From Kordiimonas sp. SCSIO 12603 (lineage in GTDB: Bacteria > Pseudomonadota > Alphaproteobacteria > Sphingomonadales > Kordiimonadaceae): a stretch of 64,000 nucleotides of DNA. Of this stretch, positions 1-64,000 are shown piece after piece; the stretch's first letter is position 1; every line of letters starts with the position of its first letter. The position numbers and the translations under genes were made by a program. Location of the stretch: positions 3,463,001 to 3,527,000 of the forward strand of contig NZ_CP073748.1 of assembly GCF_024398035.1 (NCBI RefSeq), in the 5' to 3' direction. Under the pieces are notes generated by a model. It had not been told where the DNA came from. It saw only the letters and a program-made list of their open reading frames with translations, and did not search any database.

Positions 1-815
1 GGACTACTGAAGGTTTTCATACCCTTCCAGCGCATAAGCCTAATCACATGCAACACCATCGCGGCGACCGAAGCAAATAAGGTAAAATCGCTATAACCTG
101 CGATAAATAAAACAAAGGTAAGGACCGTAAACAGGATCACTACCACATCGAACTTATCGAACATAATTGGCAGCTGGTCGTCCATGTTTGTTATACCATC
201 CTCAACCAGCTTTTTCTTAAGCCAATTAGCGGTAAAAGCCGGAATAATCCGGCCACCGATAATGCAGATAAGCAGCAATAGAATTGCAAGCCCGGTTTGC
301 CACGGCAGGAAAGGTACTTCCAGCAATTCCAATCTATTCAGGTTGGCAACCAACGCAGATAGAAAAAACAAAACAAACACAGCGATGATTTTGAAATTCC
401 GTTTATTACCACCAGCGATCACCTCACGCGCCGCAAGCCCAACAAACATGGTGAAAAACAGGATCTCAGAAAGAGACGCTATATTCATAGTTTGAATATC
501 AAATAACATTAGTGCAGCTGCAAGCCGGGCAACAGCCCAAAAACCAAACATCAGTGCTAAAGTTCCGCCGCGAAGAGGTGTTCGCCCTGTCCAATTAGGA
601 ATAGCCGTGAAAGCAAACCCGGCAACCACAGCTCCACCATAACCATAGATAAGTTCATGAGCATGCCAGCTGGTTACATCACCAACCAGTTCCATCCCTG
701 CAGCCAGATACATTATCCACAACCCAAGTGATACAATCGCCCAGAGCGCCGCGGAGAAAAAGAAAACTCGGAATGAACCCGCAAAAATAGCCGGGCCGTT
801 ATAGGATACTGTCAT
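1..815 (-). CDS. nnrS: NnrS family heme/copper membrane protein (3' end cut by window edge)
   Basis: Reading the minus strand from the ATG at 815 gives 271 codons without a stop up to the window edge, so the C-terminus is missing. The protein is strongly hydrophobic, with many membrane segments. It carries NnrS family hallmarks: a W-H-A-H-E-L-I-Y-G-Y motif near residue 52 followed by a GFAFTAIPNWTGRTPL segment near residues 68-83. NnrS proteins are inner-membrane proteins that protect cells from nitric oxide and iron nitrosylation. A Crp/Fnr-type regulator gene lies directly upstream on the same strand, with an inverted repeat in between, which suggests NO- or redox-dependent control. Family assignment is firm; the exact biochemical role of the family is not settled. 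Confidence 0.9.
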   Translation of the reverse strand, partial: MTVSYNGPAIFAGSFRVFFFSAALWAIVSLGLWIMYLAAGMELVGDVTSWHAHELIYGYGGAVVAGFAFTAIPNWTGRTPLRGGTLALMFGFWAVARLAAALMLFDIQTMNIASLSEILFFTMFVGLAAREVIAGGNKRNFKIIAVFVLFFLSALVANLNRLELLEVPFLPWQTGLAILLLLICIIGGRIIPAFTANWLKKKLVEDGITNMDDQLPIMFDKFDVVVILFTVLTFVLFIAGYSDFTLFASVAAMVLHVIRLMRWKGMKTFSS

Positions 816-858
816 AGCATCACCTTTCAGCTAATTAGCCTAAGGTTAGGACATTTGA

Positions 859-876
859 TCACATTCCACCATGTGA
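859..876. promoter_or_regulatory. Inverted repeat upstream of nnrS, possible Crp/Fnr-family operator
   Basis: TCACAT-N6-ATGTGA is a perfect 6-bp inverted repeat centred about 50 bp upstream of the nnrS start codon, in the short gap behind the Crp/Fnr gene. Position and symmetry fit an operator for a dimeric regulator, most simply the neighbouring one. The half-sites are in everted order compared with the CRP consensus TGTGA-N6-TCACA, so the assignment is inference. Confidence 0.45.
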
Positions 877-884
877 CATGGTGT

Positions 885-1613
885 CTAGGTCTGTCGCGGC
901 ATCACCGGATCTAGCTGAAGGAAACTATCCACCCATCTAACAAAGGCTACAGGTGCTGTGATTTCAACCGCGCCATAGTGAATAGCGAGAAATCCCCGGG
1001 CTTTATAATCCTTCAATTCTTTCCCGATGGCTACTCTGCTTACTCCCAGCATGTCTGCCAGTTCGTGCTGGTTGATGTTGAGATAAGAGTTTTCATGGTG
1101 TTTCATCATTTGGAGAAGCGCTTTCCCCAGCCGATATTTAAGGGGATAGCGGCGGAGATCATCAATCCATTCCAGAGCATTATGGAGCTGTTCGGTTACA
1201 GATTTTAACATCAGAACCGAAAGTTCAGGTTCTTCATTCAGAAGGCCTTCAAAAGCTGTTCGAGAGATATGGCGAATAGATGTTTCACCAACCGTGATAC
1301 CATCATGTGTACGCGGCAGGCCTGCAAGTAGAGGAAACTCCCCATAGCACTGCCCCGCTTTAAGGACGGCACTTACAAGGAACTTACCTTCCACATCCAT
1401 TTTTCCAAAGCAAACACTGCCTTTCGTAATAACGGAAAAAGCTTCAGTTTCATCGCCCCTGCTCTGAATATGTTGATCCGGCACATAATGGGTAACACTT
1501 CCAAGCATATCCAGCTTCTGCCGCAACAAATTCGGTAGAGAACTGTAAAGGCTTGGAACACCCAGGCTCGGGATATAACTCATCTCTTCCACCAAATGAT
1601 AACTAGTTTGCAT
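885..1613 (-). CDS. Crp/Fnr family transcriptional regulator
   Basis: 242 residues, the usual length for the family. The N-terminal half (about 20-140) is a cyclic-nucleotide-binding-type beta-roll with glycine turns (KGSVCFGKMDVEGKFL, GQCYGEFPLLAGLPRT). A dimerisation helix follows, then a winged HTH near residues 180-222 (HELADMLGVSRVAIGKELKDY). No N-terminal cysteine cluster is present, so an Fnr-type 4Fe-4S oxygen sensor is unlikely; a CRP-like or NO-sensing Dnr/NnrR-like mode is possible. It precedes nnrS on the same strand with about 70 bp between them, suggesting that it controls nnrS. It is divergent from the fatty-acid hydroxylase gene at 1664, with a 50-bp shared promoter region holding a TATCA-N5-TGATA repeat at 1621-1635. 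Confidence 0.9.
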   Translation of the reverse strand: MQTSYHLVEEMSYIPSLGVPSLYSSLPNLLRQKLDMLGSVTHYVPDQHIQSRGDETEAFSVITKGSVCFGKMDVEGKFLVSAVLKAGQCYGEFPLLAGLPRTHDGITVGETSIRHISRTAFEGLLNEEPELSVLMLKSVTEQLHNALEWIDDLRRYPLKYRLGKALLQMMKHHENSYLNINQHELADMLGVSRVAIGKELKDYKARGFLAIHYGAVEITAPVAFVRWVDSFLQLDPVMPRQT

Positions 1614-1663
1614 TTCAAACTATCAGCTTTTGATAAGCTTGTCATTCACCGTGGGAGGGATGA

Positions 1664-2521
1664 ATGGACTACAAACTGATTATACCGTTGATATTCTTGG
1701 GCTTCGCCTTGGCAGAAATTATATCTTCACGTTTTTTCAGCCAACCACATGAAGACAAAGGCGATAAATGGGTGGAAATCATCAGCACTTTGATGCTGAC
1801 AGGTGTAACCCAGCCTTTCATTCTCATATCCGCTATGTATCTGGCAGAACAAGTTGCTCCAACCTATGCTGGTTCGCTGGCTGAACTAACCATCGGCTTC
1901 AAAATACTAATTCTGCTGATCGGCGATGATATGATGCAATATTGGTGGCACCGCGCTTCCCACACTTTTCCGTTCCTTTATGGGCTGCATCGCGCGCACC
2001 ACAACGGCAACTATATGAGTATACGTATCGTCTACCGAAACAACATTCTTTACTACAGCCTAATGCCATCTTTGTGGATTTCTGGCGTGCTCATCTATCT
2101 GGGGCTCGGAGATATTTATATCTATTATGTAGTGCTGAAAATGTCGGTCATCTTCGGCGCACATTCAAACGTACGCTGGGATAAGCCTTTCATTGAACAT
2201 GCTTGGCTTTCACCAATTTACTGGGTTCTTGAACGCACTATATCCACACCCGCTACACATGCTGCCCATCACGGAAAATATGCAGATGACCCCGCAACCA
2301 ACTATAAAGGTAATTTTGGGAACCTGCTGTTTTTCTGGGATATTCTTTTCGGCACCGCGAAAATCACACGAACATATCCAATAGAATATGGTGTTGAAAA
2401 CCTTGCCCCCATGAGTGCCAAAGCGCAGCTTCTTTGGCCGATATTGCAGGACGAAACATCCCCTGCGGAAGAAATAACTCCAGCAGAACCTATGAAAACA
2501 TCGAATGCTGCTGCGAAATAG
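1664..2521 (+). CDS. Sterol desaturase / fatty acid hydroxylase superfamily protein
   Basis: 285 residues with several membrane helices and the three histidine clusters that bind the di-iron centre in this superfamily: HRASH (96-100), HRAHH (109-113) and HAAHH (199-203). Members are membrane-bound oxygenases that hydroxylate or desaturate sterols, carotenoids or fatty acids; the substrate cannot be told from sequence. The C-terminal tail (about 260-285) is low-complexity, rich in Glu, Pro and Ala. The start at 1664 is preceded by GGGAGGG; an overlapping ATG at 1660 is out of frame. It stands alone on its strand after the divergent Crp/Fnr gene. Confidence 0.85.
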   Translation: MDYKLIIPLIFLGFALAEIISSRFFSQPHEDKGDKWVEIISTLMLTGVTQPFILISAMYLAEQVAPTYAGSLAELTIGFKILILLIGDDMMQYWWHRASHTFPFLYGLHRAHHNGNYMSIRIVYRNNILYYSLMPSLWISGVLIYLGLGDIYIYYVVLKMSVIFGAHSNVRWDKPFIEHAWLSPIYWVLERTISTPATHAAHHGKYADDPATNYKGNFGNLLFFWDILFGTAKITRTYPIEYGVENLAPMSAKAQLLWPILQDETSPAEEITPAEPMKTSNAAAK

Positions 2522-2660
2522 CATCTACAACCGATTGTTTTTAAAGGGATTAACTGTCCGGGCATTCTTTTTAAAGAACCACGCCATGCCCGGACAGTTA
2601 ATTGCTGGCTCTCACCGGGAAATTTGAATTTCTTTCTGTCGGACATGACAGGAGGAAACC

Positions 2661-3689
2661 ATGATTTTCAAAACAACATTTATCTCACTTCTAGCACTCA
2701 CAACCTCGGCCTACGCTGAACCGCCTAAAGTCTGCGACGACACATACAAATGCTCATATTCAGACTCAGGTTTGGTGGCAAGCAAAGAAGACGGCGCAGA
2801 AACTTATCTGCCCATCATGCAAAATGCCGCGAAGATTTTTGAGAAACACTTTGGAAAAAAACCGGGTTTAACTGCGTTGACACTCGGTGGTTCTGCGCCG
2901 GATACCTTTAAAGGCGCACTTAAAGAAAATGGTTACACAACCATTATGCCTTGGCTCACACCAGATCAAAAATCAAAATTGGTAGCTGGTAATATTAGGA
3001 AACAAATAAAAGCCCAACAACCTTCACTACCTGATGCCACAGTGGATACCATCGTTGCAGAACAAGTTGAAAAGCTGCAAAAGCAAGGTGCCGTTCAGTC
3101 TGGTGAACTGGAAAAAGGTGTACTCGCTCATGAACTGGCTCATATGTGGTTTCATCATGCCTATTATCCAGATTCGGAACCAGATGGTGAACCACAATAC
3201 GGCAGTGATGCTCCCGACTGGCTAGACGAGCTTTCAGCCGTTCTCGCAGAAAATGAAGCTGTTACAAAAGGCCGCTTAAAAGCTCTTAAGAAACTTGCCG
3301 CATCGGGGAACTTTGATGCCTTCTGGCCACTTGAAGAATACCTCCAGATGGAACACCCTCTTTTCAGACAGGTAACCAAAATACGGGAGCAAGCATCAGA
3401 ACCAAAGGGAAGTTCCACCATTATGATTAAAAACCTAGATGATTTTGATTTAGGCGAAAACGCCAGAAACCCAGCTGATTTTTATGCACAATCAAGAGGA
3501 TTTGCGGATTACCTTATAGATAAATCTGGCAATCCTGCGATTTTCCATGAGATTGCCAGCCATATTTCTAGTGGTCATTCGATGGTAAGCTGGCTCGCAA
3601 AAAATGGAAAACAGCATAACATTCCAACAAGCGTTACCGAATTGGAAGCCGATTGGCACACATGGATGAAAGACTATTACGCGAGTTAA
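2661..3689 (+). CDS. Secreted HExxH protein, putative zinc metallopeptidase of unknown family
   Basis: 342 residues with a Sec signal peptide (first about 19 residues, ending AYA). The central motif HELAH (157-161) is a zincin HExxH, and DWLDE at 186-190 supplies a glutamate that could be the third zinc ligand, as in gluzincins. Two cysteines near the mature N-terminus (C25, C31) may form a disulfide. I do not recognise a named family. A clear AGGAGG ribosome-binding site precedes the ATG. The gene converges with the next one and their 3' ends overlap by 4 bp. Periplasmic or extracellular proteolysis is inference from the motif. Confidence 0.7.
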   Translation: MIFKTTFISLLALTTSAYAEPPKVCDDTYKCSYSDSGLVASKEDGAETYLPIMQNAAKIFEKHFGKKPGLTALTLGGSAPDTFKGALKENGYTTIMPWLTPDQKSKLVAGNIRKQIKAQQPSLPDATVDTIVAEQVEKLQKQGAVQSGELEKGVLAHELAHMWFHHAYYPDSEPDGEPQYGSDAPDWLDELSAVLAENEAVTKGRLKALKKLAASGNFDAFWPLEEYLQMEHPLFRQVTKIREQASEPKGSSTIMIKNLDDFDLGENARNPADFYAQSRGFADYLIDKSGNPAIFHEIASHISSGHSMVSWLAKNGKQHNIPTSVTELEADWHTWMKDYYAS

Positions 3690-4273
3690 TCCTCAGCAAC
3701 CATAGCCACTAATTTTCGGGACAGGGTTTCACGAGCTTTCTCAGGCATACCTGCTTTGGCAAGCTCTTCTACAATCCTGTCCTCAGAGAAGTCCTTCCTC
3801 TCTAAATTCAGGAATACAGGTTTCATCTCACCAGAACTATCTTCCAAACGGATGCTCTTGAGATTGAGTGTATCAAGCTCCTGTGCGGTTACTCGCCCAT
3901 TCACGTTTTGATCAGCATTTTCAAGGAGCATAAAGAGCGCCTTACGGCTTTCATCTCTGGCATCTGTTGCAGTGAGATACGCATCAGCATTGGTATCAAG
4001 TGCAGAAAGAAGCATCTGCGCTGGTTCACTTGCAGGCTGTTCATAAAACGCTGCTAAAGAAATCCCAGCAGCCAGTAGCGCTGCAATACTCAGAGATTTT
4101 GTAGAAACTGGAAAACGGTTCTCAGGGCCAGTGATATATTCCTCAATTGAACCGCGCAGCACATCACTTGCTGTTTGGCCGCGTGCCTTACACGCTTCCA
4201 TAAAGCTGGTTTTCTTCGAGTATTCCAGCCTTATTTCAAGGCTTTCGCTTTTCTTCTCTCGCCGAGGCATCAC
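3686..4273 (-). CDS. Ribbon-helix-helix / transmembrane / EF-hand protein, function unknown
   Basis: 195 residues in an unusual layout. Residues about 10-48 read as a basic ribbon-helix-helix DNA-binding unit: a strand SLEIRLEYSK followed by two helices with a GQTASDVL turn. Residues about 60-77 are one hydrophobic helix. The remaining 115 residues hold two EF-hand calcium loops, DTNADAYLTATD (93-104) and DQNVNGRVTAQE (121-132), with acidic or amide side chains at positions 1, 3, 5, 9 and 12. A membrane-tethered regulator sensing periplasmic calcium would fit, but that is inference. An alternative is that the N-terminal segment only resembles RHH. It is followed convergently by the HExxH gene. 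Confidence 0.65.
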   Translation of the reverse strand: MMPRREKKSESLEIRLEYSKKTSFMEACKARGQTASDVLRGSIEEYITGPENRFPVSTKSLSIAALLAAGISLAAFYEQPASEPAQMLLSALDTNADAYLTATDARDESRKALFMLLENADQNVNGRVTAQELDTLNLKSIRLEDSSGEMKPVFLNLERKDFSEDRIVEELAKAGMPEKARETLSRKLVAMVAED

Positions 4274-4297
4274 TGAATCACCACGCTGTTTTAACTT

Positions 4298-4834
4298 TCA
4301 GTCTTCTTTCTTATCCGCTTTATGGAAAAAATGGTAGTAACCATATTCTGCTGTACTCAACATCAAGATCAAAGCAATAAACAAACTCTGACTATCAAAA
4401 CCTGAATCCCAAAAAATGTATAAATTCATAAATGATAGGAACAAAAATATCCAAAAAGACCATTTAACTGGCCAGTAACGATGCGTATTCTCATACCTAC
4501 GCTGTATAAAAGGTACACCCTCGTCCACTGTTTTCATTTTCCGAACAAACACACCTTCAAAATACCAGTTTATGTTAAACAACACATAGCCAGCAAAAAG
4601 TACAATCACCACCATCAACCCAGCCTGAAAAACGGCATTTAATGAAGAATAAAATGCCATGGGTATGAATCCCTTGGAGAACATAATTACCAGTATGATT
4701 GAAACAAATAGAAACGCCTGTATAAGCCGCAACGCCTCAAATTTCTTATAAGTTTCTTCATCTACACGGTAGCCTTTAGCCTTACGGCCTGCCCGGATAA
4801 AATAGCCACCTTCCCTTATAATTGGTGTGCCCAC
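4298..4834 (-). CDS. Four-helix membrane protein, function unknown
   Basis: About 178 residues with four predicted membrane helices in two pairs separated by a basic loop (FVRKMKTVDEGVPFIQRRYENTHRYW). No family recognised. The frame is open up to 4918, but the GTG at 4834 is preferred: it has a strong GAGGGGAAG ribosome-binding site at the right spacing, whereas the upstream GTG/ATG at 4918/4912 have none. With this start the gap to the divergent ubiD gene becomes about 108 bp, enough for two promoters. The C-terminus is charged (KADKKED) and likely cytoplasmic. Confidence 0.65.
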   Translation of the reverse strand: MGTPIIREGGYFIRAGRKAKGYRVDEETYKKFEALRLIQAFLFVSIILVIMFSKGFIPMAFYSSLNAVFQAGLMVVIVLFAGYVLFNINWYFEGVFVRKMKTVDEGVPFIQRRYENTHRYWPVKWSFWIFLFLSFMNLYIFWDSGFDSQSLFIALILMLSTAEYGYYHFFHKADKKED

Positions 4835-4942
4835 AGTAACTTCCCCTCTAATCCATGCACTTATTAAGGGAATTACGCCAGAAATACACTTATTGCAATT
4901 ATCCCATAGCATCCTCACGCAAGCTTTATTATAAGCGTGGTC

Positions 4943-6454
4943 ATGGCTTATGATTCACTTCGCGATTTTATCGATCGGCTAGAGGCCGAAGGCAGACTTG
5001 TTCGGGTCACTGAGCAAGTATCCACTCACCTTGAAATGACTGAAATTCAAACCCGTGTCCTGCATGCTGGCGGGCCCGCGATCCTGTTTGAAAATGTGGT
5101 AAATGAGAACGGCGAAAAATCAGATATGCCCGTGCTCGTAAACCTGTTCGGAACAGTGGAGCGCGTGGCATGGGGCATGAACCGTGAACCACACGAACTG
5201 CGTGAAGTGGGGGAAACACTAGCGTTCCTCAGGCAGCCGGAGCCACCACGCGGTGTGAAGGATGCGCTTGAGCTCTTGCCGCTTGCCAAACAAGTGCTGG
5301 CTATGAAGCCAAAGAAGGTTAAAAAAGCCCCGGTACAGGAAGTAGTGCTGACAGGGGATGATATTGATCTGTTCAAACTACCGATCCAGACCTGTTGGCC
5401 GGATGAACCGGCACCTCTTATCACTTGGCCGCTGGTTGTAACCAAAGGGCCTTCTGATAAAGCGGAAGATAAATATAACCTGGGCATCTACCGGATGCAG
5501 CGTTTGGGTAAAGATAAAACTCTGATGCGCTGGTTGAAGCACCGTGGCGGTGCACAGCAATATGCCCGCTGGAAAGAACAGAAGCGCGAACCTGTTCCTG
5601 CAGCTGCCGTTATTGGTGCTGATCCTGGTACTATTCTAGCCGCAGTAACGCCAGTGCCCGATACGCTTTCAGAATACCAGTTTGCCGGCCTGCTGCGCGG
5701 GAAGAAGGTACCGCTCGTAGACTGTAAAACTGTGCCACTGCAAGTGCCTGCCACCGCTGAGATCGTGATTGAAGGGTATGTAAGCCTTGATGATTATGGT
5801 GATGAAGGACCATACGGGGACCACACAGGGTATTATAACAGTGTGGAGAAATTCCCAGAATTCCACATCACCGCCATTACTATGCGGAAAGACCCAATTT
5901 ACCTGAGCACCTACACTGGCCGCCCACCTGATGAGCCTGCAATCTTAGGCGAAGCACTTAATGAGGTGTTTATTCCCCTGCTGCAGCAGCAGTTCCCAGA
6001 GATTGTTGATTTCTGGCTTCCTCCAGAAGGCTGTAGCTACCGTGTGGCTGTTGTCAGTATCAAAAAAGCTTATGCAGGCCACGCCAAACGGGTGATGACA
6101 GGCGTTTGGTCATACTTGCGCCAGTTCGTTTACACCAAATTCGTAATCGTTGTGGATGATGATATCGATTGTCGTGATTGGAAAGATGTAATCTGGGCTA
6201 TGAGTACCCGGATGGACCCGGTCCGGGATATTGTCACCATTGAAAACACACCTATCGACTATCTTGATTTCGCAAGCCCTGAAAGCGGGCTTGGCGGTAA
6301 GCTCGGCATGGATGCCACCAACAAGGTAGGCAATGAAACCCACCGCGAATGGGGCACCGAGATTTATATGGAAGACGATGTAGTGAACAAAGTTGACGCT
6401 ATGTGGGACAGCCTTGGCATCCCCGGCGAATATTCAAAAATATGGAAAAAATAA
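4943..6454 (+). CDS. ubiD: UbiD family decarboxylase (4-hydroxy-3-polyprenylbenzoate decarboxylase)
   Basis: About 503 residues, full length for UbiD. The family uses prenylated FMN (made by UbiX) to remove the carboxyl group from the polyprenylated 4-hydroxybenzoate intermediate of ubiquinone synthesis. Visible hallmarks are NLGIYRMQ near residue 179 (prFMN/metal site), [11 protein letters not shown] near 288 (catalytic acidic residues) and [16 protein letters not shown]. The open frame extends to a GTG at 4937, but the ATG at 4943 is the natural start; no strong ribosome-binding site is seen. The next gene follows after 4 bp, so they may be co-transcribed. Paralogous UbiD enzymes act on other aromatic acids, so the substrate is likely but not proven. 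Confidence 0.9.
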
Positions 6455-6458
6455 CTGA

Positions 6459-7295
6459 ATGAAAAATACGTTAAAAACACTAACGGCAGCACTAGCAATA
6501 ACACTATCAGCACAAGCTGAAGAAACAGACACAATCAAATTATATGCGCTTGATTGCGGCACCATCGAAATGTTCGATATTGGTGCCTTTTCAAGCGAAG
6601 GTCACTTTAACGGACAAAGCGTTACGCTCGCAGACCCATGCTTTCTGATCCGTCATCCTAAAGGGGATTTCCTTTGGGACACTGGTCTTGAACAGTCACT
6701 GAGTGAACATCAAGATGGTATGAACGCTGGCTACGGTATTCTCCGTATGGAACGCAGCCTTACAGACCAGCTTGCTGATCTTGGCATGAGCACAGACGAT
6801 GTAGAATATCTGGGTCTTAGCCACTGGCATCCGGACCATTCAGGGAATGCCGCACTTTTCACCAGTTCAACACTTGTGATCAACAACCGCGAACATGCTT
6901 TTATGTTCTCCGACGAGATGAAAGCCCAGCCTGAAGCTTATAAAGTGTGGGGTGCACTTGAGAATACAAAGACCATCCAATTTGATACTGAACATGACGT
7001 GTTTGGCGACGGCACTGTGGTGGTAAAATATATGCCCGGTCACACAGTCGGACACTCTGTGCTTTACGTAAACCTTCAGGAAACTGGTGGTTATCTCTTC
7101 TCCGGTGATCTTTACACCCATGCAGAAGGCCGAGAGAAAAAAGCTGTTCCCTCTTTCAATTTTAATAAAGAAGCGACCTCTATTTCACAGAGCGCTTTTG
7201 AGGCATACGCCAGGGAAAAAGGTGCACGCATCATCATCCAGCATGAGATGAAGCATTTTAACAGCCTGCCTGCATTCCCTGCTTATGAGCAGTAA
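6459..7295 (+). CDS. Exported metallo-beta-lactamase-fold hydrolase, N-acyl homoserine lactonase-like
   Basis: 278 residues with a signal peptide (first 20 residues, ending AQA). The MBL metal site is complete: HWHPDH at 122-127, H195 in MPGHTVGH and D217 in FSGDLYTH. Order, spacing and length match the AHL lactonase (AiiA/AttM-type) branch, enzymes that open the lactone ring of acyl-homoserine lactone signals. Unlike AiiA this protein is exported, so it would act in the periplasm or outside. It begins 4 bp after ubiD. Related MBL proteins hydrolyse other lactones, so the substrate is inference. Confidence 0.8.
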   Translation: MKNTLKTLTAALAITLSAQAEETDTIKLYALDCGTIEMFDIGAFSSEGHFNGQSVTLADPCFLIRHPKGDFLWDTGLEQSLSEHQDGMNAGYGILRMERSLTDQLADLGMSTDDVEYLGLSHWHPDHSGNAALFTSSTLVINNREHAFMFSDEMKAQPEAYKVWGALENTKTIQFDTEHDVFGDGTVVVKYMPGHTVGHSVLYVNLQETGGYLFSGDLYTHAEGREKKAVPSFNFNKEATSISQSAFEAYAREKGARIIIQHEMKHFNSLPAFPAYEQ

Positions 7296-7385
7296 TATCA
7301 AAAATGTGATGAGATAACAGCCATCAAAAGTTGTACTTCATCACGTAATACGTATACATTCTTCTCAGGAAATTGGGGAATACAT

Positions 7386-8099
7386 ATGCTTTTAAAAACA
7401 CTACTAGGCCTTCAACTCATCGTTTCAGCTTCATCACTCGCATATACTGAAAAAGGCAACCCTCTACCAGTTCAGCCCGATGAAGAAATCGAAATCAACG
7501 CGAAACAGCTTGAGAAAACACTACGCGGCTCACTTCGGGAAGCTTTCAGCGCTTATCATGAAGGCGATTATCCCAAAGCGGAAAAACAGTTTTCTATACT
7601 GGCGACACAGCAATTTATAGCGTTTGAAAAACAAATCCAGGGTCGCCAAGCCTTTGAAGCATTAGGAAATGGTGGGCAAATAACACGCGCCACATTGAAT
7701 CTTCCAGATGACTGGGAAGGCGAAAATCAGGCCTATACTGCTGGATCACGTGCAAAAGCTCTGAGTGTATTTTCGCAGGCTCCGGCGGGCGCTCTACGCG
7801 TAACCTCCTCGCAGCTCTATTTTGTTCAAGGTGTAACAGAACTTCAGCAGAATAAACTTGAAGAGGCACGTAAATCTTTCCAAAAATCCCTTCGTTTGAA
7901 CCGAACGAACATTGATTCCCGTATCGAGCTAGCGCTTCTCGATTTACGGAGCGGTGACCTTGAAGCACTACCTGAACAGTTTAAAAACATAGAAACTATC
8001 ATTGAGAGGCTCTGTAGACGCGAAACCAAATGCGTGCAAATAGCAAGCAGCAAGAAGCGTTTTGAACAGGTTCAACTGGCGTATAATAACCACAGCTAA
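7386..8099 (+). CDS. Exported TPR-like protein, function unknown
   Basis: 237 residues with an N-terminal signal-like segment ([19 protein letters not shown]). Two or three helical-repeat units resembling TPRs are visible: [14 protein letters not shown] near residue 58 and [19 protein letters not shown] near 148, followed by a further pair of helices near 170-195. It has two C-terminal cysteines (CRRETKC). TPR proteins mediate protein contacts, so a scaffold role in the periplasm is plausible. A GGAAATTGGGGAATACAT stretch precedes the start. It stands between the lactonase-like gene and aox without obvious co-transcription. Confidence 0.6.
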
Positions 8100-8143
8100 T
8101 CTTATTCATAGAACAAGCGCAGGGGAACAAGTTCCTCTGCCAA

Positions 8144-8161
8144 ACTGTCACATGTGACAGT
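8144..8161. promoter_or_regulatory. Perfect 18-bp palindrome upstream of aox, probable operator
   Basis: ACTGTCACATGTGACAGT is identical to its reverse complement. It ends 72 bp before the aox start codon. It can be read as TGTCA-N4-TGACA, the 5-4-5 geometry of Fnr/Dnr-type sites. Alternative oxidase genes are typically induced by NO or respiratory inhibition, so a stress-responsive operator is a natural reading; the cognate regulator is unknown. Confidence 0.55.
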
Positions 8162-8233
8162 CTGTCTAATGAAAATTTAATCAATCCCACCCAATATAGA
8201 ACCTGTAGCCCACACCTATGTGAGGAGGTTCTT

Positions 8234-8902
8234 ATGGCTCATTCACAAGCTCCACAAGGAGCCGAAATCCTTCATCATGAACCTAAAGGGTTCACAGATC
8301 ATTTTGCTTACGGCTTTGTTAAAGCCCTGCGCTTTGTAGCGGATAGTTTTTTCGCGAAACGATATGGCCACCGTGCTGTGGTACTGGAAACTGTAGCAGC
8401 TGTTCCCGGTATGGTCGCTGGCCTGTTGCAGCACCTTAAGTGCCTAAGGCACATTCGAGATGATCAGGGCTGGATTCGTGAACTGCTTGATGAGGCAGAG
8501 AATGAGCGCATGCATTTGATGACATTTATCGAAGTAGCCAAACCTACATGGTTTGAACGTGCCGTAATTATGATCACTCAACTTATTTTCTATAATGTCT
8601 ATTTCTTTCTCTATCTGTTCTCTGCAAAAACAGCGCACCGGGTTGTTGGCTACTTCGAAGAAGAAGCGGTTGTAAGCTATAGCCAATATCTTGAAGAAAT
8701 TGATGCCGGACGCCACGCAAACACCGAAGCACCCCAAATCGCTATCGATTACTGGAACCTTGCAGAAGATGCCACACTGCGTGATGTGGTAATCGCCGTT
8801 CGTGATGATGAAGCAGGACATAGAGACCGAAATCATTATTTTGCAAACAGTTTAGAAGCTGGCGATCGGCCAAAAGGAAACAGCACGCTAGCTCATTCCT
8901 AG
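8234..8902 (+). CDS. aox: Alternative oxidase (cyanide-insensitive ubiquinol oxidase)
   Basis: 222 residues. All di-iron ligands of the AOX family are visible: E52 (VVLET), E91 and H94 (NERMH), the FEEEAV motif at 141-146, and E193 and H196 ([11 protein letters not shown]). Two hydrophobic segments near 108-130 and 48-66 match the monotopic membrane association of the family. AOX oxidises ubiquinol and reduces oxygen to water without pumping protons, and it tolerates cyanide and nitric oxide. The start follows a GAGGAGG ribosome-binding site. AOX is common in plants and fungi and sporadic in bacteria, mainly marine proteobacteria. A perfect palindrome lies upstream and a terminator-like hairpin downstream. 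Confidence 0.95.
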
Positions 8903-8919
8903 TTAAAACTACTACTCTC

Positions 8920-8964
8920 GCTGCTTCTTCCTACCCACCTCTCTTCCCAATGGGGAGAAGCAGC
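8920..8964 (+). terminator. Hairpin after aox
   Basis: GCTGCTTCT (8920-8928) pairs with AGAAGCAGC (8956-8964), with an additional inner CCC/GGGG pairing. There is no strong T-run, so it may be a weak terminator or an mRNA 3' stabiliser. Confidence 0.45.
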
Positions 8965-9046
8965 TCCTGTTCTCACGATCCTTTGAATAGACAGTTATTC
9001 CTATGCTGGTCATACAATTATGGGCCGGTAAACAGGATGATCTGCA

Positions 9047-9970
9047 ATGGATGTATTAGACGATATTTTAAATACGCTGGATTTAAGAGGCGCACTTTAT
9101 TTCAGGACGGACTTTTCTGGCCCTTGGGCTGTGACAGTCCCTGATTACGAGCAAGCGGCACGTTTCCATCTGGTTATCCAAGGGTCATGCAACATCACAT
9201 TTTCTGACGGCAAAGATGTTACCCTCACTCCCGGCGATATTGTTCTTATTCCCCGTGGCCGTAAGCATATCCTTTCAGACAGAGCTGGAAGAAATGCCCC
9301 GCCTCTAGAGCAGGTTCTTGAAAACGTTGGCTATAAAAACGAAGGTGTTTTAGTTGTAGGAAACAAAGATGAATTCGCCTCGACCCAAATGGTATGTGGC
9401 CATTTCACCTTCCGGGAAAAAGCAGACCACCCCATTATCAAAGCCCTGCCTGACTATCTGGTAACAACAATGGTAGAACGGCTCAAAGAACCTTGGCTTG
9501 ATGAAATGCTCAGGCTTGTCGCACAGCGCATGTTCTCAAACCAACTAGGTGCCGAAGCATCTGTTACCCGATTATCAGAAATCGTATTTATTGAACTTCT
9601 CCGATCAGCCATTAATAAACAGGGTGATCTGCAGAACATTCTAATCGCACTCAATGACAAACACATTGGCCGCGCCCTACAGCTTATCCACACGACACCA
9701 GAAGCCGCATGGAGCGTGGAAAAGCTTGCGCAAGAAGCTGGCATGTCTCGCAGTCGTTTCTCTGAACGGTTCAGTGAGATGGTTGGAACAGGCCCGATGG
9801 GCTATCTTAGTGACTGGCGTTTACAGAAGGCACTTGCCATGCTGGAAAGCAGCCGCACTAGCGTGCAGGCCATTGCAGAAAAAACCGGATATCAATCACC
9901 GGCAGCCTTTACTCGTGCCTTTAGCGGGCGCTTTGGGGTATCTCCTACAGAATACCGAAAACATGCATAA
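9047..9970 (+). CDS. AraC family transcriptional regulator with cupin sensor domain
   Basis: 307 residues. The N-terminal half is a cupin of the Cupin_6 type (FSGPWAVTVP near 22, FHLVIQGSC, LTPGDIVLIPRGRKHIL near 80). The C-terminus holds two HTH motifs of the AraC family: WSVEKLAQEAGMSRSRFSE near 225 and TSVQAIAEKTGYQSPAAF near 270, followed by the canonical FGVSPTEYRK end. Such proteins activate neighbouring genes when a small ligand binds the cupin. The closest target is the YHS gene that starts 125 bp downstream on the same strand, with an ATGCAAA inverted repeat in between. The ligand is unknown. Confidence 0.9.
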   Translation: MDVLDDILNTLDLRGALYFRTDFSGPWAVTVPDYEQAARFHLVIQGSCNITFSDGKDVTLTPGDIVLIPRGRKHILSDRAGRNAPPLEQVLENVGYKNEGVLVVGNKDEFASTQMVCGHFTFREKADHPIIKALPDYLVTTMVERLKEPWLDEMLRLVAQRMFSNQLGAEASVTRLSEIVFIELLRSAINKQGDLQNILIALNDKHIGRALQLIHTTPEAAWSVEKLAQEAGMSRSRFSERFSEMVGTGPMGYLSDWRLQKALAMLESSRTSVQAIAEKTGYQSPAAFTRAFSGRFGVSPTEYRKHA

Positions 9971-9972
9971 AT

Positions 9973-9999
9973 ATGCAAATCGTCCCATTGATTTTGCAT
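9973..9999. promoter_or_regulatory. ATGCAAA inverted repeat between AraC and YHS genes
   Basis: ATGCAAA (9973-9979) and TTTGCAT (9993-9999) form an inverted repeat separated by 13 bp, starting just after the AraC stop codon and about 100 bp before the YHS start. A candidate binding site for the adjacent AraC protein; symmetry and position are the only evidence. Confidence 0.35.
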
Positions 10000-10095
10000 T
10001 AAATCCGGAATAACTGCATATATATTGATCAATCATCTACATTTTCCTATTTCCGAAATCAGACATGGCAACACATATTTCGGAAAGGAAAAACA

Positions 10096-10581
10096 ATGTC
10101 TAAATTCGTGAAGATTGGTTCTATTCTTATCGCTGCTTCTATTGCTGCAACGCCTGCGGTTCTAGCTGATGATGAGCACAACACTGTTCCCGGCCTAACA
10201 GCAGCAGGCGCACCACTTGGCGCACACGGTGTTGATACAGTAGCCTTCATTGGCCTTGGTAACCGTATTGACGGCGTGGCTAAATACACATCTGTTCATG
10301 ATGGCGTGGCATATTACTTCGCTTCTGAAGACAATAAGAAAACATTTGAAGCAAACCCTGATCGCTTTGTACCGCAAAATGGTGGTTTCTGCACATTTGG
10401 TGTTTCTGTTGGTAAGAAATTTGACGGCAACCCACGTTACGCAGCTGTTCGCGACGGTAAACTATACCTATTCCTGAGCGACGATATCCTACAAGCTTTC
10501 CTACAAGACGAAAAAGGTACGCTTCGTAAAGCGAAAGCTAACTGGAAAAAGATCAAGCACACAGCTGCCACTGATCTTTAA
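10096..10581 (+). CDS. Exported YHS domain-containing protein
   Basis: 161 residues with a signal peptide (first about 24 residues, ending VLA). The body is a YHS domain: GVDTVAFIGLGN, then GVAYYFASEDNKKTFEANPDRFVPQNGGFCTFGVSVGK split around residues 72-112, with a conserved Cys at about 99. YHS domains are often attached to or encoded near metal-handling proteins and may bind metals. It follows the AraC regulator and precedes a VOC protein, with a hairpin after it. Single-domain exported YHS proteins like this one are common and functionally undefined. Confidence 0.8.
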   Translation: MSKFVKIGSILIAASIAATPAVLADDEHNTVPGLTAAGAPLGAHGVDTVAFIGLGNRIDGVAKYTSVHDGVAYYFASEDNKKTFEANPDRFVPQNGGFCTFGVSVGKKFDGNPRYAAVRDGKLYLFLSDDILQAFLQDEKGTLRKAKANWKKIKHTAATDL

Positions 10582-10594
10582 GCCCAGTTCACCC

Positions 10595-10614
10595 GGGCAG
10601 AGCCTGCTCTGCCC
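10595..10614 (+). terminator. GC-rich hairpin after YHS gene
   Basis: GGGCAGAGC pairs with GCTCTGCCC almost without a loop, 14 bp after the YHS stop codon. No T-run follows, so it may be an attenuator or mRNA stabiliser between the YHS and VOC genes rather than a full terminator. Confidence 0.45.
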
Positions 10615-10647
10615 ATCTCCCTTGAAATCTTAGGAAAGCTATTAAGT

Positions 10648-11031
10648 ATGATTGATCACCTCAGCCTCGGCGTAGATAATGTCGAAAACGCTATGTCATT
10701 TTATAATGGTCTGCTTGAAACACTTGGTTACACATGCATGGTCAGCAATGAAGCGCTAGCCGCCTATGGCCGTAACCGTATAGAATTTATTCTAATCCGC
10801 CCCAACGATGGTGGTGCAGCTTCCGTTGGCAATGGTACCCATATTTGCTTTAAAGCAGACACCAAAGAGGCGGTAGATGCTTTCCACAAGTTCGCCATGG
10901 AAAATGGTGGCACCTGTGCAGGGGAACCAGGCCCGCGCCCCGCTTATCCAATTCCAGATGTGTATACAACATTCATTCTAGATCCATTCGGACACAAACT
11001 CGAAGCTATTAATGGCGGCTTTGCTGCATAA
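10648..11031 (+). CDS. VOC family (glyoxalase/bleomycin-resistance fold) protein
   Basis: 127 residues, typical of single-domain VOC proteins. The start IDHLSLGVDNVENAMSFYNG is the classic first beta-alpha-beta module with the metal-site His at position 3. The second module ends with VYTTFILDPFGHKLEAI, giving a conserved DPFGHKLE with the acidic metal ligand. Members isomerise or cleave small molecules or bind antibiotics; the substrate cannot be told from sequence. It starts 66 bp after the YHS gene. Confidence 0.85.
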   Translation: MIDHLSLGVDNVENAMSFYNGLLETLGYTCMVSNEALAAYGRNRIEFILIRPNDGGAASVGNGTHICFKADTKEAVDAFHKFAMENGGTCAGEPGPRPAYPIPDVYTTFILDPFGHKLEAINGGFAA

Positions 11032-11041
11032 AAGTCCTCAA

Positions 11042-11139
11042 CTCTCAGTTCAATTCTGCTAACTGAGAGCCCTCTGCTGGAAGAGTCTGCCCCACACATG
11101 AGGCCCCCCTCTCTCAGGCCTCATCGGATTCTTCCAGCA
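11042..11139. other. Strongly structured intergenic segment (three stems)
   Basis: Between the VOC gene and the next gene, CTCTCAGTT (11042-11050) pairs with AACTGAGAG (11061-11069). Then TGCTGGAAGA (11075-11084) pairs with TCTTCCAGCA (11130-11139), enclosing a nested ATGAGGCC (11098-11105) / GGCCTCAT (11117-11124) stem. The first stem could end the VOC transcript. The nested pair has no T-run and may be a structured RNA or a small dispersed repeat. Confidence 0.5.
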
Positions 11140-11213
11140 TTTCCATGTAAAAGTGTCGCACTCTTTCTATTGTCGGTGATCTTCATGGGCATGCGTGCTA
11201 CATAACCGCCCAT

Positions 11214-11582
11214 ATGCGGTACACTGCACATAAAATACTACTGGCCGTCCTGTTTGTATCTTTCTCTGCACGAGCTTCAGTTACAGATGGTATGATGCTT
11301 GATATCGGTTCTTTCCTGAACGGCGAGAGCCTTGTACGTATTTGTGCCTCCGCTGGCGAACTGCCATGGTTACCTGTTCATTTTGATCATGACGATGAAA
11401 CCATGGATCAAATGGACAGGATGAAATGTCCATATTCTGCTCTAGACGCCCCTATCCAGCTTGCTGATCTAGAGTTTCTACCCTCGGATTTTGGTCCCGC
11501 TTCCAATGCGGCAGAGCATGCAGCTACCCTCAGTATGCTCCGCATTCTTCGTGCCACTGCGCGCGGACCGCCAAGCCTGTAG
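11214..11582 (+). CDS. Small exported protein, DUF2946-like
   Basis: 122 residues with an N-terminal signal segment (HKILLAVLFVSFSARA). The mature part has two cysteines (C44 and C73, the second in a KCPYS motif), a His/Asp-rich HFDHDDETMDQMDRM stretch, and the C-terminal RGPP found in many DUF2946 proteins. DUF2946 members often sit beside copper-handling genes and outer-membrane proteins, as here with the Met/His-rich protein that follows after about 56 bp. The ribosome-binding site is weak, so the start is uncertain. Confidence 0.5.
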   Translation: MRYTAHKILLAVLFVSFSARASVTDGMMLDIGSFLNGESLVRICASAGELPWLPVHFDHDDETMDQMDRMKCPYSALDAPIQLADLEFLPSDFGPASNAAEHAATLSMLRILRATARGPPSL

Positions 11583-11638
11583 CTCCTCTTCCCTAAACAA
11601 ACCATACTACTACCATTTATCCGCAGAGGAATTACCGG

Positions 11639-12709
11639 ATGAAACGCACCTTATTGGCGGCGTCTGCACTTATATGCAGTATGCCTGTTTTCGCACACGA
11701 CACTCACCAAGCACCACGCGCTTATGATCATGCACCTATTGGCGTAATGGGGGATCATTTGCACAAGAAAGGGGAGTTTATGCTCAGCGCCCGCTATATG
11801 TATATGGATATGAGCGGCAACCGTATTGGCACCAACAGCGTAACACCAGAACAGATTGTAACCACCGTTCCGAACAGCTTTGCTGGTGCCCCTGGGCAGC
11901 CACCCACCCTTCGTATTGTACCCACCCAGATGGATATGCATATGGTCATGATTGGTGCCATGTACGCGCCGACCGACAACATAACCCTGATGGCAATGGG
12001 CATGTACAATGCCAACACCATGGATCATGTAACATTTCAGGGTGGTATGGGTACCAACAGACTTGGTGAGTTCAACACAAAATCCTCAGGCTTTGGCGAT
12101 ACAAAGTTAGGTGCACTTATTCGCCTTCACGACAGCGGTACACATAAGCTTTATTTGAATGCCGGTATCAGCTTACCAACGGGCTCAAATACAGAAACAG
12201 ATGATATTCTAACCCCAATGGGCGGAACGCCTACTGTGCGCCTTCCTTATCCAATGCAATTGGGATCCGGCACTTGGGATCTGGAACCGGGTATCACTTA
12301 TGTAGGCCATCAAGGCGATATTAACTGGGGTGCGCAGGCGCGAGCTACTATTCGCCTGGATGATAATGCAGAAGGCTACACACTTGGAGACAAATTTGAA
12401 GCCACCTCATGGCTCGCATATGGCTTTAGTGATAATATTTCGGTATCCGGCCGCGCCAAATTCACGACGCAAGGCGATATTAATGGCCGTGATCCTTCCA
12501 TTGCAGGGCCTGTACAAACAGCCCAGACAGCTTTCCACGGTGGTGAGAAAATTGAGTTATTTGCAGGCATCAACTATCTCTTCACCGAAGGTGGCCTGAA
12601 AGGTAATCGCCTTGCACTTGAAGTTGGCACTCCAATTTTGCAAGACCTTAATGGCCCGCAGATGGAAACCGACTTAACTATCACATTGGGTTGGCAACTT
12701 GCTTTCTAA
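11639..12709 (+). CDS. Outer-membrane transporter-like beta-barrel (Phenol_MetA_deg type), Met/His-rich
   Basis: 356 residues with a signal peptide (ending VFA) and a beta-barrel pattern of alternating residues ending in GWQLAF, with a terminal Phe as in outer-membrane proteins. The layout matches the MetA-pathway / 'transporter' family (SGFGDTKLGAL near 150, LYLNAGISLPTGS near 175, LGSGTWDLEPGITY near 208). The mature N-terminus is His/Met-rich (HDTHQAPRAYDHAP, then MYMDMSG) and residues about 100-130 contain many Met (MDMHMVMIGAMY). Together with the DUF2946-like neighbour this suggests copper handling, which is inference. A terminator follows immediately. Confidence 0.75.
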   Translation: MKRTLLAASALICSMPVFAHDTHQAPRAYDHAPIGVMGDHLHKKGEFMLSARYMYMDMSGNRIGTNSVTPEQIVTTVPNSFAGAPGQPPTLRIVPTQMDMHMVMIGAMYAPTDNITLMAMGMYNANTMDHVTFQGGMGTNRLGEFNTKSSGFGDTKLGALIRLHDSGTHKLYLNAGISLPTGSNTETDDILTPMGGTPTVRLPYPMQLGSGTWDLEPGITYVGHQGDINWGAQARATIRLDDNAEGYTLGDKFEATSWLAYGFSDNISVSGRAKFTTQGDINGRDPSIAGPVQTAQTAFHGGEKIELFAGINYLFTEGGLKGNRLALEVGTPILQDLNGPQMETDLTITLGWQLAF

Positions 12710-12715
12710 CGATGT

Positions 12716-12738
12716 AAGCCGGGCAATGCCCGGCTTTT
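12716..12738. terminator. Bidirectional terminator
   Basis: AAGCCGGGC pairs with GCCCGGCTT and runs into TTT on the plus strand and AAA upstream. It sits between the outer-membrane protein gene and the convergent GNAT gene, whose stop codon (12737-12739) overlaps the stem end. Confidence 0.75.
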
Positions 12739-13222
12739 ACTTCAGTATATAAAGGGTCTCAGAAACTTCACCTTGTCGAGCTTCAGAAAAGAATTGCTCT
12801 TCTCTCAAACCTCTGAAGCCTGTTTTCTCAAGAACTTTAGCGGAGCCAATATTGCCTTCAACCACACGTGCATAAATGGATTGATCAGGAAATATTTCTT
12901 TCACTTGGAGCAAAAAATCTTTTAGAGCATGAGTAGCGATCCCTTTGCCCCAAAACTGCCTTCCCAGCCAGTAACTTATCTCTCTTGCATTCTCGCGCAC
13001 GAAAGTTGCGATATATCCAGCAACTTCACCATCCACAATGATAGTCCGCAGTAATAACGCACCGCTTTCATCATCTAAAAGCCGAGCAAAGCGGGCAACG
13101 TGAGTTGCTGTATCACTAGAGATAGCACCGCCACCCGAGAGCCAAGCAGCTTCTTCATCTGTATGGAATTTTGCAAGTGGTTCAATATCAGCCCCAACCA
13201 TATTTCTGATAGAAACATTCAT
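12737..13222 (-). CDS. GNAT family N-acetyltransferase (RimJ/RimL-like)
   Basis: 161 residues, single GNAT domain. The acetyl-CoA pyrophosphate loop is visible as GRQFWGKGIATHALKDF near residues 90-106, after ISYWLG, followed by the VVEGNIGSAKVLEKTGF motif of the Acetyltransf_3 group. Substrates of this group range from ribosomal proteins to antibiotics; none can be assigned. It follows another GNAT of the same subfamily on the same strand with a 6-bp gap, so the two are co-transcribed and probably arose by duplication. Confidence 0.85.
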   Translation of the reverse strand: MNVSIRNMVGADIEPLAKFHTDEEAAWLSGGGAISSDTATHVARFARLLDDESGALLLRTIIVDGEVAGYIATFVRENAREISYWLGRQFWGKGIATHALKDFLLQVKEIFPDQSIYARVVEGNIGSAKVLEKTGFRGLREEQFFSEARQGEVSETLYILK

Positions 13223-13228
13223 ATAAAA

Positions 13229-13732
13229 TCAGGGCGCCAATTCGTATTTATTATGTTTTGTTATTTCACCCGGGCGAGCAGCGCTTGTTCCGCTTCCTTC
13301 ACCCACTTGGATAAAACCTAGTTTTTCAAGCACACGCATCGAAGCTGGATTATCCTTGGCTACAGTACCGTAGATGATCCCTGCATGCCCTTGTTCTCGT
13401 ACGAGGTTGATTAGCGCCTTACCAGCTTCTGTTGCATATCCTTTGCCCCAAAAATCTCGGCCAATAAAATAACCAATTTCCCGACCACCGCTTTCATGTG
13501 GAAAATGCCCGGCATTCCCAATAAGCTCTCCCTGATCATTGTATATTCCGCGTTCTACGATAGAGCCATCTTTAGCTTCTAATTCACGTCGATCATCAAG
13601 GCGTTTTTCAACAAATTCATAAGTTACTGGAAACGGAATGGTCGCTGTCATACGTGCGACATCAAAGTCATTTACCAGTTCATGGAATCTCGCATAATCT
13701 TCTTTGGGAATTGGTTTAAGCACCAATTTCAT
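13229..13732 (-). CDS. GNAT family N-acetyltransferase (RimJ/RimL-like)
   Basis: 167 residues. The GNAT core is clear: IGYFIGRDFWGKGYATEAGKA split around residues 86-106 (acetyl-CoA loop), then VAKDNPASMRVLEKLGF near 123-139. The ATG at 13732 follows a GAGGGGAACGTT ribosome-binding site. It is the first gene of a two-gene GNAT unit and shares the FWGKG-AT and ASMRVLEK-type motifs with its partner. Substrate unknown. Confidence 0.87.
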   Translation of the reverse strand: MKLVLKPIPKEDYARFHELVNDFDVARMTATIPFPVTYEFVEKRLDDRRELEAKDGSIVERGIYNDQGELIGNAGHFPHESGGREIGYFIGRDFWGKGYATEAGKALINLVREQGHAGIIYGTVAKDNPASMRVLEKLGFIQVGEGSGTSAARPGEITKHNKYELAP

Positions 13733-13815
13733 AACGTTCCCCTCACCTGCATTTTGTTTTTTTCAATTTCTATGGAACTATTCATCAGCTAGGGGAAAAT
13801 ACAAGGGTCAAATTT

Positions 13816-14415
13816 ATGCTTAAAAGATTTCAAGGGAAACATCTGTTACTGATCACTGCATTACTGCTTGTGGTTTTCACAGTTTTCAGTATCCAAATGG
13901 CTGGCAGTTACATCGAGGCGCTTGATCTAGTTATGAAGCCCACTGCCCATCTGGCGTTTATCTTTTTCTTTCTCGCATTCACAACATCAGCCCTACACGT
14001 TATGCGACCAAGTGCCTATTCCAGATGGGCTATGAAAAACCGTCGGTACCTGGGGCTTAACTTCGCGCTTATCCACTTTGTACATTTAGGATTTGTACTA
14101 TCGAATTTGGCCTTCACCGAAGAAACAAGAGAAGCTTCTACTCTCAGCATCGGAGCGCTTGCTTATCTATTCCTGTTTTTGATGACCATTACCTCGAACA
14201 ATACAGCTGTAAGAAAATTGGGTGCACGCAAATGGAAAATGCTCCATAAAATCGGCAGCTACTATATTTGGTTCATTTTCCTCGCAACATCAAGCAAAGG
14301 GCCAGAGGCGTTCACAAGTTTTAGTACAAGCTGGTTGCCTCTGATGTGCATTCTAGCAATCTTAATACGCTATCAAGGTTGGAAAATGCTGCAAGCAAAA
14401 GCGAAAAATCGCTAG
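13816..14415 (+). CDS. Ferric-reductase-like transmembrane domain protein
   Basis: 199 residues with about six membrane helices. Paired histidines on two helices fit a b-type heme-binding ferric-reductase-like domain: FALIHFVHLGFV near 78-89 (H82, H85) and KWKMLHKIGSYYIWFIF near 138-154 (H143), plus H47 and H61 on the second helix. No flavin or NADPH domain is attached, so it would need a partner, as MsrQ does with MsrP, or act as a membrane cytochrome. No such partner is adjacent. It is followed by a strong terminator. Confidence 0.75.
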   Translation: MLKRFQGKHLLLITALLLVVFTVFSIQMAGSYIEALDLVMKPTAHLAFIFFFLAFTTSALHVMRPSAYSRWAMKNRRYLGLNFALIHFVHLGFVLSNLAFTEETREASTLSIGALAYLFLFLMTITSNNTAVRKLGARKWKMLHKIGSYYIWFIFLATSSKGPEAFTSFSTSWLPLMCILAILIRYQGWKMLQAKAKNR

Positions 14416-14434
14416 TCATATTTCACTGGGAATA

Positions 14435-14460
14435 TAGGGCACAATAAACCTTGTGCCCTA
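14435..14460. terminator. Bidirectional terminator
   Basis: TAGGGCACAA pairs with TTGTGCCCTA around a 6-nt loop, a 10-bp perfect stem between two convergent genes. Confidence 0.75.
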
Positions 14461-14471
14461 AACAGTAGCTT

Positions 14472-15962
14472 TTATTTTGCCATCATCAGCGTGATACGAT
14501 TTACCTTATCGGCATTGCCGTTCAGACGGTTAAAATAAAAGGCGAGATCATCTTTACCATCTTCATTGAGATCCAAAGCATCCACAAATTCACCATTTTT
14601 CGGCAGCGGCACTTTGACCTTAACAGCCTTACGCGCAAACATGTTTTTGCTGTCAGGGGTTGCCATAAAGAACTGTAGTTCTTTTTCCTTCTTACTTACC
14701 ACCAGATCCTTAGAACCGTCGCCATTAAAGTCCCCCATCTCTACAACAGGGATGCTGGATTGGCCGCTTGAAAGGTTAAAGGCAACACTTACCTTCTTTT
14801 TGTATGTGGGCTTCTCGGTATATCTTCCGTTATCACCTTGCTCATAGAAATTTACATCTACGCTGGTCGATCCAGACAAGAAAATACCAATTATCTTCCC
14901 AATCCCCAGATTGGCTGCACCCGCCACAAAATCTTTTTTACCGTCAGTCCCGAAATCAATATGTTCGTTCCGGGTAGAAAATCCTTTCATCACGATGTCA
15001 GTATCAGCTTCACCACTGAATGTAAGCTTTCCACCTTCATCTTTGCCGTAATAATAATGAAATTCCAATGTACGGTTAAACACGCCCTTCGCTATATCTG
15101 TCGTGGTCACAATATCAATAATACCGTCACCATTAATATCATCTATTTCCCGGAACGTACTGTTTTCCAGATTAGTCTGATCAGCGTAGCGCTCGTCAGC
15201 ACGCACCTGTTCTTTGTATGAATTTCCCGTCACTGGTAGTTCAAACGGTATGATCACCGGCTCGCTTTCAAAGCTACCGTCTGCCTCTTGAGGAAAAACA
15301 ATAAAGCTGTGATCCTGATGGAACACTATGTCATCTCTATCATCGAAATTCGCATCAAACTGATAGTAGGGAAAGGTACTATAGCGAGGTGTGCCGGCGC
15401 CCAAACGCATTTCAACCTGCATATTCAAAAGCTGTTCAGGCTCAAAACCACCACCTTCTTTCCCAAGGAGTAAACGATATCCATCAAAATCAGGCAATAA
15501 AACATCTGCCAAACCGTCGCCGTTCAAATCTTTCGAGAAATCAGCCTTATTAAGTCTTGGATTAAACGATTGCCTAAAAATACTTTGTACTGGCACCAAA
15601 AGCTCTATTTGGCCGCTTTCAGTATTAAAATGCGAAACACCTTCACTTGATAGAAACATCACACTTGTGGCTTTGCCGTCCAGTTTGGCAGTATCAAAAA
15701 ACAACATATCTTCAGGCATAGTGAAATGCAGTATAGCTTCATTACCGCCTGCCACATCAAATATCGAGAAATGCTTAGCACCATCTTGATCTCGGCCTGC
15801 TGCAAGAAGAGCAGCTTTCCCTTGGCTACCAAAATGGATTTTTTCCATAGTTTCAACCGGATGCCCAGCATCTAGTTGTTTTATTTCAAACAGGTCTTGA
15901 GCACCCGCATTGCCCCCAAAACACAATACGCCAAAAAGCGCAGCTCCCACTGCTTTGTACAT
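14472..15962 (-). CDS. Exported FG-GAP/VCBS repeat protein
   Basis: 496 residues with a signal peptide (ending GAQ near residue 22). At least four FG-GAP-type calcium-binding repeats are visible: DLNGDGLADVLLPD, DINGDGIIDIVTT, DFNGDGSKDLVVS and DLNEDGKDDLAFY. These form a beta-propeller, as in integrin-alpha-like and VCBS repeat proteins. Such proteins are extracellular or periplasmic; here no catalytic domain or anchor accompanies the propeller, so binding or adhesion is the likeliest role. An AAGGGTTGGATT sequence precedes the ATG. It is monocistronic between a terminator and an AT-rich promoter region. Confidence 0.8.
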   Translation of the reverse strand: MYKAVGAALFGVLCFGGNAGAQDLFEIKQLDAGHPVETMEKIHFGSQGKAALLAAGRDQDGAKHFSIFDVAGGNEAILHFTMPEDMLFFDTAKLDGKATSVMFLSSEGVSHFNTESGQIELLVPVQSIFRQSFNPRLNKADFSKDLNGDGLADVLLPDFDGYRLLLGKEGGGFEPEQLLNMQVEMRLGAGTPRYSTFPYYQFDANFDDRDDIVFHQDHSFIVFPQEADGSFESEPVIIPFELPVTGNSYKEQVRADERYADQTNLENSTFREIDDINGDGIIDIVTTTDIAKGVFNRTLEFHYYYGKDEGGKLTFSGEADTDIVMKGFSTRNEHIDFGTDGKKDFVAGAANLGIGKIIGIFLSGSTSVDVNFYEQGDNGRYTEKPTYKKKVSVAFNLSSGQSSIPVVEMGDFNGDGSKDLVVSKKEKELQFFMATPDSKNMFARKAVKVKVPLPKNGEFVDALDLNEDGKDDLAFYFNRLNGNADKVNRITLMMAK

Positions 15963-16145
15963 AATCCAACCCTTATAAATTCCACTTCCCCATTGTCGCT
16001 AAGGCGACAAAATGGCATCAATTAGGCACGCTAATCCAATGTTAGCCTATTCCCCAAGTACCTCACATTATTGTTAGCCTTATAAACAAAACACGCTACT
16101 GTTTTATTTGGGAGCAATAATAATTTCCGTTCAGGGGAGTAAGAA

Positions 16146-16562
16146 ATGGAAAAAGAAATACTATTACCAATCCTCGCCTTGGTATCATGGTCACTCGTAA
16201 TGTGGGGATGGATGTACGCTACACGCCTGCCTGCAATGGCAAAGGCTGAAATTGACCCACAGGCTGCTGCACATCCAGGTTCGTTAAATACATTACCAGC
16301 GGACGTACGCCGTATCGCAGATAATTATAACCACCTACATGAACAGCCAACCATGTTCTTCGCACTGGTTTTCTACACCTATCTGGCAGGCAACGTAACT
16401 GATTTCATGGTGCAACTGGCATGGGCTTATGTCGGCTTGCGTGTTGTACATTCCTTTATGCAAACGTTGGTGAACAAAGTAACCCTGAGGTTTCTTACTT
16501 TCATGCTCTCCAGCGTTGTGCTGATGGTTTTAGCAGCACTAAACATTCTTACACTTCTTTAA
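16146..16562 (+). CDS. MAPEG family membrane protein
   Basis: 138 residues, four membrane helices, the usual size of the family. The core NYNHLHEQPTMFFALVFYTY (residues about 59-78) matches the conserved N-x-x-E-x-P segment of membrane-associated eicosanoid/glutathione metabolism proteins. Bacterial members are often glutathione transferases or peroxidases acting on hydrophobic substrates, but many lack known activity. Ribosome-binding site GGGGAG. Two GTTAGCCT direct repeats (16041-16048 and 16073-16080) lie in the upstream region and might be regulatory. Confidence 0.85.
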   Translation: MEKEILLPILALVSWSLVMWGWMYATRLPAMAKAEIDPQAAAHPGSLNTLPADVRRIADNYNHLHEQPTMFFALVFYTYLAGNVTDFMVQLAWAYVGLRVVHSFMQTLVNKVTLRFLTFMLSSVVLMVLAALNILTLL

Positions 16563-16571
16563 ATTTAAAAG

Positions 16572-16601
16572 AAGAAAGCCGAGGGAACCCTCGGCTTTCT
16601 T
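16572..16601. terminator. Bidirectional terminator
   Basis: A nearly loopless 14-bp perfect stem, AAGAAAGCCGAGGG against CCCTCGGCTTTCTT, ends the MAPEG gene and the convergent amidohydrolase operon. Confidence 0.85.
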
Positions 16602-16621
16602 ATCGTTCCTTCCAGAATACC

Positions 16622-17917
16622 TTAGTTTAAACCAGGTGCCCTTGGAATATTCAGGTAACGGTCCCGAAGCTTGGTTTGGCGTGATACGAGTGGAATTTGC
16701 TCACCCGCGATAAAGACAGCGTCCGGGCTTGTCATCAATTCAAGTGGGTCACCATTCCATACCACAACATCAGCATCTTTGCCTGTTGCCATCGTACCGT
16801 ATGTACCGCTAACACCAAAGATCTCAGCTGGGTTTACAGTCATCGCATCAACGGCAGCTTCCCAAGGAAGCCCCATAGCCACAGCATTACCCGCAGCCTG
16901 CGGCAGCAGGCGTGTGTTTGATGTATCAACTGGTGAGAAGGCAATTTTCACACCCGCAGCATTCAAGCGAGCAGCATTAGCCCCCGTTGAAGCCAGCATA
17001 TCAAAACGAGATGGCAAGTTATCATGCGGATTAAGAACTACAGGGATACTGGCTGCAGCAAGTTTATCAGCTACCATCCAAGCTTCGCGAGCACCCATTA
17101 CAATCACCTTGAAACCAAACATTTCCTTAAGCGCAATTGCCTGTTCAATGTCAGTTACCCGGTGTGCATAAACAACAAGGGATGTATCACCAGCAAAGAG
17201 AGCTGCAAGATTCTTTTCAGCTACGCTTTTCTCTTTGGGCTTTTTATCCTTCTTGTCATCGCCTTCCTTATCTTCTTTTTCTGCTTCATCCTTTGGCTTG
17301 GCATCTTTCAATTTCTTGATAATTGCCGGCCAGAGAACAGAACGACTGCCACCATTTGAACGGGCAGAGCCTTCATCAGCATCCAAATAAATCATCGCCT
17401 GGTTTTTGATGATCATTTCACCTGGTGTATCACCAGCTAGACGAACAACAGCACCTGTGCCAACCCACTGGTCTTTCGCACTGCTGAAGTGAGAAAGTGC
17501 GTGGGTGACCCCTTCAATACGTGTAATTTCAACACGTGTGTTGCGAGGGTTCAGGCCGTACTTGACATCAAGAGCGATACCGTCTTTCGCCTTCGCGGCA
17601 GACGCATCACTGTTATCAGCCCAAGAGCCAACTTCACCCAATCCGATAGAGCCTGATGCAGCCATAAAGCCAGTGGTTACCCATTTACCTGAAGCATCAA
17701 CTGTACGGTAACCTGATGGTACATCACCACCAGAAGCCACTGAAACAATCTTTCCGTCAGACATAAGGATGGTTGCGTTTTCCACTTTGCCTTTACCGCC
17801 ATTTGTATAAGCTGTACCGCCTGTGATAGCGATATCTTCAGCGGAAACTGCGGTGAGAGCCGTGCCGGAGAGCGCAATCGCTGCTGCAGCACCAATGAGA
17901 GATTTCATCATCTTCAT
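16622..17917 (-). CDS. Exported amidohydrolase-family protein lacking the HxH metal motif
   Basis: 431 residues with a signal peptide (ending VSA). The amidohydrolase frame is clear: ITGGTAYTNGGKG, VDASGKWVTTGF, and the closing GTMATGKDADVVVWNGDPLEL. At the place where its operon partner has IDVHSHLG, this protein has MAASGSIG, so the HxH zinc ligands are replaced by SxS. Histidines remain later (YAHRV near 255, NPHDN near 297). A charged Lys/Glu-rich insertion lies near 206-232. It overlaps the upstream amidohydrolase gene by 4 bp (ATGA). It may be a structural partner of that enzyme or have changed chemistry. Confidence 0.8.
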   Translation of the reverse strand: MKMMKSLIGAAAAIALSGTALTAVSAEDIAITGGTAYTNGGKGKVENATILMSDGKIVSVASGGDVPSGYRTVDASGKWVTTGFMAASGSIGLGEVGSWADNSDASAAKAKDGIALDVKYGLNPRNTRVEITRIEGVTHALSHFSSAKDQWVGTGAVVRLAGDTPGEMIIKNQAMIYLDADEGSARSNGGSRSVLWPAIIKKLKDAKPKDEAEKEDKEGDDKKDKKPKEKSVAEKNLAALFAGDTSLVVYAHRVTDIEQAIALKEMFGFKVIVMGAREAWMVADKLAAASIPVVLNPHDNLPSRFDMLASTGANAARLNAAGVKIAFSPVDTSNTRLLPQAAGNAVAMGLPWEAAVDAMTVNPAEIFGVSGTYGTMATGKDADVVVWNGDPLELMTSPDAVFIAGEQIPLVSRQTKLRDRYLNIPRAPGLN

Positions 17918-19356
17918 TTCACGTCTCCTTCACCAGGCATACCCAGTTCAAAATCAGATACTCGGCGTTTGGAAGCATCGCTGCGATCATGCACAACAGC
18001 ACCATCTACAAATGTGATATCTGCCTTCGCATAAACGCTGAATGGATCAGCAGACCAAAGAACAACATCTGCGTTTTTACCAACTTCAAGCGTACCAGTA
18101 ACATTATCAATACCAAGCGACTTAGCAGGGTTTAAAGACAGCCACTGCCATGCATCAGCTTTCGAAATATTCAGACCAACCTTATTACCATCAGCCAGCG
18201 CCTTTGCAGCTTCTTGGTTCAGGCGCTGAATACCGCCAGCATCATCAGAGTGAACAATAGCGCAAGCGCCTGCTTTGTGCATGAAAGGAATATTTTCCCT
18301 GATACCATCGTATGCTTCCATTTTGAAGCCGTACCAATCAGCCCACAAGGCACCGCAAACATTGTTTTCTGCTAAACGGTCTGCAATTTTATAAGCTTCA
18401 ACACCATGCTGGAAACTGGCGATCTGATAATTAAACTCTTTCATCAGATCAAGCATTGTGCCCATGTCGTCAGCGCGGTAGCAGTGCATATGCACTTTAA
18501 TTTCACCGTCGAGTACACCTACAAGTGTTTCCATACGGTGATTACGCTTCGGTGGCAGTACATCTTTACCAGCTTTATAATCACGCTCATACTTATCCCA
18601 TTCGCGCTTATAAGCTTCAGCGTCAGACCATGCCTGACGGTAACCGTGCACGTTACCCATCCGAGTTGACGGGCGTTTGCTTACAGGGTTATTGCCGCGG
18701 CCATAAACACGCTTCGGGTTTTCACCACATGCCATCTTCAGGCCATACGGAGCACCCGGGAATTTCATGTCCTGTGCAACACGGCCCGGTACATTCTTGA
18801 GGGTTACTGAGCGACCACCAATAAGGTTTGCCGACCCCGGTAGAATTTGAAGCGCTGTTACACCACCTGCTGCTGCCCGGCCAAAGCCCGGGTCCTGCGG
18901 CCAAACACTATGCTCGGCCCAAACCCCTGCGGTTACTGGCTCACCGATTTCATTTCCATCAGAATGCGAACCTGTACCCGGGCTTGGATACACACCAAGG
19001 TGGCTGTGTACATCGATAATACCCGGTGTTACCCAGCGGCCATTCGCTTCAATAACACGTGCACCAGCTGGCGCTTCCACAGAGGCACCAATAGCCTTAA
19101 CCTTACCATTTTCCAGCAGGATTGAGCCCCCCTCAATCATGCCGCCTTTACCGTCAAGAATATTCGCGCCAGTAATTAGCGTGGTTTCAGATGGAAGCGG
19201 TGTATAACTGGATGGATATGGATCTTTGTTGATTTCAACGAAAGCACCTTGTTCGGTGGTGCCTTCCGGGCCGCACGCTGCAAGCACTGTCCCAAGCACA
19301 AGCACGCTAGCCGCAGAACGAGCAATAGCGCCCATTCGAACTTTATAATTTTTCAT
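17914..19356 (-). CDS. Amidohydrolase lipoprotein
   Basis: About 480 residues. The start at 19356 is chosen for its GGGAGA ribosome-binding site and because it gives a lipoprotein signal with lipobox LAAC (C28); the open frame extends to 19410. The metal site begins with IDVHSHLG near residue 118 and continues with HMHCYRADD and HSDDAG, where the H and D ligands of the imidazolonepropionase/prolidase-like branch are expected. It ends with LEVGKNADVVLWSADPFSV. Probably a periplasmic peptidase-like or cyclic-amide hydrolase. First gene of a two-gene operon with the downstream degenerate homologue. Confidence 0.85.
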   Translation of the reverse strand: MKNYKVRMGAIARSAASVLVLGTVLAACGPEGTTEQGAFVEINKDPYPSSYTPLPSETTLITGANILDGKGGMIEGGSILLENGKVKAIGASVEAPAGARVIEANGRWVTPGIIDVHSHLGVYPSPGTGSHSDGNEIGEPVTAGVWAEHSVWPQDPGFGRAAAGGVTALQILPGSANLIGGRSVTLKNVPGRVAQDMKFPGAPYGLKMACGENPKRVYGRGNNPVSKRPSTRMGNVHGYRQAWSDAEAYKREWDKYERDYKAGKDVLPPKRNHRMETLVGVLDGEIKVHMHCYRADDMGTMLDLMKEFNYQIASFQHGVEAYKIADRLAENNVCGALWADWYGFKMEAYDGIRENIPFMHKAGACAIVHSDDAGGIQRLNQEAAKALADGNKVGLNISKADAWQWLSLNPAKSLGIDNVTGTLEVGKNADVVLWSADPFSVYAKADITFVDGAVVHDRSDASKRRVSDFELGMPGEGDVK

Positions 19357-19543
19357 GTTGGTCTCCCTATGTCTGCCATGTGTCTGACAGATCAGGCGAA
19401 ACCCTAACAAGCAAAACAGTATGTGTCACTATAGCACTGGTACAACTTACGTTTAATAGTTTGCGAGCAATTCTATACTTATACGTTTACTAATCAATCG
19501 ATAATTGATAATACTATGTCATCAACAATTAATAGGTGTAAAA

Positions 19544-19741
19544 ATGAAAAAAACATCCACTGATAAACGTCAATCAATTGAGAAACTTACTTCCAATGAA
19601 ATTGATTCTGTAAATGGAGGACTTCTCTGGTGCCCGCTCATATGGGCAGATTCATTAGGCCCCAATGGTAGTTTCTACGGCACAGCGGTAGAGCGACATA
19701 GAGCAGCTGGCGGTACATACGCCTCATGGAAAAATGGCTAA
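19544..19741 (+). CDS. Small peptide precursor with double-glycine leader (bacteriocin- or signal-like)
   Basis: 65 residues starting at the ATG at 19544 (AGGTG upstream). Residues 15-26, LTSNEIDSVNGG, fit the double-glycine leader consensus at all positions: L-12, S/T-11, E-8, hydrophobic -7 and -4, G-2, G-1. Cleavage after G26 would release a 39-residue core starting LLWCPLIWADSLG, with one Cys (C30), three Trp and a glycine-rich tail (RAAGGTYASWKNG). Double-glycine leaders are cut by C39-peptidase ABC exporters. No such exporter is in the window; the neighbour is a POT importer on the opposite strand. A strong terminator follows the stop, so this is an independent short transcript. Function (bacteriocin, signal, RiPP) is inference. 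Confidence 0.65.
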   Translation: MKKTSTDKRQSIEKLTSNEIDSVNGGLLWCPLIWADSLGPNGSFYGTAVERHRAAGGTYASWKNG

Positions 19742-19772
19742 AAAAACGGCGAGGGAAACCTCGCCGTTTTTT
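19741..19772. terminator. Intrinsic terminator after the peptide gene
   Basis: AAAAAACGGCGAGG / CCTCGCCGTTTTTT with a GAAA tetraloop, overlapping the last base of the stop codon. T-runs on both strands make it bidirectional, also serving the convergent POT gene. Confidence 0.9.
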
Positions 19773-19790
19773 CTTTCGTAAACACTTACA

Positions 19791-21542
19791 CTAGTGAACG
19801 CCGTGCATTCTTTTCCGCATGATTGGTGTTAGTACAAGGATAAATATACCAACCCCAACGCTGAGAAGACCAATATCGGTATAAACGCTGATTACAGCCC
19901 CAATATCCAACGTGCCTGAATCACCGCCGTGTTCACCGCTGCCTGTCAACGAGCTAATCCAACCTGCAACGTAATTACCAAGAGCTGTAAACAGGAACCA
20001 TGTACCCATCATCATACCAACGATACTTGGTACACTCAGTTTTGTAACCATTGATAACCCAACCGGACTCAAACAAAGCTCAGCAAGTGTTAGCGATAGA
20101 TAGATAAATACAAGCCATAGGAAACTCTTATCAGTGCCACTTTCCATGCCTAGGCCCCATGCAAATACGATATAACCAAGCCCGATAAGCAACATTGAAA
20201 TACCGAATTTACCAGGCGTTGATGGCTCAACAGATTTACGTGCTAATGCAACCCATAGCCATGCCATTACCGGTGCTAAAAGCACGATAAAGAGCGGGTT
20301 CAGAAGCTGTACTTGAGAGGCACGGAAACTAAAACCAATAACATCCAAATTAAACTGCTGGTCAGCAAGAAGTGTTAGCGAAGCAGCCTGCTGTTCAAAT
20401 AGAGCCCAAAATACTGACTGAATAGCAATCAAGAATGCTGCTACAAAGAGGCGATCTCGTGCTTCTGCCTCACATTTCATAAAGGCATAAGCAACGATGA
20501 TAGCTATCATCACAAAACCAGAAGCACCAAGTAGAGTACCTACAAAACTTTGATACTGAATAAGCAGCCAGCTAAGTACAACAAGACCAAGGCCAAATAC
20601 ATAAATTGCCCATTCTTTGTTCAAACCAATCGGCGAACGTTCCTTAAGCACCTCTGGGCGCGGTGGTTCAGCACGGCCATCAAGAAGTTTCTGTCCCCAT
20701 AGGAATACAAACAGGCCAAACAGCATACCAATACCTGCCAGACCAAAACCATAGTTCCAGCCATATACTTCACCAACATAGCCGACGAGCGCAGTAGAGA
20801 AAAGCGAACCTAGGTTAATACCCATGTAGAAGATAGAAAACCCACCATCACGTCGTGGATCGTTCGGGCCGTATAATGCACCAACGATTGTTGAAATATT
20901 TGCTTTCAGAAAGCCAACACCAGTAATGATAAGTGCTAAAGAAAAGAAGAAAATATTCAGATATTCATTGTGCTGAACGATACGAGTATCAAAGCTACCG
21001 TTTGCATACTCCTTCATTGTACCTTGCGCAGCATCGAGGCCAACGAGCTTCACGCCAGTTGTCTGGCCCTCAGTATTCTTGACTTTCTCAACTTTAAAAT
21101 TCGATCCATTAATAGCGACAACTTCAAATTCCGAGCTATTATCGCCTGCAATTGCTTGCTGATAGGAAACCTGATATTCCGCGCCATCAAATGCATAATA
21201 CCGCTCGGCACGTGGGCCGTGCAGCGCCATCAAACTATGGCCCGCCACCAGTAATATCGCGCCATATGTAACGGCCTTACGGCTACCCAGATAACGGTCA
21301 GCAAAATAGCCACCAAGGATCGGCATCATATAAACAAGGCCCGCATAAGCCCCGTAGATTAGGCTAGATTTCTCAGTGCTGAAAAGGTGATACTTCACTA
21401 GATAAAGAACAAGAATTGTCCGCATACCGTAGTATGAAAAACGTTCCCACATTTCTGTCAGGAAACAAATACTTAGCCCTATAGGATGTCCTAGCAGCTC
21501 TCGTTGCTGCGACCCTTCGGTCGAAACGTCAACTGTGCTCAC
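19791..21542 (-). CDS. POT/PTR family proton-dependent oligopeptide transporter
   Basis: 583 residues with about 12-14 membrane helices. The family signature EMWERFSYYGMR (residues about 30-41, the ExxERFxYYG motif) and GGYFADRYLGSRK near 77-89 identify a POT-type H+/di-tripeptide symporter. A long insertion between about 115 and 190, rich in polar residues, would form an extracytoplasmic or cytoplasmic loop; such inserts are seen in some Gram-negative POT proteins. Together with the S9 peptidases and amidohydrolases nearby it suggests peptide utilisation. It is preceded by a long gene-free region holding its promoter. Confidence 0.92.
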   Translation of the reverse strand: MSTVDVSTEGSQQRELLGHPIGLSICFLTEMWERFSYYGMRTILVLYLVKYHLFSTEKSSLIYGAYAGLVYMMPILGGYFADRYLGSRKAVTYGAILLVAGHSLMALHGPRAERYYAFDGAEYQVSYQQAIAGDNSSEFEVVAINGSNFKVEKVKNTEGQTTGVKLVGLDAAQGTMKEYANGSFDTRIVQHNEYLNIFFFSLALIITGVGFLKANISTIVGALYGPNDPRRDGGFSIFYMGINLGSLFSTALVGYVGEVYGWNYGFGLAGIGMLFGLFVFLWGQKLLDGRAEPPRPEVLKERSPIGLNKEWAIYVFGLGLVVLSWLLIQYQSFVGTLLGASGFVMIAIIVAYAFMKCEAEARDRLFVAAFLIAIQSVFWALFEQQAASLTLLADQQFNLDVIGFSFRASQVQLLNPLFIVLLAPVMAWLWVALARKSVEPSTPGKFGISMLLIGLGYIVFAWGLGMESGTDKSFLWLVFIYLSLTLAELCLSPVGLSMVTKLSVPSIVGMMMGTWFLFTALGNYVAGWISSLTGSGEHGGDSGTLDIGAVISVYTDIGLLSVGVGIFILVLTPIMRKRMHGVH

Positions 21543-21887
21543 AAACTTACCCCTTGATTATTAATCTGTATTTCTGCGTCTTTCTGCGCAGATAACTCCC
21601 ATGGCTCTTTGCCTTTAAAAAGAGCGCCCGCCACATTTAAGAACATAAAACTGTAAGATTCAGAAGGAAAAAACGATTAATTTTCAGAAAAAATGGCTCA
21701 AAGCCTTGAAAAAGCACTCGTTTACTCCACTGCCCTTCATTCTGATTTCACTCCAATAAGATTTACAACTGTTCAGAAAACCACATGAATCAGCCTACCT
21801 AATGCCTACATTTACTTTCTTTTCATTCGTGCCTTGACTCTATGTGACACTTGTCACATATTTGCGACAAATGAATGTGAGGTCATT
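21543..21887. other. Divergent intergenic region between POT transporter and BlaI-type regulator
   Basis: 345 bp without a gene. Its right end holds the -35-like TTGACT (21834-21839) and a -10-like CATATT (21857-21862) spaced by 17 bp, overlapped by a palindrome (separate entry). The remaining sequence is AT-rich, with no ORF or strong hairpin that I can support; the POT promoter must lie near its left end. Confidence 0.5.
21841..21860. promoter_or_regulatory. 20-bp palindromic operator overlapping the blaI-like promoter
   Basis: TATGTGACACTTGTCACATA has perfect 9-bp arms around CT. It lies between the -35-like TTGACT at 21834-21839 and the start codon at 21888, covering the probable -10. 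A bound protein would block transcription, so autorepression by the adjacent BlaI-type protein is the simplest reading. The core TGTGA-N6-TCACA also equals the CRP consensus, so a Crp-family regulator is a serious alternative. Confidence 0.6.
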
Positions 21888-22262
21888 ATGAAAATTTCCC
21901 CAAGTGAGCTTCCGCTCCTTAAAGCGCTTTGGAGTAAGGGCGAATTGAGTGCTCGTGAAATTCATGAGCAAGTTAGTGTTTCAAAGAGCTGGAGTTTTTC
22001 AACAACCCGCAAAACACTGGAACGTATGGTTGGCAAAGATATGGTCGCTATGAGGGAACTCCATGGTGTGCGGGTTTACACAGCACAAGTAGAAAAAGTA
22101 TCCACACTCGCCAGCATGACCCGTGATTTCATCAGCAGAGTACTGGAAGTAAAAGGCCCCCTACCTGGTTCCATGTTCACTGGCAGTGAAATCCTCGAAC
22201 CAGATGAAATCAAAGAACTTGAAAAACTTATGAAAGACTTTGACGAAAGCGAACAATCATAA
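21888..22262 (+). CDS. BlaI/MecI/CopY family transcriptional repressor
   Basis: 124 residues from the ATG at 21888, chosen for its GAGG ribosome-binding site (the frame is open from 21834). Winged HTH: LPLLKALWSKGELSAREIHE, then WSFSTTRKTLERMVGKDMVAM, as in BlaI/MecI, followed by a C-terminal dimerisation helix region. BlaI proteins repress resistance genes until cleaved after a signal from a BlaR1-type membrane protease. Here the next gene, overlapping at TAATG, encodes an M56 (BlaR1-like) protease, so the pair forms a sensor-repressor unit. A palindromic site covers its promoter. Confidence 0.88.
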   Translation: MKISPSELPLLKALWSKGELSAREIHEQVSVSKSWSFSTTRKTLERMVGKDMVAMRELHGVRVYTAQVEKVSTLASMTRDFISRVLEVKGPLPGSMFTGSEILEPDEIKELEKLMKDFDESEQS

Positions 22263-23596
22263 TGCCTGCTCTTCTGCTTCATATTGTATGGGCGGCAGCA
22301 TTACTTTTGATGCACCGGATTCTGCGCAAACATATTCAAAGCCTTCATGATGACCCCAATGTGGTTTTGGTTCTTATCGCGCTAACGTTTGCCCCGTATT
22401 TAGGGATTTTATTCCCGGAAACGATGCCCATGTTACCAACCAACATTTGGTTGCCAAACCTAGATTACATTGCAAGCACTACAAACTTCAATACGGTTGT
22501 AAGCCTGCCTACATCTGAAAATAATATGGTAGACGCCCTTCAACTTTTGCTTGCCGCAGGGTGCAGTATCAGCCTTCTACGATTTAGCATTAGTTACTTC
22601 AAGCTAGCGCGCATTGCCCACTTTGCAAAAACATCTGATACAGCAGAAGACATCCGCATTTCTGAAAAAAACATACCGCCATATGCTTTTGGCTGGCCAA
22701 CACGAGCCGTAATTTTTCCGAAGGATCTTTTAGAAACAACAACGAAAGAGCAACAAGCTCTTATTATCCGCCATGAACAAATGCATATCCGGAAAAAAGA
22801 TCCCGAGATCGCGACAGCCCTTGCATTATTATCAGCCCTCTTCTGGTTCAATCCATTCTTAAAGAAGTTGATCGTAGCATGGCATAACGCCTGTGAAATC
22901 AGAGCGGATAACTTCGCCCTGAAACGGGCCACGAAAAAAATGCGCAAAGCTTATGCAGAAGCACTGCTTTCAGCTTTGCGCAAGCCAGCAGGAATGGCAC
23001 TGCAATGCCCGCCTGCTTCCTTCTCAAATCACAACTTGTGGAGTAACAAAATGAGAATTGAGACTATTATGAAAGGGATAGGCCCATCTCGCAAGCCAAA
23101 ACGCGATAAAGCCATCCTTCTAGCTTTCCTCTTGGGAGTTCTAGGGGGGTCAGTAACACTGGCAAGTACAGCGCATGCTATTGGACAAATCAATCTTCCC
23201 TTCAGAAATGAACTGGCACCTATTGTAGATGGTTGCAAATCCCAAGCCTATGAAGCAATGCGTGAAGGCAGGGTTCATAAGGGAATTGATATGGCAGCCC
23301 CAATTGGCACGCCTATCTTTGCCCCAGCCAATTCCTACGTTGTGGCAGCAACAGATGTTTACCAAAACAATCCGAAATGGGGCAAAGTAGTAGTGCTTCA
23401 ATCAACCAGCGGCATCACAACACTTTTTGCGCACCTAGATAGCTATGCTGTATCTGTTGGCGACAGAATAGAAGAAGGTGATGTCGTTGCCTTCGTAGGC
23501 AATACCGGCCAATCAACAGGGCCACATGTCCATATTGAAACCTATAAGAACGAAAAACGGGAAGACCCCGGAAAAATATGGCCCAGCCTGAAATAA
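22262..23596 (+). CDS. BlaR1-like M56 membrane protease fused to an M23 (LytM) peptidase domain
   Basis: 444 residues. N-terminal membrane helices (about 1-60 and 90-115) lead into an M56 zinc site HEQMH (171-175) with E212 in CEIRADNFA, as in BlaR1/MecR1. A further helix lies near 283-300. After it, instead of the penicillin-binding sensor of BlaR1, comes an M23 peptidase with all ligands: HKGID (H339, D343), FAHLD (H391) and HVH (H422, H424). M23 enzymes bind or cut peptidoglycan peptides. Sensing of cell-wall fragments or damage, relayed to the BlaI-type repressor, is inference from this architecture. Comparable M23/M56 fusions exist in databases, but I know of no characterised one. Confidence 0.88.
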   Translation: MPALLLHIVWAAALLLMHRILRKHIQSLHDDPNVVLVLIALTFAPYLGILFPETMPMLPTNIWLPNLDYIASTTNFNTVVSLPTSENNMVDALQLLLAAGCSISLLRFSISYFKLARIAHFAKTSDTAEDIRISEKNIPPYAFGWPTRAVIFPKDLLETTTKEQQALIIRHEQMHIRKKDPEIATALALLSALFWFNPFLKKLIVAWHNACEIRADNFALKRATKKMRKAYAEALLSALRKPAGMALQCPPASFSNHNLWSNKMRIETIMKGIGPSRKPKRDKAILLAFLLGVLGGSVTLASTAHAIGQINLPFRNELAPIVDGCKSQAYEAMREGRVHKGIDMAAPIGTPIFAPANSYVVAATDVYQNNPKWGKVVVLQSTSGITTLFAHLDSYAVSVGDRIEEGDVVAFVGNTGQSTGPHVHIETYKNEKREDPGKIWPSLK

Positions 23597-23605
23597 CATA
23601 AGAAT

Positions 23606-23657
23606 TTCCGGCGACAATTAAGGTTATCGCACTCCCTTATATGGTCTGCCGCCGGAA
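23606..23657. terminator. Long stem between convergent genes
   Basis: TTCCGGCG (23606-23613) pairs with CGCCGGAA (23650-23657). A second imperfect stem, TGCCATCTC/GAGGTGGCA, follows up to about 23692. Their location between convergent genes suggests termination, although neither has a long T-run. Confidence 0.45.
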
Positions 23658-23695
23658 TAGATGCCATCTCTCACCCTACTGGGAGGTGGCATTGT

Positions 23696-25555
23696 TCAGT
23701 CGCGCACATGGTCCTCAAGAAATTCTTGCAAATACTTCAAATACACAGACCATGCTTGCGGTGCATTCAGCACATGACCAACATCATTAAGAGCGACAAA
23801 CTCAACCTCTTTCCGTAAAGACAGAAGCCGACGCGCCATCTTTTGGCTGTGAAGAAACGGCACAACACTATCACTGGTTCCGTGCAGTAATAGCAGCGGA
23901 TCTCTTATTAAATTGGCCTTATGGAGTGGTGATTTCTGGAACAGTGCTTTCTCACTGCTATCACCAACAATAGCAGAAAGGCTAAGGTAACCAAACCGAC
24001 TTCCCCGGAAATTTTCTACATAATCATTGAGGGAGGCAATACCATTAAGGCTAATGCCGCAAGCCAGTTTATGACTATCAAACGCTAGCGCCATCATGGC
24101 GGCATATCCGCCATAAGACCCCCCCATTATACAAAGCCTATCACTAGTCGCATAACCACTTGAGATTACCCAATCAATTGCTGCGGATATATCGCGCTGC
24201 ATGGTGCCTCCCCATTCTCCATACCCTGCTTTCCTCCAGGCTTCACCATATCCTTTAGAACCTCTGAAATTCGGTTGTACCACCGTGAAGCCCATGGCAA
24301 CCAATAGAGACACTTGCGGATCAAATGCGCGCACTGCCCGGCTTTGAGGACCCCCGTGTAGATATAGAATTGCTTTCCCTTTGTCGCCGCCTTTGGGCGA
24401 GGATATCAATGTATGCATAAGCTTTCTTTTCGCTACCGGAATGAAAGCACTTTCCGTTTGAACCATCGGCAGCAAGCTATACTTATGCTCAGGTAGCAGC
24501 ACTGCTTCTTTCTTCGCTGTTTTATAAAGCACATAAGACGGGGGGCGGTGACTATAGTCCACCATAAAAAGTTTCACCCTGCCGTCCCTACTACTGGAAA
24601 GGAAAGAAACATTGTCCTCTCCAATCTTATTCGCAACAAATTGAAGTTCCTCTTTAAAGCCTTTTTGCCATACAAAAGCCTCCCGCCCTTCTGCATAGAA
24701 AACTGCCCCAAAAACAACGTCAGCGCCGGGATGTATGAGAGCAGAAGCAATATCATATCCTCGATGCCCAGCCAGCCGATCTATAAAATCACCGCTATTA
24801 ATATCCAGCCGCCAAAGAGCTTTCTTATCACTGGCATGCGCTGAAAGTGTAAGTGCTGTCGCACCACCTGTTTCAACAGAAAGAACCGCAGGCGGCGTGC
24901 CCGTAATGTAATCGTGCTTTGAGATAACCTTCCAACTACCAGCCACGTCAGGCCCTAAGAGGATATGGTTATTGCCCTGAAAACCTTCTCCAAGTTTCAC
25001 TTCCCCTTCAGGAGAAGCCCACCAGCGGATAACCGGCGCCCACGCGCTGATAATCTTCGTCGAAACACCTCTCACTGCATCCACTCGGTACACAGCTGGG
25101 TAACCCTTAACTTTTGGGTCTTCCCACTGCATTAAAATATTGGTCGGATCATCCGGAATTGCGCTCAATAACACCGGACGTAACTCATCAGGCCTTGGCC
25201 CTCCGTTTTCTATAAGCGGTTTCAAACGCTTAATATGAGCATCATAAAGAACAAGACCACTTTCTTTAAGCGACAATAAAAGACGGCCATCACCGACCCA
25301 AGCGGTCCAAAGAACTTGTGATCGTTGGTACGGAAGTTTCTCCCTATTCGAGAACCCCTTTTCCCAACGCCAAACAGAAAGCTGAGCTTCCTTCGTTTCT
25401 CGTGTATAAGCAGAAATGAAATGGCCATCTTCTGACAGCATAGGTTCCGCTATTAGCGGATTATCCGACAGTTGCTGGATAAGTGCTTCGTCAGCTACTG
25501 CATAGTGTGACGGCACAAACAAAGCTATAACCAAAATAAACAGCAAATTTCTCAT
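23696..25555 (-). CDS. Exported S9 family prolyl oligopeptidase-like peptidase
   Basis: About 619 residues from the ATG at 25555, chosen because it follows an AGGA ribosome-binding site and starts a clean signal peptide (ending AVA). The N-terminal two thirds fit a beta-propeller; the C-terminal alpha/beta hydrolase has the nucleophile elbow GGSYGG, the Asp in HGTSDSVVP and the His in NDVGHVL. S9C/acylaminoacyl-peptidase-like enzymes cut short peptides. Periplasmic location and the POT transporter nearby suggest peptide scavenging. It is monocistronic and convergent with the M56-M23 gene. Confidence 0.88.
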   Translation of the reverse strand: MRNLLFILVIALFVPSHYAVADEALIQQLSDNPLIAEPMLSEDGHFISAYTRETKEAQLSVWRWEKGFSNREKLPYQRSQVLWTAWVGDGRLLLSLKESGLVLYDAHIKRLKPLIENGGPRPDELRPVLLSAIPDDPTNILMQWEDPKVKGYPAVYRVDAVRGVSTKIISAWAPVIRWWASPEGEVKLGEGFQGNNHILLGPDVAGSWKVISKHDYITGTPPAVLSVETGGATALTLSAHASDKKALWRLDINSGDFIDRLAGHRGYDIASALIHPGADVVFGAVFYAEGREAFVWQKGFKEELQFVANKIGEDNVSFLSSSRDGRVKLFMVDYSHRPPSYVLYKTAKKEAVLLPEHKYSLLPMVQTESAFIPVAKRKLMHTLISSPKGGDKGKAILYLHGGPQSRAVRAFDPQVSLLVAMGFTVVQPNFRGSKGYGEAWRKAGYGEWGGTMQRDISAAIDWVISSGYATSDRLCIMGGSYGGYAAMMALAFDSHKLACGISLNGIASLNDYVENFRGSRFGYLSLSAIVGDSSEKALFQKSPLHKANLIRDPLLLLHGTSDSVVPFLHSQKMARRLLSLRKEVEFVALNDVGHVLNAPQAWSVYLKYLQEFLEDHVRD

Positions 25556-25714
25556 GAATATTCCTATGCAGTATTCATGCAAGTATCTGTGCAAAAGGTC
25601 AATTTCCACTTAATGCCGCTACGGCCTTCTATAACATCCCGGATAGGTATCAGATTTACTTGCCATAAAACCTAATTGCGCCAAATAATAACTCAAGGAT
25701 AACGGGACAATATC

Positions 25715-26650
25715 ATGGCAAAACATTCTTCGACGCAGTGGCAGGTAATCAAGCCATCTGATATATTAACCAAGGAAGAAAGCCACCGGATCAGGCAACG
25801 GTCTGACGCGTGGGGTTTCTGGCTGGTCTTTCACTGCTGGGCAATGATTGCCGCAGCCTGGGCACTGTATCTACTACTCCCTAATCCAGTTACATTTTTG
25901 GTAATGCTTATCGTTGTAGGCGGTCGTCAGTTAGGGCTTTCAATCCTTATGCATGAAGGCAGCCACGGCATGCTTTTTAGAACCCGGAACCTAAATGAAC
26001 GAGTTACCCAGTGGTTTACAGCCTGGCCCGTGCTGTTAAACGTGCATGGATACCGTATTCGCCATATGGCCCATCACCGTTTTACCCGCACGGAGAAAGA
26101 CCCTGAGAACTTCCTATACACTCCCTTTCCAGTGACTAAACCAAGTATGGCACGGAAATTCCTACGTGACCTTACAGGTATTGCATTTGTCCGTACCAAT
26201 GTCGGTCTGTTCCGTTATTTCTGGGGAGAAAAGGAAGGCCGCGGAAAACGCCTGTTTGATTTCTATGCAGGTCCAATTTTCATGAATGCAGTAATGTTCG
26301 CTGGCTTCTTCCTCGCAGGCATGCCTGAGCTTTATTTCTTAATGTGGCTATTACCTCTAGCCACCACATATATGCTGGTGCTTCGGATCAGAAATATAGC
26401 CGAACATTGCACCATGCCTGACCTTGAAGACCCACTTAAAAACAGCCGCACCACGCTCGCAAACATCTTTGAACGCGCAACAGTAGCTCCATACTGGGTT
26501 AACTATCATATCGAGCACCATGTGCTGCCATTTGTACCCTGCTATCGCCTCAAGGAAGTTCATAAATTGATGCTTGAAAAAGGATATGGGGAACGCATGG
26601 AGATAAAAAAGGGATATTGGGATGTGCTTAAGCTGAACGCAGCCTTATAG
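25715..26650 (+). CDS. Membrane fatty acid desaturase family protein
   Basis: 311 residues with four or more membrane helices and the three His boxes of the family: HEGSH near residue 81, HMAHH near 115 and HIEHH near 267. These bind the di-iron centre that introduces double bonds or hydroxyl groups into acyl chains or related lipids. The order and the NYHIEHHVLP end match integral-membrane acyl desaturases and carotenoid ketolase relatives. Substrate not determinable. Stands alone, about 160 bp from the divergent S9 gene. Confidence 0.87.
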   Translation: MAKHSSTQWQVIKPSDILTKEESHRIRQRSDAWGFWLVFHCWAMIAAAWALYLLLPNPVTFLVMLIVVGGRQLGLSILMHEGSHGMLFRTRNLNERVTQWFTAWPVLLNVHGYRIRHMAHHRFTRTEKDPENFLYTPFPVTKPSMARKFLRDLTGIAFVRTNVGLFRYFWGEKEGRGKRLFDFYAGPIFMNAVMFAGFFLAGMPELYFLMWLLPLATTYMLVLRIRNIAEHCTMPDLEDPLKNSRTTLANIFERATVAPYWVNYHIEHHVLPFVPCYRLKEVHKLMLEKGYGERMEIKKGYWDVLKLNAAL

Positions 26651-26733
26651 CCTTCTCACATTTTTTCTGTGACTTTTTCCCATTCTGATTTAGGTCATAA
26701 AGACAGGGGTTAATCGGAATGGGGAGGATATCC

Positions 26734-27951
26734 GTGGCTTTTTCTTGGAAAACAGGCGTTAAGGTAGCTATCGCTGGCGCAGTGCTTTATGGCGGCTATG
26801 TAGCTGTGAACTTCGGTTTGGGCTTTTATGAGCTTGCGACTTTTTACGATACGGAAAAGATCACAGAAAACTTCCGGACAAGTTCCGCCAAATTCCCTCA
26901 TTCTGTGATTAAAACCAGCACGCCATGGGAGTTCAAACGCGCTGAGCAGACTATCCCACAACAGTATGAATATGACGGGAAGACTAAGGATTTAGACGAA
27001 TTCCTCGAGCTCACAGGGACAACAGGTCTGCTTGTTGTAAAAGACGACACCATTTTGTTTGAGGAATATTATCAGGGCGAGAAAGATACTGACCGCCATA
27101 ACATGTTCTCAGTCACCAAATCTTTTGTTTCCGCACTTATTGGGATTGCGATCGAAGACGGTCTTATTGAAAGTATCGATGATCCAATCACCAAGTATGT
27201 ACCGAAACTCAAAGGTAGTGGTTATGATGGCGTGATCATCAGGGATATTCTAACGATGTCATCCGGTATTCGCTTTACAGAAGATTATGGTGATCTCTCC
27301 TCCGACGTAAACCGTATGTCTATGGCCATCGCAACCGGCGGGTCACTTGATGATTTTGCAACGAGCCTCATAAGTGAACGCGAACCCGGCACTTTCAATA
27401 ACTATGTTAGTGTAGACACCCATGTTCTCGGCATGATGCTTGTAAATGTCACTGGCAAAACCCTTACAGACTATCTTCAGGAGAAAATCTGGCAGCCAAT
27501 TGGTATGGAGCATGAAGGTATTTGGGCTATTGATGGTGAAGGCATGGAAGTGGCTATGGGCGGCATGTCTGTAAGCCTAAGGGATATGGCGCGTTTGGGG
27601 AGGCTCTATCTTCATGAAGGAAATTGGAACGGGGAACGCATTGTTCCAGCACAGTGGGTGAAAGACAGCGTAACTCCAAGCGCTCCTCACTTGATGGCTG
27701 GCTTTAACAATCCGGGATCAGATACACCTTACGGTTACGGTTTCCAGTGGTGGACACCGTCCAAACCACGAGGTGACTATATGGCCTCGGGTATTTACCA
27801 CCAGTTTATATATGTAGACCCAAGCACAAACATTATCATTGCAAAAACCAGTGCAAACAAAGGCTTCACCAACCCGGAAAACAAAATGCAGAAGGACGAA
27901 ACTATCTCTGCCTTCCAGCAAATTGCCAAGAGGCTGGCAGCCGACGAGTAA
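26734..27951 (+). CDS. Serine hydrolase, class C beta-lactamase family
   Basis: About 405 residues from the GTG at 26734, chosen because GGGGAGGA lies seven bases upstream; the in-frame ATG at 26719 has no such site. An N-terminal hydrophobic helix (about 7-30) may anchor it. Catalytic motifs of the class C / 6-aminohexanoate-dimer-hydrolase fold are visible: SVTK near residue 132 (S-x-x-K) and the YVS tyrosine near 228. Members include esterases, peptidases and beta-lactamases; a resistance role is not implied. A strong terminator follows. Confidence 0.85.
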   Translation: MAFSWKTGVKVAIAGAVLYGGYVAVNFGLGFYELATFYDTEKITENFRTSSAKFPHSVIKTSTPWEFKRAEQTIPQQYEYDGKTKDLDEFLELTGTTGLLVVKDDTILFEEYYQGEKDTDRHNMFSVTKSFVSALIGIAIEDGLIESIDDPITKYVPKLKGSGYDGVIIRDILTMSSGIRFTEDYGDLSSDVNRMSMAIATGGSLDDFATSLISEREPGTFNNYVSVDTHVLGMMLVNVTGKTLTDYLQEKIWQPIGMEHEGIWAIDGEGMEVAMGGMSVSLRDMARLGRLYLHEGNWNGERIVPAQWVKDSVTPSAPHLMAGFNNPGSDTPYGYGFQWWTPSKPRGDYMASGIYHQFIYVDPSTNIIIAKTSANKGFTNPENKMQKDETISAFQQIAKRLAADE

Positions 27952-27972
27952 TCATTCAGACATAGCACACTA

Positions 27973-27999
27973 AAAAAGCAGGCTCAGAGCCTGCTTTTT
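27973..27999 (+). terminator. Intrinsic terminator after serine hydrolase
   Basis: AAAAAGCAGGCT pairs with AGCCTGCTTTTT around a 3-nt loop, with a T-run on both strands. Confidence 0.88.
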
Positions 28000-28112
28000 A
28001 TTTTCCCAATAGGTTTGGAAAATTCCCGTTTTTAGAGTATGGTTCAAATCAAGAGTAAATCAGTAATATTTTAAACGGGGGCTTATTATCCTTTTTAGGG
28101 AGACAAAAACGT

Positions 28113-30026
28113 ATGCCGGCTCTTTTCTCCAGATTTTCTCTAGCGCCCTGGCAACTCCTCATTATCTCCATATTTCTGTTAATCTACGCTGTTTCCTATA
28201 GCCTGTTCAGACCAGAAATTATTCCACCCGCATTAGGTGAATTCGCCCTTATTGGTGTGGTACTTTGCTCGGTAAACTTCACCAGCACAAATGTCCCGTA
28301 TATGACCGTGGTCGTCCTCACTGCTCTCAATATATCAGGTGTCTTTTATCGTTACGGGCAGGATGTTTCGGTTTCCATGTTGCTCACAAACCTCCTTAGC
28401 ACCATCCCCATGTGGGCCGCAGCTTATCTCGCGCAACAATATAAACGGCTGCAAACAGACGCTCGGTCCTCAAGCAGCCGCCTTCAAGCCGTTTGGGATA
28501 CTGTCGTAGACGGCATGATCCTGATTGATAATCGAGGTATCATTAATGCGGCCAACCCAGCATCAGAGGAACTATTTGGCTATCAATCATCAGAAATGAT
28601 TGGACAGAATGTTAAAATGCTGATGCCTACTCCCTACAAAAAAGAACATGACGGTTACATTCAGTCTTATGTTGAAACATCCAAGGCCAAAATCATCGGC
28701 ATAGGCAGGGAAGTACAAGGGCAGCGAAAAGACGGTTCAATATTTCCCCTTTATCTAGCGGTAAGCGAGACAAAGTTGGGCGGTGAGCTATATTTCACCG
28801 GGATTGTACGAGACCTGACAGAACAAACCGAAGCCCAAAACAATCTGTTGGAAGCTAAGGAAGAAGCCGAACGCGCTAATAAAGCAAAAACCGAATTCTT
28901 ATCTTCCATGAGCCACGAACTGCGCACCCCCCTCAATGCTGTGCTTGGTTTTGCCCAGCTCTTACAGATGGATAACAACAACCCTCTGAATAAGCAGCAG
29001 CAAGAATCTTTGAGGCTTATTCTTAGAAGCGGTGACCATCTGCTCGCCCTTATCAACGATGTGCTGGATTTATCCAAAATTGAAAACGGCGCCATTGATA
29101 TTGTGCTAGGAGATACAAATAGCTCCGAAGTTATCGCTTCCTGCAAAGAGCTTATTGCGCCTCTTGCCGAAAAGTATGAAATTGATGTCAAAATAGATTT
29201 CACCGCCCACGAAGATTACATCATTACAGCAGACAAAATGCGACTTCGGCAGGTTTTGTTAAACCTCATCAGCAATGCTGTTAAATACAACAAACCGAAT
29301 GGTTCAGTGCGTATCCGATGCGAGGAAGCCGACACAAATCTAAGGATACTTGTGGAAGATACAGGCATTGGTATACCTGCTGACAAATCAGATACTATCT
29401 TCACACCATTTGCCAGGTTAGGACATGAAAACACTATTGTTGAAGGAACTGGTATTGGTCTTTCTATTTCACAGACCTTAATCCAAATGATGAATGGTTC
29501 CATCGACTTTAAAAGCTCACCTGCTGGCACAAGTTTCTGGATCGAAATCCCCTTCAGTGAGACGCAATCAAGCTACAAATATACGTATGATGAAAAACAG
29601 CATAATCGCCCAATTTCCAGAAATACGCGGGCAAAATTACTGTACATCGAAGACAATCCTTCCAATATCCTGCTTCTGGAACATTTACTTAAGAATGTCG
29701 ATAGCGTCGAAATGGAAAGTTGCCCTACAGCAGAACTCGGTATCGAGCTAGCAAAAAGAAAGGGGTACGATCTGATCCTGATGGACCTGAACTTGCCCGG
29801 GATGAGTGGTCTTGAAGCTTTCTCCGTTCTACAAAAAGACCCTCGCACCATAGACGTACCTATTGTCGCGATTACAGCGGATGTGACAACCACAACACAG
29901 GACAAAGTGCGCGAGCTGGGCTTCAGAGACTATCTTTCCAAGCCACTGGATGTTCTTGTTGCTCTTGATACTATTCAAACACACCTAAACAGTAGTATTG
30001 AAGAACGTTCACAACCACCGCACTAA
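28113..30026 (+). CDS. Hybrid histidine kinase with FixL-like heme PAS domain
   Basis: 637 residues. Membrane helices occupy about 12-110. A PAS domain at about 120-238 is very close to the FixL heme PAS: MPTPYKKEHDGYIQSY contains H179 at the place of the proximal heme His, and GIGREVQGQRKDGS keeps the Arg (R199) that governs oxygen signalling in FixL. Then come HisKA (SMSHELRTPLN, H268), HATPase (NLISNAVKYN, DTGIGIP, GTGIGL) and a receiver with D558 (LILMDLNLPGMSG) and K610. FixL kinases autophosphorylate when oxygen leaves the heme. No separate FixJ gene is adjacent. Heme binding is inferred from motif match. Confidence 0.88.
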   Translation: MPALFSRFSLAPWQLLIISIFLLIYAVSYSLFRPEIIPPALGEFALIGVVLCSVNFTSTNVPYMTVVVLTALNISGVFYRYGQDVSVSMLLTNLLSTIPMWAAAYLAQQYKRLQTDARSSSSRLQAVWDTVVDGMILIDNRGIINAANPASEELFGYQSSEMIGQNVKMLMPTPYKKEHDGYIQSYVETSKAKIIGIGREVQGQRKDGSIFPLYLAVSETKLGGELYFTGIVRDLTEQTEAQNNLLEAKEEAERANKAKTEFLSSMSHELRTPLNAVLGFAQLLQMDNNNPLNKQQQESLRLILRSGDHLLALINDVLDLSKIENGAIDIVLGDTNSSEVIASCKELIAPLAEKYEIDVKIDFTAHEDYIITADKMRLRQVLLNLISNAVKYNKPNGSVRIRCEEADTNLRILVEDTGIGIPADKSDTIFTPFARLGHENTIVEGTGIGLSISQTLIQMMNGSIDFKSSPAGTSFWIEIPFSETQSSYKYTYDEKQHNRPISRNTRAKLLYIEDNPSNILLLEHLLKNVDSVEMESCPTAELGIELAKRKGYDLILMDLNLPGMSGLEAFSVLQKDPRTIDVPIVAITADVTTTTQDKVRELGFRDYLSKPLDVLVALDTIQTHLNSSIEERSQPPH

Positions 30027-30117
30027 GGCTTCTTTACTTTATTTTGGAACTCCGCAATTACTGTCAGGAAGTTGCGGCCATACGCTTGCATCTTAGCCTC
30101 ACCAAAGAAAAGGAAGC

Positions 30118-30993
30118 ATGATGCAAACAGAAACACAAAAACGGCTTGAACGAGTAATCGATCATATAGACGCTCATTTGGATACATCGCTATCCGTTAC
30201 CCAATTGAGCCAGATAGCCTGTTTTTCAATGTATCATTTTCACCGTGCTTTTGCTGAACATGCCAACGTAAATATCGGCAACTATGTTCAACTTCTAAAG
30301 CTTAAACGAGCTTCCTACCAGTTAGCTTTCCGTAAAGAACTCCAAATAACAGAAATCGCTTTTGATGCGGGCTATGAAAATTCTGAATCCTTTTCACGGG
30401 CTTTCAAGAAAGTATTTCAACAGTCTCCTTCTCTTTTTCGGAAAACACCTGACTGGTGCTTTTGGTACGAACAACTTAAACCCATTAGCGAGGCTAGAAG
30501 TTTAATTATGTCCCAATCACCCTCAACAACCGATCTCACTTTCATTGATTTCCCTGAAACAAAAATTGCAGTGCTGGAACACAGAGGCAATCCCAATACA
30601 ATTCTCAGTTCTGTACAGACATTCATCGCATGGCGCAAAGAAGTCGGACTATCTCCACAAATTAGCGAAACCTACAACATCGTTTATGATGACCCTTTCC
30701 TAACCACACCCACCGACTTCCGGTTTGACATATGCGCATCCACCACGCATGACGTAGCAGAAAATTCATATGGGGTCGTAACCAAAACCATCCCCGCAAA
30801 CCGCTGTGCCGTGCTCAGGCATATTGGACGCGATGAAACTATCGGGGAAACTTGTTCCAATCTTTTTGAGAACCTGTTGATAGATGCTGATGAAACCCCG
30901 GGAGATTTCCCGATGTTTTTCCACAGGGTTACTCTATTCCCGGATGTGTCCGAACGCGAAATGATCACCGACATATATGTACCGCTGAAATAA
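30118..30993 (+). CDS. AraC family regulator with C-terminal GyrI-like effector domain
   Basis: 291 residues. The N-terminal 110 residues hold the two AraC HTHs (LSVTQLSQIACFSMYHFHRA and LQITEIAFDAGYENSESFSR), ending QSPSLFRK. From about 135 a GyrI-like/SOUL-type effector domain follows (FIDFPETKIAVLEHRG near 140, GPxR-like fold, ending REMITDIYVPLK). This is the Rob/BmrR-style layout: the effector domain binds lipophilic compounds and the protein then activates efflux or detoxification genes. The target is unknown. It starts about 90 bp after the hybrid kinase. Confidence 0.88.
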   Translation: MMQTETQKRLERVIDHIDAHLDTSLSVTQLSQIACFSMYHFHRAFAEHANVNIGNYVQLLKLKRASYQLAFRKELQITEIAFDAGYENSESFSRAFKKVFQQSPSLFRKTPDWCFWYEQLKPISEARSLIMSQSPSTTDLTFIDFPETKIAVLEHRGNPNTILSSVQTFIAWRKEVGLSPQISETYNIVYDDPFLTTPTDFRFDICASTTHDVAENSYGVVTKTIPANRCAVLRHIGRDETIGETCSNLFENLLIDADETPGDFPMFFHRVTLFPDVSEREMITDIYVPLK

Positions 30994-31124
30994 CCTGCCC
31001 ACGACAGCAGGAAGGCCTGTGCGAAACATTCATAGCGCAGGCCTATAAAAAACACCTTGATTCTGTAGTTGCTACAGATTTTATTATCCGTAGCGTTTCA
31101 ATTATACTGCTACCGGAGACGCAT

Positions 31125-31721
31125 ATGTTCACTGCAGAATTCATCGTATTATGGGGCCCAGTTGCCCTGATCAACATTGCCCTTATTTGGGGGTTTTCTC
31201 GTATCCTGTTCCTTTCCAGAAAAGAGAGCGTGTCCGTGCTCTCCGTCCTTTCAAAAAAGAAAACACGTTCTGAAAGCATGGCATCAATCGTCGCAATTGT
31301 GTTGGATGGCTATCTGCTCGTACGGCCGTTCATTCCGAAGCTGGATCAGCTGGTTTATAGTTTCACCCATCCATTTTCTGTATTTGGAGTTACGCTTATG
31401 GCACTCGGTATTGGCATCGCCATCTTGAGCCAAATTGATATGGGTAAGAGCTGGCGTATCGGCATTCCTGAAAATAAAGAAGATAGCCAGAACCTTATCA
31501 CAAGCGGCCTATACAATTACAGCCGCAACCCGATTTATGTGGGCATTATGATTTTCGTGATCGGCGCAGCGCTAGCTGTATCAGGGCCTATTACGATTTT
31601 CTCCATGTTAGCTACCGCTATCCTCATTGGAAAAATCATCGAAGATGAAGAGGCCTTCATGCGCCAATCATTCGGTGAAGAATATGATTGTTACTGCAAG
31701 CGTGTACGTCGCTGGCTTTAA
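31125..31721 (+). CDS. Isoprenylcysteine carboxyl methyltransferase-like membrane protein
   Basis: 198 residues with four to five membrane helices. The C-terminal catalytic region is typical of the ICMT/phospholipid methyltransferase group: SGLYNYSRNPIYVGIM near 126-141 (the R-N-P-x-Y motif that binds S-adenosylmethionine) and EDEEAFMRQSFGEEYDCYCKRVRRW at the end (split here as two motifs, EDEEAF and GEEYDCYC). Bacterial members methylate lipids or small molecules; substrate unknown. It is followed by a hairpin terminator. Confidence 0.83.
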   Translation: MFTAEFIVLWGPVALINIALIWGFSRILFLSRKESVSVLSVLSKKKTRSESMASIVAIVLDGYLLVRPFIPKLDQLVYSFTHPFSVFGVTLMALGIGIAILSQIDMGKSWRIGIPENKEDSQNLITSGLYNYSRNPIYVGIMIFVIGAALAVSGPITIFSMLATAILIGKIIEDEEAFMRQSFGEEYDCYCKRVRRWL

Positions 31722-31730
31722 GTATAAAAA

Positions 31731-31758
31731 TAGCCGGCTCTATTAAATAGGCCGGCTA
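31731..31758. terminator. Hairpin between convergent genes
   Basis: TAGCCGGC (31731-31738) pairs with GCCGGCTA (31751-31758), preceded by AAAAA, so it can end the minus-strand small lipoprotein gene and the plus-strand methyltransferase gene. Confidence 0.65.
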
Positions 31759-31781
31759 CATTTGTTTAGCTTATTGAGGGT

Positions 31782-32030
31782 CTAGCCTTCTTCAGCATCA
31801 ACCGAACGGCAACCATATGTAAGGCCGCCACCTTGTGCACGGTTATCTTCCACAAAGATTTGCATCTCTGTCGGGCAGCTGAACTCATCACGATCACCAG
31901 ATGGTAGCGTTACAGTCAGGTAATTGTTGTGATGATCATCATAGCGGCCGTTACCGCCTTCGATAGATACAGCACAAGCGCCAAGCGAAAGCGCAGCAAT
32001 AGTTACAAATGTAGCGTTAAGTAGTTTCAT
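31782..32030 (-). CDS. Small lipoprotein, function unknown
   Basis: 82 residues with a lipoprotein signal ending in LGAC (C19). The short mature part has a His/Asn/Asp patch (DDHHNNY) and two further cysteines (C52, C74) that could form a disulfide. Clear GGAGACGACCC sequence upstream of the ATG. No family recognised. It precedes no other gene on its strand apart from the terminator and is separated from the TonB receptor by about 90 bp. Confidence 0.6.
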   Translation of the reverse strand: MKLLNATFVTIAALSLGACAVSIEGGNGRYDDHHNNYLTVTLPSGDRDEFSCPTEMQIFVEDNRAQGGGLTYGCRSVDAEEG

Positions 32031-32121
32031 GGGTCGTCTCCTGTCGCATATGTTTTATTGATGCTTATGCACCTTAGTTATAAAGCGATCAGTAACCCGA
32101 TTTCCCACTTAACGCAAGTAG

Positions 32122-34146
32122 CTAAAACGTTACCTCAAGACCCACCTGCCAGAAGCGGCGCTGAGCGATGGTTTCAAGGCCTGTTGCTGAAAGTGCTGAA
32201 ATCACCTCAGCATCAAACAGGTTCTCAATATTAGCAAAAGCGGTAATCCCTTCTTTCACTTCAAACCTTGCTGCAGCATTCACTGTGAAGATATCATCAA
32301 GCCTGCGTTCATTCAGATCATCGTCGAACTGACCAGAACGATAAAGGCCTTCAACCTTCAACCAAGCCCCTTGCCAGCGCTTTTCCGCACTTAGTGTGAA
32401 ACTATGTTTTGGTGTTTGAACTGGCCGTAAGCCTTCAAGTTCTGGCCGCGCATCAAAATCACTAATCCGGCTATCAGCAAACAGATAAGCTACCCCAAAA
32501 CTTAAGCCATTCTGAAGTCCAAGAGACGCATCAAATTCAATGCCGTCTGTGATGCTTTCATCAATGTTTGCCCGTTGGCGCAGCACACCACCATTCGGTA
32601 CAAACCCGCCCAGAGGGAAGAAACCAGGGCCAAAGCCTACGGTGATATTCCCTACACCATCCTTCAGCCAATTGCGGAAGAAAGTGATGTTGGCCTCCAC
32701 GTTATTAAGCGGCTGATATTCAATGCCAACCTCAACGCCGTAAAGTGTTTCTGCCTCAAGGTTTGGGTTAGCTTCTGTGATATCATTGCCCACTCGGAAC
32801 GGACGGTAATATTCATTCAGTGTCGGCAAGCGCCAGCTTTTATAGGCTGCACCTTTAATATCAATAGCGCCAGTGATACGGCGTTCAGCCCCGATGCGGC
32901 CAGACCATATCCAATCGCTCTGGTTTTCAATCTGATCATTTCTAACCTCAGAGCTATCTTCAAGGTTGGTTTCAACCCGTTCACCGTTATAGGTTTTGTA
33001 GCGGTCAACCCTCAGAGAGCCACTGAATGATCCCCAAGTTTCATCTGCCTGATAATCTGCGTATGCACCAACAATCCACTGATCCCCACCTGCACGGCGA
33101 ACACGGGTAAAGCCTGCTCCAAGATTGCGGAAACGTTCATTGGTTTCACCACTGTTCCTGCGGCCATCAACACCCGCCTCAAAACCATGCCACTGAACAC
33201 GGGCAAGGAAGCCTGCTCCCCATCCTGGGATATCAAATTGGTCTAGTACCGGGCGTGCTACTGTACGTTCATCTCGTGCTGCTACGAATACATTATTAAA
33301 CTGACGGTCACGGTAATAACTGGTCACCTCATAGACTGCGCCAGAACTCGTTTCATGAAGCACCCGCAGCGATGCATCAATGGCTTCGGTTTCATTCAAA
33401 CCTTCTTCAAAACCATTTTCCCGCTCTTCACGGTAGTAGCGCAGAGTTGGGAAAATCGTCGTACTGTCGCTAAGCGCGTAACGAGCCTTGATGGAAGCAG
33501 ATGTTGCTTCACTGGCTGCCTTTGTATCAATGGGGCCACGCTGATCTTCGTTCAAAAGGAAAAAGCCATCGCTTTCAAAGTGTCCTGCTGTGACACTTAC
33601 ATAGCCCTTTTCACCAACAAGAGACAATCCGCCATTAAGGTCATAGCTATCAAAGGCACCAAGAGATGCAGAGGCAAAACCGCCGCTTTCCTCAGGCACG
33701 TCAGAAATAATATCAACCCGGCCTACAAGCGCCTGTGCACCACCTGAACCAGCCGAACCACCTTTTTGAACACGGAGTTCCTTGATCGCCTGTTTAGGCA
33801 AACCACTCCAATATACCCAACCGCCGAACGGATCAGTGATAGGCACGCCATCATACGTTACAAGCACGCGGCCAGCCCCGTTTGCACCAACACCTCGCAT
33901 ATTGAGGCCCTGAATAGTTGGGTGAGCACTTAAGCTGTTCGCGCGCCTGAACAGGCCAACTCCCGGCACTTCAGACAGGAGGCTATCAATTCTAAGCGCA
34001 ACACTAACCTCTACATCAATTGTTGTAACGCTCTGTCCTATGGCTTTGGTTTTAAGGCGTTCGGCGGTTACATCAATTTCTTCAGGAAGACTATCAGCGC
34101 TGTTTGCGGCGAGACTGAACGTCAGTAGAGCTAACGGAGCCGCCAT
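32122..34146 (-). CDS. TonB-dependent outer-membrane receptor
   Basis: About 674 residues. The start at 34146 gives a signal peptide (AAPLALLTFSLAANSA); the frame also opens at 34170. The plug domain carries IDVTAERL (TonB-box-like) and the IQGLNMRGVGANGAGRVLV segment. The rest is a 22-strand barrel ending in WQVGLEVTF with a terminal Phe. It is the last gene of an operon with a PQQ-type sugar dehydrogenase and a cytochrome c, so it may import a substrate or metal-cofactor complex for them. Its 5' end overlaps the cytochrome gene by about 50 bp. The ligand is unknown. Confidence 0.88.
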   Translation of the reverse strand: MAAPLALLTFSLAANSADSLPEEIDVTAERLKTKAIGQSVTTIDVEVSVALRIDSLLSEVPGVGLFRRANSLSAHPTIQGLNMRGVGANGAGRVLVTYDGVPITDPFGGWVYWSGLPKQAIKELRVQKGGSAGSGGAQALVGRVDIISDVPEESGGFASASLGAFDSYDLNGGLSLVGEKGYVSVTAGHFESDGFFLLNEDQRGPIDTKAASEATSASIKARYALSDSTTIFPTLRYYREERENGFEEGLNETEAIDASLRVLHETSSGAVYEVTSYYRDRQFNNVFVAARDERTVARPVLDQFDIPGWGAGFLARVQWHGFEAGVDGRRNSGETNERFRNLGAGFTRVRRAGGDQWIVGAYADYQADETWGSFSGSLRVDRYKTYNGERVETNLEDSSEVRNDQIENQSDWIWSGRIGAERRITGAIDIKGAAYKSWRLPTLNEYYRPFRVGNDITEANPNLEAETLYGVEVGIEYQPLNNVEANITFFRNWLKDGVGNITVGFGPGFFPLGGFVPNGGVLRQRANIDESITDGIEFDASLGLQNGLSFGVAYLFADSRISDFDARPELEGLRPVQTPKHSFTLSAEKRWQGAWLKVEGLYRSGQFDDDLNERRLDDIFTVNAAARFEVKEGITAFANIENLFDAEVISALSATGLETIAQRRFWQVGLEVTF

Positions 34147-34495
34147 CGTTTTCAAAGTTGGTACGTACATAGGATGCGATTAATGCAATTTCTTCATCAG
34201 TTAAAAAATCAAAACCCGGCATTTCATTGCCGTAGTCGCTGGTGCCTGGCTCAACAGCTGCGCTACCCAAAAGGATCATATCGATTACGCCGCCCTTGGG
34301 GCCATTTGCGCGCTCGCTACCAATCAGTTCTGGTTGCAGGAACATAACGCCGCTACCGTCAATTTGATGGCATGTGCCGCAATTAGCTTCGTAAAGCGAT
34401 TTACCAGTTACCTTCACGTCAGCCTCTTGAGCTGCCGCCATAGAGAAAGCCCCCACCAAAATGATGAGGGCTGATAGAATACTAATTTGCTTCAT
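34094..34495 (-). CDS. Exported c-type cytochrome
   Basis: 133 residues with a signal peptide (ending AAA) and one heme site, CGTCH (C39, C42, H43). The probable axial Met is in NEMPGF near residue 90. Class I cytochrome c, likely the electron acceptor of the PQQ-type dehydrogenase encoded just upstream, whose stop overlaps this start by 14 bp. The C-terminal tail (about 113-133, Ser/Arg-rich) is translated from DNA that also encodes the signal peptide of the TonB receptor in another frame. Confidence 0.85.
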   Translation of the reverse strand: MKQISILSALIILVGAFSMAAAQEADVKVTGKSLYEANCGTCHQIDGSGVMFLQPELIGSERANGPKGGVIDMILLGSAAVEPGTSDYGNEMPGFDFLTDEEIALIASYVRTNFENDGGSVSSTDVQSRRKQR

Positions 34496-35768
34496 AACTC
34501 ACTTTCCAAACACGCCCACCAGACATCAGACTGGAGATATAGAGCGAGCCATCCTGATCTTCTGCAAGGCCCATCGGACGGTGTTTTGCATCACGAGGAG
34601 AACGGATCTCCTGCGTACCTGCAAAACCATCTGCAAAGGTCACCCACTTACCTGTAACCTTGCCTGCAACATCCATTGGAACAAACGCCACTCGGTACCC
34701 CTGCTGAGGCATAGGTGCCCGATTCCAGCTACCATGGAATGCAATGAAGGCACCATGTTTGTATGGCTCAGGTGCTTTTGAACTTGTCATAAAGAGCAGG
34801 TCGTTTGGTGCCCAGTGCCCCGGGAAACCAGCAAGCGGCATCTGACCAATATCAGATTCGGTAGTGCCATCACCGCCATACTCAGGCATCTTCATACGCT
34901 TGCCTTGAATATGGTCATAGTAGCTATAAGGCCAGCCAATGTCAGAGCCCTTGTCTACGCGGTGGAATTCTTCCGCTGGCAATTCAGCACTTTCTTCGAC
35001 AGTGAAATGCTCCGGGAAAAACTCAGCAAGTTGATCACGACCATGCTGCGCGAGATATAAGCCATCAGCATGTGGATTCCAATCAAGCGCTACAGCGTTT
35101 CTCACGCCTGTTGCGTATTTTTCCGCATCTTTCTGATGTTGGTTTTGCTCGGTCGCACTAAAGCGCCAGATACCACCAAAGTCTTCTAGAATCGGGCATG
35201 GGTTCATGCCAGGGGAGCCTTTAGTACGGGCTTTTTCCATACAAGCATTAGACGGCGCCCCAACATTTACAAACAAGTTGCCTTTACCATCAAGCGCAAA
35301 GCTTTTCGCTGCATGTTGGCGTTTTTCAATAAAACCATGTGCAATAAGCTCAGGCTTTTCTGTTGGAACGCCGCCTTCTTCCGGCAGCTTCCAGCGCATA
35401 ATGCTTACATCAGTACCGAAATATAGGTACCCGTCATAAATACCGATTCCGGTACCACGTAGTTTATTACCAAAATAAAGTGTTTCATCTGCATCACCGT
35501 CGCCGTCTGTATCGCGCATAGCGACCAGACCCATACGGTTCTTCGGGCGCATCAAAGCGCCATAAAGCCAACCATTATCCGCCTTAACAATATGACGAAC
35601 AAAACCAACTTCATCTGCAAATACTGTAGCTTTAAAACCTTCCGGCAGGCGAATACCTGTTTCAGGATTAACTGTGGCGCTTTCATCAACACCAAGTGGT
35701 GCCGGCCCTGCGCTCACTACCGCTGTTCCCCCAAAAACTACGGTTGCCGCTAAAATATTTTTAATCAT
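34482..35768 (-). CDS. PQQ-dependent sugar dehydrogenase family (sorbosone dehydrogenase-like) protein
   Basis: 428 residues with a signal peptide (ending VSA). The six-bladed propeller of the soluble PQQ glucose/sorbosone dehydrogenase family is visible through repeated motifs: LPEGFKATVFADEV near 40, RNAVALDWNPHADGLYLAQHGRD split around 225-247, and MGLAEDQDGSLYISSL near 402. These enzymes oxidise sugars or aldehydes in the periplasm using PQQ and pass electrons to a cytochrome, here probably the next gene. First gene of a three-gene operon ending in a TonB receptor. The substrate is not known. Confidence 0.82.
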   Translation of the reverse strand: MIKNILAATVVFGGTAVVSAGPAPLGVDESATVNPETGIRLPEGFKATVFADEVGFVRHIVKADNGWLYGALMRPKNRMGLVAMRDTDGDGDADETLYFGNKLRGTGIGIYDGYLYFGTDVSIMRWKLPEEGGVPTEKPELIAHGFIEKRQHAAKSFALDGKGNLFVNVGAPSNACMEKARTKGSPGMNPCPILEDFGGIWRFSATEQNQHQKDAEKYATGVRNAVALDWNPHADGLYLAQHGRDQLAEFFPEHFTVEESAELPAEEFHRVDKGSDIGWPYSYYDHIQGKRMKMPEYGGDGTTESDIGQMPLAGFPGHWAPNDLLFMTSSKAPEPYKHGAFIAFHGSWNRAPMPQQGYRVAFVPMDVAGKVTGKWVTFADGFAGTQEIRSPRDAKHRPMGLAEDQDGSLYISSLMSGGRVWKVSYEAN

Positions 35769-35847
35769 GTCTTCCCTCTCAGCATCGGAGTGATTAGCTA
35801 TAACGTAGAAAAGGGCCAGCCACTAGTTAACTGAAGGTAAAATTACC

Positions 35848-36465
35848 GTGCATAACGAAAATACATCCAAAGGTGTATTCAATACACCAAATCCGAAAAC
35901 CTTGGACCTACTGTTAAATCGCCGTAGTGTAAAAGCCCGTGATATGGTTGGTAGCGGCCCTGATAAAGAAACTATCTCACAGATATTACAAGCTGCCATG
36001 CGCGTGCCCGACCACGGCAAACTTGCGCCCTGGCGTTTCATTGTACTTGAAGGTAATGAAAAGGAAAAGCTTGGTGATTTGATTGCTGAAGCCCTGCAGG
36101 CAGAAAATAATGCCAGCGAAACCGTTGCCGAGAAAATGAAAGGGTATGCCACACAAGGCCCTGTGCTTATTATCGCAGTATTCAGCCCATCAAGCGCACG
36201 TCCAATCCCGATCTGGGAACAGTGGCTTTCCGCAGGGGCCGCATGCCAGAACATGCTAGTTGCTGCCACCGCCCTTGGTTATGCAAGCCAGTGGCTTACC
36301 GGTTGGGCATCAACCTCCCGTCATGTGGCAAAAGGATTAGGCTTGTGTGAACATGAGCAAATAGCTGGTTTTATGTTTCTTGGCGATCACCCTGAAGAAC
36401 AACCAACTGAACGCCCACGACCAGAATTTGACAAACAAGTATATTTTGGTTTCCCTGAAGCATGA
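35848..36465 (+). CDS. Nitroreductase family protein
   Basis: 205 residues from a GTG start. FMN-binding nitroreductase fold: LLNRRSVKARDMVG near 20-33 (phosphate-binding Arg pair), RVPDHGKLAPWRFIVLEG near 52-69, and the LGYASQWLTGW helix near 150. Members reduce nitroaromatics, flavins or quinones with NAD(P)H. The length and the RVPDHGKLAPWRF motif match the YdjA-like branch. It overlaps selO by 4 bp (ATGA), so the two are translationally coupled. Confidence 0.9.
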   Translation: MHNENTSKGVFNTPNPKTLDLLLNRRSVKARDMVGSGPDKETISQILQAAMRVPDHGKLAPWRFIVLEGNEKEKLGDLIAEALQAENNASETVAEKMKGYATQGPVLIIAVFSPSSARPIPIWEQWLSAGAACQNMLVAATALGYASQWLTGWASTSRHVAKGLGLCEHEQIAGFMFLGDHPEEQPTERPRPEFDKQVYFGFPEA

Positions 36466-37874
36466 TTATTAGCCCAAATTACAAGCCTGAACCCACTTTT
36501 CTTACCCTTGGACAAGGATTTGGCGATGAAGTGGAAGCAGCCGACTTCCCAAAAACAATCATCCGGTACAGAAACGACCGAGCTGCCAACGAAATTGGGC
36601 TTGATGGGCTAACAGATGAAGAATGGGCAAACCATTTTGGGCGGTTTAATCCACTACCTGGCAATTTAATGGAGCCAATAGCCCAGCGGTATCATGGGCA
36701 TCAGTTCAGGCATTATAATCCTGATATTGGGGATGGTCGCGGCTTTTTGTTTGCACAGATGCGAGACCAAAATAACCGTTTGATGGACTTAGGCACTAAG
36801 GGAAGCGGACGCACTCCCTACAGCAGGTCTGGTGACGGCCGCCTGACTCTTAAAGGTGGTTACCGGGAAATATTGGCAACAGAACTCTTGGAAGCACTTG
36901 GCGTTTATACAAGTCGTACACTTTCTATTATTGAAACAGGTGAAAGCCTGCACCGGGGTGATGAACCATCCCCAACCCGCTCGGCTGTTATGGTAAGGCT
37001 TAACCACGGCCATATCCGCATTGGTACTTTCCAGCGACTTGCTTATTTCACGGAAACTGAATTGATCAGTAAGCTGGTAGATTATTGCCTAACTCATTAT
37101 TACAGTGAGACACCGTCTGGCTCAGCGCAAGATCGTGCGCTCAAGTTCCTCTCGTTGGTAACTGAGAAAGTTGCCATACAAGCTGCTGAACTGATGGCAG
37201 CCGGATTTGTACACGGTGTTCTCAACACAGATAATATCAATATCACAGGTGAGGTGTTTGATTTTGGTCCGTGGCGCTTCCTGCCTACAATGGACCTTGC
37301 TTTCACCGCCGCCTATTTTGACGAACACGGCCTATATTCCTTTGGTCGTCAGCCAGATGCACTGCACTGGAACATATACCAACTTGGCGGAGCACTTGCA
37401 GATATTTGCGAAGAACAGGCTTTGAAGGATGTGCTTGCCGTATATCCTGAGGTTTATCTGCGCACCATTCGGGAAAAGCTATTGCGGCGCTTGGGCATCA
37501 GGCCAAAGGGTGACAAGATTGATGATGAATTGCTCACCCATTTAAATAAATTCATGACCACAGAGAATTTCCCATACGAACGCTTTTTCTTTGATTGGTA
37601 TGGCGGTAGTGCAAGCGAAGATCGTGCGATGACAGGCCCAGAGGCTCACCGCTATAGTAAGCCAAGCTATGGTGAATTTATTGCAGCGCTAAAATCTTAT
37701 AATCCGGTAAATGAAGCTGCTCTAAGCAACGCGTATTTCCTGAACGGTAAACCGTGCACCATGCTGATCGAAGAGGTGGAAGAGTTGTGGTCCCACATCG
37801 CAGAGCATGACGACTGGAAACCCTTCCACCAAAAACTTGAAGCGATCAGAGAAATGGGTCAGGCACTCGCGTGA
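36462..37874 (+). CDS. selO: Protein adenylyltransferase SelO (YdiU family)
   Basis: 470 residues, near-full family length. Pseudokinase-fold motifs of SelO are clear: QRYHGHQF near 69, DLGTKGSGRTPYSRSGDGRL split around 109-128, LHRGDEPSPTRSAVMVRL and HGVLNTDNINITGEVFDFGPW split around 247-267, giving the catalytic Asp/Asn and DFG-like residues. SelO transfers AMP to proteins during oxidative stress. The selenocysteine/cysteine C-terminal motif of some members is absent. Coupled to the nitroreductase upstream and convergent with the ABA4-like gene, overlapping its 3' end by 16 bp. Confidence 0.93.
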   Translation: MIISPNYKPEPTFLTLGQGFGDEVEAADFPKTIIRYRNDRAANEIGLDGLTDEEWANHFGRFNPLPGNLMEPIAQRYHGHQFRHYNPDIGDGRGFLFAQMRDQNNRLMDLGTKGSGRTPYSRSGDGRLTLKGGYREILATELLEALGVYTSRTLSIIETGESLHRGDEPSPTRSAVMVRLNHGHIRIGTFQRLAYFTETELISKLVDYCLTHYYSETPSGSAQDRALKFLSLVTEKVAIQAAELMAAGFVHGVLNTDNINITGEVFDFGPWRFLPTMDLAFTAAYFDEHGLYSFGRQPDALHWNIYQLGGALADICEEQALKDVLAVYPEVYLRTIREKLLRRLGIRPKGDKIDDELLTHLNKFMTTENFPYERFFFDWYGGSASEDRAMTGPEAHRYSKPSYGEFIAALKSYNPVNEAALSNAYFLNGKPCTMLIEEVEELWSHIAEHDDWKPFHQKLEAIREMGQALA

Positions 37875-38317
37875 TTTTCATTCAGCGCCAACCCAACGCC
37901 CTTTAGTTTACGGATGGTCATATAAATCAACAGCCCTACCGGCCCGAATACAAAGGTAAATAACTGGCTTGGTATGCGAATATACCAAGCGAAACCGTGC
38001 CGCTCAGCATCCCGACCAATCCATGCGCCCACAAACAGATCAAACACAAGATAATGCACCCAACCTACAAGAACACCGTTGGGATGACTAAAGAAAGCAG
38101 CAACACTCGCGGCATCCGACATACCAGCACCTTCAGCCGCAGCCCCAAAGAAGATACCGCGCACTAGGAATATAGTATAAACTGTACCAAATAGCAGCGG
38201 ATAGAAACCGCTGTGTACGATAACCTCAGTTACTCGTGACTTAGGTAAAAACCATAAAAGTAGCCAAGCTGGTAAAACACCTAAATTGATAAATTTATAA
38301 GCCAGTTCGTATTCCAT
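37859..38317 (-). CDS. ABA4-like family membrane protein
   Basis: 152 residues with four membrane helices. The family motif HPNGVLVGWVHYLVFDLFVG (residues about 78-97) is strongly conserved in ABA4-like proteins, named after a plant neoxanthin-synthesis protein. Bacterial function is unknown. It directly follows the DUF3574-like gene (no gap) on the same strand, so the pair is co-transcribed, and its 3' end overlaps selO. Confidence 0.85.
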   Translation of the reverse strand: MEYELAYKFINLGVLPAWLLLWFLPKSRVTEVIVHSGFYPLLFGTVYTIFLVRGIFFGAAAEGAGMSDAASVAAFFSHPNGVLVGWVHYLVFDLFVGAWIGRDAERHGFAWYIRIPSQLFTFVFGPVGLLIYMTIRKLKGVGLALNENHASA

Positions 38318-38716
38318 TTATCCCTCACATTTGTCATTGAGTTTGGTCACCGTCGTTTTGGAAACGGATTTCCAGCTCTCAAGCTTCGTTTTCACAACTA
38401 GTACGCTTTCTTGATCAAAACGGACTACATACCGCTTAAGTGTTTCATCAAGCTTGGCTTCACGGCAATCATCCATAATCAAGGTAATCAGGCGGGATCG
38501 TTCCTTCGCCCCTTTATAATACCCAACGGTTTCAGCTACATTGAAACCTATAAATGCCTTTGCAAACTCAGCTTCATAGGCTTGCCACTCCGCAAGAGAA
38601 ACAGCGCCGCCATCAGGTTTGGACAGACCAAAGTAGATTTTATATTCGAAATCTTTGGAAAAAGCCGATGATGAAACGGCAGATAAAAGCATCAGAACAA
38701 GCAGAATTTTACGCAT
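38318..38716 (-). CDS. Small exported protein, possibly DUF3574
   Basis: 132 residues with a signal peptide (ending SSAFS). The mature start YKIYFGLSKPDGGAVSLAEW resembles the opening of DUF3574 (a YFGL segment, then V-S-x-x-E-W), with two cysteines at C95 and C130 that may pair. Function unknown. It starts right after the terminator of the aldehyde dehydrogenase operon and is followed without a gap by the ABA4-like gene. Confidence 0.5.
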   Translation of the reverse strand: MRKILLVLMLLSAVSSSAFSKDFEYKIYFGLSKPDGGAVSLAEWQAYEAEFAKAFIGFNVAETVGYYKGAKERSRLITLIMDDCREAKLDETLKRYVVRFDQESVLVVKTKLESWKSVSKTTVTKLNDKCEG

Positions 38717-38724
38717 AAAAATAC

Positions 38725-38746
38725 CCCCGAACTTTCATTCGGGGGC
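38725..38746 (-). terminator. Intrinsic terminator of the aldehyde dehydrogenase operon
   Basis: On the minus strand, CCCCCGAA and TTCGGGGG pair around a 6-nt loop and are followed by TATTTTT, directly after the aldehyde dehydrogenase gene. Confidence 0.88.
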
Positions 38747-38775
38747 ACTCTATCACTAAACTTGGTGATTGAACA

Positions 38776-40164
38776 TTAAAGCTTGATAACGGCCATTTTG
38801 TCCTGGGTCATATCATGCATCGTATACCCAATACCACCCGTATTATAGCCAGATTGCCTGCGCCCAGCGAACGGCATCCAGTCAACCCTGAACGCAGTAT
38901 GATCATTCACCATTACAGCCGTTGCATCAAAATTCTGCACAGCTTTCATGGCTACATCCAGATTCTTGGTGAACACAGATGCCTGGAAAGCAAACGGCAA
39001 ACCATTAGCCTGCTTGATAGCATCATCCATATCATCATAGCTGTAAACACACACTACAGGGCCAAAGATTTCCATATTAGAAACCCGAACGTCTGCTGGC
39101 GGATCAAGAAGTACAGTGGGTGCATAAGTGGTATCACCAAGACGTTTTCCGCCAGCTAATACCTTCGCGCCAGCTTCCACCGCTTCATTCACCCATTCTT
39201 CCACCCGGTCAACTTCCTGCGGACGAATAAGCGGGCCGCAATCAACTGTCTCGTCTGTTGCGTCGCCCACCTTCAGTTTCGACGCTTCAGCTGCCAGTTT
39301 TTCAGCTACAGACTGGGCCATTGATCGCGGTGCAAACACGCGCTGTACAGATACACACACTTGTCCTGAATGATAGAAACCGCCTTTAGCAAGAAGTGGG
39401 ATCATTGCATCCACATCGGCGCTCTCTTCAATTAGCACAGGAGCAACCCCGCCATGTTCAAGCGCACAGCGCGTACCCGGTGCCAGCTTGGAACGAAGCA
39501 TCCAGCCCACACGCGCTGACCCGATGAAAGAAAAGAAAGCCACGCGGCCATCTGTTACCATTTGCTCGGCAACCTGATTATTACAGAGTGCAAAATGGCA
39601 CCACTCCTTAGGCAGGCCTGCTTCATACAGCATATCCACAAACGCTTTACAGCTAAGCGGTGTATCACCCGCAGGCTTTACAATTACTGGACAACCCGTG
39701 GCAATAGCTGGTGCCACTTGGTGCACAATCAGATTAAGCGGGTGATTAAACGCTGACGCTGCAATCACAACACCGATTGGCTCACGCTGAGTGAAAGCAA
39801 TGCGACCAGAGCCAGCAGCGGTGAGATCCATCGGGATTTCTTTGCCCGTCATCAACCCAATTTCATGGATTGCTAGACCAACACCATCAATGGCACGGTC
39901 CACTTCCACACGAGCATCAACAAGCGGCTTACCACCTTCATTTGCGATCAGGTAAGCAAGCTCATCAAAACGCGCACGCATCAGCTCGGCGAGTTTTTTG
40001 AGCACTTCTATCCGCTTATAAGCAGGTAACCACTTGCTACGGTCTGTTGCCAGACCATGGCACACATCAAGCATACCGTTAACTTCATCCCAGCCTGACA
40101 TTGGTACTGAACCAATAACCTCTAGGCTATATGGATTTACTACTTCGCGCATTTCAGTGCTCAT
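38776..40164 (-). CDS. NAD(P)-dependent aldehyde dehydrogenase
   Basis: 462 residues from the ATG at 40164, which overlaps the upstream stop as ATGA and follows an AAAGG site. Motifs: catalytic E in LEHGGVAPVLIEE near 255, catalytic C in HSGQVCVSVQRVF near 289, and PAGDTPLSCKAF at the coenzyme site. It belongs to the non-phosphorylating glyceraldehyde/lactaldehyde dehydrogenase branch by overall layout. It is coupled to an acetolactate-synthase-like enzyme, suggesting they act in sequence, for example oxidising an aldehyde formed by that ThDP enzyme; this is inference. Confidence 0.9.
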   Translation of the reverse strand: MSTEMREVVNPYSLEVIGSVPMSGWDEVNGMLDVCHGLATDRSKWLPAYKRIEVLKKLAELMRARFDELAYLIANEGGKPLVDARVEVDRAIDGVGLAIHEIGLMTGKEIPMDLTAAGSGRIAFTQREPIGVVIAASAFNHPLNLIVHQVAPAIATGCPVIVKPAGDTPLSCKAFVDMLYEAGLPKEWCHFALCNNQVAEQMVTDGRVAFFSFIGSARVGWMLRSKLAPGTRCALEHGGVAPVLIEESADVDAMIPLLAKGGFYHSGQVCVSVQRVFAPRSMAQSVAEKLAAEASKLKVGDATDETVDCGPLIRPQEVDRVEEWVNEAVEAGAKVLAGGKRLGDTTYAPTVLLDPPADVRVSNMEIFGPVVCVYSYDDMDDAIKQANGLPFAFQASVFTKNLDVAMKAVQNFDATAVMVNDHTAFRVDWMPFAGRRQSGYNTGGIGYTMHDMTQDKMAVIKL

Positions 40165-41819
40165 ATCAGACATACCTTTTCTGCAAGCTCGTCAATAAGA
40201 ACGCGCTTGTTCTCTGAATAATCCACAGGCACATCAACAAGATGCACACCGCCAGCCTGAAAGGCTTTTTCAAAGGTAGGCACCAAGTCTTCGGTGCGTT
40301 CAACCCGGTGTCCGGTTGCACCGTAGCTGTTGGCGTACTGCACAAAATCAGGGTTATTGAACTCAAGACCAAAATCTTCAAACCCGGCCTGGTTCTGCTT
40401 CCAGCGGATCATGCCGTATGAGCTATCATTAAGCACTGTCACCACAAGGTTAAGCCCTAGGCGCACGGCTGTTTCAATCTCTTGGCTGTTCATCATAAAG
40501 CCACCATCGCCGCAAATCGCCATCACCCGGCGGTCTGGATACTGGAGCGCCGCCATCATGGCAGACGGCAAACCCGCCCCCATTGTTGCAAGCGCATTAT
40601 CCAAAAGCACTGTGTTTGGCTCGTAAGCTTTATAGTTTCGCGCATACCAGATTTTATAAATACCGTTATCAAGCGCGATAATATCCTTCGGGCCCATAAC
40701 CTTGCGGGTATCGCCCACAAACCGCTGCGGGATAATCGGGAAACGGCCATCATCTACAAGCTCGCTTGTGTGGCTTTCAATTTCCGTACGCACTTTATTG
40801 AAGTAAGCGTCATCACAAGAAACAGCACCACCCAGCTTTTCTTCCAGACGCTCAATCGAACGCGCGAGATCACCAACAACCTCTACCTGCGGGAAATAAA
40901 CTTGATCCACCTGAGCGGCTTTATAGTTCACGTGGATAACCTTCTTACCGCCTTCTTCCATGAAGAACGGTGGTTTTTCCACAACGTCGTGGCCGACATT
41001 GATAATGAGGTCAGCACGGTCAATTGCACAGTGGAGATAATCACCGTCTGAGAGTGCCGCTGTACCAAGGAATAGTTCCGAACGCTCATCAATCACACCT
41101 TTACCCATCTGAGTATTGAAGAATGGAATACGAGTAGTTTCTACAAACTTGCTAAGTGCCTCGCGTGCATCTTTGCGGTTTGCGCCTGCACCCAACAGAA
41201 GAAGCGGCATTTTTGCTTCTTTAATAAGGCTTGCAGCTTCCTCAAGCACGGTATGATCAGCCACCGCATAGTGACGTGGGTGCGGCTGCAATACTGCTTC
41301 ATCCGTTTCCTCTTCAGCAATATCTTCAGGGAGTTCCAGAAGCACAGCGCCCGGGCGCTCTTCTTCAGAAACACGGAACGCTTCACGAACCAGCGCAGGG
41401 ATTGTATTACCATGCACAATCTGTTTTGCCATCTTACAGATTGGATCAAAAAGGCTCACTACATCGACAATCTGGAACTGGCCCTGTTTTGACTTTTTAA
41501 TCGGCTTCTGGCCTGTGATCATAATAAGAGGCATACCACCAAGGTGGGCATAGGCAGCAGGCGTTGCAAAGTTTGTGGCACCTGGCCCCAGTGTTGCCAT
41601 ACACACACCAGCTTTACCAGTAAGTCGGCCATATGTTGCCGCCATAAAGGCTGCACCCTGCTCGTGGCGGGTAAGTACTAACTTGATAGTTGAGGAACGA
41701 AGAGATTCCAAAAGATCGAGGTTTTCTTCACCGGGGACAGCGAAGATATATTCCACCCCTTCTGCCTCTAGGGCTCTTACAAATAGGTCAGAAGCTTTCA
41801 TTGTTTTAGCCGAACTCAT
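40161..41819 (-). CDS. Acetolactate synthase large-subunit-like ThDP enzyme
   Basis: 552 residues from the ATG at 41819, chosen for its AGGAGGACAGT upstream sequence (the frame is open to 41879). ThDP enzyme layout: FAVPGEENLDLLESL near 23 with the catalytic Glu, GPGATNFATP near 80, and the GDGGFMMNSQEIETAVR ThDP/Mg motif near 441 with NDSSYGMIRWKQ. Similar to catabolic acetolactate synthase, but the regulatory IlvH subunit is not encoded nearby, so it may be a specialised decarboxylase or carboligase rather than a valine/isoleucine pathway enzyme. Overlaps the downstream aldehyde dehydrogenase by 4 bp. Confidence 0.88.
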   Translation of the reverse strand: MSSAKTMKASDLFVRALEAEGVEYIFAVPGEENLDLLESLRSSTIKLVLTRHEQGAAFMAATYGRLTGKAGVCMATLGPGATNFATPAAYAHLGGMPLIMITGQKPIKKSKQGQFQIVDVVSLFDPICKMAKQIVHGNTIPALVREAFRVSEEERPGAVLLELPEDIAEEETDEAVLQPHPRHYAVADHTVLEEAASLIKEAKMPLLLLGAGANRKDAREALSKFVETTRIPFFNTQMGKGVIDERSELFLGTAALSDGDYLHCAIDRADLIINVGHDVVEKPPFFMEEGGKKVIHVNYKAAQVDQVYFPQVEVVGDLARSIERLEEKLGGAVSCDDAYFNKVRTEIESHTSELVDDGRFPIIPQRFVGDTRKVMGPKDIIALDNGIYKIWYARNYKAYEPNTVLLDNALATMGAGLPSAMMAALQYPDRRVMAICGDGGFMMNSQEIETAVRLGLNLVVTVLNDSSYGMIRWKQNQAGFEDFGLEFNNPDFVQYANSYGATGHRVERTEDLVPTFEKAFQAGGVHLVDVPVDYSENKRVLIDELAEKVCLI

Positions 41820-41882
41820 ACTGTCCTCCTGGGGTAATAAATTGAAATAAGTGTTTGATATGGGGGTTAGCATCATCATTTA

Positions 41883-41920
41883 AACGGCAGGTATGGTTTC
41901 TAACTCTGCAACCTGCCGTT
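41883..41920. terminator. Hairpin between glutamate-synthase-like and acetolactate-synthase-like genes
   Basis: AACGGCAGGT (41883-41892) pairs with ACCTGCCGTT (41911-41920) around an 18-nt loop. It could terminate or attenuate transcription from the glutamate-synthase-like gene into the next two genes. Confidence 0.5.
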
Positions 41921-41942
41921 CGATTTTTAGATATACTGGATA

Positions 41943-43457
41943 TTATTCAGCCGCTTTCTGAGTTTCTGGTTCTGGGTAGAGCTCATCCATAGAAACGCTT
42001 CTGCCGTTATCAAGTACGACACGTGCATGATAACGCTTTAGCTGTCTTGGTTCAGGCACGCCGCAACTGTGAGCAAGGATACCCACCTCTTTTTTCATAT
42101 TCTTCGCGTAGCTTGCCACCCGCTCAGATTTCGAAGCTGGATCAAGACCGTATTGAAGTTTTTCATTGTGCGTAGTGATACCTGTCGGGCATGTATTTTT
42201 ATTACACTGAAGTGCCTGAATACAGCCAAGTGCAAACATAAAGCCTCGTGCTGAATTCACGAAATCAGCACCTGCGCAATAAGCCCATGCAACTTCTGAC
42301 GGATTGATCATCTTACCGCTTGCGCACACTTTAATGCGTTCACGAAGGCCATATTTTTTCAAAATATCAACAACCAGCGGAAGACTTTCACGGATTGGCA
42401 TTCCCATGTTATCGATCAGGCTCATCGGAGCTGCACCTGTACCACCATCAGCACTATCAATCGTGATAAAATCAGGCGCACTTTCAATACCGCGTTCATT
42501 AATCAGTTTACACATAGTTTCAAAGAAACCATAAGCGCCAACCACCGCCTTGAAGCCCACTGGCTTCCCAGTTGTTTCGCGTACGTAATGGAGCATATCC
42601 AAAAGATCATCCACGCTGTCAATCTCGGGATGACGGTTCGGGCTGATTGCATCTTCACCCACGTTGATACCGCGGATGTTCGCAATCTCCTCATTTACCT
42701 TGGCACCCGGCAAAATGCCGCCCTTACCCGGTTTTGCGCCCTGGCTAAGCTTCAATTCGAACATTTTCACCTGTTCATGCTCCGCCACCGCTTTCAACTT
42801 TGCTTCGTCAAAACCACCTTCTGGCTTACGCACACCAAACTTGGCCGTACCAATCTGGAATACGATATCTGCACCACCTTCAAGGTGATACGGAGATAAA
42901 CCACCTTCGCCTGTATTCATCCACATCCCGGCCTTTTTCGCGCCTTTTGAAAGAGCCAAAACAGCAGGAATAGAGATCGCACCATAGCTCATACCGGAAA
43001 TATTGAAGGTACTATCTGTCTCATACGGATACTTACAATATGGCCCGATTTGAACCTTTGAAGGTTCTTCCGCATCTTTCTCAAGCGTTGGGAAAGGGCA
43101 GTTCACGAAATATACGGTGCCCGCAGGGCGTAAATCTCTGGACGAACCAAAAGCTACTGTTGAATCAACATTTTTAGCAGCGCGGTAAACCCAGGAACGT
43201 TCTGCGCGGTTGAAAGGCATTTCTTCTCGGTCGAGCGCGAAGAAGTACTGACGGAAAAACTCGCCAAGATGTTCAAACAGATACCGAAAACGTGCAATTA
43301 CCGGATAATTGCGCCTAAGTGTACTTTCTGTCTGTGTTTTATCCCGCACGTAGGTAAAGGCAAACCACAGCACACCCAAACCGACAACGGTGATAAAAAG
43401 AAAAGATAACAGCTCAAGAAATGCTACAACAAACTCAGGAATTTGGCCCATACTCAT
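41943..43457 (-). CDS. FMN-binding glutamate synthase family protein (GltB-like domain)
   Basis: 504 residues from the ATG at 43457, which follows AGGAGA; the frame extends to 43583. One N-terminal membrane helix (about 8-32) precedes the glutamate-synthase FMN/4Fe-4S domain: MSYGAISIPAVLALSKGAK near 150, GEGGLSPYH, KPGKGGILPG, DSADGGTGAAP near 330, and the Cys-rich ALGCIQALQCNKNTCPTG near 407-424. No glutaminase domain is present. Such stand-alone proteins are annotated as glutamate-synthase-like, and their substrates are unknown. It lies upstream of the acetolactate-synthase-like operon. Confidence 0.88.
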   Translation of the reverse strand: MSMGQIPEFVVAFLELLSFLFITVVGLGVLWFAFTYVRDKTQTESTLRRNYPVIARFRYLFEHLGEFFRQYFFALDREEMPFNRAERSWVYRAAKNVDSTVAFGSSRDLRPAGTVYFVNCPFPTLEKDAEEPSKVQIGPYCKYPYETDSTFNISGMSYGAISIPAVLALSKGAKKAGMWMNTGEGGLSPYHLEGGADIVFQIGTAKFGVRKPEGGFDEAKLKAVAEHEQVKMFELKLSQGAKPGKGGILPGAKVNEEIANIRGINVGEDAISPNRHPEIDSVDDLLDMLHYVRETTGKPVGFKAVVGAYGFFETMCKLINERGIESAPDFITIDSADGGTGAAPMSLIDNMGMPIRESLPLVVDILKKYGLRERIKVCASGKMINPSEVAWAYCAGADFVNSARGFMFALGCIQALQCNKNTCPTGITTHNEKLQYGLDPASKSERVASYAKNMKKEVGILAHSCGVPEPRQLKRYHARVVLDNGRSVSMDELYPEPETQKAAE

Positions 43458-43652
43458 CGTTTGTTCTCCTAATAATGAGGGAGTATCATACAACGATACC
43501 ACTAAACTTTCCGCAAATAACGGACGGTAAAGAATAGTTGAGCAGTATGTTAGTTTATTTGTCCCTATATTGTTTGGGCGCACCCTACCAAAAGCGACGC
43601 AACATGTGGTGTATTGGAACTATTCGGAAATTGCATAGAAGGAAAATAAACC

Positions 43653-44414
43653 ATGCCTGCACAGAAAATTACCTTCAAGGGAAGCCAGGGTTTCGAGCTT
43701 GCTGCTAAACTGGATACACCGGAAGGTGAACCAAAAGCTTATGCTCTTTTCGCTCACTGCTTTACCTGCGGCAAAGACCTGAATGCCATTAACCGAATTG
43801 CAAAAGCTTTAAATCAAGATGGTATTGCCCTGTTCCGTTTTGATTTCACAGGCCTTGGCCTTTCAAACGGGGATTTCGCGAACACTAACTTTTCTTCGAA
43901 CGTGCAAGATTTAATCGCGGCTGCCGATTACATGAGAGAAAATCTAGACGCCCCCAGCATCATGATGGGCCACAGCCTTGGTGGTGCTGCAACACTAGTG
44001 GCAGCGCACAGCGTGCCTGAGGTAAAGGCCGTTACAACGATTGGCGCACCATTTGATAGTGTGAACGTACTGAAACAGTTCAAAAACGATCTGGATAGAA
44101 TCGAAGTGGATGGTGAGGCTGAAGTAAAACTGGCTGGCCGTCCATTTAAAATGAAAAAGCAGTTTATTGATGACGCCCGCAGCCAGAATGTGGAAGAGCA
44201 TATCCGCAATCTGAAAAAACCACTGATGGTGATGCACTCACCTATTGATGACACTGTAGATATTGACCACGCCCGCCGCATTTACGAAGCAGCACGACAT
44301 CCGAAAAGCTTTGTATCTCTGGATAAAGCAGATCATCTACTGCTGAAAAACGCTTCAGACGGGATTTTCGCCGCCCGTATTATTAGCGCGTGGGCAAGCC
44401 AATATATCGCTTAA
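43653..44414 (+). CDS. Alpha/beta fold hydrolase
   Basis: 253 residues. Nucleophile elbow GHSLGG near residues 109-114, catalytic Asp in HSPIDDTVDI near 190-199 and His in DKADHLLL near 231. The opening with HCFTCGKDL near 31 matches the branch of hydrolases often fused to or found beside OsmC (peroxide-detoxifying) domains, but no OsmC domain is present here. Likely an esterase or acyl hydrolase; substrate unknown. Divergent from the glutamate-synthase-like gene with about 195 bp between. Confidence 0.85.
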   Translation: MPAQKITFKGSQGFELAAKLDTPEGEPKAYALFAHCFTCGKDLNAINRIAKALNQDGIALFRFDFTGLGLSNGDFANTNFSSNVQDLIAAADYMRENLDAPSIMMGHSLGGAATLVAAHSVPEVKAVTTIGAPFDSVNVLKQFKNDLDRIEVDGEAEVKLAGRPFKMKKQFIDDARSQNVEEHIRNLKKPLMVMHSPIDDTVDIDHARRIYEAARHPKSFVSLDKADHLLLKNASDGIFAARIISAWASQYIA

Positions 44415-44438
44415 AGCTGCAGACTGAAAATTGGGGAA

Positions 44439-45326
44439 TTAGAAATATTCCCCAAACAACTGGTAATCTTCTTCATATAAAGATCGAAGTGCATTTTCCG
44501 CTTCTGTCAGTTCAAATGTTTCACCATCTGATTTCATTTCATGAAGCGGTTCTATATCGATCCCCATAGATGCGGCTAATTTATTTTGAAGTTCTGAAAC
44601 TCCAGCCACATTCACAACAACATCAAAGTTATTAATGTTTTCACCTGCAAAGGCCACAAGTGCATCCGTATGGTTCCGAACCGTAATGAAGGTTCTGCGG
44701 TAGGCATCAAAGTTAGCTAAAAACTCTTCATAACACGGTCGAGTTTTAAGGCCATAAAAGCTTTCTTTACCATTTGTATCTCGCACCAAATGTTCACGTT
44801 TTTCAATGTTGCCTTTATAAAAGGAGCGAACACGAGCAATTGGGTCGCGCACCACCAGCGCCGTTTTGTAACTAACATAATCCTGCCGTAAGGTATCGAA
44901 GGTGACTAACTCATGATCTTGTTCATCATGAATTTCTTCACCTTGCCTCTTTTGCCCATCAATTGACGCCATAAAATTATACATGCTGGTACAGGCACAT
45001 TTGCGTACTGGAAAATAAAGCAGTTTATGTTGCTCAGATTTAACAGCATACCCTTGGCGGCTACCCACCTGTGCAAGTTCCCAAAAACCAGGCTTCCAAC
45101 ATATAGGAAGAACTTGCTTCAAAATCTCTGTCGCCCCGGCCTCATCACCAAAGAAAACACGCAAACGAGCAAGAAGTCGGAAAAGCCTTACATGACTATG
45201 TTCATCCACACCTTTCTGCAAAAGCTCAAAAGCTTCTTCCGCGCGCTCGTTGGCGTATAGATCGATGGCACGGCGGGCAATCTTCTGGATCTCAGGTGTA
45301 ATAGGGCGCTTTTCAATAGCTTTCAT
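44439..45326 (-). CDS. Sulfotransferase family protein
   Basis: 295 residues. The first about 85 residues look like short helical repeats (AIDLYANERAEEAFELLQ). The catalytic part has the 5'-PAPS-binding loop YFPVRKCACTSMYNFM near 105-120 and the 3'-phosphate motif VVRDPIARVRSFYK near 155-168. These match Sulfotransfer_2-type enzymes that sulfate carbohydrates or surface polymers using PAPS. The gene starts within the stop codon of the Fe-S scaffold-like gene (TGATG), so they are coupled. Sulfate for PAPS fits the sulfate-assimilation genes elsewhere in the window. Confidence 0.78.
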   Translation of the reverse strand: MKAIEKRPITPEIQKIARRAIDLYANERAEEAFELLQKGVDEHSHVRLFRLLARLRVFFGDEAGATEILKQVLPICWKPGFWELAQVGSRQGYAVKSEQHKLLYFPVRKCACTSMYNFMASIDGQKRQGEEIHDEQDHELVTFDTLRQDYVSYKTALVVRDPIARVRSFYKGNIEKREHLVRDTNGKESFYGLKTRPCYEEFLANFDAYRRTFITVRNHTDALVAFAGENINNFDVVVNVAGVSELQNKLAASMGIDIEPLHEMKSDGETFELTEAENALRSLYEEDYQLFGEYF

Positions 45327-45751
45327 CAGGCCTGCTCCGCTGCCATAAACACACCTTCCAGCACTTCGAAAGGCAGCATGACACTGCCGTGGCGTCCAGG
45401 GTGATCTTTCACAGGTGCAAGCAGCGCCAGATCACACCATTTTTCAGGGAAATTAACCTCACCTGTTTGAACCATATGGCGAAATTTTTCCGCAATACTC
45501 GATAGCTCGTCTTCCTCAAGACCAATTACATGCTGCCCCACAATTGCTGCGGCCGCCTGCCCAAGCGCACAAGCTTTAACTTCCTGACCGAATTCTTTAA
45601 TCACGCCATTTTCAATCACGGCATCAGCATTAATACGGCTTCCGCAGATTCTGCTGGTTTTAGTTACATGCAAGCATTCACCCTCAAGCCGTTCGGTGTG
45701 GGGAATTCTGGTGGTCCAGCGCAGGATATCTGTGTTGTATAATTCGGTCAT
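45326..45751 (-). CDS. NifU/IscU-like iron-sulfur cluster assembly scaffold protein
   Basis: 141 residues from the ATG at 45751; the frame runs to 45799, and no strong ribosome-binding site decides between them. The three scaffold cysteines are in place: C36 (RICGSR), C61 (VKACALGQAA) and C106 (KWCDLALL). IscU-type scaffolds assemble Fe-S clusters for transfer to apoproteins. This short divergent form is common in Alphaproteobacteria outside the isc/suf clusters. Coupled to a sulfotransferase gene and divergent from folE with a 239-bp region in between. Confidence 0.82.
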   Translation of the reverse strand: MTELYNTDILRWTTRIPHTERLEGECLHVTKTSRICGSRINADAVIENGVIKEFGQEVKACALGQAAAAIVGQHVIGLEEDELSSIAEKFRHMVQTGEVNFPEKWCDLALLAPVKDHPGRHGSVMLPFEVLEGVFMAAEQA

Positions 45752-45990
45752 GATACTCGGTATTTGATCCAGATAACTGATGCTTACGTAAGACTGCATA
45801 CATAAAAAACCAAGAAAAAAGAACTCTTCTTAGTTAATTGTTTTCTTCCCAAAGCACAGAAAACCTTGATTGCTTCGTTATTCTGACCATATTACTCTGT
45901 GTTTGGAGCATGCAACACCAAGAAGGAGCAGCTACAAAACCCTGGTTTCTGGATGCAGAAACCACCATACAATTTAGAAAGGAAATCCGA

Positions 45991-46620
45991 ATGGATGCCG
46001 TACTTGAAAGAGCTGATGACAGCTCGGAACTGAAGGTAATCCCGCAGGACGCTGATGAAAGCCCAAGCCGGGCCGAGGCCGAAGCCGCGGTTCGCACACT
46101 GATTAGGTGGGCTGGCGATGATCCAACCCGCGAAGGGTTGCTCGACACTCCAAAACGTGTCGTGAAAGCATATGAAGAGTTTTTCGAAGGGTATAAAAAA
46201 GACCCTGCCGAGATTCTGTCCCGCACATTTGAAGAAGTAAACGGTTACGATGATATGGTCGTACTACGTGGTATCAAAGTGGAAAGTCACTGTGAGCACC
46301 ATATGGTACCTGTGTCAGGCACCGCACATGTTGGCTATATGCCTAATGGCAGCGTAGTAGGCATTTCGAAACTTGCCCGTATTGTCGAAGCTTTTGGTAA
46401 ACGCCTGCAAACACAGGAAACCATGACAGCTCAAATCGCCGATGCACTCGAAGAGCACCTTCAACCGAAAGGCGTAGCTGTAATAATTGATGCAACACAC
46501 CAATGCATGACATGCCGGGGCGTGAAGCATGATGGTGTTTACACAATTACACGCCAGTTCCGTGGTTGCTTCAAGGAAGCCGATGAGGAGCGCCGTTTTT
46601 GGGATTTAATCCGCGGCTAA
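45991..46620 (+). CDS. folE: GTP cyclohydrolase I
   Basis: 209 residues from the ATG at 45991, which follows AAAGGAAA; the open frame begins earlier at 45838 but lacks a site there. Catalyses GTP to 7,8-dihydroneopterin triphosphate, the first step of folate synthesis. Hallmarks: [15 protein letters not shown] near 43-57, [10 protein letters not shown] near 98-107 (zinc C101 and H104), GKRLQTQE near 136 and CMTCRGVKH (C172). The zinc ligands indicate the classic type IA enzyme. Alone on its strand, closed by an intrinsic terminator. Confidence 0.95.
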
Positions 46621-46641
46621 ATTAGCTAAAGAAATCAAAAC

Positions 46642-46677
46642 AAAAGGCAGCATTTCTAACGATATGCTGCCTTTTTT
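46642..46677 (+). terminator. Intrinsic terminator after folE
   Basis: AAAAGGCAGCAT pairs with ATGCTGCCTTTT around a 10-nt loop and continues into a T-run. Confidence 0.88.
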
Positions 46678-46781
46678 ATATGTTCACTGCACTCGTTGAG
46701 CAGTTCACGGTAATCAGCCTGCATATAATGTTTTCTCTTCCTATCTCTCTACGTAACGACAGCGAGAATAGGATAACAACG

Positions 46782-48719
46782 ATGACAGACCTTCAGTACA
46801 GCTGGAAATTTTATGCCCATGGTATGCTTTTTAATCCTCGGTATACTGGGGATATTAAAGGAAATGCAGACCAGATTACACTGGATACAAGCCTGAGAGC
46901 TAACGCAGGCTCTCCACTCGGCACGGGCATAACAATTCGCTATAGTTTCGAAAACGGTGCCCCTGATGGTTATGATCCCTCAGACTTTCTAAACTCATCA
47001 ATTACAGCGGAAAACAAGGCATTATTCGAAAAGGTTTTTGAAGAATACAGCGCCATTGCGAACATCACCTTCATTGAAGTAGGCCGAGGGCAAAATGCTG
47101 ATCTGGAAATATACCGCCGAAACACAGCTGGTGGCGGCGAAGCTGGTAGGCTGGACGGCCCCCAAGATAGCACTGCAATGATTGTTGGCGTAGCGGATGG
47201 CTTTGATCTCACTCAACTTTCGGAAGACTTTTATAAAGATGATATTCTTCTGGCCATCAGGCATGAACTTGGCCACGTGCTGGGGCTCGATCATCCACGC
47301 GGACAGGAAGGTTCATTCCTAACTGCCCATGATGTTTATGACCCTAGTTCCAATGATATCCCGTTCGAAGAAGCTACCGACAGGTTCACAATTATGAGTT
47401 ATGTGAACAATGAAGATTTCTATGAAAGAGGTGGGCTGAAAGGACAATATTTTGAGACAGTTCACAACACATGGGGACTTACTACCAATCAGTCACTTGG
47501 CTTGTTTGATATCAAAACCCTGCAGTATCTATACGGAGCCAACACTTCTACTAATGTCGAAGATAACACATACAGTTTCAGGCCTGAAGATGCTTCAGTG
47601 CTGACCATTTACGATGCTGGTGGCATTGATACTTTTGATTTCTCCAACCAGCTTACAGGTGTGAAAGCTAACCTTGGTGAAGCAACATTCTCTTCGGTTG
47701 GATATTATTACACCAATGCCCGCTTGAGCAGTTTTTCCGCGGAACCCGCTGATCTGGAAACACGCCCTGTAGTATTGGTTACAGCGAATAACAACATCTC
47801 TATCGCATGGGATACGGTTATAGAAAACGCTATCGGCTCAGATCATAAGGATACCCTGCGCGGGAATAGCGCCGACAATAACCTACAAGGTAAGGACGGT
47901 GATGATCTTCTTATAGCTTATGAAGGGTCTGACACTGTCACAGGCGGAAATGGGAACGATACAATATGGGCTGGTGCCGGGGATAAAGGTGCAGACTATG
48001 TTGATGGCGGCAGCGGGCGCGACATTATCGCTGGAGGTGCTGGCGACGATACACTATTCGGCGGCGGCGATGCTGACACACTATATGGCGGCACAGGCGA
48101 TGATCTCATCATTGTAACCACGCAAGGTGAAACCGATACACTCTCAAATGCCAATGAAATTGCCTATGGCGGCAGTGGAGCCGATATCATTCAAGCTGCG
48201 GCAGGTGATGATATTCTTGGTGGCGGGGTTGGTGACGATTCTATTCACGGCAACAATGGAAACGACACCATTTTCGGCGGCAAGGGTGATGGCAATGATG
48301 AGCTTCACGGTGGAGAAGGCAACGACACCCTTTATGGCGGCAAAGGAGATGACAAGGTCGTCGGCGATGAAGGAAATGATTTGCTCTTTGGTGGCAGCGG
48401 CAATGACCTCATAATGAGTATGGCTGGTGATGATACAATCTGGGGCGGAACCGGCGACGACACACTTATTGGCGGCGACGGAACTGATATGTTCCTTTTC
48501 AAAGAAAATCAGGGAAATAACCTTATCCAACACTTTGATGCGGGTGAAGATATTCTGAACCTTTCAGCTTTCGGTGTTTCCAACATCAGAGATATTGCAA
48601 GTGATGTAGATAATGGTTCTGGAAGTACTGCCCTTACCTTCACGCTTGATGAAAGCACGTCGGTAACCCTGAGCTCCTATACGCTGGCAGACTTGGATAG
48701 CCTGAATATCATAATTTAG
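46782..48719 (+). CDS. Serralysin-type RTX metalloprotease (M10), type I secreted
   Basis: 645 residues from the ATG at 46782, which follows AGGATAACAACG; the frame extends to 46680. There is no Sec signal, as expected for type I secretion. Zinc site HELGHVLGLDH (H161, E162, H165, H171) and Met-turn FTIMSY near 205 mark the M10B/serralysin group. The C-terminal third holds many RTX nonapeptides (GG-x-G-x-D-x-hydrophobic-x) that bind calcium outside the cell, ending with a hydrophobic tail (LADLDSLNIII) as secretion signal. No type I secretion genes are in the window. It may be an extracellular protease for nutrient acquisition. Confidence 0.9.
   Translation: MTDLQYSWKFYAHGMLFNPRYTGDIKGNADQITLDTSLRANAGSPLGTGITIRYSFENGAPDGYDPSDFLNSSITAENKALFEKVFEEYSAIANITFIEVGRGQNADLEIYRRNTAGGGEAGRLDGPQDSTAMIVGVADGFDLTQLSEDFYKDDILLAIRHELGHVLGLDHPRGQEGSFLTAHDVYDPSSNDIPFEEATDRFTIMSYVNNEDFYERGGLKGQYFETVHNTWGLTTNQSLGLFDIKTLQYLYGANTSTNVEDNTYSFRPEDASVLTIYDAGGIDTFDFSNQLTGVKANLGEATFSSVGYYYTNARLSSFSAEPADLETRPVVLVTANNNISIAWDTVIENAIGSDHKDTLRGNSADNNLQGKDGDDLLIAYEGSDTVTGGNGNDTIWAGAGDKGADYVDGGSGRDIIAGGAGDDTLFGGGDADTLYGGTGDDLIIVTTQGETDTLSNANEIAYGGSGADIIQAAAGDDILGGGVGDDSIHGNNGNDTIFGGKGDGNDELHGGEGNDTLYGGKGDDKVVGDEGNDLLFGGSGNDLIMSMAGDDTIWGGTGDDTLIGGDGTDMFLFKENQGNNLIQHFDAGEDILNLSAFGVSNIRDIASDVDNGSGSTALTFTLDESTSVTLSSYTLADLDSLNIII
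47860..48495 (+). repeat. RTX nonapeptide repeat block
   Basis: About 20 imperfect 27-bp units encode GG-x-G-N/D-D-x-hydrophobic-x calcium-binding repeats within the RTX protease, e.g. GGNGNDTIW, GGAGDDTLFGG, GGTGDDTLIGG. Confidence 0.88.
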
Positions 48720-48812
48720 ACTGGTTAAGAGGCGATCTGTAACAACACATTCACTTGATCATGCCAATGAAGCCAGATAGGGTTTCTCTACCCTAAAAAA
48801 GGTATCATTGGC

Positions 48813-50081
48813 ATGAAGAAATTTATTTATTTACTTATACTTACAACACTATCCTTCTCTTATAACGCGAACGCAGATGACCAAAAACAAACAGTAATTA
48901 TGATTGGTATTGATGGCCTGCGGAACGATAGTATTGACCGCATTGAAGCCCCCAATCTTCGCAAGCTTGCAAAAAGTGGCGTGCGTGCTGATGGAATGCG
49001 CCCAGCCATGCCTTCAAAAACATTTGTAAATTTCTATTCACTCGCCACTGGCCTACATCCCAAACATCACGGTATGACATCCAACTACCCTTACGATCAC
49101 AAGCTACGCCGCGCTTTCAGTCGAGCAACCGATACTCGGGACCCCGCATGGTGGGGCGGCGAACCGATTTGGATTACTGCTGAGAAACAAGGAGTGAAAG
49201 CTGGCACCTATTTCTGGGTTGGATCAGAGGTAGCAATAGGCGGTATTCAACCTACATACTGGAAACCTTTTGATCAGAATAAAGATTATGGAGAGCGCGT
49301 TGATGAAGTGCTTTCATGGCTCGCAAAACCAGAAGCCGATCGCCCTCGCCTTATCACTCTGTATTTCTCAGCTGTTGATACTGCTGCGCACAATTTTAGT
49401 GTTGGCAGCAAGGAAGAAGAGGAAGCCGTAAAACTGGTAGATAGCCACGTAGGTGACCTTATCAATGGTTTGCGACAGCAAGGTACACTTGAAAACACGA
49501 ACATCATTGTGGTGGCAGATCACGGCATGGCTAATCTGTCTGACGACCGAATGATCAACCTGGATAATTATGCAGATATCTCTGGTTATATCGTGCCAGA
49601 CTGGAACAAGAGTTACGGCCCGGCTTATTCTCCATTCCTTTATGTTTATGGAGACAATGATGACATTGACACACTTGCCACTAAGCTAAAGGGCAAACAC
49701 CCCAATATGAAAGTGTGGAAAAAAGGCGAGTTTCCAGAGGAATACCACTTTGATCACCCAACCCGCGGGCCAGATCTAATGATCCTAGCTGATACAGGCT
49801 GGACCCTCTTCGCTTCAGAAAACAAGGCCGATCCGACTCCGCTTTCCAAACTGCCCTTTCCACTTGCGGCCACTCATGGGTACGATAACCATAATCCACT
49901 CATGTATGCGACATTCATTGGCAACGGCCCTTCTTTCAAAAAAGGGATCATCACACCAGTTTTCGATAACGTTGAAATATATGGCCTCATTGCCTGTCTG
50001 CTTGATATTAAACCCGCCAACACTGAAGGAAACATTACCAACGTGGCAGGGTTTCTTAATAAAAGTTGTTCGCCTCACTAA
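48813..50081 (+). CDS. Exported NPP-type phosphodiesterase (alkaline phosphatase superfamily)
   Basis: 422 residues with a signal peptide (ending ANA). Ectonucleotide pyrophosphatase/phosphodiesterase hallmarks: VIMIGIDGLRND near 29-40 (metal Asp), MPSKTFVNFYSLATG near 70-84 with the nucleophile Thr, then DTAAHNF near 190 and the ADHGM motif near 235. NPP enzymes split nucleotide pyrophosphates or phosphodiesters outside the cell, likely for phosphate and nucleoside scavenging. It lies between the RTX protease and a trypsin-like protease, all exported. Confidence 0.9.
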   Translation: MKKFIYLLILTTLSFSYNANADDQKQTVIMIGIDGLRNDSIDRIEAPNLRKLAKSGVRADGMRPAMPSKTFVNFYSLATGLHPKHHGMTSNYPYDHKLRRAFSRATDTRDPAWWGGEPIWITAEKQGVKAGTYFWVGSEVAIGGIQPTYWKPFDQNKDYGERVDEVLSWLAKPEADRPRLITLYFSAVDTAAHNFSVGSKEEEEAVKLVDSHVGDLINGLRQQGTLENTNIIVVADHGMANLSDDRMINLDNYADISGYIVPDWNKSYGPAYSPFLYVYGDNDDIDTLATKLKGKHPNMKVWKKGEFPEEYHFDHPTRGPDLMILADTGWTLFASENKADPTPLSKLPFPLAATHGYDNHNPLMYATFIGNGPSFKKGIITPVFDNVEIYGLIACLLDIKPANTEGNITNVAGFLNKSCSPH

Positions 50082-50107
50082 GCTGTGCTGAGCGCACACT
50101 TGCTAAT

Positions 50108-50140
50108 CCCCCCTTGGTAAGGCATTTTATCAGGGGGTTT
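50108..50140 (+). terminator. Weak intrinsic terminator after the NPP gene
   Basis: CCCCCT pairs with AGGGGG around a long loop and is followed by TTTTCTTT, in the 76-bp gap before the trypsin-like gene. Confidence 0.55.
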
Positions 50141-50157
50141 TCTTTAGGATATCGCTT

Positions 50158-51015
50158 GTGAATAGTTTGAAACTTCTGTCGTCATTCATATTGGTTACCT
50201 TATTGGGGCCATCTTTCGAAGTTTCCTCACAAGACAAACCACGCGTGCGTATTCCGCCAGCTAACCAGTTACCACTGAACAACCCTACCAGTTTTCACCG
50301 CCGAGCCGTTGATAGCACTGAAGCCCCATGGAAAGCTGTGGGCCGCGTTAACATCGCAGGGCGGGCACATTGTAGTGGCAGCCTGATTGCCGAAGATATT
50401 GTGCTTACTGCCGCACACTGTCTCTATGCTAAATGGTCTCAGGAAATGGTGATACCAACCACGGTACATTTTCTCGCAGGGTATGCTCGCGGTGAATACG
50501 CAGCTCATACGCTAGTACAATCCTATGTAGTCAGCCCTTCCTTTGATGGCAGTGCTGGAGCAGCCAGAAGAAACCTTCCAAACGACTGGGCCTTACTTAA
50601 ACTCGCAGACCCTATCGGTAAGGAGCATGGTTTTCTGGAACTACATGATAAAATGAAGCTCAGCAGCGAAGAGCAAGACGTAGCAGCAATTTCAAAAGCT
50701 CTGGAAAAAATTGAGCTCTCAACCTCCAAAATCACCACTGCAGGCTATCCCGGAGACAGATCACATCTACTGTCTCTGGAAGAAAACTGTAAAATCACAG
50801 GTTCTCTCGCACGAGGCCATGTAATGCTGACCAACTGTATCTCTATCCGCGGTGATAGCGGCGGACCTGTCCTTCAATTCATCGATAATGAATGGGTAAT
50901 CATCGGTATTCAGGTGGCTTCCACAAAGCTCGGGAACCGCAATGCTAGCATCGGAGTTTCGGCGCTTGCATTCCGCAGAGAGTTTTACAAACTTCTAAAC
51001 GCCACAAAGAATTAA
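50158..51015 (+). CDS. Exported trypsin-like serine protease (S1 family)
   Basis: 285 residues from a GTG start preceded by AGGAT. N-terminal signal segment (LLSSFILVTLLGPSFEVSS). Catalytic triad: H87 in LTAAHCLY, D143 in NDWALLKL, S234 in RGDSGGPVL. Closest in layout to small secreted S1/V8-like proteases of Gram-negatives. Acts outside the cytoplasm; substrates unknown. Follows the NPP gene on the same strand and is separated from hisI by about 85 bp. Confidence 0.9.
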   Translation: MNSLKLLSSFILVTLLGPSFEVSSQDKPRVRIPPANQLPLNNPTSFHRRAVDSTEAPWKAVGRVNIAGRAHCSGSLIAEDIVLTAAHCLYAKWSQEMVIPTTVHFLAGYARGEYAAHTLVQSYVVSPSFDGSAGAARRNLPNDWALLKLADPIGKEHGFLELHDKMKLSSEEQDVAAISKALEKIELSTSKITTAGYPGDRSHLLSLEENCKITGSLARGHVMLTNCISIRGDSGGPVLQFIDNEWVIIGIQVASTKLGNRNASIGVSALAFRREFYKLLNATKN

Positions 51016-51099
51016 AATTTTGCTCACATAAAGTTAATCTGGCTTGAAGAAAATCTGGCTCTCTCTAAACTCCGGGCAAAATTAAAGCAGGATAGACCC

Positions 51100-51516
51100 A
51101 TGGCAGATATTGAGTTTGGTGATCGCTCAGATAAAAAAGAGCTTGAAGAAGGCAACGTTTTCAGCCCGAAGTTTGATGACAGAGGACTTATCCCTGTAGT
51201 TACCACCTGCCATGAAACCGGAACAGTTTTGATGCAGGCATGGATGAATGCTGAAGCTATTAAATGCACCATCAAAACGGGTGAAGCGCACTATTACAGC
51301 CGTTCCAGAAATGAACTATGGCACAAGGGCAAAACATCCGGCGAATATCAGGTGGTAAAAGATTTCCGGACTGACTGTGACCAAGACGCCCTTTGGCTAG
51401 TGGTAGAACAGAAAGGCGGCAAATGCTGTCACGTCGGATATCCCGCCTGTTTTTATCGTTCACTACCTGTCGGTAAAACAGTGGATGGGCAAGTTTCACT
51501 TACCATTAAACAATAG
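51100..51516 (+). CDS. hisI: Phosphoribosyl-AMP cyclohydrolase
   Basis: 138 residues, single HisI domain without a fused HisE. Hydrolyses phosphoribosyl-AMP in histidine synthesis. Signature [11 protein letters not shown] near 46-56, [18 protein letters not shown] split around 66-83 (including the W-x-K-G-x-x-S-G motif), then DCDQDALWL and [13 protein letters not shown] with the zinc cysteines and histidine. Stands apart from other his genes in this window. Confidence 0.93.
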
Positions 51517-51624
51517 TTATATTATAACAATTCAACGCACATTTTAATCTACTGAACGCAATTTTCTGTTCACGGAGCAAGCTGCCTCTATCCTTCCCCC
51601 ATGCATTCGTTCAGGGAGAAATTT

Positions 51625-52065
51625 ATGATGCGCCCATCCAGATGGAAAATTCCAGCCATTCTTCTACTGATCTTTTCCTGTGCGCTTACTGCCACTGCAA
51701 GTGATGATGAAGCACAAATCAGAGCCGTGGTAATGAAGTATTTTGAAGGTATTGGGGAAGGAAGCTTTGAGAAGCTATCAAGCGCTTTCCACTCTAAATC
51801 CCGCATGCTGACGGCAGAAAAAGATGATGCAGGCAATGCTTACCTCAAGATATGGGAAATGGAACCAACCATCAAAAGATGGAGCAAAAGCACGCCGCCG
51901 AAGCGAGAGCGTACACATGAAATCCTCAATATGCATATCATGGATGGCCGCCTTGCCTCTGTATCATTTGATTTAGATGGCCGGTACTATGATTTGCTGA
52001 CGTTAGCCAAGATGGATGGTGAGTGGAAAATCATCAACAAAGCTTTCATTAGACAGAAGAAGTAA
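51625..52065 (+). CDS. Exported NTF2-like / lumazine-binding-like protein
   Basis: 146 residues from the ATG at 51625, preceded by GGGAGA; signal peptide ends ATA. The mature protein is a small alpha+beta barrel of the NTF2-like superfamily (Lumazine_bd_2): IRAVVMKYFEGIGEGSFEKL near 31-50, FHSKSRMLT, and a closing LTLAKMDGEWKIINKAF. Such proteins are non-catalytic binders or enzymes of unknown activity. Monocistronic, followed by a terminator. Confidence 0.75.
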   Translation: MMRPSRWKIPAILLLIFSCALTATASDDEAQIRAVVMKYFEGIGEGSFEKLSSAFHSKSRMLTAEKDDAGNAYLKIWEMEPTIKRWSKSTPPKRERTHEILNMHIMDGRLASVSFDLDGRYYDLLTLAKMDGEWKIINKAFIRQKK

Positions 52066-52114
52066 TTCCAAGACGACAGCGAGAAAGCCTCCTTAAAGGC
52101 TTCGCATATGTGGG

Positions 52115-52147
52115 AGTGGTTCCGGCCTCGCACCGGAACCACTTTTA
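52115..52147 (+). terminator. Intrinsic terminator
   Basis: AGTGGTTCCGG pairs with CCGGAACCACT around a 7-nt loop, followed by TTTT. Confidence 0.85.
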
Positions 52148-52257
52148 TCCCTTTAAGCACCAATTCACGAAACTGTTGATGCTCATTACTTACCCACGAC
52201 TGGATAAGATAATCGCCCGAGCCTATATTAGAAAAAACTAATCAACAGGGTTACATC

Positions 52258-53028
52258 ATGGCGTCTCTTGAAATTATTCAAATCCCGGTAATGCAGGATA
52301 ATTATCTCTATCTCATTCATGAACCGAACAGCGGAGAAACAGCAATCGTTGATCCAGCAGTCGAAGAACCTGTGATTGAAGCACTAGAAAAACGCGGATG
52401 GCAATTAACTCATATTATCAATACCCATCACCACTGGGATCACACAGGCGCCAACCTTGTTCTAAAAGAAAAATACAATGCAACTGTTGTTGGCGCTGCA
52501 ATTGATAGAGAACGTATCCCGGGTATTGATATAGCAGTCGGCGAAGGCGATATTTTTCAGCTAGGCTCAGAAAAAGCAGATATTTATTTTGTGCCTGGTC
52601 ACACAAGCGGTCATATCGCTTACCACTTCCCAACAGCCAAGGCACTGTTCTGTGGAGATACGATGTTTTCCATGGGATGTGGGCGCCTGTTCGAGGGTAC
52701 AGCGGAAGAAATGTGGCATTCACTCAGCAAATTAATGAGCTTACCAGATGACACTCAAATTTGCTGTGCACATGAATATACAACGGCAAACGGTATGTTT
52801 GCACTTGCTATTGAACCAAACAATCAATCTCTGCAGGCCCGCATGGCAGAGGTAGAAGCTTTAAGATCGCAAGATAAACCAACAGTTCCGACGGTTCTAT
52901 CTCTGGAAAAAGCAACAAACCCGTTTCTTCGTCCAGACAGTTTGGAAATACAGGAAACTCTCGAAATGGTCGGAGCTCCCATCACTAAGGTTTTTGCTGA
53001 AATCCGCAGTAGAAAAGATAACTTCTAG
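52258..53028 (+). CDS. gloB: Hydroxyacylglutathione hydrolase (glyoxalase II)
   Basis: 256 residues, typical length. The metallo-hydrolase motif THHHWDHTGAN (H57, H59, D61, H62) is at the usual position, with VPGHTSGHIAYHF near 112, FCGDTMFSMGCGRLFEGT split around 131-148, and CAHEYT near 170. Converts S-lactoylglutathione to lactate and glutathione, completing methylglyoxal detoxification. Cytoplasmic. Preceded by a promoter gap and followed about 135 bp later by an S9 peptidase. Confidence 0.93.
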   Translation: MASLEIIQIPVMQDNYLYLIHEPNSGETAIVDPAVEEPVIEALEKRGWQLTHIINTHHHWDHTGANLVLKEKYNATVVGAAIDRERIPGIDIAVGEGDIFQLGSEKADIYFVPGHTSGHIAYHFPTAKALFCGDTMFSMGCGRLFEGTAEEMWHSLSKLMSLPDDTQICCAHEYTTANGMFALAIEPNNQSLQARMAEVEALRSQDKPTVPTVLSLEKATNPFLRPDSLEIQETLEMVGAPITKVFAEIRSRKDNF

Positions 53029-53164
53029 TTTTCTACACGATAAAGCGTTTCATGGGCGCGATAAGCTGAGTGATTTTTTCCAGTCTCGGCTTGCGCTTTA
53101 CGGTGTTTTCATAAACACTTGCCCACGAACTAAACGTAAGTCCGATAACCTCGGAGGGGGACCA

Positions 53165-55261
53165 ATGAAAAATAAAACAATAGGAGCATTGATGGCTGCA
53201 TCACTTACAGCCAGCGCTGCGATTGCTGAAGATGATAAATTCCTTTGGCTTGAAGACGTTCAAGGCAAAAAGGCCCTTGAATGGGTTGCTGAAAAGAACA
53301 AACATTCTCTAGGCATTCTTGAGAATGACAGCCGTTTCAAAGGCCTGATGGAACGGTCGCTCAAAGATTATAACGCCACAGATAAAATTGCCTACAGCGG
53401 CCTTTATGGCGGTGCTGTACATAACTTCTGGCAGGATAGCAATCATGTTCGCGGTATCTGGCGCCGGACAAGCATGAAATCCTATGCAACAGATGATACC
53501 AAATGGGTTGATATCCTTGACTTTGATCAGCTGGCAAAAGACGAAGGCGAGAACTGGGTATATAAAGGCCGTGATTGCCTTGCACCTGATTTTGGCCGTT
53601 GCCTGATCCGCCTATCACGTGGCGGCGGTGATGCTGTTGTGGTGCGTGAATTTGATGCTGTAACAAAACGCTTTGTGGATGGTGGCTTTTCAACCCCAGA
53701 AGCCAAACAGAATGTAGCCTGGGTTGATGCGGATCATATCATGATCGCCACAGACTTCGGTGAAGGTACAATGAACACAAGCGGTTACGCTCGTCAGGTT
53801 CGCCTTTGGAAACGCGGCACCCCCCTTTCAAGTGCCAAGATGCTGATCAACGCACCAGAAGATGTTACCTTTAACTTCCCGATGACAAGCCACCGCCCAG
53901 ACGGCACATACACAGGCGTGATCCAGGGTCCTGATTTCTTCACACAAGTTATCCATATTATGGAAGGTACACTTGAAGAACCAGAACTCACCGAGCTTGA
54001 TCTGCCTAAAGGTATCGATTTTCAAGGCTTCTTTGCCGATATGATGCTTATCCTGATGAGGAAAGACTGGACTGTCGGTGGTAAAACCGTGAAAGCAGGC
54101 AGCCTTGTTTCCATCAAGGTTGAAGATGCTATGCGTGGCCGTCCTGAAATGAGCCTCACCACTGTTTATGCACCAGCTGCAAGTGGTGCGATTGAGGGCG
54201 TAAATATCGGTAAAAACCGTGTATTTGTAAGCGTGCTTGATGATGTAACTGGCCAGCTAATGGAAGCAATGCCGTCTAACACTGGTTGGAACACAAAGAA
54301 TCTTGGCATGCCTGCTAATGGTTCTCTGAATGTAATCAGCGCTGACGAATGGTCTGACAACGCATATGTAAATTTCGAAAGCTACCTCCAGCCAGATACG
54401 CTTTACACTATCTCCCGCGGCGGCAAACCAGAAGAAACAAAATCCCTACCTGCTCGTTTTGATGCAAAGAATTTGGTAACGGAACAGAAGTTTGCAACAA
54501 GCGCAGACGGCACCAAAGTTCCTTACTTCCTTGTGCGCCACAAGAATACCAAACTTGATAACACAACACCTACAATTCTATATGGCTATGGCGGTTTTGA
54601 AATCGCGCTAACACCGGGATATCTCTCTGGCGTTGGTAAGCTTTGGCTTCAGGAAGGCGGCGCTTACGTTGTTGCCAACATCCGTGGTGGTGGCGAGTAT
54701 GGCCCGGCATGGCACCAGGCAGCTCTTAAGGAAAACCGCCAGCGTGCCTATGATGATTTCATCGCGGTTGCGGAAGATTTGATTTCAAGCGGGGTTACAT
54801 CCCCACAGCATTTAGGTATTCGTGGCGGTTCAAACGGCGGTCTGTTGATGGGTGTTATGACAACACAGCGCCCTGATCTATTCAACGCAGTTATCTGTGC
54901 GGTACCTCTTCTTGATATGATGCGCTACCACACCCTTCTTGCTGGTGCATCATGGATGGGTGAATACGGTAACCCTGACATTGCTGAAGAACGCGATTTC
55001 ATTGCAAAATATTCGCCGTACCAAAATCTGAAAGCTGATGAAACTTACCCAGAAGTGTTCTTCTATACATCCACGAAAGATGACCGCGTACACCCAGGTC
55101 ACGCTCGTAAGATGGCTGCCAAGATGCTCGATATGGGTAAACCAGTTCTTTACTATGAGAACACAGAAGGTGGTCACTCAGCTGCAGCAAACCTGAAACA
55201 GCGTGCTTACACAGATGCCCTGCAGGTTGTTTATGCCCTCAAAAAGTTGAGCGACAAATAA
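53165..55261 (+). CDS. Exported S9A-type prolyl oligopeptidase family protein
   Basis: 698 residues from the ATG at 53165, which follows CGGAGGGGG; the frame extends to 52994. Signal peptide ends AIA. N-terminal WLEDVQGKKALEWV near 26-39 is the prolyl oligopeptidase opening, then a propeller, then the hydrolase domain with GGSNGGLLMG (catalytic Ser), DDRVHPGHARK (Asp) and GGHSAAA (His). Cuts proline-containing short peptides. Second S9 peptidase in the window, complementing the one near 24.6 kb and the POT transporter. Confidence 0.9.
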   Translation: MKNKTIGALMAASLTASAAIAEDDKFLWLEDVQGKKALEWVAEKNKHSLGILENDSRFKGLMERSLKDYNATDKIAYSGLYGGAVHNFWQDSNHVRGIWRRTSMKSYATDDTKWVDILDFDQLAKDEGENWVYKGRDCLAPDFGRCLIRLSRGGGDAVVVREFDAVTKRFVDGGFSTPEAKQNVAWVDADHIMIATDFGEGTMNTSGYARQVRLWKRGTPLSSAKMLINAPEDVTFNFPMTSHRPDGTYTGVIQGPDFFTQVIHIMEGTLEEPELTELDLPKGIDFQGFFADMMLILMRKDWTVGGKTVKAGSLVSIKVEDAMRGRPEMSLTTVYAPAASGAIEGVNIGKNRVFVSVLDDVTGQLMEAMPSNTGWNTKNLGMPANGSLNVISADEWSDNAYVNFESYLQPDTLYTISRGGKPEETKSLPARFDAKNLVTEQKFATSADGTKVPYFLVRHKNTKLDNTTPTILYGYGGFEIALTPGYLSGVGKLWLQEGGAYVVANIRGGGEYGPAWHQAALKENRQRAYDDFIAVAEDLISSGVTSPQHLGIRGGSNGGLLMGVMTTQRPDLFNAVICAVPLLDMMRYHTLLAGASWMGEYGNPDIAEERDFIAKYSPYQNLKADETYPEVFFYTSTKDDRVHPGHARKMAAKMLDMGKPVLYYENTEGGHSAAANLKQRAYTDALQVVYALKKLSDK

Positions 55262-55365
55262 AACAAAACTGGATCACTTAATGTGATCCAGTGCCCAAGC
55301 TTTACTAGCTTTTAAATAGCCACCCGAAATCCTATATATCCGCAAATACGGTGTAGGAGAGTAAT

Positions 55366-55860
55366 GTGGCTATTATCATTAGAGAAGCAGCGGAAGCTGA
55401 TTTCGGTGCAATTTGGAATATATTTCATCCTATTGTCAAAGCTGGCACCACATATGCGTTCAATCCTGACACCACAAAAGATGAAGCTTTTAATCTCTGG
55501 ATGAATCAACCTCGCCGTACGTTCGTGGCCGAAGAAAATGGTGAAATTCTAGGGACCTACTATATCAAAGCCAATCAGGCTGGCCCCGGAGATCATATTT
55601 CAAATTGTGGTTATATGGTTGGGAAAAATGCTCAAGGTAAAGGCATTGCCACGAAGATGTGTGAGCACTCTCAGGAAGTAGCGCTATTGCTCGGCTTCAA
55701 AGGCATGCAGTTCAACTCTGTGGTTTCAACCAACACACGCGCTGTAGCATTATGGAAATCACTCGGTTTTGAAATTGTTGGCACATTGCCAAAAGCATTT
55801 GAGCACCCACAAGATGGTTATGTGGATGCTCATGTTATGTTCAAATGGCTGGCAACCTAG
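55366..55860 (+). CDS. GNAT family N-acetyltransferase
   Basis: 164 residues from GTG at 55366, with GGAG upstream; an overlapping ATG at 55364 is out of frame. Single GNAT domain: IIIREAAEADFGAIW opening, YMVGKNAQGKGIATKMCEHS near 83-102 (acetyl-CoA loop) and NSVVSTNTRAVALWKSLGF near 122-140. Similar to YhhY/PhnO-type acyltransferases; substrate unknown. Convergent with the following gene, with a 4-bp overlap. Confidence 0.85.
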   Translation: MAIIIREAAEADFGAIWNIFHPIVKAGTTYAFNPDTTKDEAFNLWMNQPRRTFVAEENGEILGTYYIKANQAGPGDHISNCGYMVGKNAQGKGIATKMCEHSQEVALLLGFKGMQFNSVVSTNTRAVALWKSLGFEIVGTLPKAFEHPQDGYVDAHVMFKWLAT

Positions 55861-56081
55861 CTTTTCGATGAAAACATCCGTTTAACTGCTCTACATTCTG
55901 CACGTGCCTGTTCACGCATATCGCCAAACAGCATACTGCTGCCGAACCAGCCTACAACCAACAGCATTAACATGGTTGATGCTGCTTTATCATCATCAAT
56001 AACAAGCGCCGATGCCAACATCATTGCAGCCCATAAAATTGCATTTGCAATCGCTTGTTTCTTCATTGGTGCATTTGCCAT
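55857..56081 (-). CDS. Small two-helix membrane protein
   Basis: 74 residues: helix about 10-27, short acidic loop (DDDKA), helix about 33-52, then a basic cytoplasmic-type tail (RAECRAVKRMF). Last gene of a four-gene minus-strand set with a 40-residue peptide, an XRE regulator and a membrane protein. No family recognised. Confidence 0.65.
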   Translation of the reverse strand: MANAPMKKQAIANAILWAAMMLASALVIDDDKAASTMLMLLVVGWFGSSMLFGDMREQARAECRAVKRMFSSKS

Positions 56082-56104
56082 TTTCTATCCTTTCTATCGT
56101 AACG

Positions 56105-56227
56105 TTATTCTTTTGGTTCAATTGGTTTTTCATGTGTAGGTTCATAGCGCTGTTCGGTCGGCTTCTCTTTATCTGAGACCCCTACAAAAAATGCTATAAT
56201 GAGTGCAACGAGTAACCCCAACATCAT
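56105..56227 (-). CDS. 40-residue membrane peptide
   Basis: Open frame of 41 codons beginning ATG ATG at 56227, directly behind a GGGGGA ribosome-binding site. Residues 3-17 (LGLLVALIIAFFVGV) form a membrane helix; the rest is charged and Pro/Glu-rich (PTEQRYEPTHEKPIEPKE). Located 6 bp after the XRE gene stop and 23 bp before the next gene. Coding is supported by ribosome-binding site, position and composition, not by homology. Confidence 0.5.
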   Translation of the reverse strand: MMLGLLVALIIAFFVGVSDKEKPTEQRYEPTHEKPIEPKE

Positions 56228-56233
56228 TCCCCC

Positions 56234-56440
56234 CTATTCGTTCAGCGAAAAAATCTCTTCTACGGGCACATCAAAATGCCGTGCAATTTTCAGTGCTATC
56301 ACCGTTGATGGAATGAACTTTCCTACTTCAATGGTGCTGATAGTTTTCCTCGAAACACCTATTCTCTCTGCCAATTCACCTTGGCTGATCCGGTGCTCTG
56401 CCCGGTAAACACGGATGCGGTTATTCAGTTCGCTGCTCAT
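56234..56440 (-). CDS. Small XRE/Cro-CI family transcriptional regulator
   Basis: 68 residues, almost all HTH: RVYRAEHRISQGELAERIGV near 10-29 and SRKTISTIEVGKFIPSTVIA near 30-49, ending DVPVEEIFSL. This short form (YozG-like) is usually paired with a membrane protein gene. Here it overlaps by 4 bp the end of a multi-helix membrane protein gene, consistent with a regulator-membrane partner unit. Confidence 0.87.
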   Translation of the reverse strand: MSSELNNRIRVYRAEHRISQGELAERIGVSRKTISTIEVGKFIPSTVIALKIARHFDVPVEEIFSLNE

Positions 56441-56925
56441 GCCTCAGGCTCCACACCAAAGTCATCGTCTTCTTCATCGCTATCGTCACGGATTGCAAAA
56501 AAGAACGATACACTTGCCGTACCTAGCAACATCGCAAGCACGAAATGAATAGCTACTTCACCAGTTATTTCTAATAGCAACTCTTCAGCAAACATCTGAC
56601 CGTATACGAGCACAAGGAAGGTAAATGAGAACGCCTTCAATGTTGCTTTTTTAAAACCCTCAACAATAAACCCTTCAGGCTCCCTGCATGCAGACTTGTT
56701 ATTATATCTACGACGCATGAGCGGGATAAATGACGGCAATATAAGAAGCAGCACAGCAATGGCTGAAGCCTTGCTTGCATACCCAAGTATCTGATCCACT
56801 TCTTCCGAGCTATAAACCCGCACGATATCTGCCACATAATTCAGCGACAGTACAAAGAAAGCCACCGCAACACGCTGCATGAAGCGATCATAAAGTTGAG
56901 GCGTCGATATTTCTTTTTTCGTCAT
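56437..56925 (-). CDS. Multi-helix membrane protein paired with XRE regulator
   Basis: 162 residues from the ATG at 56925, behind AAAGGTG (frame open from 56940). Four membrane helices (about 20-40, 48-65, 93-113, 123-143) and a very acidic C-terminus (DDSDEEDDDFGVEPEA). Layout resembles the membrane partners of small XRE regulators (DUF2975-like), but I cannot assign a family. First gene of the four-gene set. Confidence 0.65.
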   Translation of the reverse strand: MTKKEISTPQLYDRFMQRVAVAFFVLSLNYVADIVRVYSSEEVDQILGYASKASAIAVLLLILPSFIPLMRRRYNNKSACREPEGFIVEGFKKATLKAFSFTFLVLVYGQMFAEELLLEITGEVAIHFVLAMLLGTASVSFFFAIRDDSDEEDDDFGVEPEA

Positions 56926-57021
56926 AACAGCACCTTTCATACAGGAACCTAAATGTATCTTTTTGATACCTATAGGTTACAATATGGTAATTAAAGGTAC
57001 TTTGTCTAGAGGAGGGGGATG

Positions 57022-57061
57022 AAAAAAAGCCCCTTAGCACCGAAATAGGTAATAAGAGGCT
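57022..57061 (-). terminator. Intrinsic terminator of ung-doxX
   Basis: On the minus strand, AGCCTCTTA and TAAGGGGCT pair (one G-T) around a 16-nt loop and run into TTTTTTT, 20 bp after the DoxX gene. Confidence 0.75.
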
Positions 57062-57080
57062 GATTCCACATAAAACTTTT

Positions 57081-57524
57081 TTAGCTTTTTCGGCTTGATA
57101 TCCAGTTATCCACAGTCAAAAACACTATTGATGAGGGTAACATCAATAGGAAAATCACCAACACAAAACGCGTAAATGTATGCCCATCAATATCAAAAAG
57201 TGGCTGCTGAAGTGCATGCCCGTATGTGGTGAGCAATAAAAGCAGCCCCACACTTGTTAAGGTCAATTTACGCCAAAGCCCAGCTAGCAACGCGAGGCCC
57301 GCGGCCAGTTCCAACACAGGAATAGAAACCCCAAGCGCCCATAAAAGCCATTCAGGTATCCAGTGCCCTTCAAACCCTTTGATAAAGAAGTTTTCTGCAT
57401 GCTTGGCTGGTGTCAGAACAAACACTTTCCAGTACCCAGCCATAGTGAACAGAATACCCAGCATCCAACGCGCCAAAAACTCTGCGATTATAGTGCTGGA
57501 TACTTCTTCGAATTTTTTAATCAT
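57081..57524 (-). CDS. DoxX family membrane protein
   Basis: 147 residues with four membrane helices. DoxX signature ARWMLGILFTMAGYWKVF near 19-36 and ALGVSIPVLELAAGLALLAG split around 64-83. DoxX-like proteins are small quinone-linked membrane proteins, sometimes part of redox stress or thiosulfate:quinone systems; the role here is unknown. Follows ung on the same strand with a 78-bp gap and ends before an intrinsic terminator. Confidence 0.82.
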   Translation of the reverse strand: MIKKFEEVSSTIIAEFLARWMLGILFTMAGYWKVFVLTPAKHAENFFIKGFEGHWIPEWLLWALGVSIPVLELAAGLALLAGLWRKLTLTSVGLLLLLTTYGHALQQPLFDIDGHTFTRFVLVIFLLMLPSSIVFLTVDNWISSRKS

Positions 57525-57602
57525 GCCCTGCCCTCCCTATAAGCAAGAGAGTATTTTTATGGTAGAGATTACATCAATCAATAAACAGCTTCGTGACCAG
57601 TA

Positions 57603-58298
57603 TCACTCGCTTAGCTCCGGCACCTGCCAGTTAATTGGTTCCTTACCGAGGCTTTGAAGATAATCATTTGCCTTGGAGAAATGTTTGCACCCGAAGAAAC
57701 CACGGTATGCACTAAGCGGGCTTGGATGCGGACCAGCAAGTACCAGATGCTTGTTACGGTCAATTTTCTTGCCTTTTTTTTGGGCATAACTCCCCCAAAG
57801 AATAAAGACCAAACCTTCATGAGCCTGATTAAGTTCCGAGATAATCGCATCCGTAAATATCTCCCATCCCCTACCCTGATGGGATGCAGCATTATGGGCT
57901 TGCACTGTCAGTACTGCATTTAGCATCAACACGCCTTGTTCAGCCCAGGAAGCAAGATAACCGTGCCCTGGTTGCTTGATGCCTAGGTCTTCTTCCTGTT
58001 CTTTATAGATGTTCACTAGTGATGGCGGAATTTTTACGCCCGGTTTCACAGAAAAGCTAAGCCCATGTGCCTGCTCCGGCCCGTGATATGGATCTTGCCC
58101 AATAATCACCACCTTCACTTTATCCACGGGAGTAAGATCAAGCGCTGAAAAATATTCGGAGCCCTTCGGAAAGATAGTTTTACCTGCCTGAAGTTCAGCC
58201 TGCAGAAAAGCTTTAAGGGATTTCATATAATCCTTTTCAAACTCTGGCGCGAGCGCCGCTTTCCAGCTTTCTTCCAGTTTTATAGCATTATCAGACAT
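57603..58298 (-). CDS. ung: Uracil-DNA glycosylase
   Basis: 231 residues, full length for family 1 UDG. Catalytic [16 protein letters not shown] near 67-82 (water-activating Asp), LNAVLTVQ (uracil-specific Asn) and [19 protein letters not shown] split around 190-208 (catalytic His and Leu loop). Removes uracil from DNA as the first step of base excision repair. Start preceded by GGGAGG. Upstream is a 342-bp gene-free region leading to cysG on the other strand. Confidence 0.95.
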
Positions 58299-58640
58299 AT
58301 ATACCTCCCTCAGTACCGCATATTTTGCACAGACAGAGCCGTCACACCAGTATCATCAGAAAAATTCATCTACGACGCATCATTTTCAAATTTTCCAGCA
58401 TAGATCAAAATCAAAGGAACATTTTTCCAAGCAATCACCTGATCAAGGTGCACATTGCACAATATAGGCATAAATTAGGATTATTTTATAAATAAATTCC
58501 TATATTTCATTTTTAATAAAAAATTTTTCTACTCTATGACATAATTTCTTCTCGTTTGTTGCTCTAGAAGTGAATCCCTATTTTTTAGAGCATCGGGAAC
58601 AGGCCCTTGATCTGTTCCCTTCTTGTTTAGGAGAGTGACC
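58299..58640. promoter_or_regulatory. Divergent ung/cysG region with a structured cysG leader
   Basis: 342 bp without a gene, very AT-rich on the left half. A -10-like CATAAT lies at 58540-58545. Downstream come two stems in the putative leader: GCTCTA (58561-58566) / TAGAGC (58586-58591), then GGGAACAG (58595-58602) / CTGTTCCC (58612-58619), 22 bp before the cysG start. The loop of the first stem contains TCCC, complementary to the GGGA that opens the second. No known riboswitch motif was recognised. Confidence 0.5.
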
Positions 58641-60059
58641 ATGGCTAGCATTCCTGTTTTTCTAACAGCTGAAAAACACCACATACTTATTGTGGGTGCA
58701 AACGCTGCTGCTATGGCCAAAGCAGCCTTGTTTCTTGAAACAGGTGCGCGCATTAGTGTGATTTCACCAAATGCGCATGACGCCATTCAGGAAGCGGGCC
58801 TCGATAGCAACGTGACAGGCAGTGAGAAGCTAACGGCTTTTAATCGTGCCTTCACTGAAGACGACCTAAACGGAAAAACGCTGGTTTATATCGCAACCAA
58901 TGATGAACTGACAGAAGAACGAGCACTGCGCCTTGCAAGCGCCAGAAACCTTCCGGTGAATGTCGTTGATAAACCAGCCAAGAGTAATTTCACCACGCCG
59001 GCACAGTTCAGTCGTGGTCCCCTTAAAGTGGCTTTTTCTTCTGGTGGCGACGCTCCTGTTTTTGTTCGCCGTCTGAGAAGCAGCCTTGAGCGCCTCCTGC
59101 CCCCTTCACTGGGGGTCCTCGCTGAGGCGGCGGGCAATGTTCGCGGGCGAATTAAAAGTCTGATCCCTGACGCGACCCGCCGCCGCCTTTTTTGGGATCG
59201 CCTTTATGACAATGCCGGTACATATGCAGACCTGCCAAAAGATCAGGTTGCGGAATTAATCGTAGATGCAGCGCGCAACCACCGTACTGGTAGTACAACA
59301 GGCCAAGTTCAGCTTGTCGGTGCAGGCCCCGGAGACCCTGATCTTCTCACCATCAAAGCACACCGTGCGCTTCAGCAGGCAGATATTATTATTTATGATC
59401 GCCTTGTAAGCCGCGATGTTCTCTCGCTCGCTCGCCGTGATGCAGAACTTATCTTTGTCGGTAAGCGCGAAGGTGATCACGGCATTGGCCAAGACGGTAT
59501 CAACAAACTGATTGTGGAAGAAGCGCTTAAAGGCAAGCGCGTAGTGCGCCTGAAGGGTGGAGATCCTCTTCTATTTGCCCGCGCTGGCGAAGAAATGGAT
59601 GCCCTGCGCGATCAAGATATTCATGTGGAAGTAGTACCCGGTATCAGTGCCTTTCAAGGCATCGCAGCCAGCACACAAATCCCAATGACAGACCGGGAGT
59701 ATTCTAATTCCCTTACGCTTGTCACCGGCCACCTGAAAGATGGTGCTTTTAAAGATTGGGCTCGCCTGTCTGGTGAAGGCCAGACCCTAGTAATTTATAT
59801 GGGCGTACGTGGTGCTCCCCGTATTTCAGCTGGCCTGATGGCAGAAGGTACACAGGGATCAACCCCTGTGGCTGTTGTTGAAAACGGCACCCGCGCTAAT
59901 GAACGCCGCTTTTACGGCACACTTGAAACATTGCCTGCGCTTGTTGCTGAAAATTCAGTGAAAAGCCCAGCACTTCTTATCATTGGTGACGTTGTCAGGA
60001 ACGCCGCCGATTTAAACCAAAAACAGTTCGACACCCTGCTTCAGCAGGCAACGGCATAG
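58641..60059 (+). CDS. cysG: Siroheme synthase CysG (uroporphyrin-III methyltransferase plus precorrin-2 dehydrogenase/ferrochelatase)
   Basis: About 472 residues from the ATG at 58641, behind AGGAGAG; the frame extends to 58623. N-terminal module: ILIVGANAAAMAKA near 15-28 (NAD-binding dehydrogenase/ferrochelatase). C-terminal methyltransferase: LVGAGPGDPDLLT near 225, IIYDRLVS and VRLKGGDPLLFARAGEE near 303-319. Makes siroheme, the cofactor of the sulfite reductase encoded in the same operon. Starts a five-gene sulfur-assimilation operon. Confidence 0.93.
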   Translation: MASIPVFLTAEKHHILIVGANAAAMAKAALFLETGARISVISPNAHDAIQEAGLDSNVTGSEKLTAFNRAFTEDDLNGKTLVYIATNDELTEERALRLASARNLPVNVVDKPAKSNFTTPAQFSRGPLKVAFSSGGDAPVFVRRLRSSLERLLPPSLGVLAEAAGNVRGRIKSLIPDATRRRLFWDRLYDNAGTYADLPKDQVAELIVDAARNHRTGSTTGQVQLVGAGPGDPDLLTIKAHRALQQADIIIYDRLVSRDVLSLARRDAELIFVGKREGDHGIGQDGINKLIVEEALKGKRVVRLKGGDPLLFARAGEEMDALRDQDIHVEVVPGISAFQGIAASTQIPMTDREYSNSLTLVTGHLKDGAFKDWARLSGEGQTLVIYMGVRGAPRISAGLMAEGTQGSTPVAVVENGTRANERRFYGTLETLPALVAENSVKSPALLIIGDVVRNAADLNQKQFDTLLQQATA

Positions 60060-60069
60060 AGAGTAAATC

Positions 60070-60393
60070 ATGGCTAAGAAAATCAAAGGGCCACAAATGT
60101 TAATTGCCAATCGGTTGGATGACGGCCGTGTTGTGTTTTTCACACGCACTGGCGGCTGGAGTTCAAACACTGATGATGCAGCTTACGGCGAAGATGAAGT
60201 GCTGGAGAGCCTGCTTGAGCGCGCGCAAGTTTTTGTTGCCAATAATACGGTGATTGACCTGCAAGCCATCGGTGCCGTTATAGACGGCGACAAGGCTTTC
60301 CCCTCTCATATCAAACACGCAATGCAGGCCAAAGGCCCGAGCGTTCGTGCCGATCTTGGCTATCAAACATCACTGGATTGGGAGCAAGCATAA
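60070..60393 (+). CDS. DUF2849 family protein
   Basis: 107 residues. Sequence and position match the small DUF2849 protein that sits between cysG and the sulfite/nitrite reductase in alphaproteobacterial sulfur operons. Motifs: LIANRLDDGRVVFFTRTGGW near 11-30 and a central acidic region. Function unknown, presumed accessory to sulfite reduction. Its stop overlaps the start of the next gene (TAATG). Confidence 0.87.
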   Translation: MAKKIKGPQMLIANRLDDGRVVFFTRTGGWSSNTDDAAYGEDEVLESLLERAQVFVANNTVIDLQAIGAVIDGDKAFPSHIKHAMQAKGPSVRADLGYQTSLDWEQA

Positions 60394-62048
60394 TGTATGC
60401 ATACGACCAGTTTGACCATGCAATGGTCGCGAGCCGCAACGCTGAGTTTCGCGATCAAGTAGAACGTCGCCTGAAAGGTGAGCTTACAGAAGACGAGTTC
60501 AAGCCACTTCGCCTTATGAATGGCCTTTATCTGCAGCTTCATGCCTATATGCTTCGCGCGGCTATTCCGTACGGTACGTTATCAGCAGATCAGATGCGCC
60601 GCCTGGCTCATATCGCACGCAGATATGACAAAGGTTACGGCCATTTCACAACACGTCAGAACGTACAGTTTAACTGGCCAAAACTTTCTGATACGCCAGA
60701 TATTCTGGATGAGCTTGCAGAAGTTGAAATGCACGCGATCCAAACATCCGGCAACTGTATCCGCAACGTGACAACAGATCAGTTTGCTGGTGCTACCGCC
60801 GATGAAGTGGCTGATCCACGCCCATACGCGGAACTACTGCGTCAGTGGTCTACTTTCCATCCAGAATTCAGCTTCCTGCCGCGTAAATTCAAAATTGCTA
60901 TCACTGGAGCGAGTGCTGACCGTGCTGCCGTGAAATGGCATGATATTGGCCTTGTTCTGAAGCAGAATGACGCTGGTGAGGTTGGTTTTGAAGTAAGCGT
61001 TGGCGGCGGCATGGGCCGTACGCCTGTAATCGGCAAAGTGATCCGCGATTTCCTTCCTGAGAAAGATCTACTTTCATACATGGAAGCAATCTTGCGCGTT
61101 TATAATGAAAACGGCCGCCGGGATAACAAATATAAAGCACGTATCAAAATTCTTGTGGAAGCAATGGGTGCTGATGAATATGCGCGCCAGACAGAAGCAG
61201 AATGGGAACGCATCAAAGATGCACCTATTGATGTACCTGAAGAAGAGGCAGCACGTATTAAAGCCTTCTTTGCTCCTCCACCGCTTGAAGTGCTTGAGGA
61301 AACCAATGCTTCGGTGGACGAATTCGCAAGCAAGAACTTCCTGTTTGCAAGCTGGTTGAATAACAACACCAACAAGCACAAAGTGCCAGGGTATGTGAAT
61401 GTAACAGTTTCACTGAAGCCACACGGTGGTATTGCGGGTGATGCAACAGCCGAACAGATGGAACTGGTTGCTGCGCTTGCTGATGCCTACAGCCAATCTG
61501 AAATTCGTGTAAGCCACGAGCAAAACCTTATCTTGCCGCATGTACCAGTAAAAGACCTTGCCACTATCTGGGCAGATCTCGATGAAGCAGGTCTCGGTAC
61601 AGCAAATGTTGGCTTGATTACAGACATGATTGTCTGCCCTGGTCTTGATTACTGTGCGCTTGCAAATGCCCGCTCTATTCCAATCGGACAGGCAATCTCA
61701 AACCGCTTCGACGATATGAAACGCATTCAGGATATCGGCCCGCTCAAGATTAAGATGTCCGGCTGTATCAATGCATGTGGTCACCACCATGCGGGCCATA
61801 TTGGCATTCTTGGTGTCGACCGTAAAGGCGAAGAAAGCTACCAGATTCTACTTGGCGGCTCAGGCGCTGAGGACGCATCAAAGGGCACAATTTTGGGCCC
61901 TGGTTTTGACGAACACGGAATCGTAGATGCTGTTGAAAAAGTAGTAGCGGTTTATTTAGGTGAACGAGAAGAAGGCGAAGAGTTCCTAGGCACTTACCGC
62001 CGTATTGGCGCACAGCCATTTAAGGAGGCGCTTTATGGCACTCATTAA
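60393..62048 (+). CDS. Nitrite/sulfite reductase (siroheme 4Fe-4S hemoprotein)
   Basis: 551 residues from the ATG at 60393 overlapping the DUF2849 stop. Ferredoxin-type siroheme reductase: two repeats with parasites of NFTTRQNVQF-type segments (GHFTTRQNVQFNW near 87), TSGNCIRNVT near 121, then CPGLDYC (C-x5-C) near 417 and SGCINACGHHHAGHIG near 457 (C-x3-C), the four Cys of the siroheme/4Fe-4S centre. In this operon it most likely reduces sulfite to sulfide for cysteine synthesis; family members reduce nitrite as well. Confidence 0.92.
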   Translation: MYAYDQFDHAMVASRNAEFRDQVERRLKGELTEDEFKPLRLMNGLYLQLHAYMLRAAIPYGTLSADQMRRLAHIARRYDKGYGHFTTRQNVQFNWPKLSDTPDILDELAEVEMHAIQTSGNCIRNVTTDQFAGATADEVADPRPYAELLRQWSTFHPEFSFLPRKFKIAITGASADRAAVKWHDIGLVLKQNDAGEVGFEVSVGGGMGRTPVIGKVIRDFLPEKDLLSYMEAILRVYNENGRRDNKYKARIKILVEAMGADEYARQTEAEWERIKDAPIDVPEEEAARIKAFFAPPPLEVLEETNASVDEFASKNFLFASWLNNNTNKHKVPGYVNVTVSLKPHGGIAGDATAEQMELVAALADAYSQSEIRVSHEQNLILPHVPVKDLATIWADLDEAGLGTANVGLITDMIVCPGLDYCALANARSIPIGQAISNRFDDMKRIQDIGPLKIKMSGCINACGHHHAGHIGILGVDRKGEESYQILLGGSGAEDASKGTILGPGFDEHGIVDAVEKVVAVYLGEREEGEEFLGTYRRIGAQPFKEALYGTH

Positions 62049-62544
62049 TTTCACAGGTATTGAAGCTGGCAACTGGACAGTTCTAGCTGAAGATGAACAG
62101 CCAACTGAAGGCGCCAAGGTTGCTGCCTCGGTTGCTCGTATTACCGAGGAAAACGAAGGCTTCTTCGCCGCTGTTGGCGAACTGGGCGCTGTGGTTTCTA
62201 CAGAGACTGCCTATGCCGATTTAACACCACTTCTCAACAAGCTTTCTTTTGTAGCGATTGAGTTCCCAGCGTTTACTGATGGCCGTGGTTTCTCACTAGC
62301 TGTACGCCTACGTAAAGACCTTGGTTTTAAAGGTGAAATCCGCGCTGTTGGCCCAGTGATGCCTGATCAGGCCATGCACCTTATGCGCTCTGGCTTTGAT
62401 ACAGTTGATGTAGCAGACGAACGCAAAGAAGCGTTTGAAGCCTGCGCTGCTCGCTTCAAGCAGTTTTACCAAAGCGATTACCGTGGTGCGGTTTCCATCG
62501 CACACGCTCGCCATTCATCAGATGAAAGCAGGAAAGCATCATGA
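62035..62544 (+). CDS. DUF934 family protein
   Basis: 169 residues from the ATG at 62035, behind AAGGAGG, overlapping the reductase end by 14 bp (frame open from 62005). Matches DUF934: IEFPAFTDGRGFSLAVRLRK near 79-98 and GPVMPDQAMHLMRSGFDTVDV split around 107-127. DUF934 proteins are always found next to sulfite reductase and cysH; role unclear. Its stop overlaps cysH by 4 bp. Confidence 0.9.
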   Translation: MALINFTGIEAGNWTVLAEDEQPTEGAKVAASVARITEENEGFFAAVGELGAVVSTETAYADLTPLLNKLSFVAIEFPAFTDGRGFSLAVRLRKDLGFKGEIRAVGPVMPDQAMHLMRSGFDTVDVADERKEAFEACAARFKQFYQSDYRGAVSIAHARHSSDESRKAS

Positions 62545-63293
62545 CGGCGCTACCAGCCATAAAAGATGCCAGCTATTTTGATGCACTTGATGCTGCCTCA
62601 TACCTGGATAGCAGGTATGGGGAAGGCGCACCTCAGAAGGTGATTGATGGTGCGCTGAAATATTTTGGCCGCAGATTTGCGCTGGTTTCTTCTTTCGGCT
62701 CAGAATCTGCTGTGCTTCTGCACTTAGCAGCTGAAGTTTCAAAAGATATCCCTGTCCTGTTTTTGGATACAGGGAAACTGTTTGGCGAAACACGCCGCTT
62801 TCGTGATGAGCTGACGGACAAGCTTGGCCTTACAGATGTTCGTACCATCAAACCTGATGAGAATGATCTACATACCAATGATCCAAAAGGGAACCTATGG
62901 GTAAGTGACACTAATAAATGCTGTTACTTCCGCAAGGTAGTACCTCTGGATTCAGCACTTCAAGGTTTTGAGGGTTGGGCATCTGGCCGCAAACGTTTTC
63001 AAGGTGGTGTACGCTCGCTTTTGCCGCATTTCGAAGCATCTGATGGACGTGTAAAAGTGAACCCAATGGCTTTCTGGAACAAAGAAGATGTAACGGCTTA
63101 CATTGAAAAACACAGACTGCCACGACATCCTCTCGTAGAGCAAGGGTTTGCCTCCATTGGCTGTATGCCGTGTACTGAGCCAGTGAGCGAAGGCGAAAGT
63201 GACCGTGCGGGCCGTTGGAAAGGCCAGAACAAAACCGAATGCGGCATACACTTAAGCTTAGCTGAAAACTCACGAGTACTCTCAGGGAATTAA
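62541..63293 (+). CDS. cysH: Adenylyl-sulfate (APS) reductase CysH with 4Fe-4S motif
   Basis: 250 residues. SSFGSESAVLLHL near 48-60 (adenylyl loop), FLDTGKLFGET, then CC in NKCCYFRKV near 121-129 and CMPC in IGCMPCTEP near 208-216. The CC...CxxC set binds a 4Fe-4S cluster and marks APS-type reductases, unlike E. coli PAPS reductase. The catalytic Cys is in ECGIHL at the C-terminus. Reduces APS to sulfite for the reductase upstream. Last gene of the operon. Confidence 0.92.
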   Translation: MTALPAIKDASYFDALDAASYLDSRYGEGAPQKVIDGALKYFGRRFALVSSFGSESAVLLHLAAEVSKDIPVLFLDTGKLFGETRRFRDELTDKLGLTDVRTIKPDENDLHTNDPKGNLWVSDTNKCCYFRKVVPLDSALQGFEGWASGRKRFQGGVRSLLPHFEASDGRVKVNPMAFWNKEDVTAYIEKHRLPRHPLVEQGFASIGCMPCTEPVSEGESDRAGRWKGQNKTECGIHLSLAENSRVLSGN

Positions 63294-63461
63294 GTTTTCC
63301 TCAGTGTAATTAATTACAAGTTTTGTGCGGCTCTTGATAAAAAATTACAGGAGCATGCAGCAAAAGCTTGGTCTATTTCTGAAACCTATATATGATGCCC
63401 GCGAATAAGTTTTTCTTATGTATTTGACGGATGTAAAATAGATCAATCGGCAGGAGTTATT

Positions 63462-64000
63462 ATGAAACGGTCTTTATTGCCACTAAACGCCCTACGTGCT
63501 TTTGATGCTGCTGCCCGACATATGAGCTTCAAGCTTGCCGCCGATGATCTTTCTGTAACACCTGCGGCTATCAGCCAGCAGATTCGGTCGTTAGAAGATT
63601 TTCTGGGTGTAGAATTATTCCGCCGCACTAATCGTTCACTAGTACTGACAGAAGCTGCACAGTTATCACTTGCGCCGCTAAAGCAGGCGTTTGAACACAT
63701 GGAAGAAGCTGTTGATATCCTTACAGACAGCAAAACATCTAATGTGCTGAAAGTAAGCGTATCGCCGTCTTTTGCCAGCAAATGGTTGGTACCACGAATT
63801 GCCAGGTTTTATGCGCGCCGCCCTGATGCAGTGGTAAAAATTTCAGCGACCATGATCCTCACAGACTTCAAAGTGGAAGATACTGATATTGCGATCCGTT
63901 ATGGCCTTGGCAAATATGACGGGCTGTTCGTGGAAGAAATTCTCCGGGAAACGATCTTCCCTGTTTGCTCCCCAGAACTTCTGGAAAAGAGTAACCTCAC
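63462..64000 (+). CDS. GcvA-like LysR family regulator (3' end cut by window edge)
   Basis: 179 codons up to the window edge. N-terminal HTH: LNALRAFDAAARHMSFKLAA near 8-27 and LSVTPAAISQQIRSLEDFLG near 32-51, followed by RTNRSLVLTEAA. The effector domain begins with LKVSVSPSFASKWLVPRIARF, typical of GcvA/AmpR-type regulators. CAGGAG ribosome-binding site. Relation to the sulfur operon upstream is unclear, since GcvA types control glycine cleavage or beta-lactamase genes. Confidence 0.88.
   Translation, partial: MKRSLLPLNALRAFDAAARHMSFKLAADDLSVTPAAISQQIRSLEDFLGVELFRRTNRSLVLTEAAQLSLAPLKQAFEHMEEAVDILTDSKTSNVLKVSVSPSFASKWLVPRIARFYARRPDAVVKISATMILTDFKVEDTDIAIRYGLGKYDGLFVEEILRETIFPVCSPELLEKSNL

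Follow-up and report, generated by a model that had tools for sequence, protein, structure and literature searches.

The window analysed here, a stretch of 64,000 nucleotides (G000:C1:3463001-3527000) from a complete Kordiimonas genome of 3.85 Mb (label G000), carries a coupled pair of genes: a blaI-type repressor gene (21888..22262; 124 amino acids, start ATG at 21888, stop TAA) and a gene whose 444-residue product joins an M56 membrane protease to an M23 peptidase (22262..23596). Both lie on the forward strand, as do the protein features, promoter hexamers and half-site described below, and they overlap by a single base, the final base of the TAA being the first of the ATG (22262). The coupled pair had been recognised in the preliminary description, and its coordinates stand with slight refinements. 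An inverted repeat at 23661..23692, recovered by a repeat search and not called by the terminator scan, is a possible terminator. A divergent gene for a POT peptide transporter (PF00854; 19791-21542) adjoins the pair, and it does so too in Kordiimonas laminariae, the closest relative found (fusion protein 91% identical; L003/L014). One segment of this transporter gene (~19961-20954) is 68% identical to K. laminariae, while its surroundings are 92–95% identical. A gene for a PF00144 beta-lactamase-family serine hydrolase lies 3 kb downstream of the pair (26719-27951) and is without the operator.

The repressor matches the Penicillinase_R winged-helix family over its whole length (PF03965, 2e-18; 67.2 bits against a cut-off of 22.6), can be aligned with MecI and has a trait of the BlaI family at the sequence level, namely a palindromic operator with an ACA-NN-TGT core at its own promoter, to which binding is predicted. 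Its M96-F97 (22173..22178) aligns with N101-F102, where S. aureus BlaI is cleaved (PMC9834060), and at this predicted cleavage position phenylalanine occupies P1' in 11 of 12 aligned rows. The promoter itself reads TTGACT-N17-CATATT (21834-21862), with the -35 hexamer at 21834..21839 and the -10 hexamer 17 nt away at 21857..21862; TTGAC likewise precedes the operator in L072, L073, L015 and others. The operator, TATGTGACA-CT-TGTCACATA (21841..21860), is a perfect 9-2-9 repeat that fills the 17-nt spacer, overlaps the -10 hexamer with its right arm and encloses a conserved core, TGYGACANNTGTCRCA (21843-21858). A perfect palindrome over the repressor's own promoter had been described before; the repeat is confirmed and sits between -35 and -10. 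A conserved second half-site, GCGACA (21864..21869), lies 20 bp 3' of the first GACA (21846) and had been overlooked.

Architecture of the M56-M23 fusion protein

The fusion protein consists of an M56 domain (PF05569, 6e-24; residues 33-259, with HEQMH at 171-175) and a LytM-type M23 domain (PF01551, 6e-27; residues 338-436, 23273..23569). TM1, TM2, an outer loop and TM3 can be placed at residues 3-110 (22268..22591) by hydropathy and alignment with BlaR1, and the M56 profile aligns with the cryo-EM structure of BlaR1 (8exs, residues 3-327) through all four transmembrane helices (E 1e-16). The M56 active-site residues H171-E172-x-x-H175, D180 and E212-x-x-x-D216 (22772..22909) are invariant, being identical in ten fusion proteins, and H171/E172/H175/D180/E212/D216 correspond to H201/E202/H205/D210/E242/D246 of BlaR1 (BlaR1 residues from PMC9834060). 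Equivalents of the BlaR1 ExxxD motif, D210, Y261 (Y231 being present in the window) and the S-F loop can all be found. In this loop, S253-F254 (23018..23023) is a positional match to S283-F284, the pair at which BlaR1 cleaves itself, with phenylalanine in 8 of 10 rows; in BlaR1 that self-cleavage occurs spontaneously (PMC9834060).

The M23 site is complete, with zinc ligands H339, D343 and H424 and catalytic histidines H391 and H422, and its catalytic residues are invariant across the fusion proteins except for a glutamine in place of H391 in L043/L077. The preliminary description had named these residues and HEQMH exactly, and had put the M23 domain on the far side of a membrane helix. TM4 (residues 284-302; 23111..23167) is flanked by a charge of +5 N-terminally and of 0 C-terminally, which would put its N side inside and M23 in the periplasm; hydropathy and charge agree with a predicted N-out, C-out topology. 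A structure predicted with AlphaFold from two sequences reached a pLDDT of 33 and was discarded. Just after TM4, A304-H305-A306 (23171..23179) reads as a signal-peptidase-like site, and the equivalent linker of BlaR1 is where signal peptidase cuts that protein (PMC9834060); we take the putative site as a lead only, since such motifs are common at the ends of alanine-rich helices.

In having a BlaI-type repressor, a four-TM M56 protease and an operator palindrome that covers the promoter, the pair resembles the BlaR1/MecR1-BlaI/MecI systems of Staphylococcus and Bacillus licheniformis. It differs from them in carrying M23 in place of the penicillin-binding sensor, in its Gram-negative host, in its operator core, GTGACANNTGTCAC, and in having no beta-lactamase or PBP2a target linked within the window. 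The fusion protein scores 43 bits against an NCBIfam BlaR1 cut-off of 400 and ends in M23 rather than a C-terminal penicillin-binding (SxxK) domain. It is therefore a variant of the BlaI/M56 kind and not BlaR1 proper, because the penicillin-binding sensor, the defining feature of the beta-lactam receptor, is missing. Its best NCBIfam match is MepM, and many M23 structures also match. It shares the complete HxxxD...H...HxH site of M23/LytM endopeptidases such as MepM, ShyA, LytM and lysostaphin, but unlike in those enzymes the domain is fused behind TM4 of M56 and not behind a signal peptide or other wall-binding region. Such proteins presumably go by the RefSeq name 'M23/M56 family metallopeptidase'.

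The earlier surmise that the architecture may be annotated elsewhere was right: part of an M23 review lists M23+M56 among the combinations forming <1% of M23 hits and states that M56 has not been shown to take part in cleaving peptidoglycan, whereas the operon, repressor and operator described here are absent from that part of its account (PMC9662197). The preliminary description knew of no functional study of an M56-M23 fusion, and a literature search, with most subscription journals outside its scope, likewise found none. As far as could be found, the dedicated operator, the half-site at 20 bp and the near self-only distribution are undescribed.

The fusion gene is also a mosaic with respect to K. 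laminariae L003: codons 1-120 (window 22262-22621) show 61–74% DNA identity and codons 121-444 show 91–99%, the variable part being TM1-TM3 with the outer loop. This mosaic likely arose by recombination with a divergent copy.

Conservation of the operon and its operator

Fusion loci were gathered from four genome sets, covering the order (301 genomes), the class (385), the phylum (399) and one gammaproteobacterial family (199), and 17 loci from Alpha- and Gammaproteobacteria were compared (the window, L014, L015, L016, L043, L072-L077, L124-L127, L129 and L130). Eight of these come from the one gammaproteobacterial family, so the independent lineages are fewer than the loci. The fusion is found in 8 of the 399 genomes of the phylum sample, the source genome included, with a ninth matching genome, G011, in the same genus; a plasmid search returned no relative spanning 80% of the fusion protein. 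The BlaI gene stands immediately 5' of the fusion gene in all 17 loci, overlapping it by 1–7 bases in each of the nine measured besides the window. BlaI identity to the window copy ranges from 34 to 97% among these loci and is ~25% to another BlaI of the source genome. In L015 the fusion gene is split over two frames, owing either to a true frameshift or to an error in the sequence.

The core TGYGACANNTGTCRCA is matched with at most one mismatch at 13 of the 17 promoters, with two mismatches in L072 and three in L015, while the promoters of L043 and L077 carry another site, GCTACAAGTGTAGT. With a motif derived from the window only, the matches of L014, L015, L016, L073 and L076 were equalled by none of 400 shuffles (L014, a close relative, counts little here); L074 and L075 each gave a fraction of 0.0025 and L072 one of 0.0075, and L043/L077 were not significant. 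In 12 of the 17 loci, another half-site that ends in GACA lies exactly 20 bp downstream of the first (the spacings of part of them counted by hand from the sequence context), and L016 and L074 have the second box at a different distance. With two mismatches allowed, the relaxed motif is expected 0.71 times per 64 kb and was observed once in the window, with no mismatch. Its presence in the window alone could be chance at that tolerance; it is not chance, because it is kept in distant genera.

A related core recurs in other systems. Operators of CopY/CopR (RNYKACANNYGTMRNY; PMC7253601) share the GACA-NN-TGT core with its two-base spacer, but the window BlaI is without the CXC metal motif and the operator flanks differ in a clade-specific manner. 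Likewise, three further BlaI/M56 pairs of the source genome have a related ACA-NN-YGT operator core with different flanks. Judging from these sequences, the flanks may serve as labels by which the BlaI/M56 pairs are kept apart. In two of the other pairs, ankyrin repeats follow the M56 domain (L120 4687-6213, L121 3803-5380), which is unusual if that segment lies outside the cytoplasm.

The M56-domain tree is compatible with one or with two changes of the M23 label. In L025 and L041, which belong to the same BlaI clade, the M56 protein bears, where M23 would be, a TonB_C-like C-terminal domain that scores below the Pfam cut-off; their operators are ATGTTACTGATGTAACAT and ATGTTACACGTGTAGCAT. Because these two loci swap M23 and L043/L077 have glutamine for H391, the sensing tip seems exchangeable and catalysis not always required, and the domain swap fits a replaceable sensor more readily than an effector.

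Genomic distribution of the operator and neighbouring genes

A scan of the source genome with the full palindrome, a check proposed earlier, found no second site at up to two mismatches and one site at three, which is the control level. The exact operator is confined to the operon's own promoter in both G000 and G011, and two-mismatch sites number 44 and 37 against 37 and 38 in the reversed control. Among ten genomes, exact operators occur at the own promoter only in six, nowhere in three and elsewhere in one. Of the eight genomes added to the Kordiimonas two, G018, G704, G1021 and G788 (with two matches in the last) have them at the own promoter only, G188, G910 and G481 have no exact match genome-wide, and in G1004 the sole exact operator lies away from the operon (C19:32139), the own promoter there having one mismatch. 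A wider regulon found no support when these ten genomes were scanned with both the full palindrome and the relaxed motif: Kordiimonas did not rise above control, and G1004 gave one exact site. The 16-base pattern would miss any degenerate or half sites to which BlaI may bind, and it is in terms of recognisable sites that the visible regulon in Kordiimonas is the operon itself.

The G1004 site (L119 4140) precedes a TonB-dependent receptor gene whose probable start is ~40 nt further downstream, and such a gene stands directly 3' of the fusion gene in five of the eight members of the gammaproteobacterial family (L112 9161-11440, L115 5616-7814, L124, L126 and L127). The link between these receptors and the operator is suggestive and goes no further, since the G1004 receptor shares 23–26% identity with the five fusion-linked ones, as is usual for any two such receptors; in some lineages the receptors may nevertheless form a genuine second output. 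In G788, a PF00144 beta-lactamase-family gene and an esterase gene follow the fusion gene in the same direction (L113 8498-12019). An all-against-all comparison of neighbours in ten loci found no gene beyond the pair common to all lineages; TonB-dependent receptors, esterases and PF00144 proteins are shared between some loci only. Membership of the POT transporter in the system was not supported by the lineages outside Kordiimonas, in which it does not adjoin the pair. The preliminary view that regulated genes beyond the pair are not obvious is hence strengthened for Kordiimonas; elsewhere, the TonB-dependent receptor is the only recurrent candidate.

Regulatory models and their bearing on cell-wall biology

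That the repressor and protease form an autoregulated core appears highly probable: bound as a dimer to the palindrome that lies between -35 and -10, BlaI would repress the operon, probably aided by the half-site two helix turns downstream. Around this core, we favour an autoinduced relay of the BlaR1 type that feeds back on a cell-wall hydrolase, with M23 as both its sensing tip and its product. Of the sensor-relay model in the preliminary description, comparison upholds the link of the repressor to the palindrome of its own promoter and a BlaR1-type protease whose M23 domain is predicted to be periplasmic; sensing or cutting of peptidoglycan peptides by M23 and a signal that reaches BlaI are putative steps. 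The M56 protease site would face the cytoplasm and the M23 domain would lie in the periplasm, where a change in what it meets in the cell wall would release the M56 site; M56 would then cut BlaI before F97, and derepression would yield more M56-M23. The output would thus be the hydrolase itself, either tethered or shed after TM4, to which some lineages may have added a TonB-dependent receptor. Because few other targets are apparent, the hydrolase is probably what the relay acts back upon; the chain as a whole, drawn from sequence comparison, is held with moderate confidence. More tentatively, the sensor might be an active endopeptidase, such that what M23 cuts would control the proteolysis of its own repressor and match the dose of the enzyme to the condition of the wall. 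In this reading the outer loop (residues 53-90) may occupy the M23 groove in the way that EL1 plugs the sensor of BlaR1.

The swapped tip of L025/L041 and the missing H391 of L043/L077 would also fit an M23 domain that is a pure sensor binding stem peptides, with catalysis unneeded and BlaI relaying to further genes, whether or not linked to the pair, for instance those for TonB-dependent receptors or beta-lactamase-family enzymes, much as BlaR1/BlaI relay to blaZ. The receptor genes behind the fusion in five gammaproteobacteria, the stray G1004 operator before another and the PF00144 and esterase genes of G788 point the same way, but neither of the two Kordiimonas genomes has a gene or operator of this kind outside the pair, and most lineages retain the complete M23 active site, so that we consider this reading rather unlikely. 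It is doubtful that M23 is an effector only and that BlaI is signalled otherwise, for example by a cytoplasmic peptidoglycan dipeptide that would weaken its hold on DNA and is perhaps imported by the divergent POT transporter: binding of such a dipeptide to BlaI/MecI makes the complex with DNA less stable in B. licheniformis (PMC3305447), and the PF00854 gene adjoins the pair in K. laminariae as well, but other lineages do not have the transporter next to the pair, and the conserved M56 and cleavage-site residues favour proteolysis. A signal-free feedback, in which M56 would cleave BlaI at a rate tracking its own amount and so set the level of membrane hydrolase, is in keeping with the near self-only operator, the overlapping genes and the spontaneous self-cleavage of BlaR1 (PMC9834060), but is highly improbable given a patchy distribution (8 of 399 phylum-sample genomes) that suggests a conditional role.

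The conservation of the operator makes reporter tests straightforward. BlaR1 is known chiefly as a beta-lactam receptor. A BlaR1-type protease joined to a peptidoglycan hydrolase, under a dedicated operator that is retained in both Alpha- and Gammaproteobacteria, suggests a wider job for the BlaI/M56 systems in cell-wall homeostasis or envelope uptake. It also suggests that wall sensing in some Gram-negative bacteria takes place across the membrane, unlike that by AmpR, which relies on recycling products.
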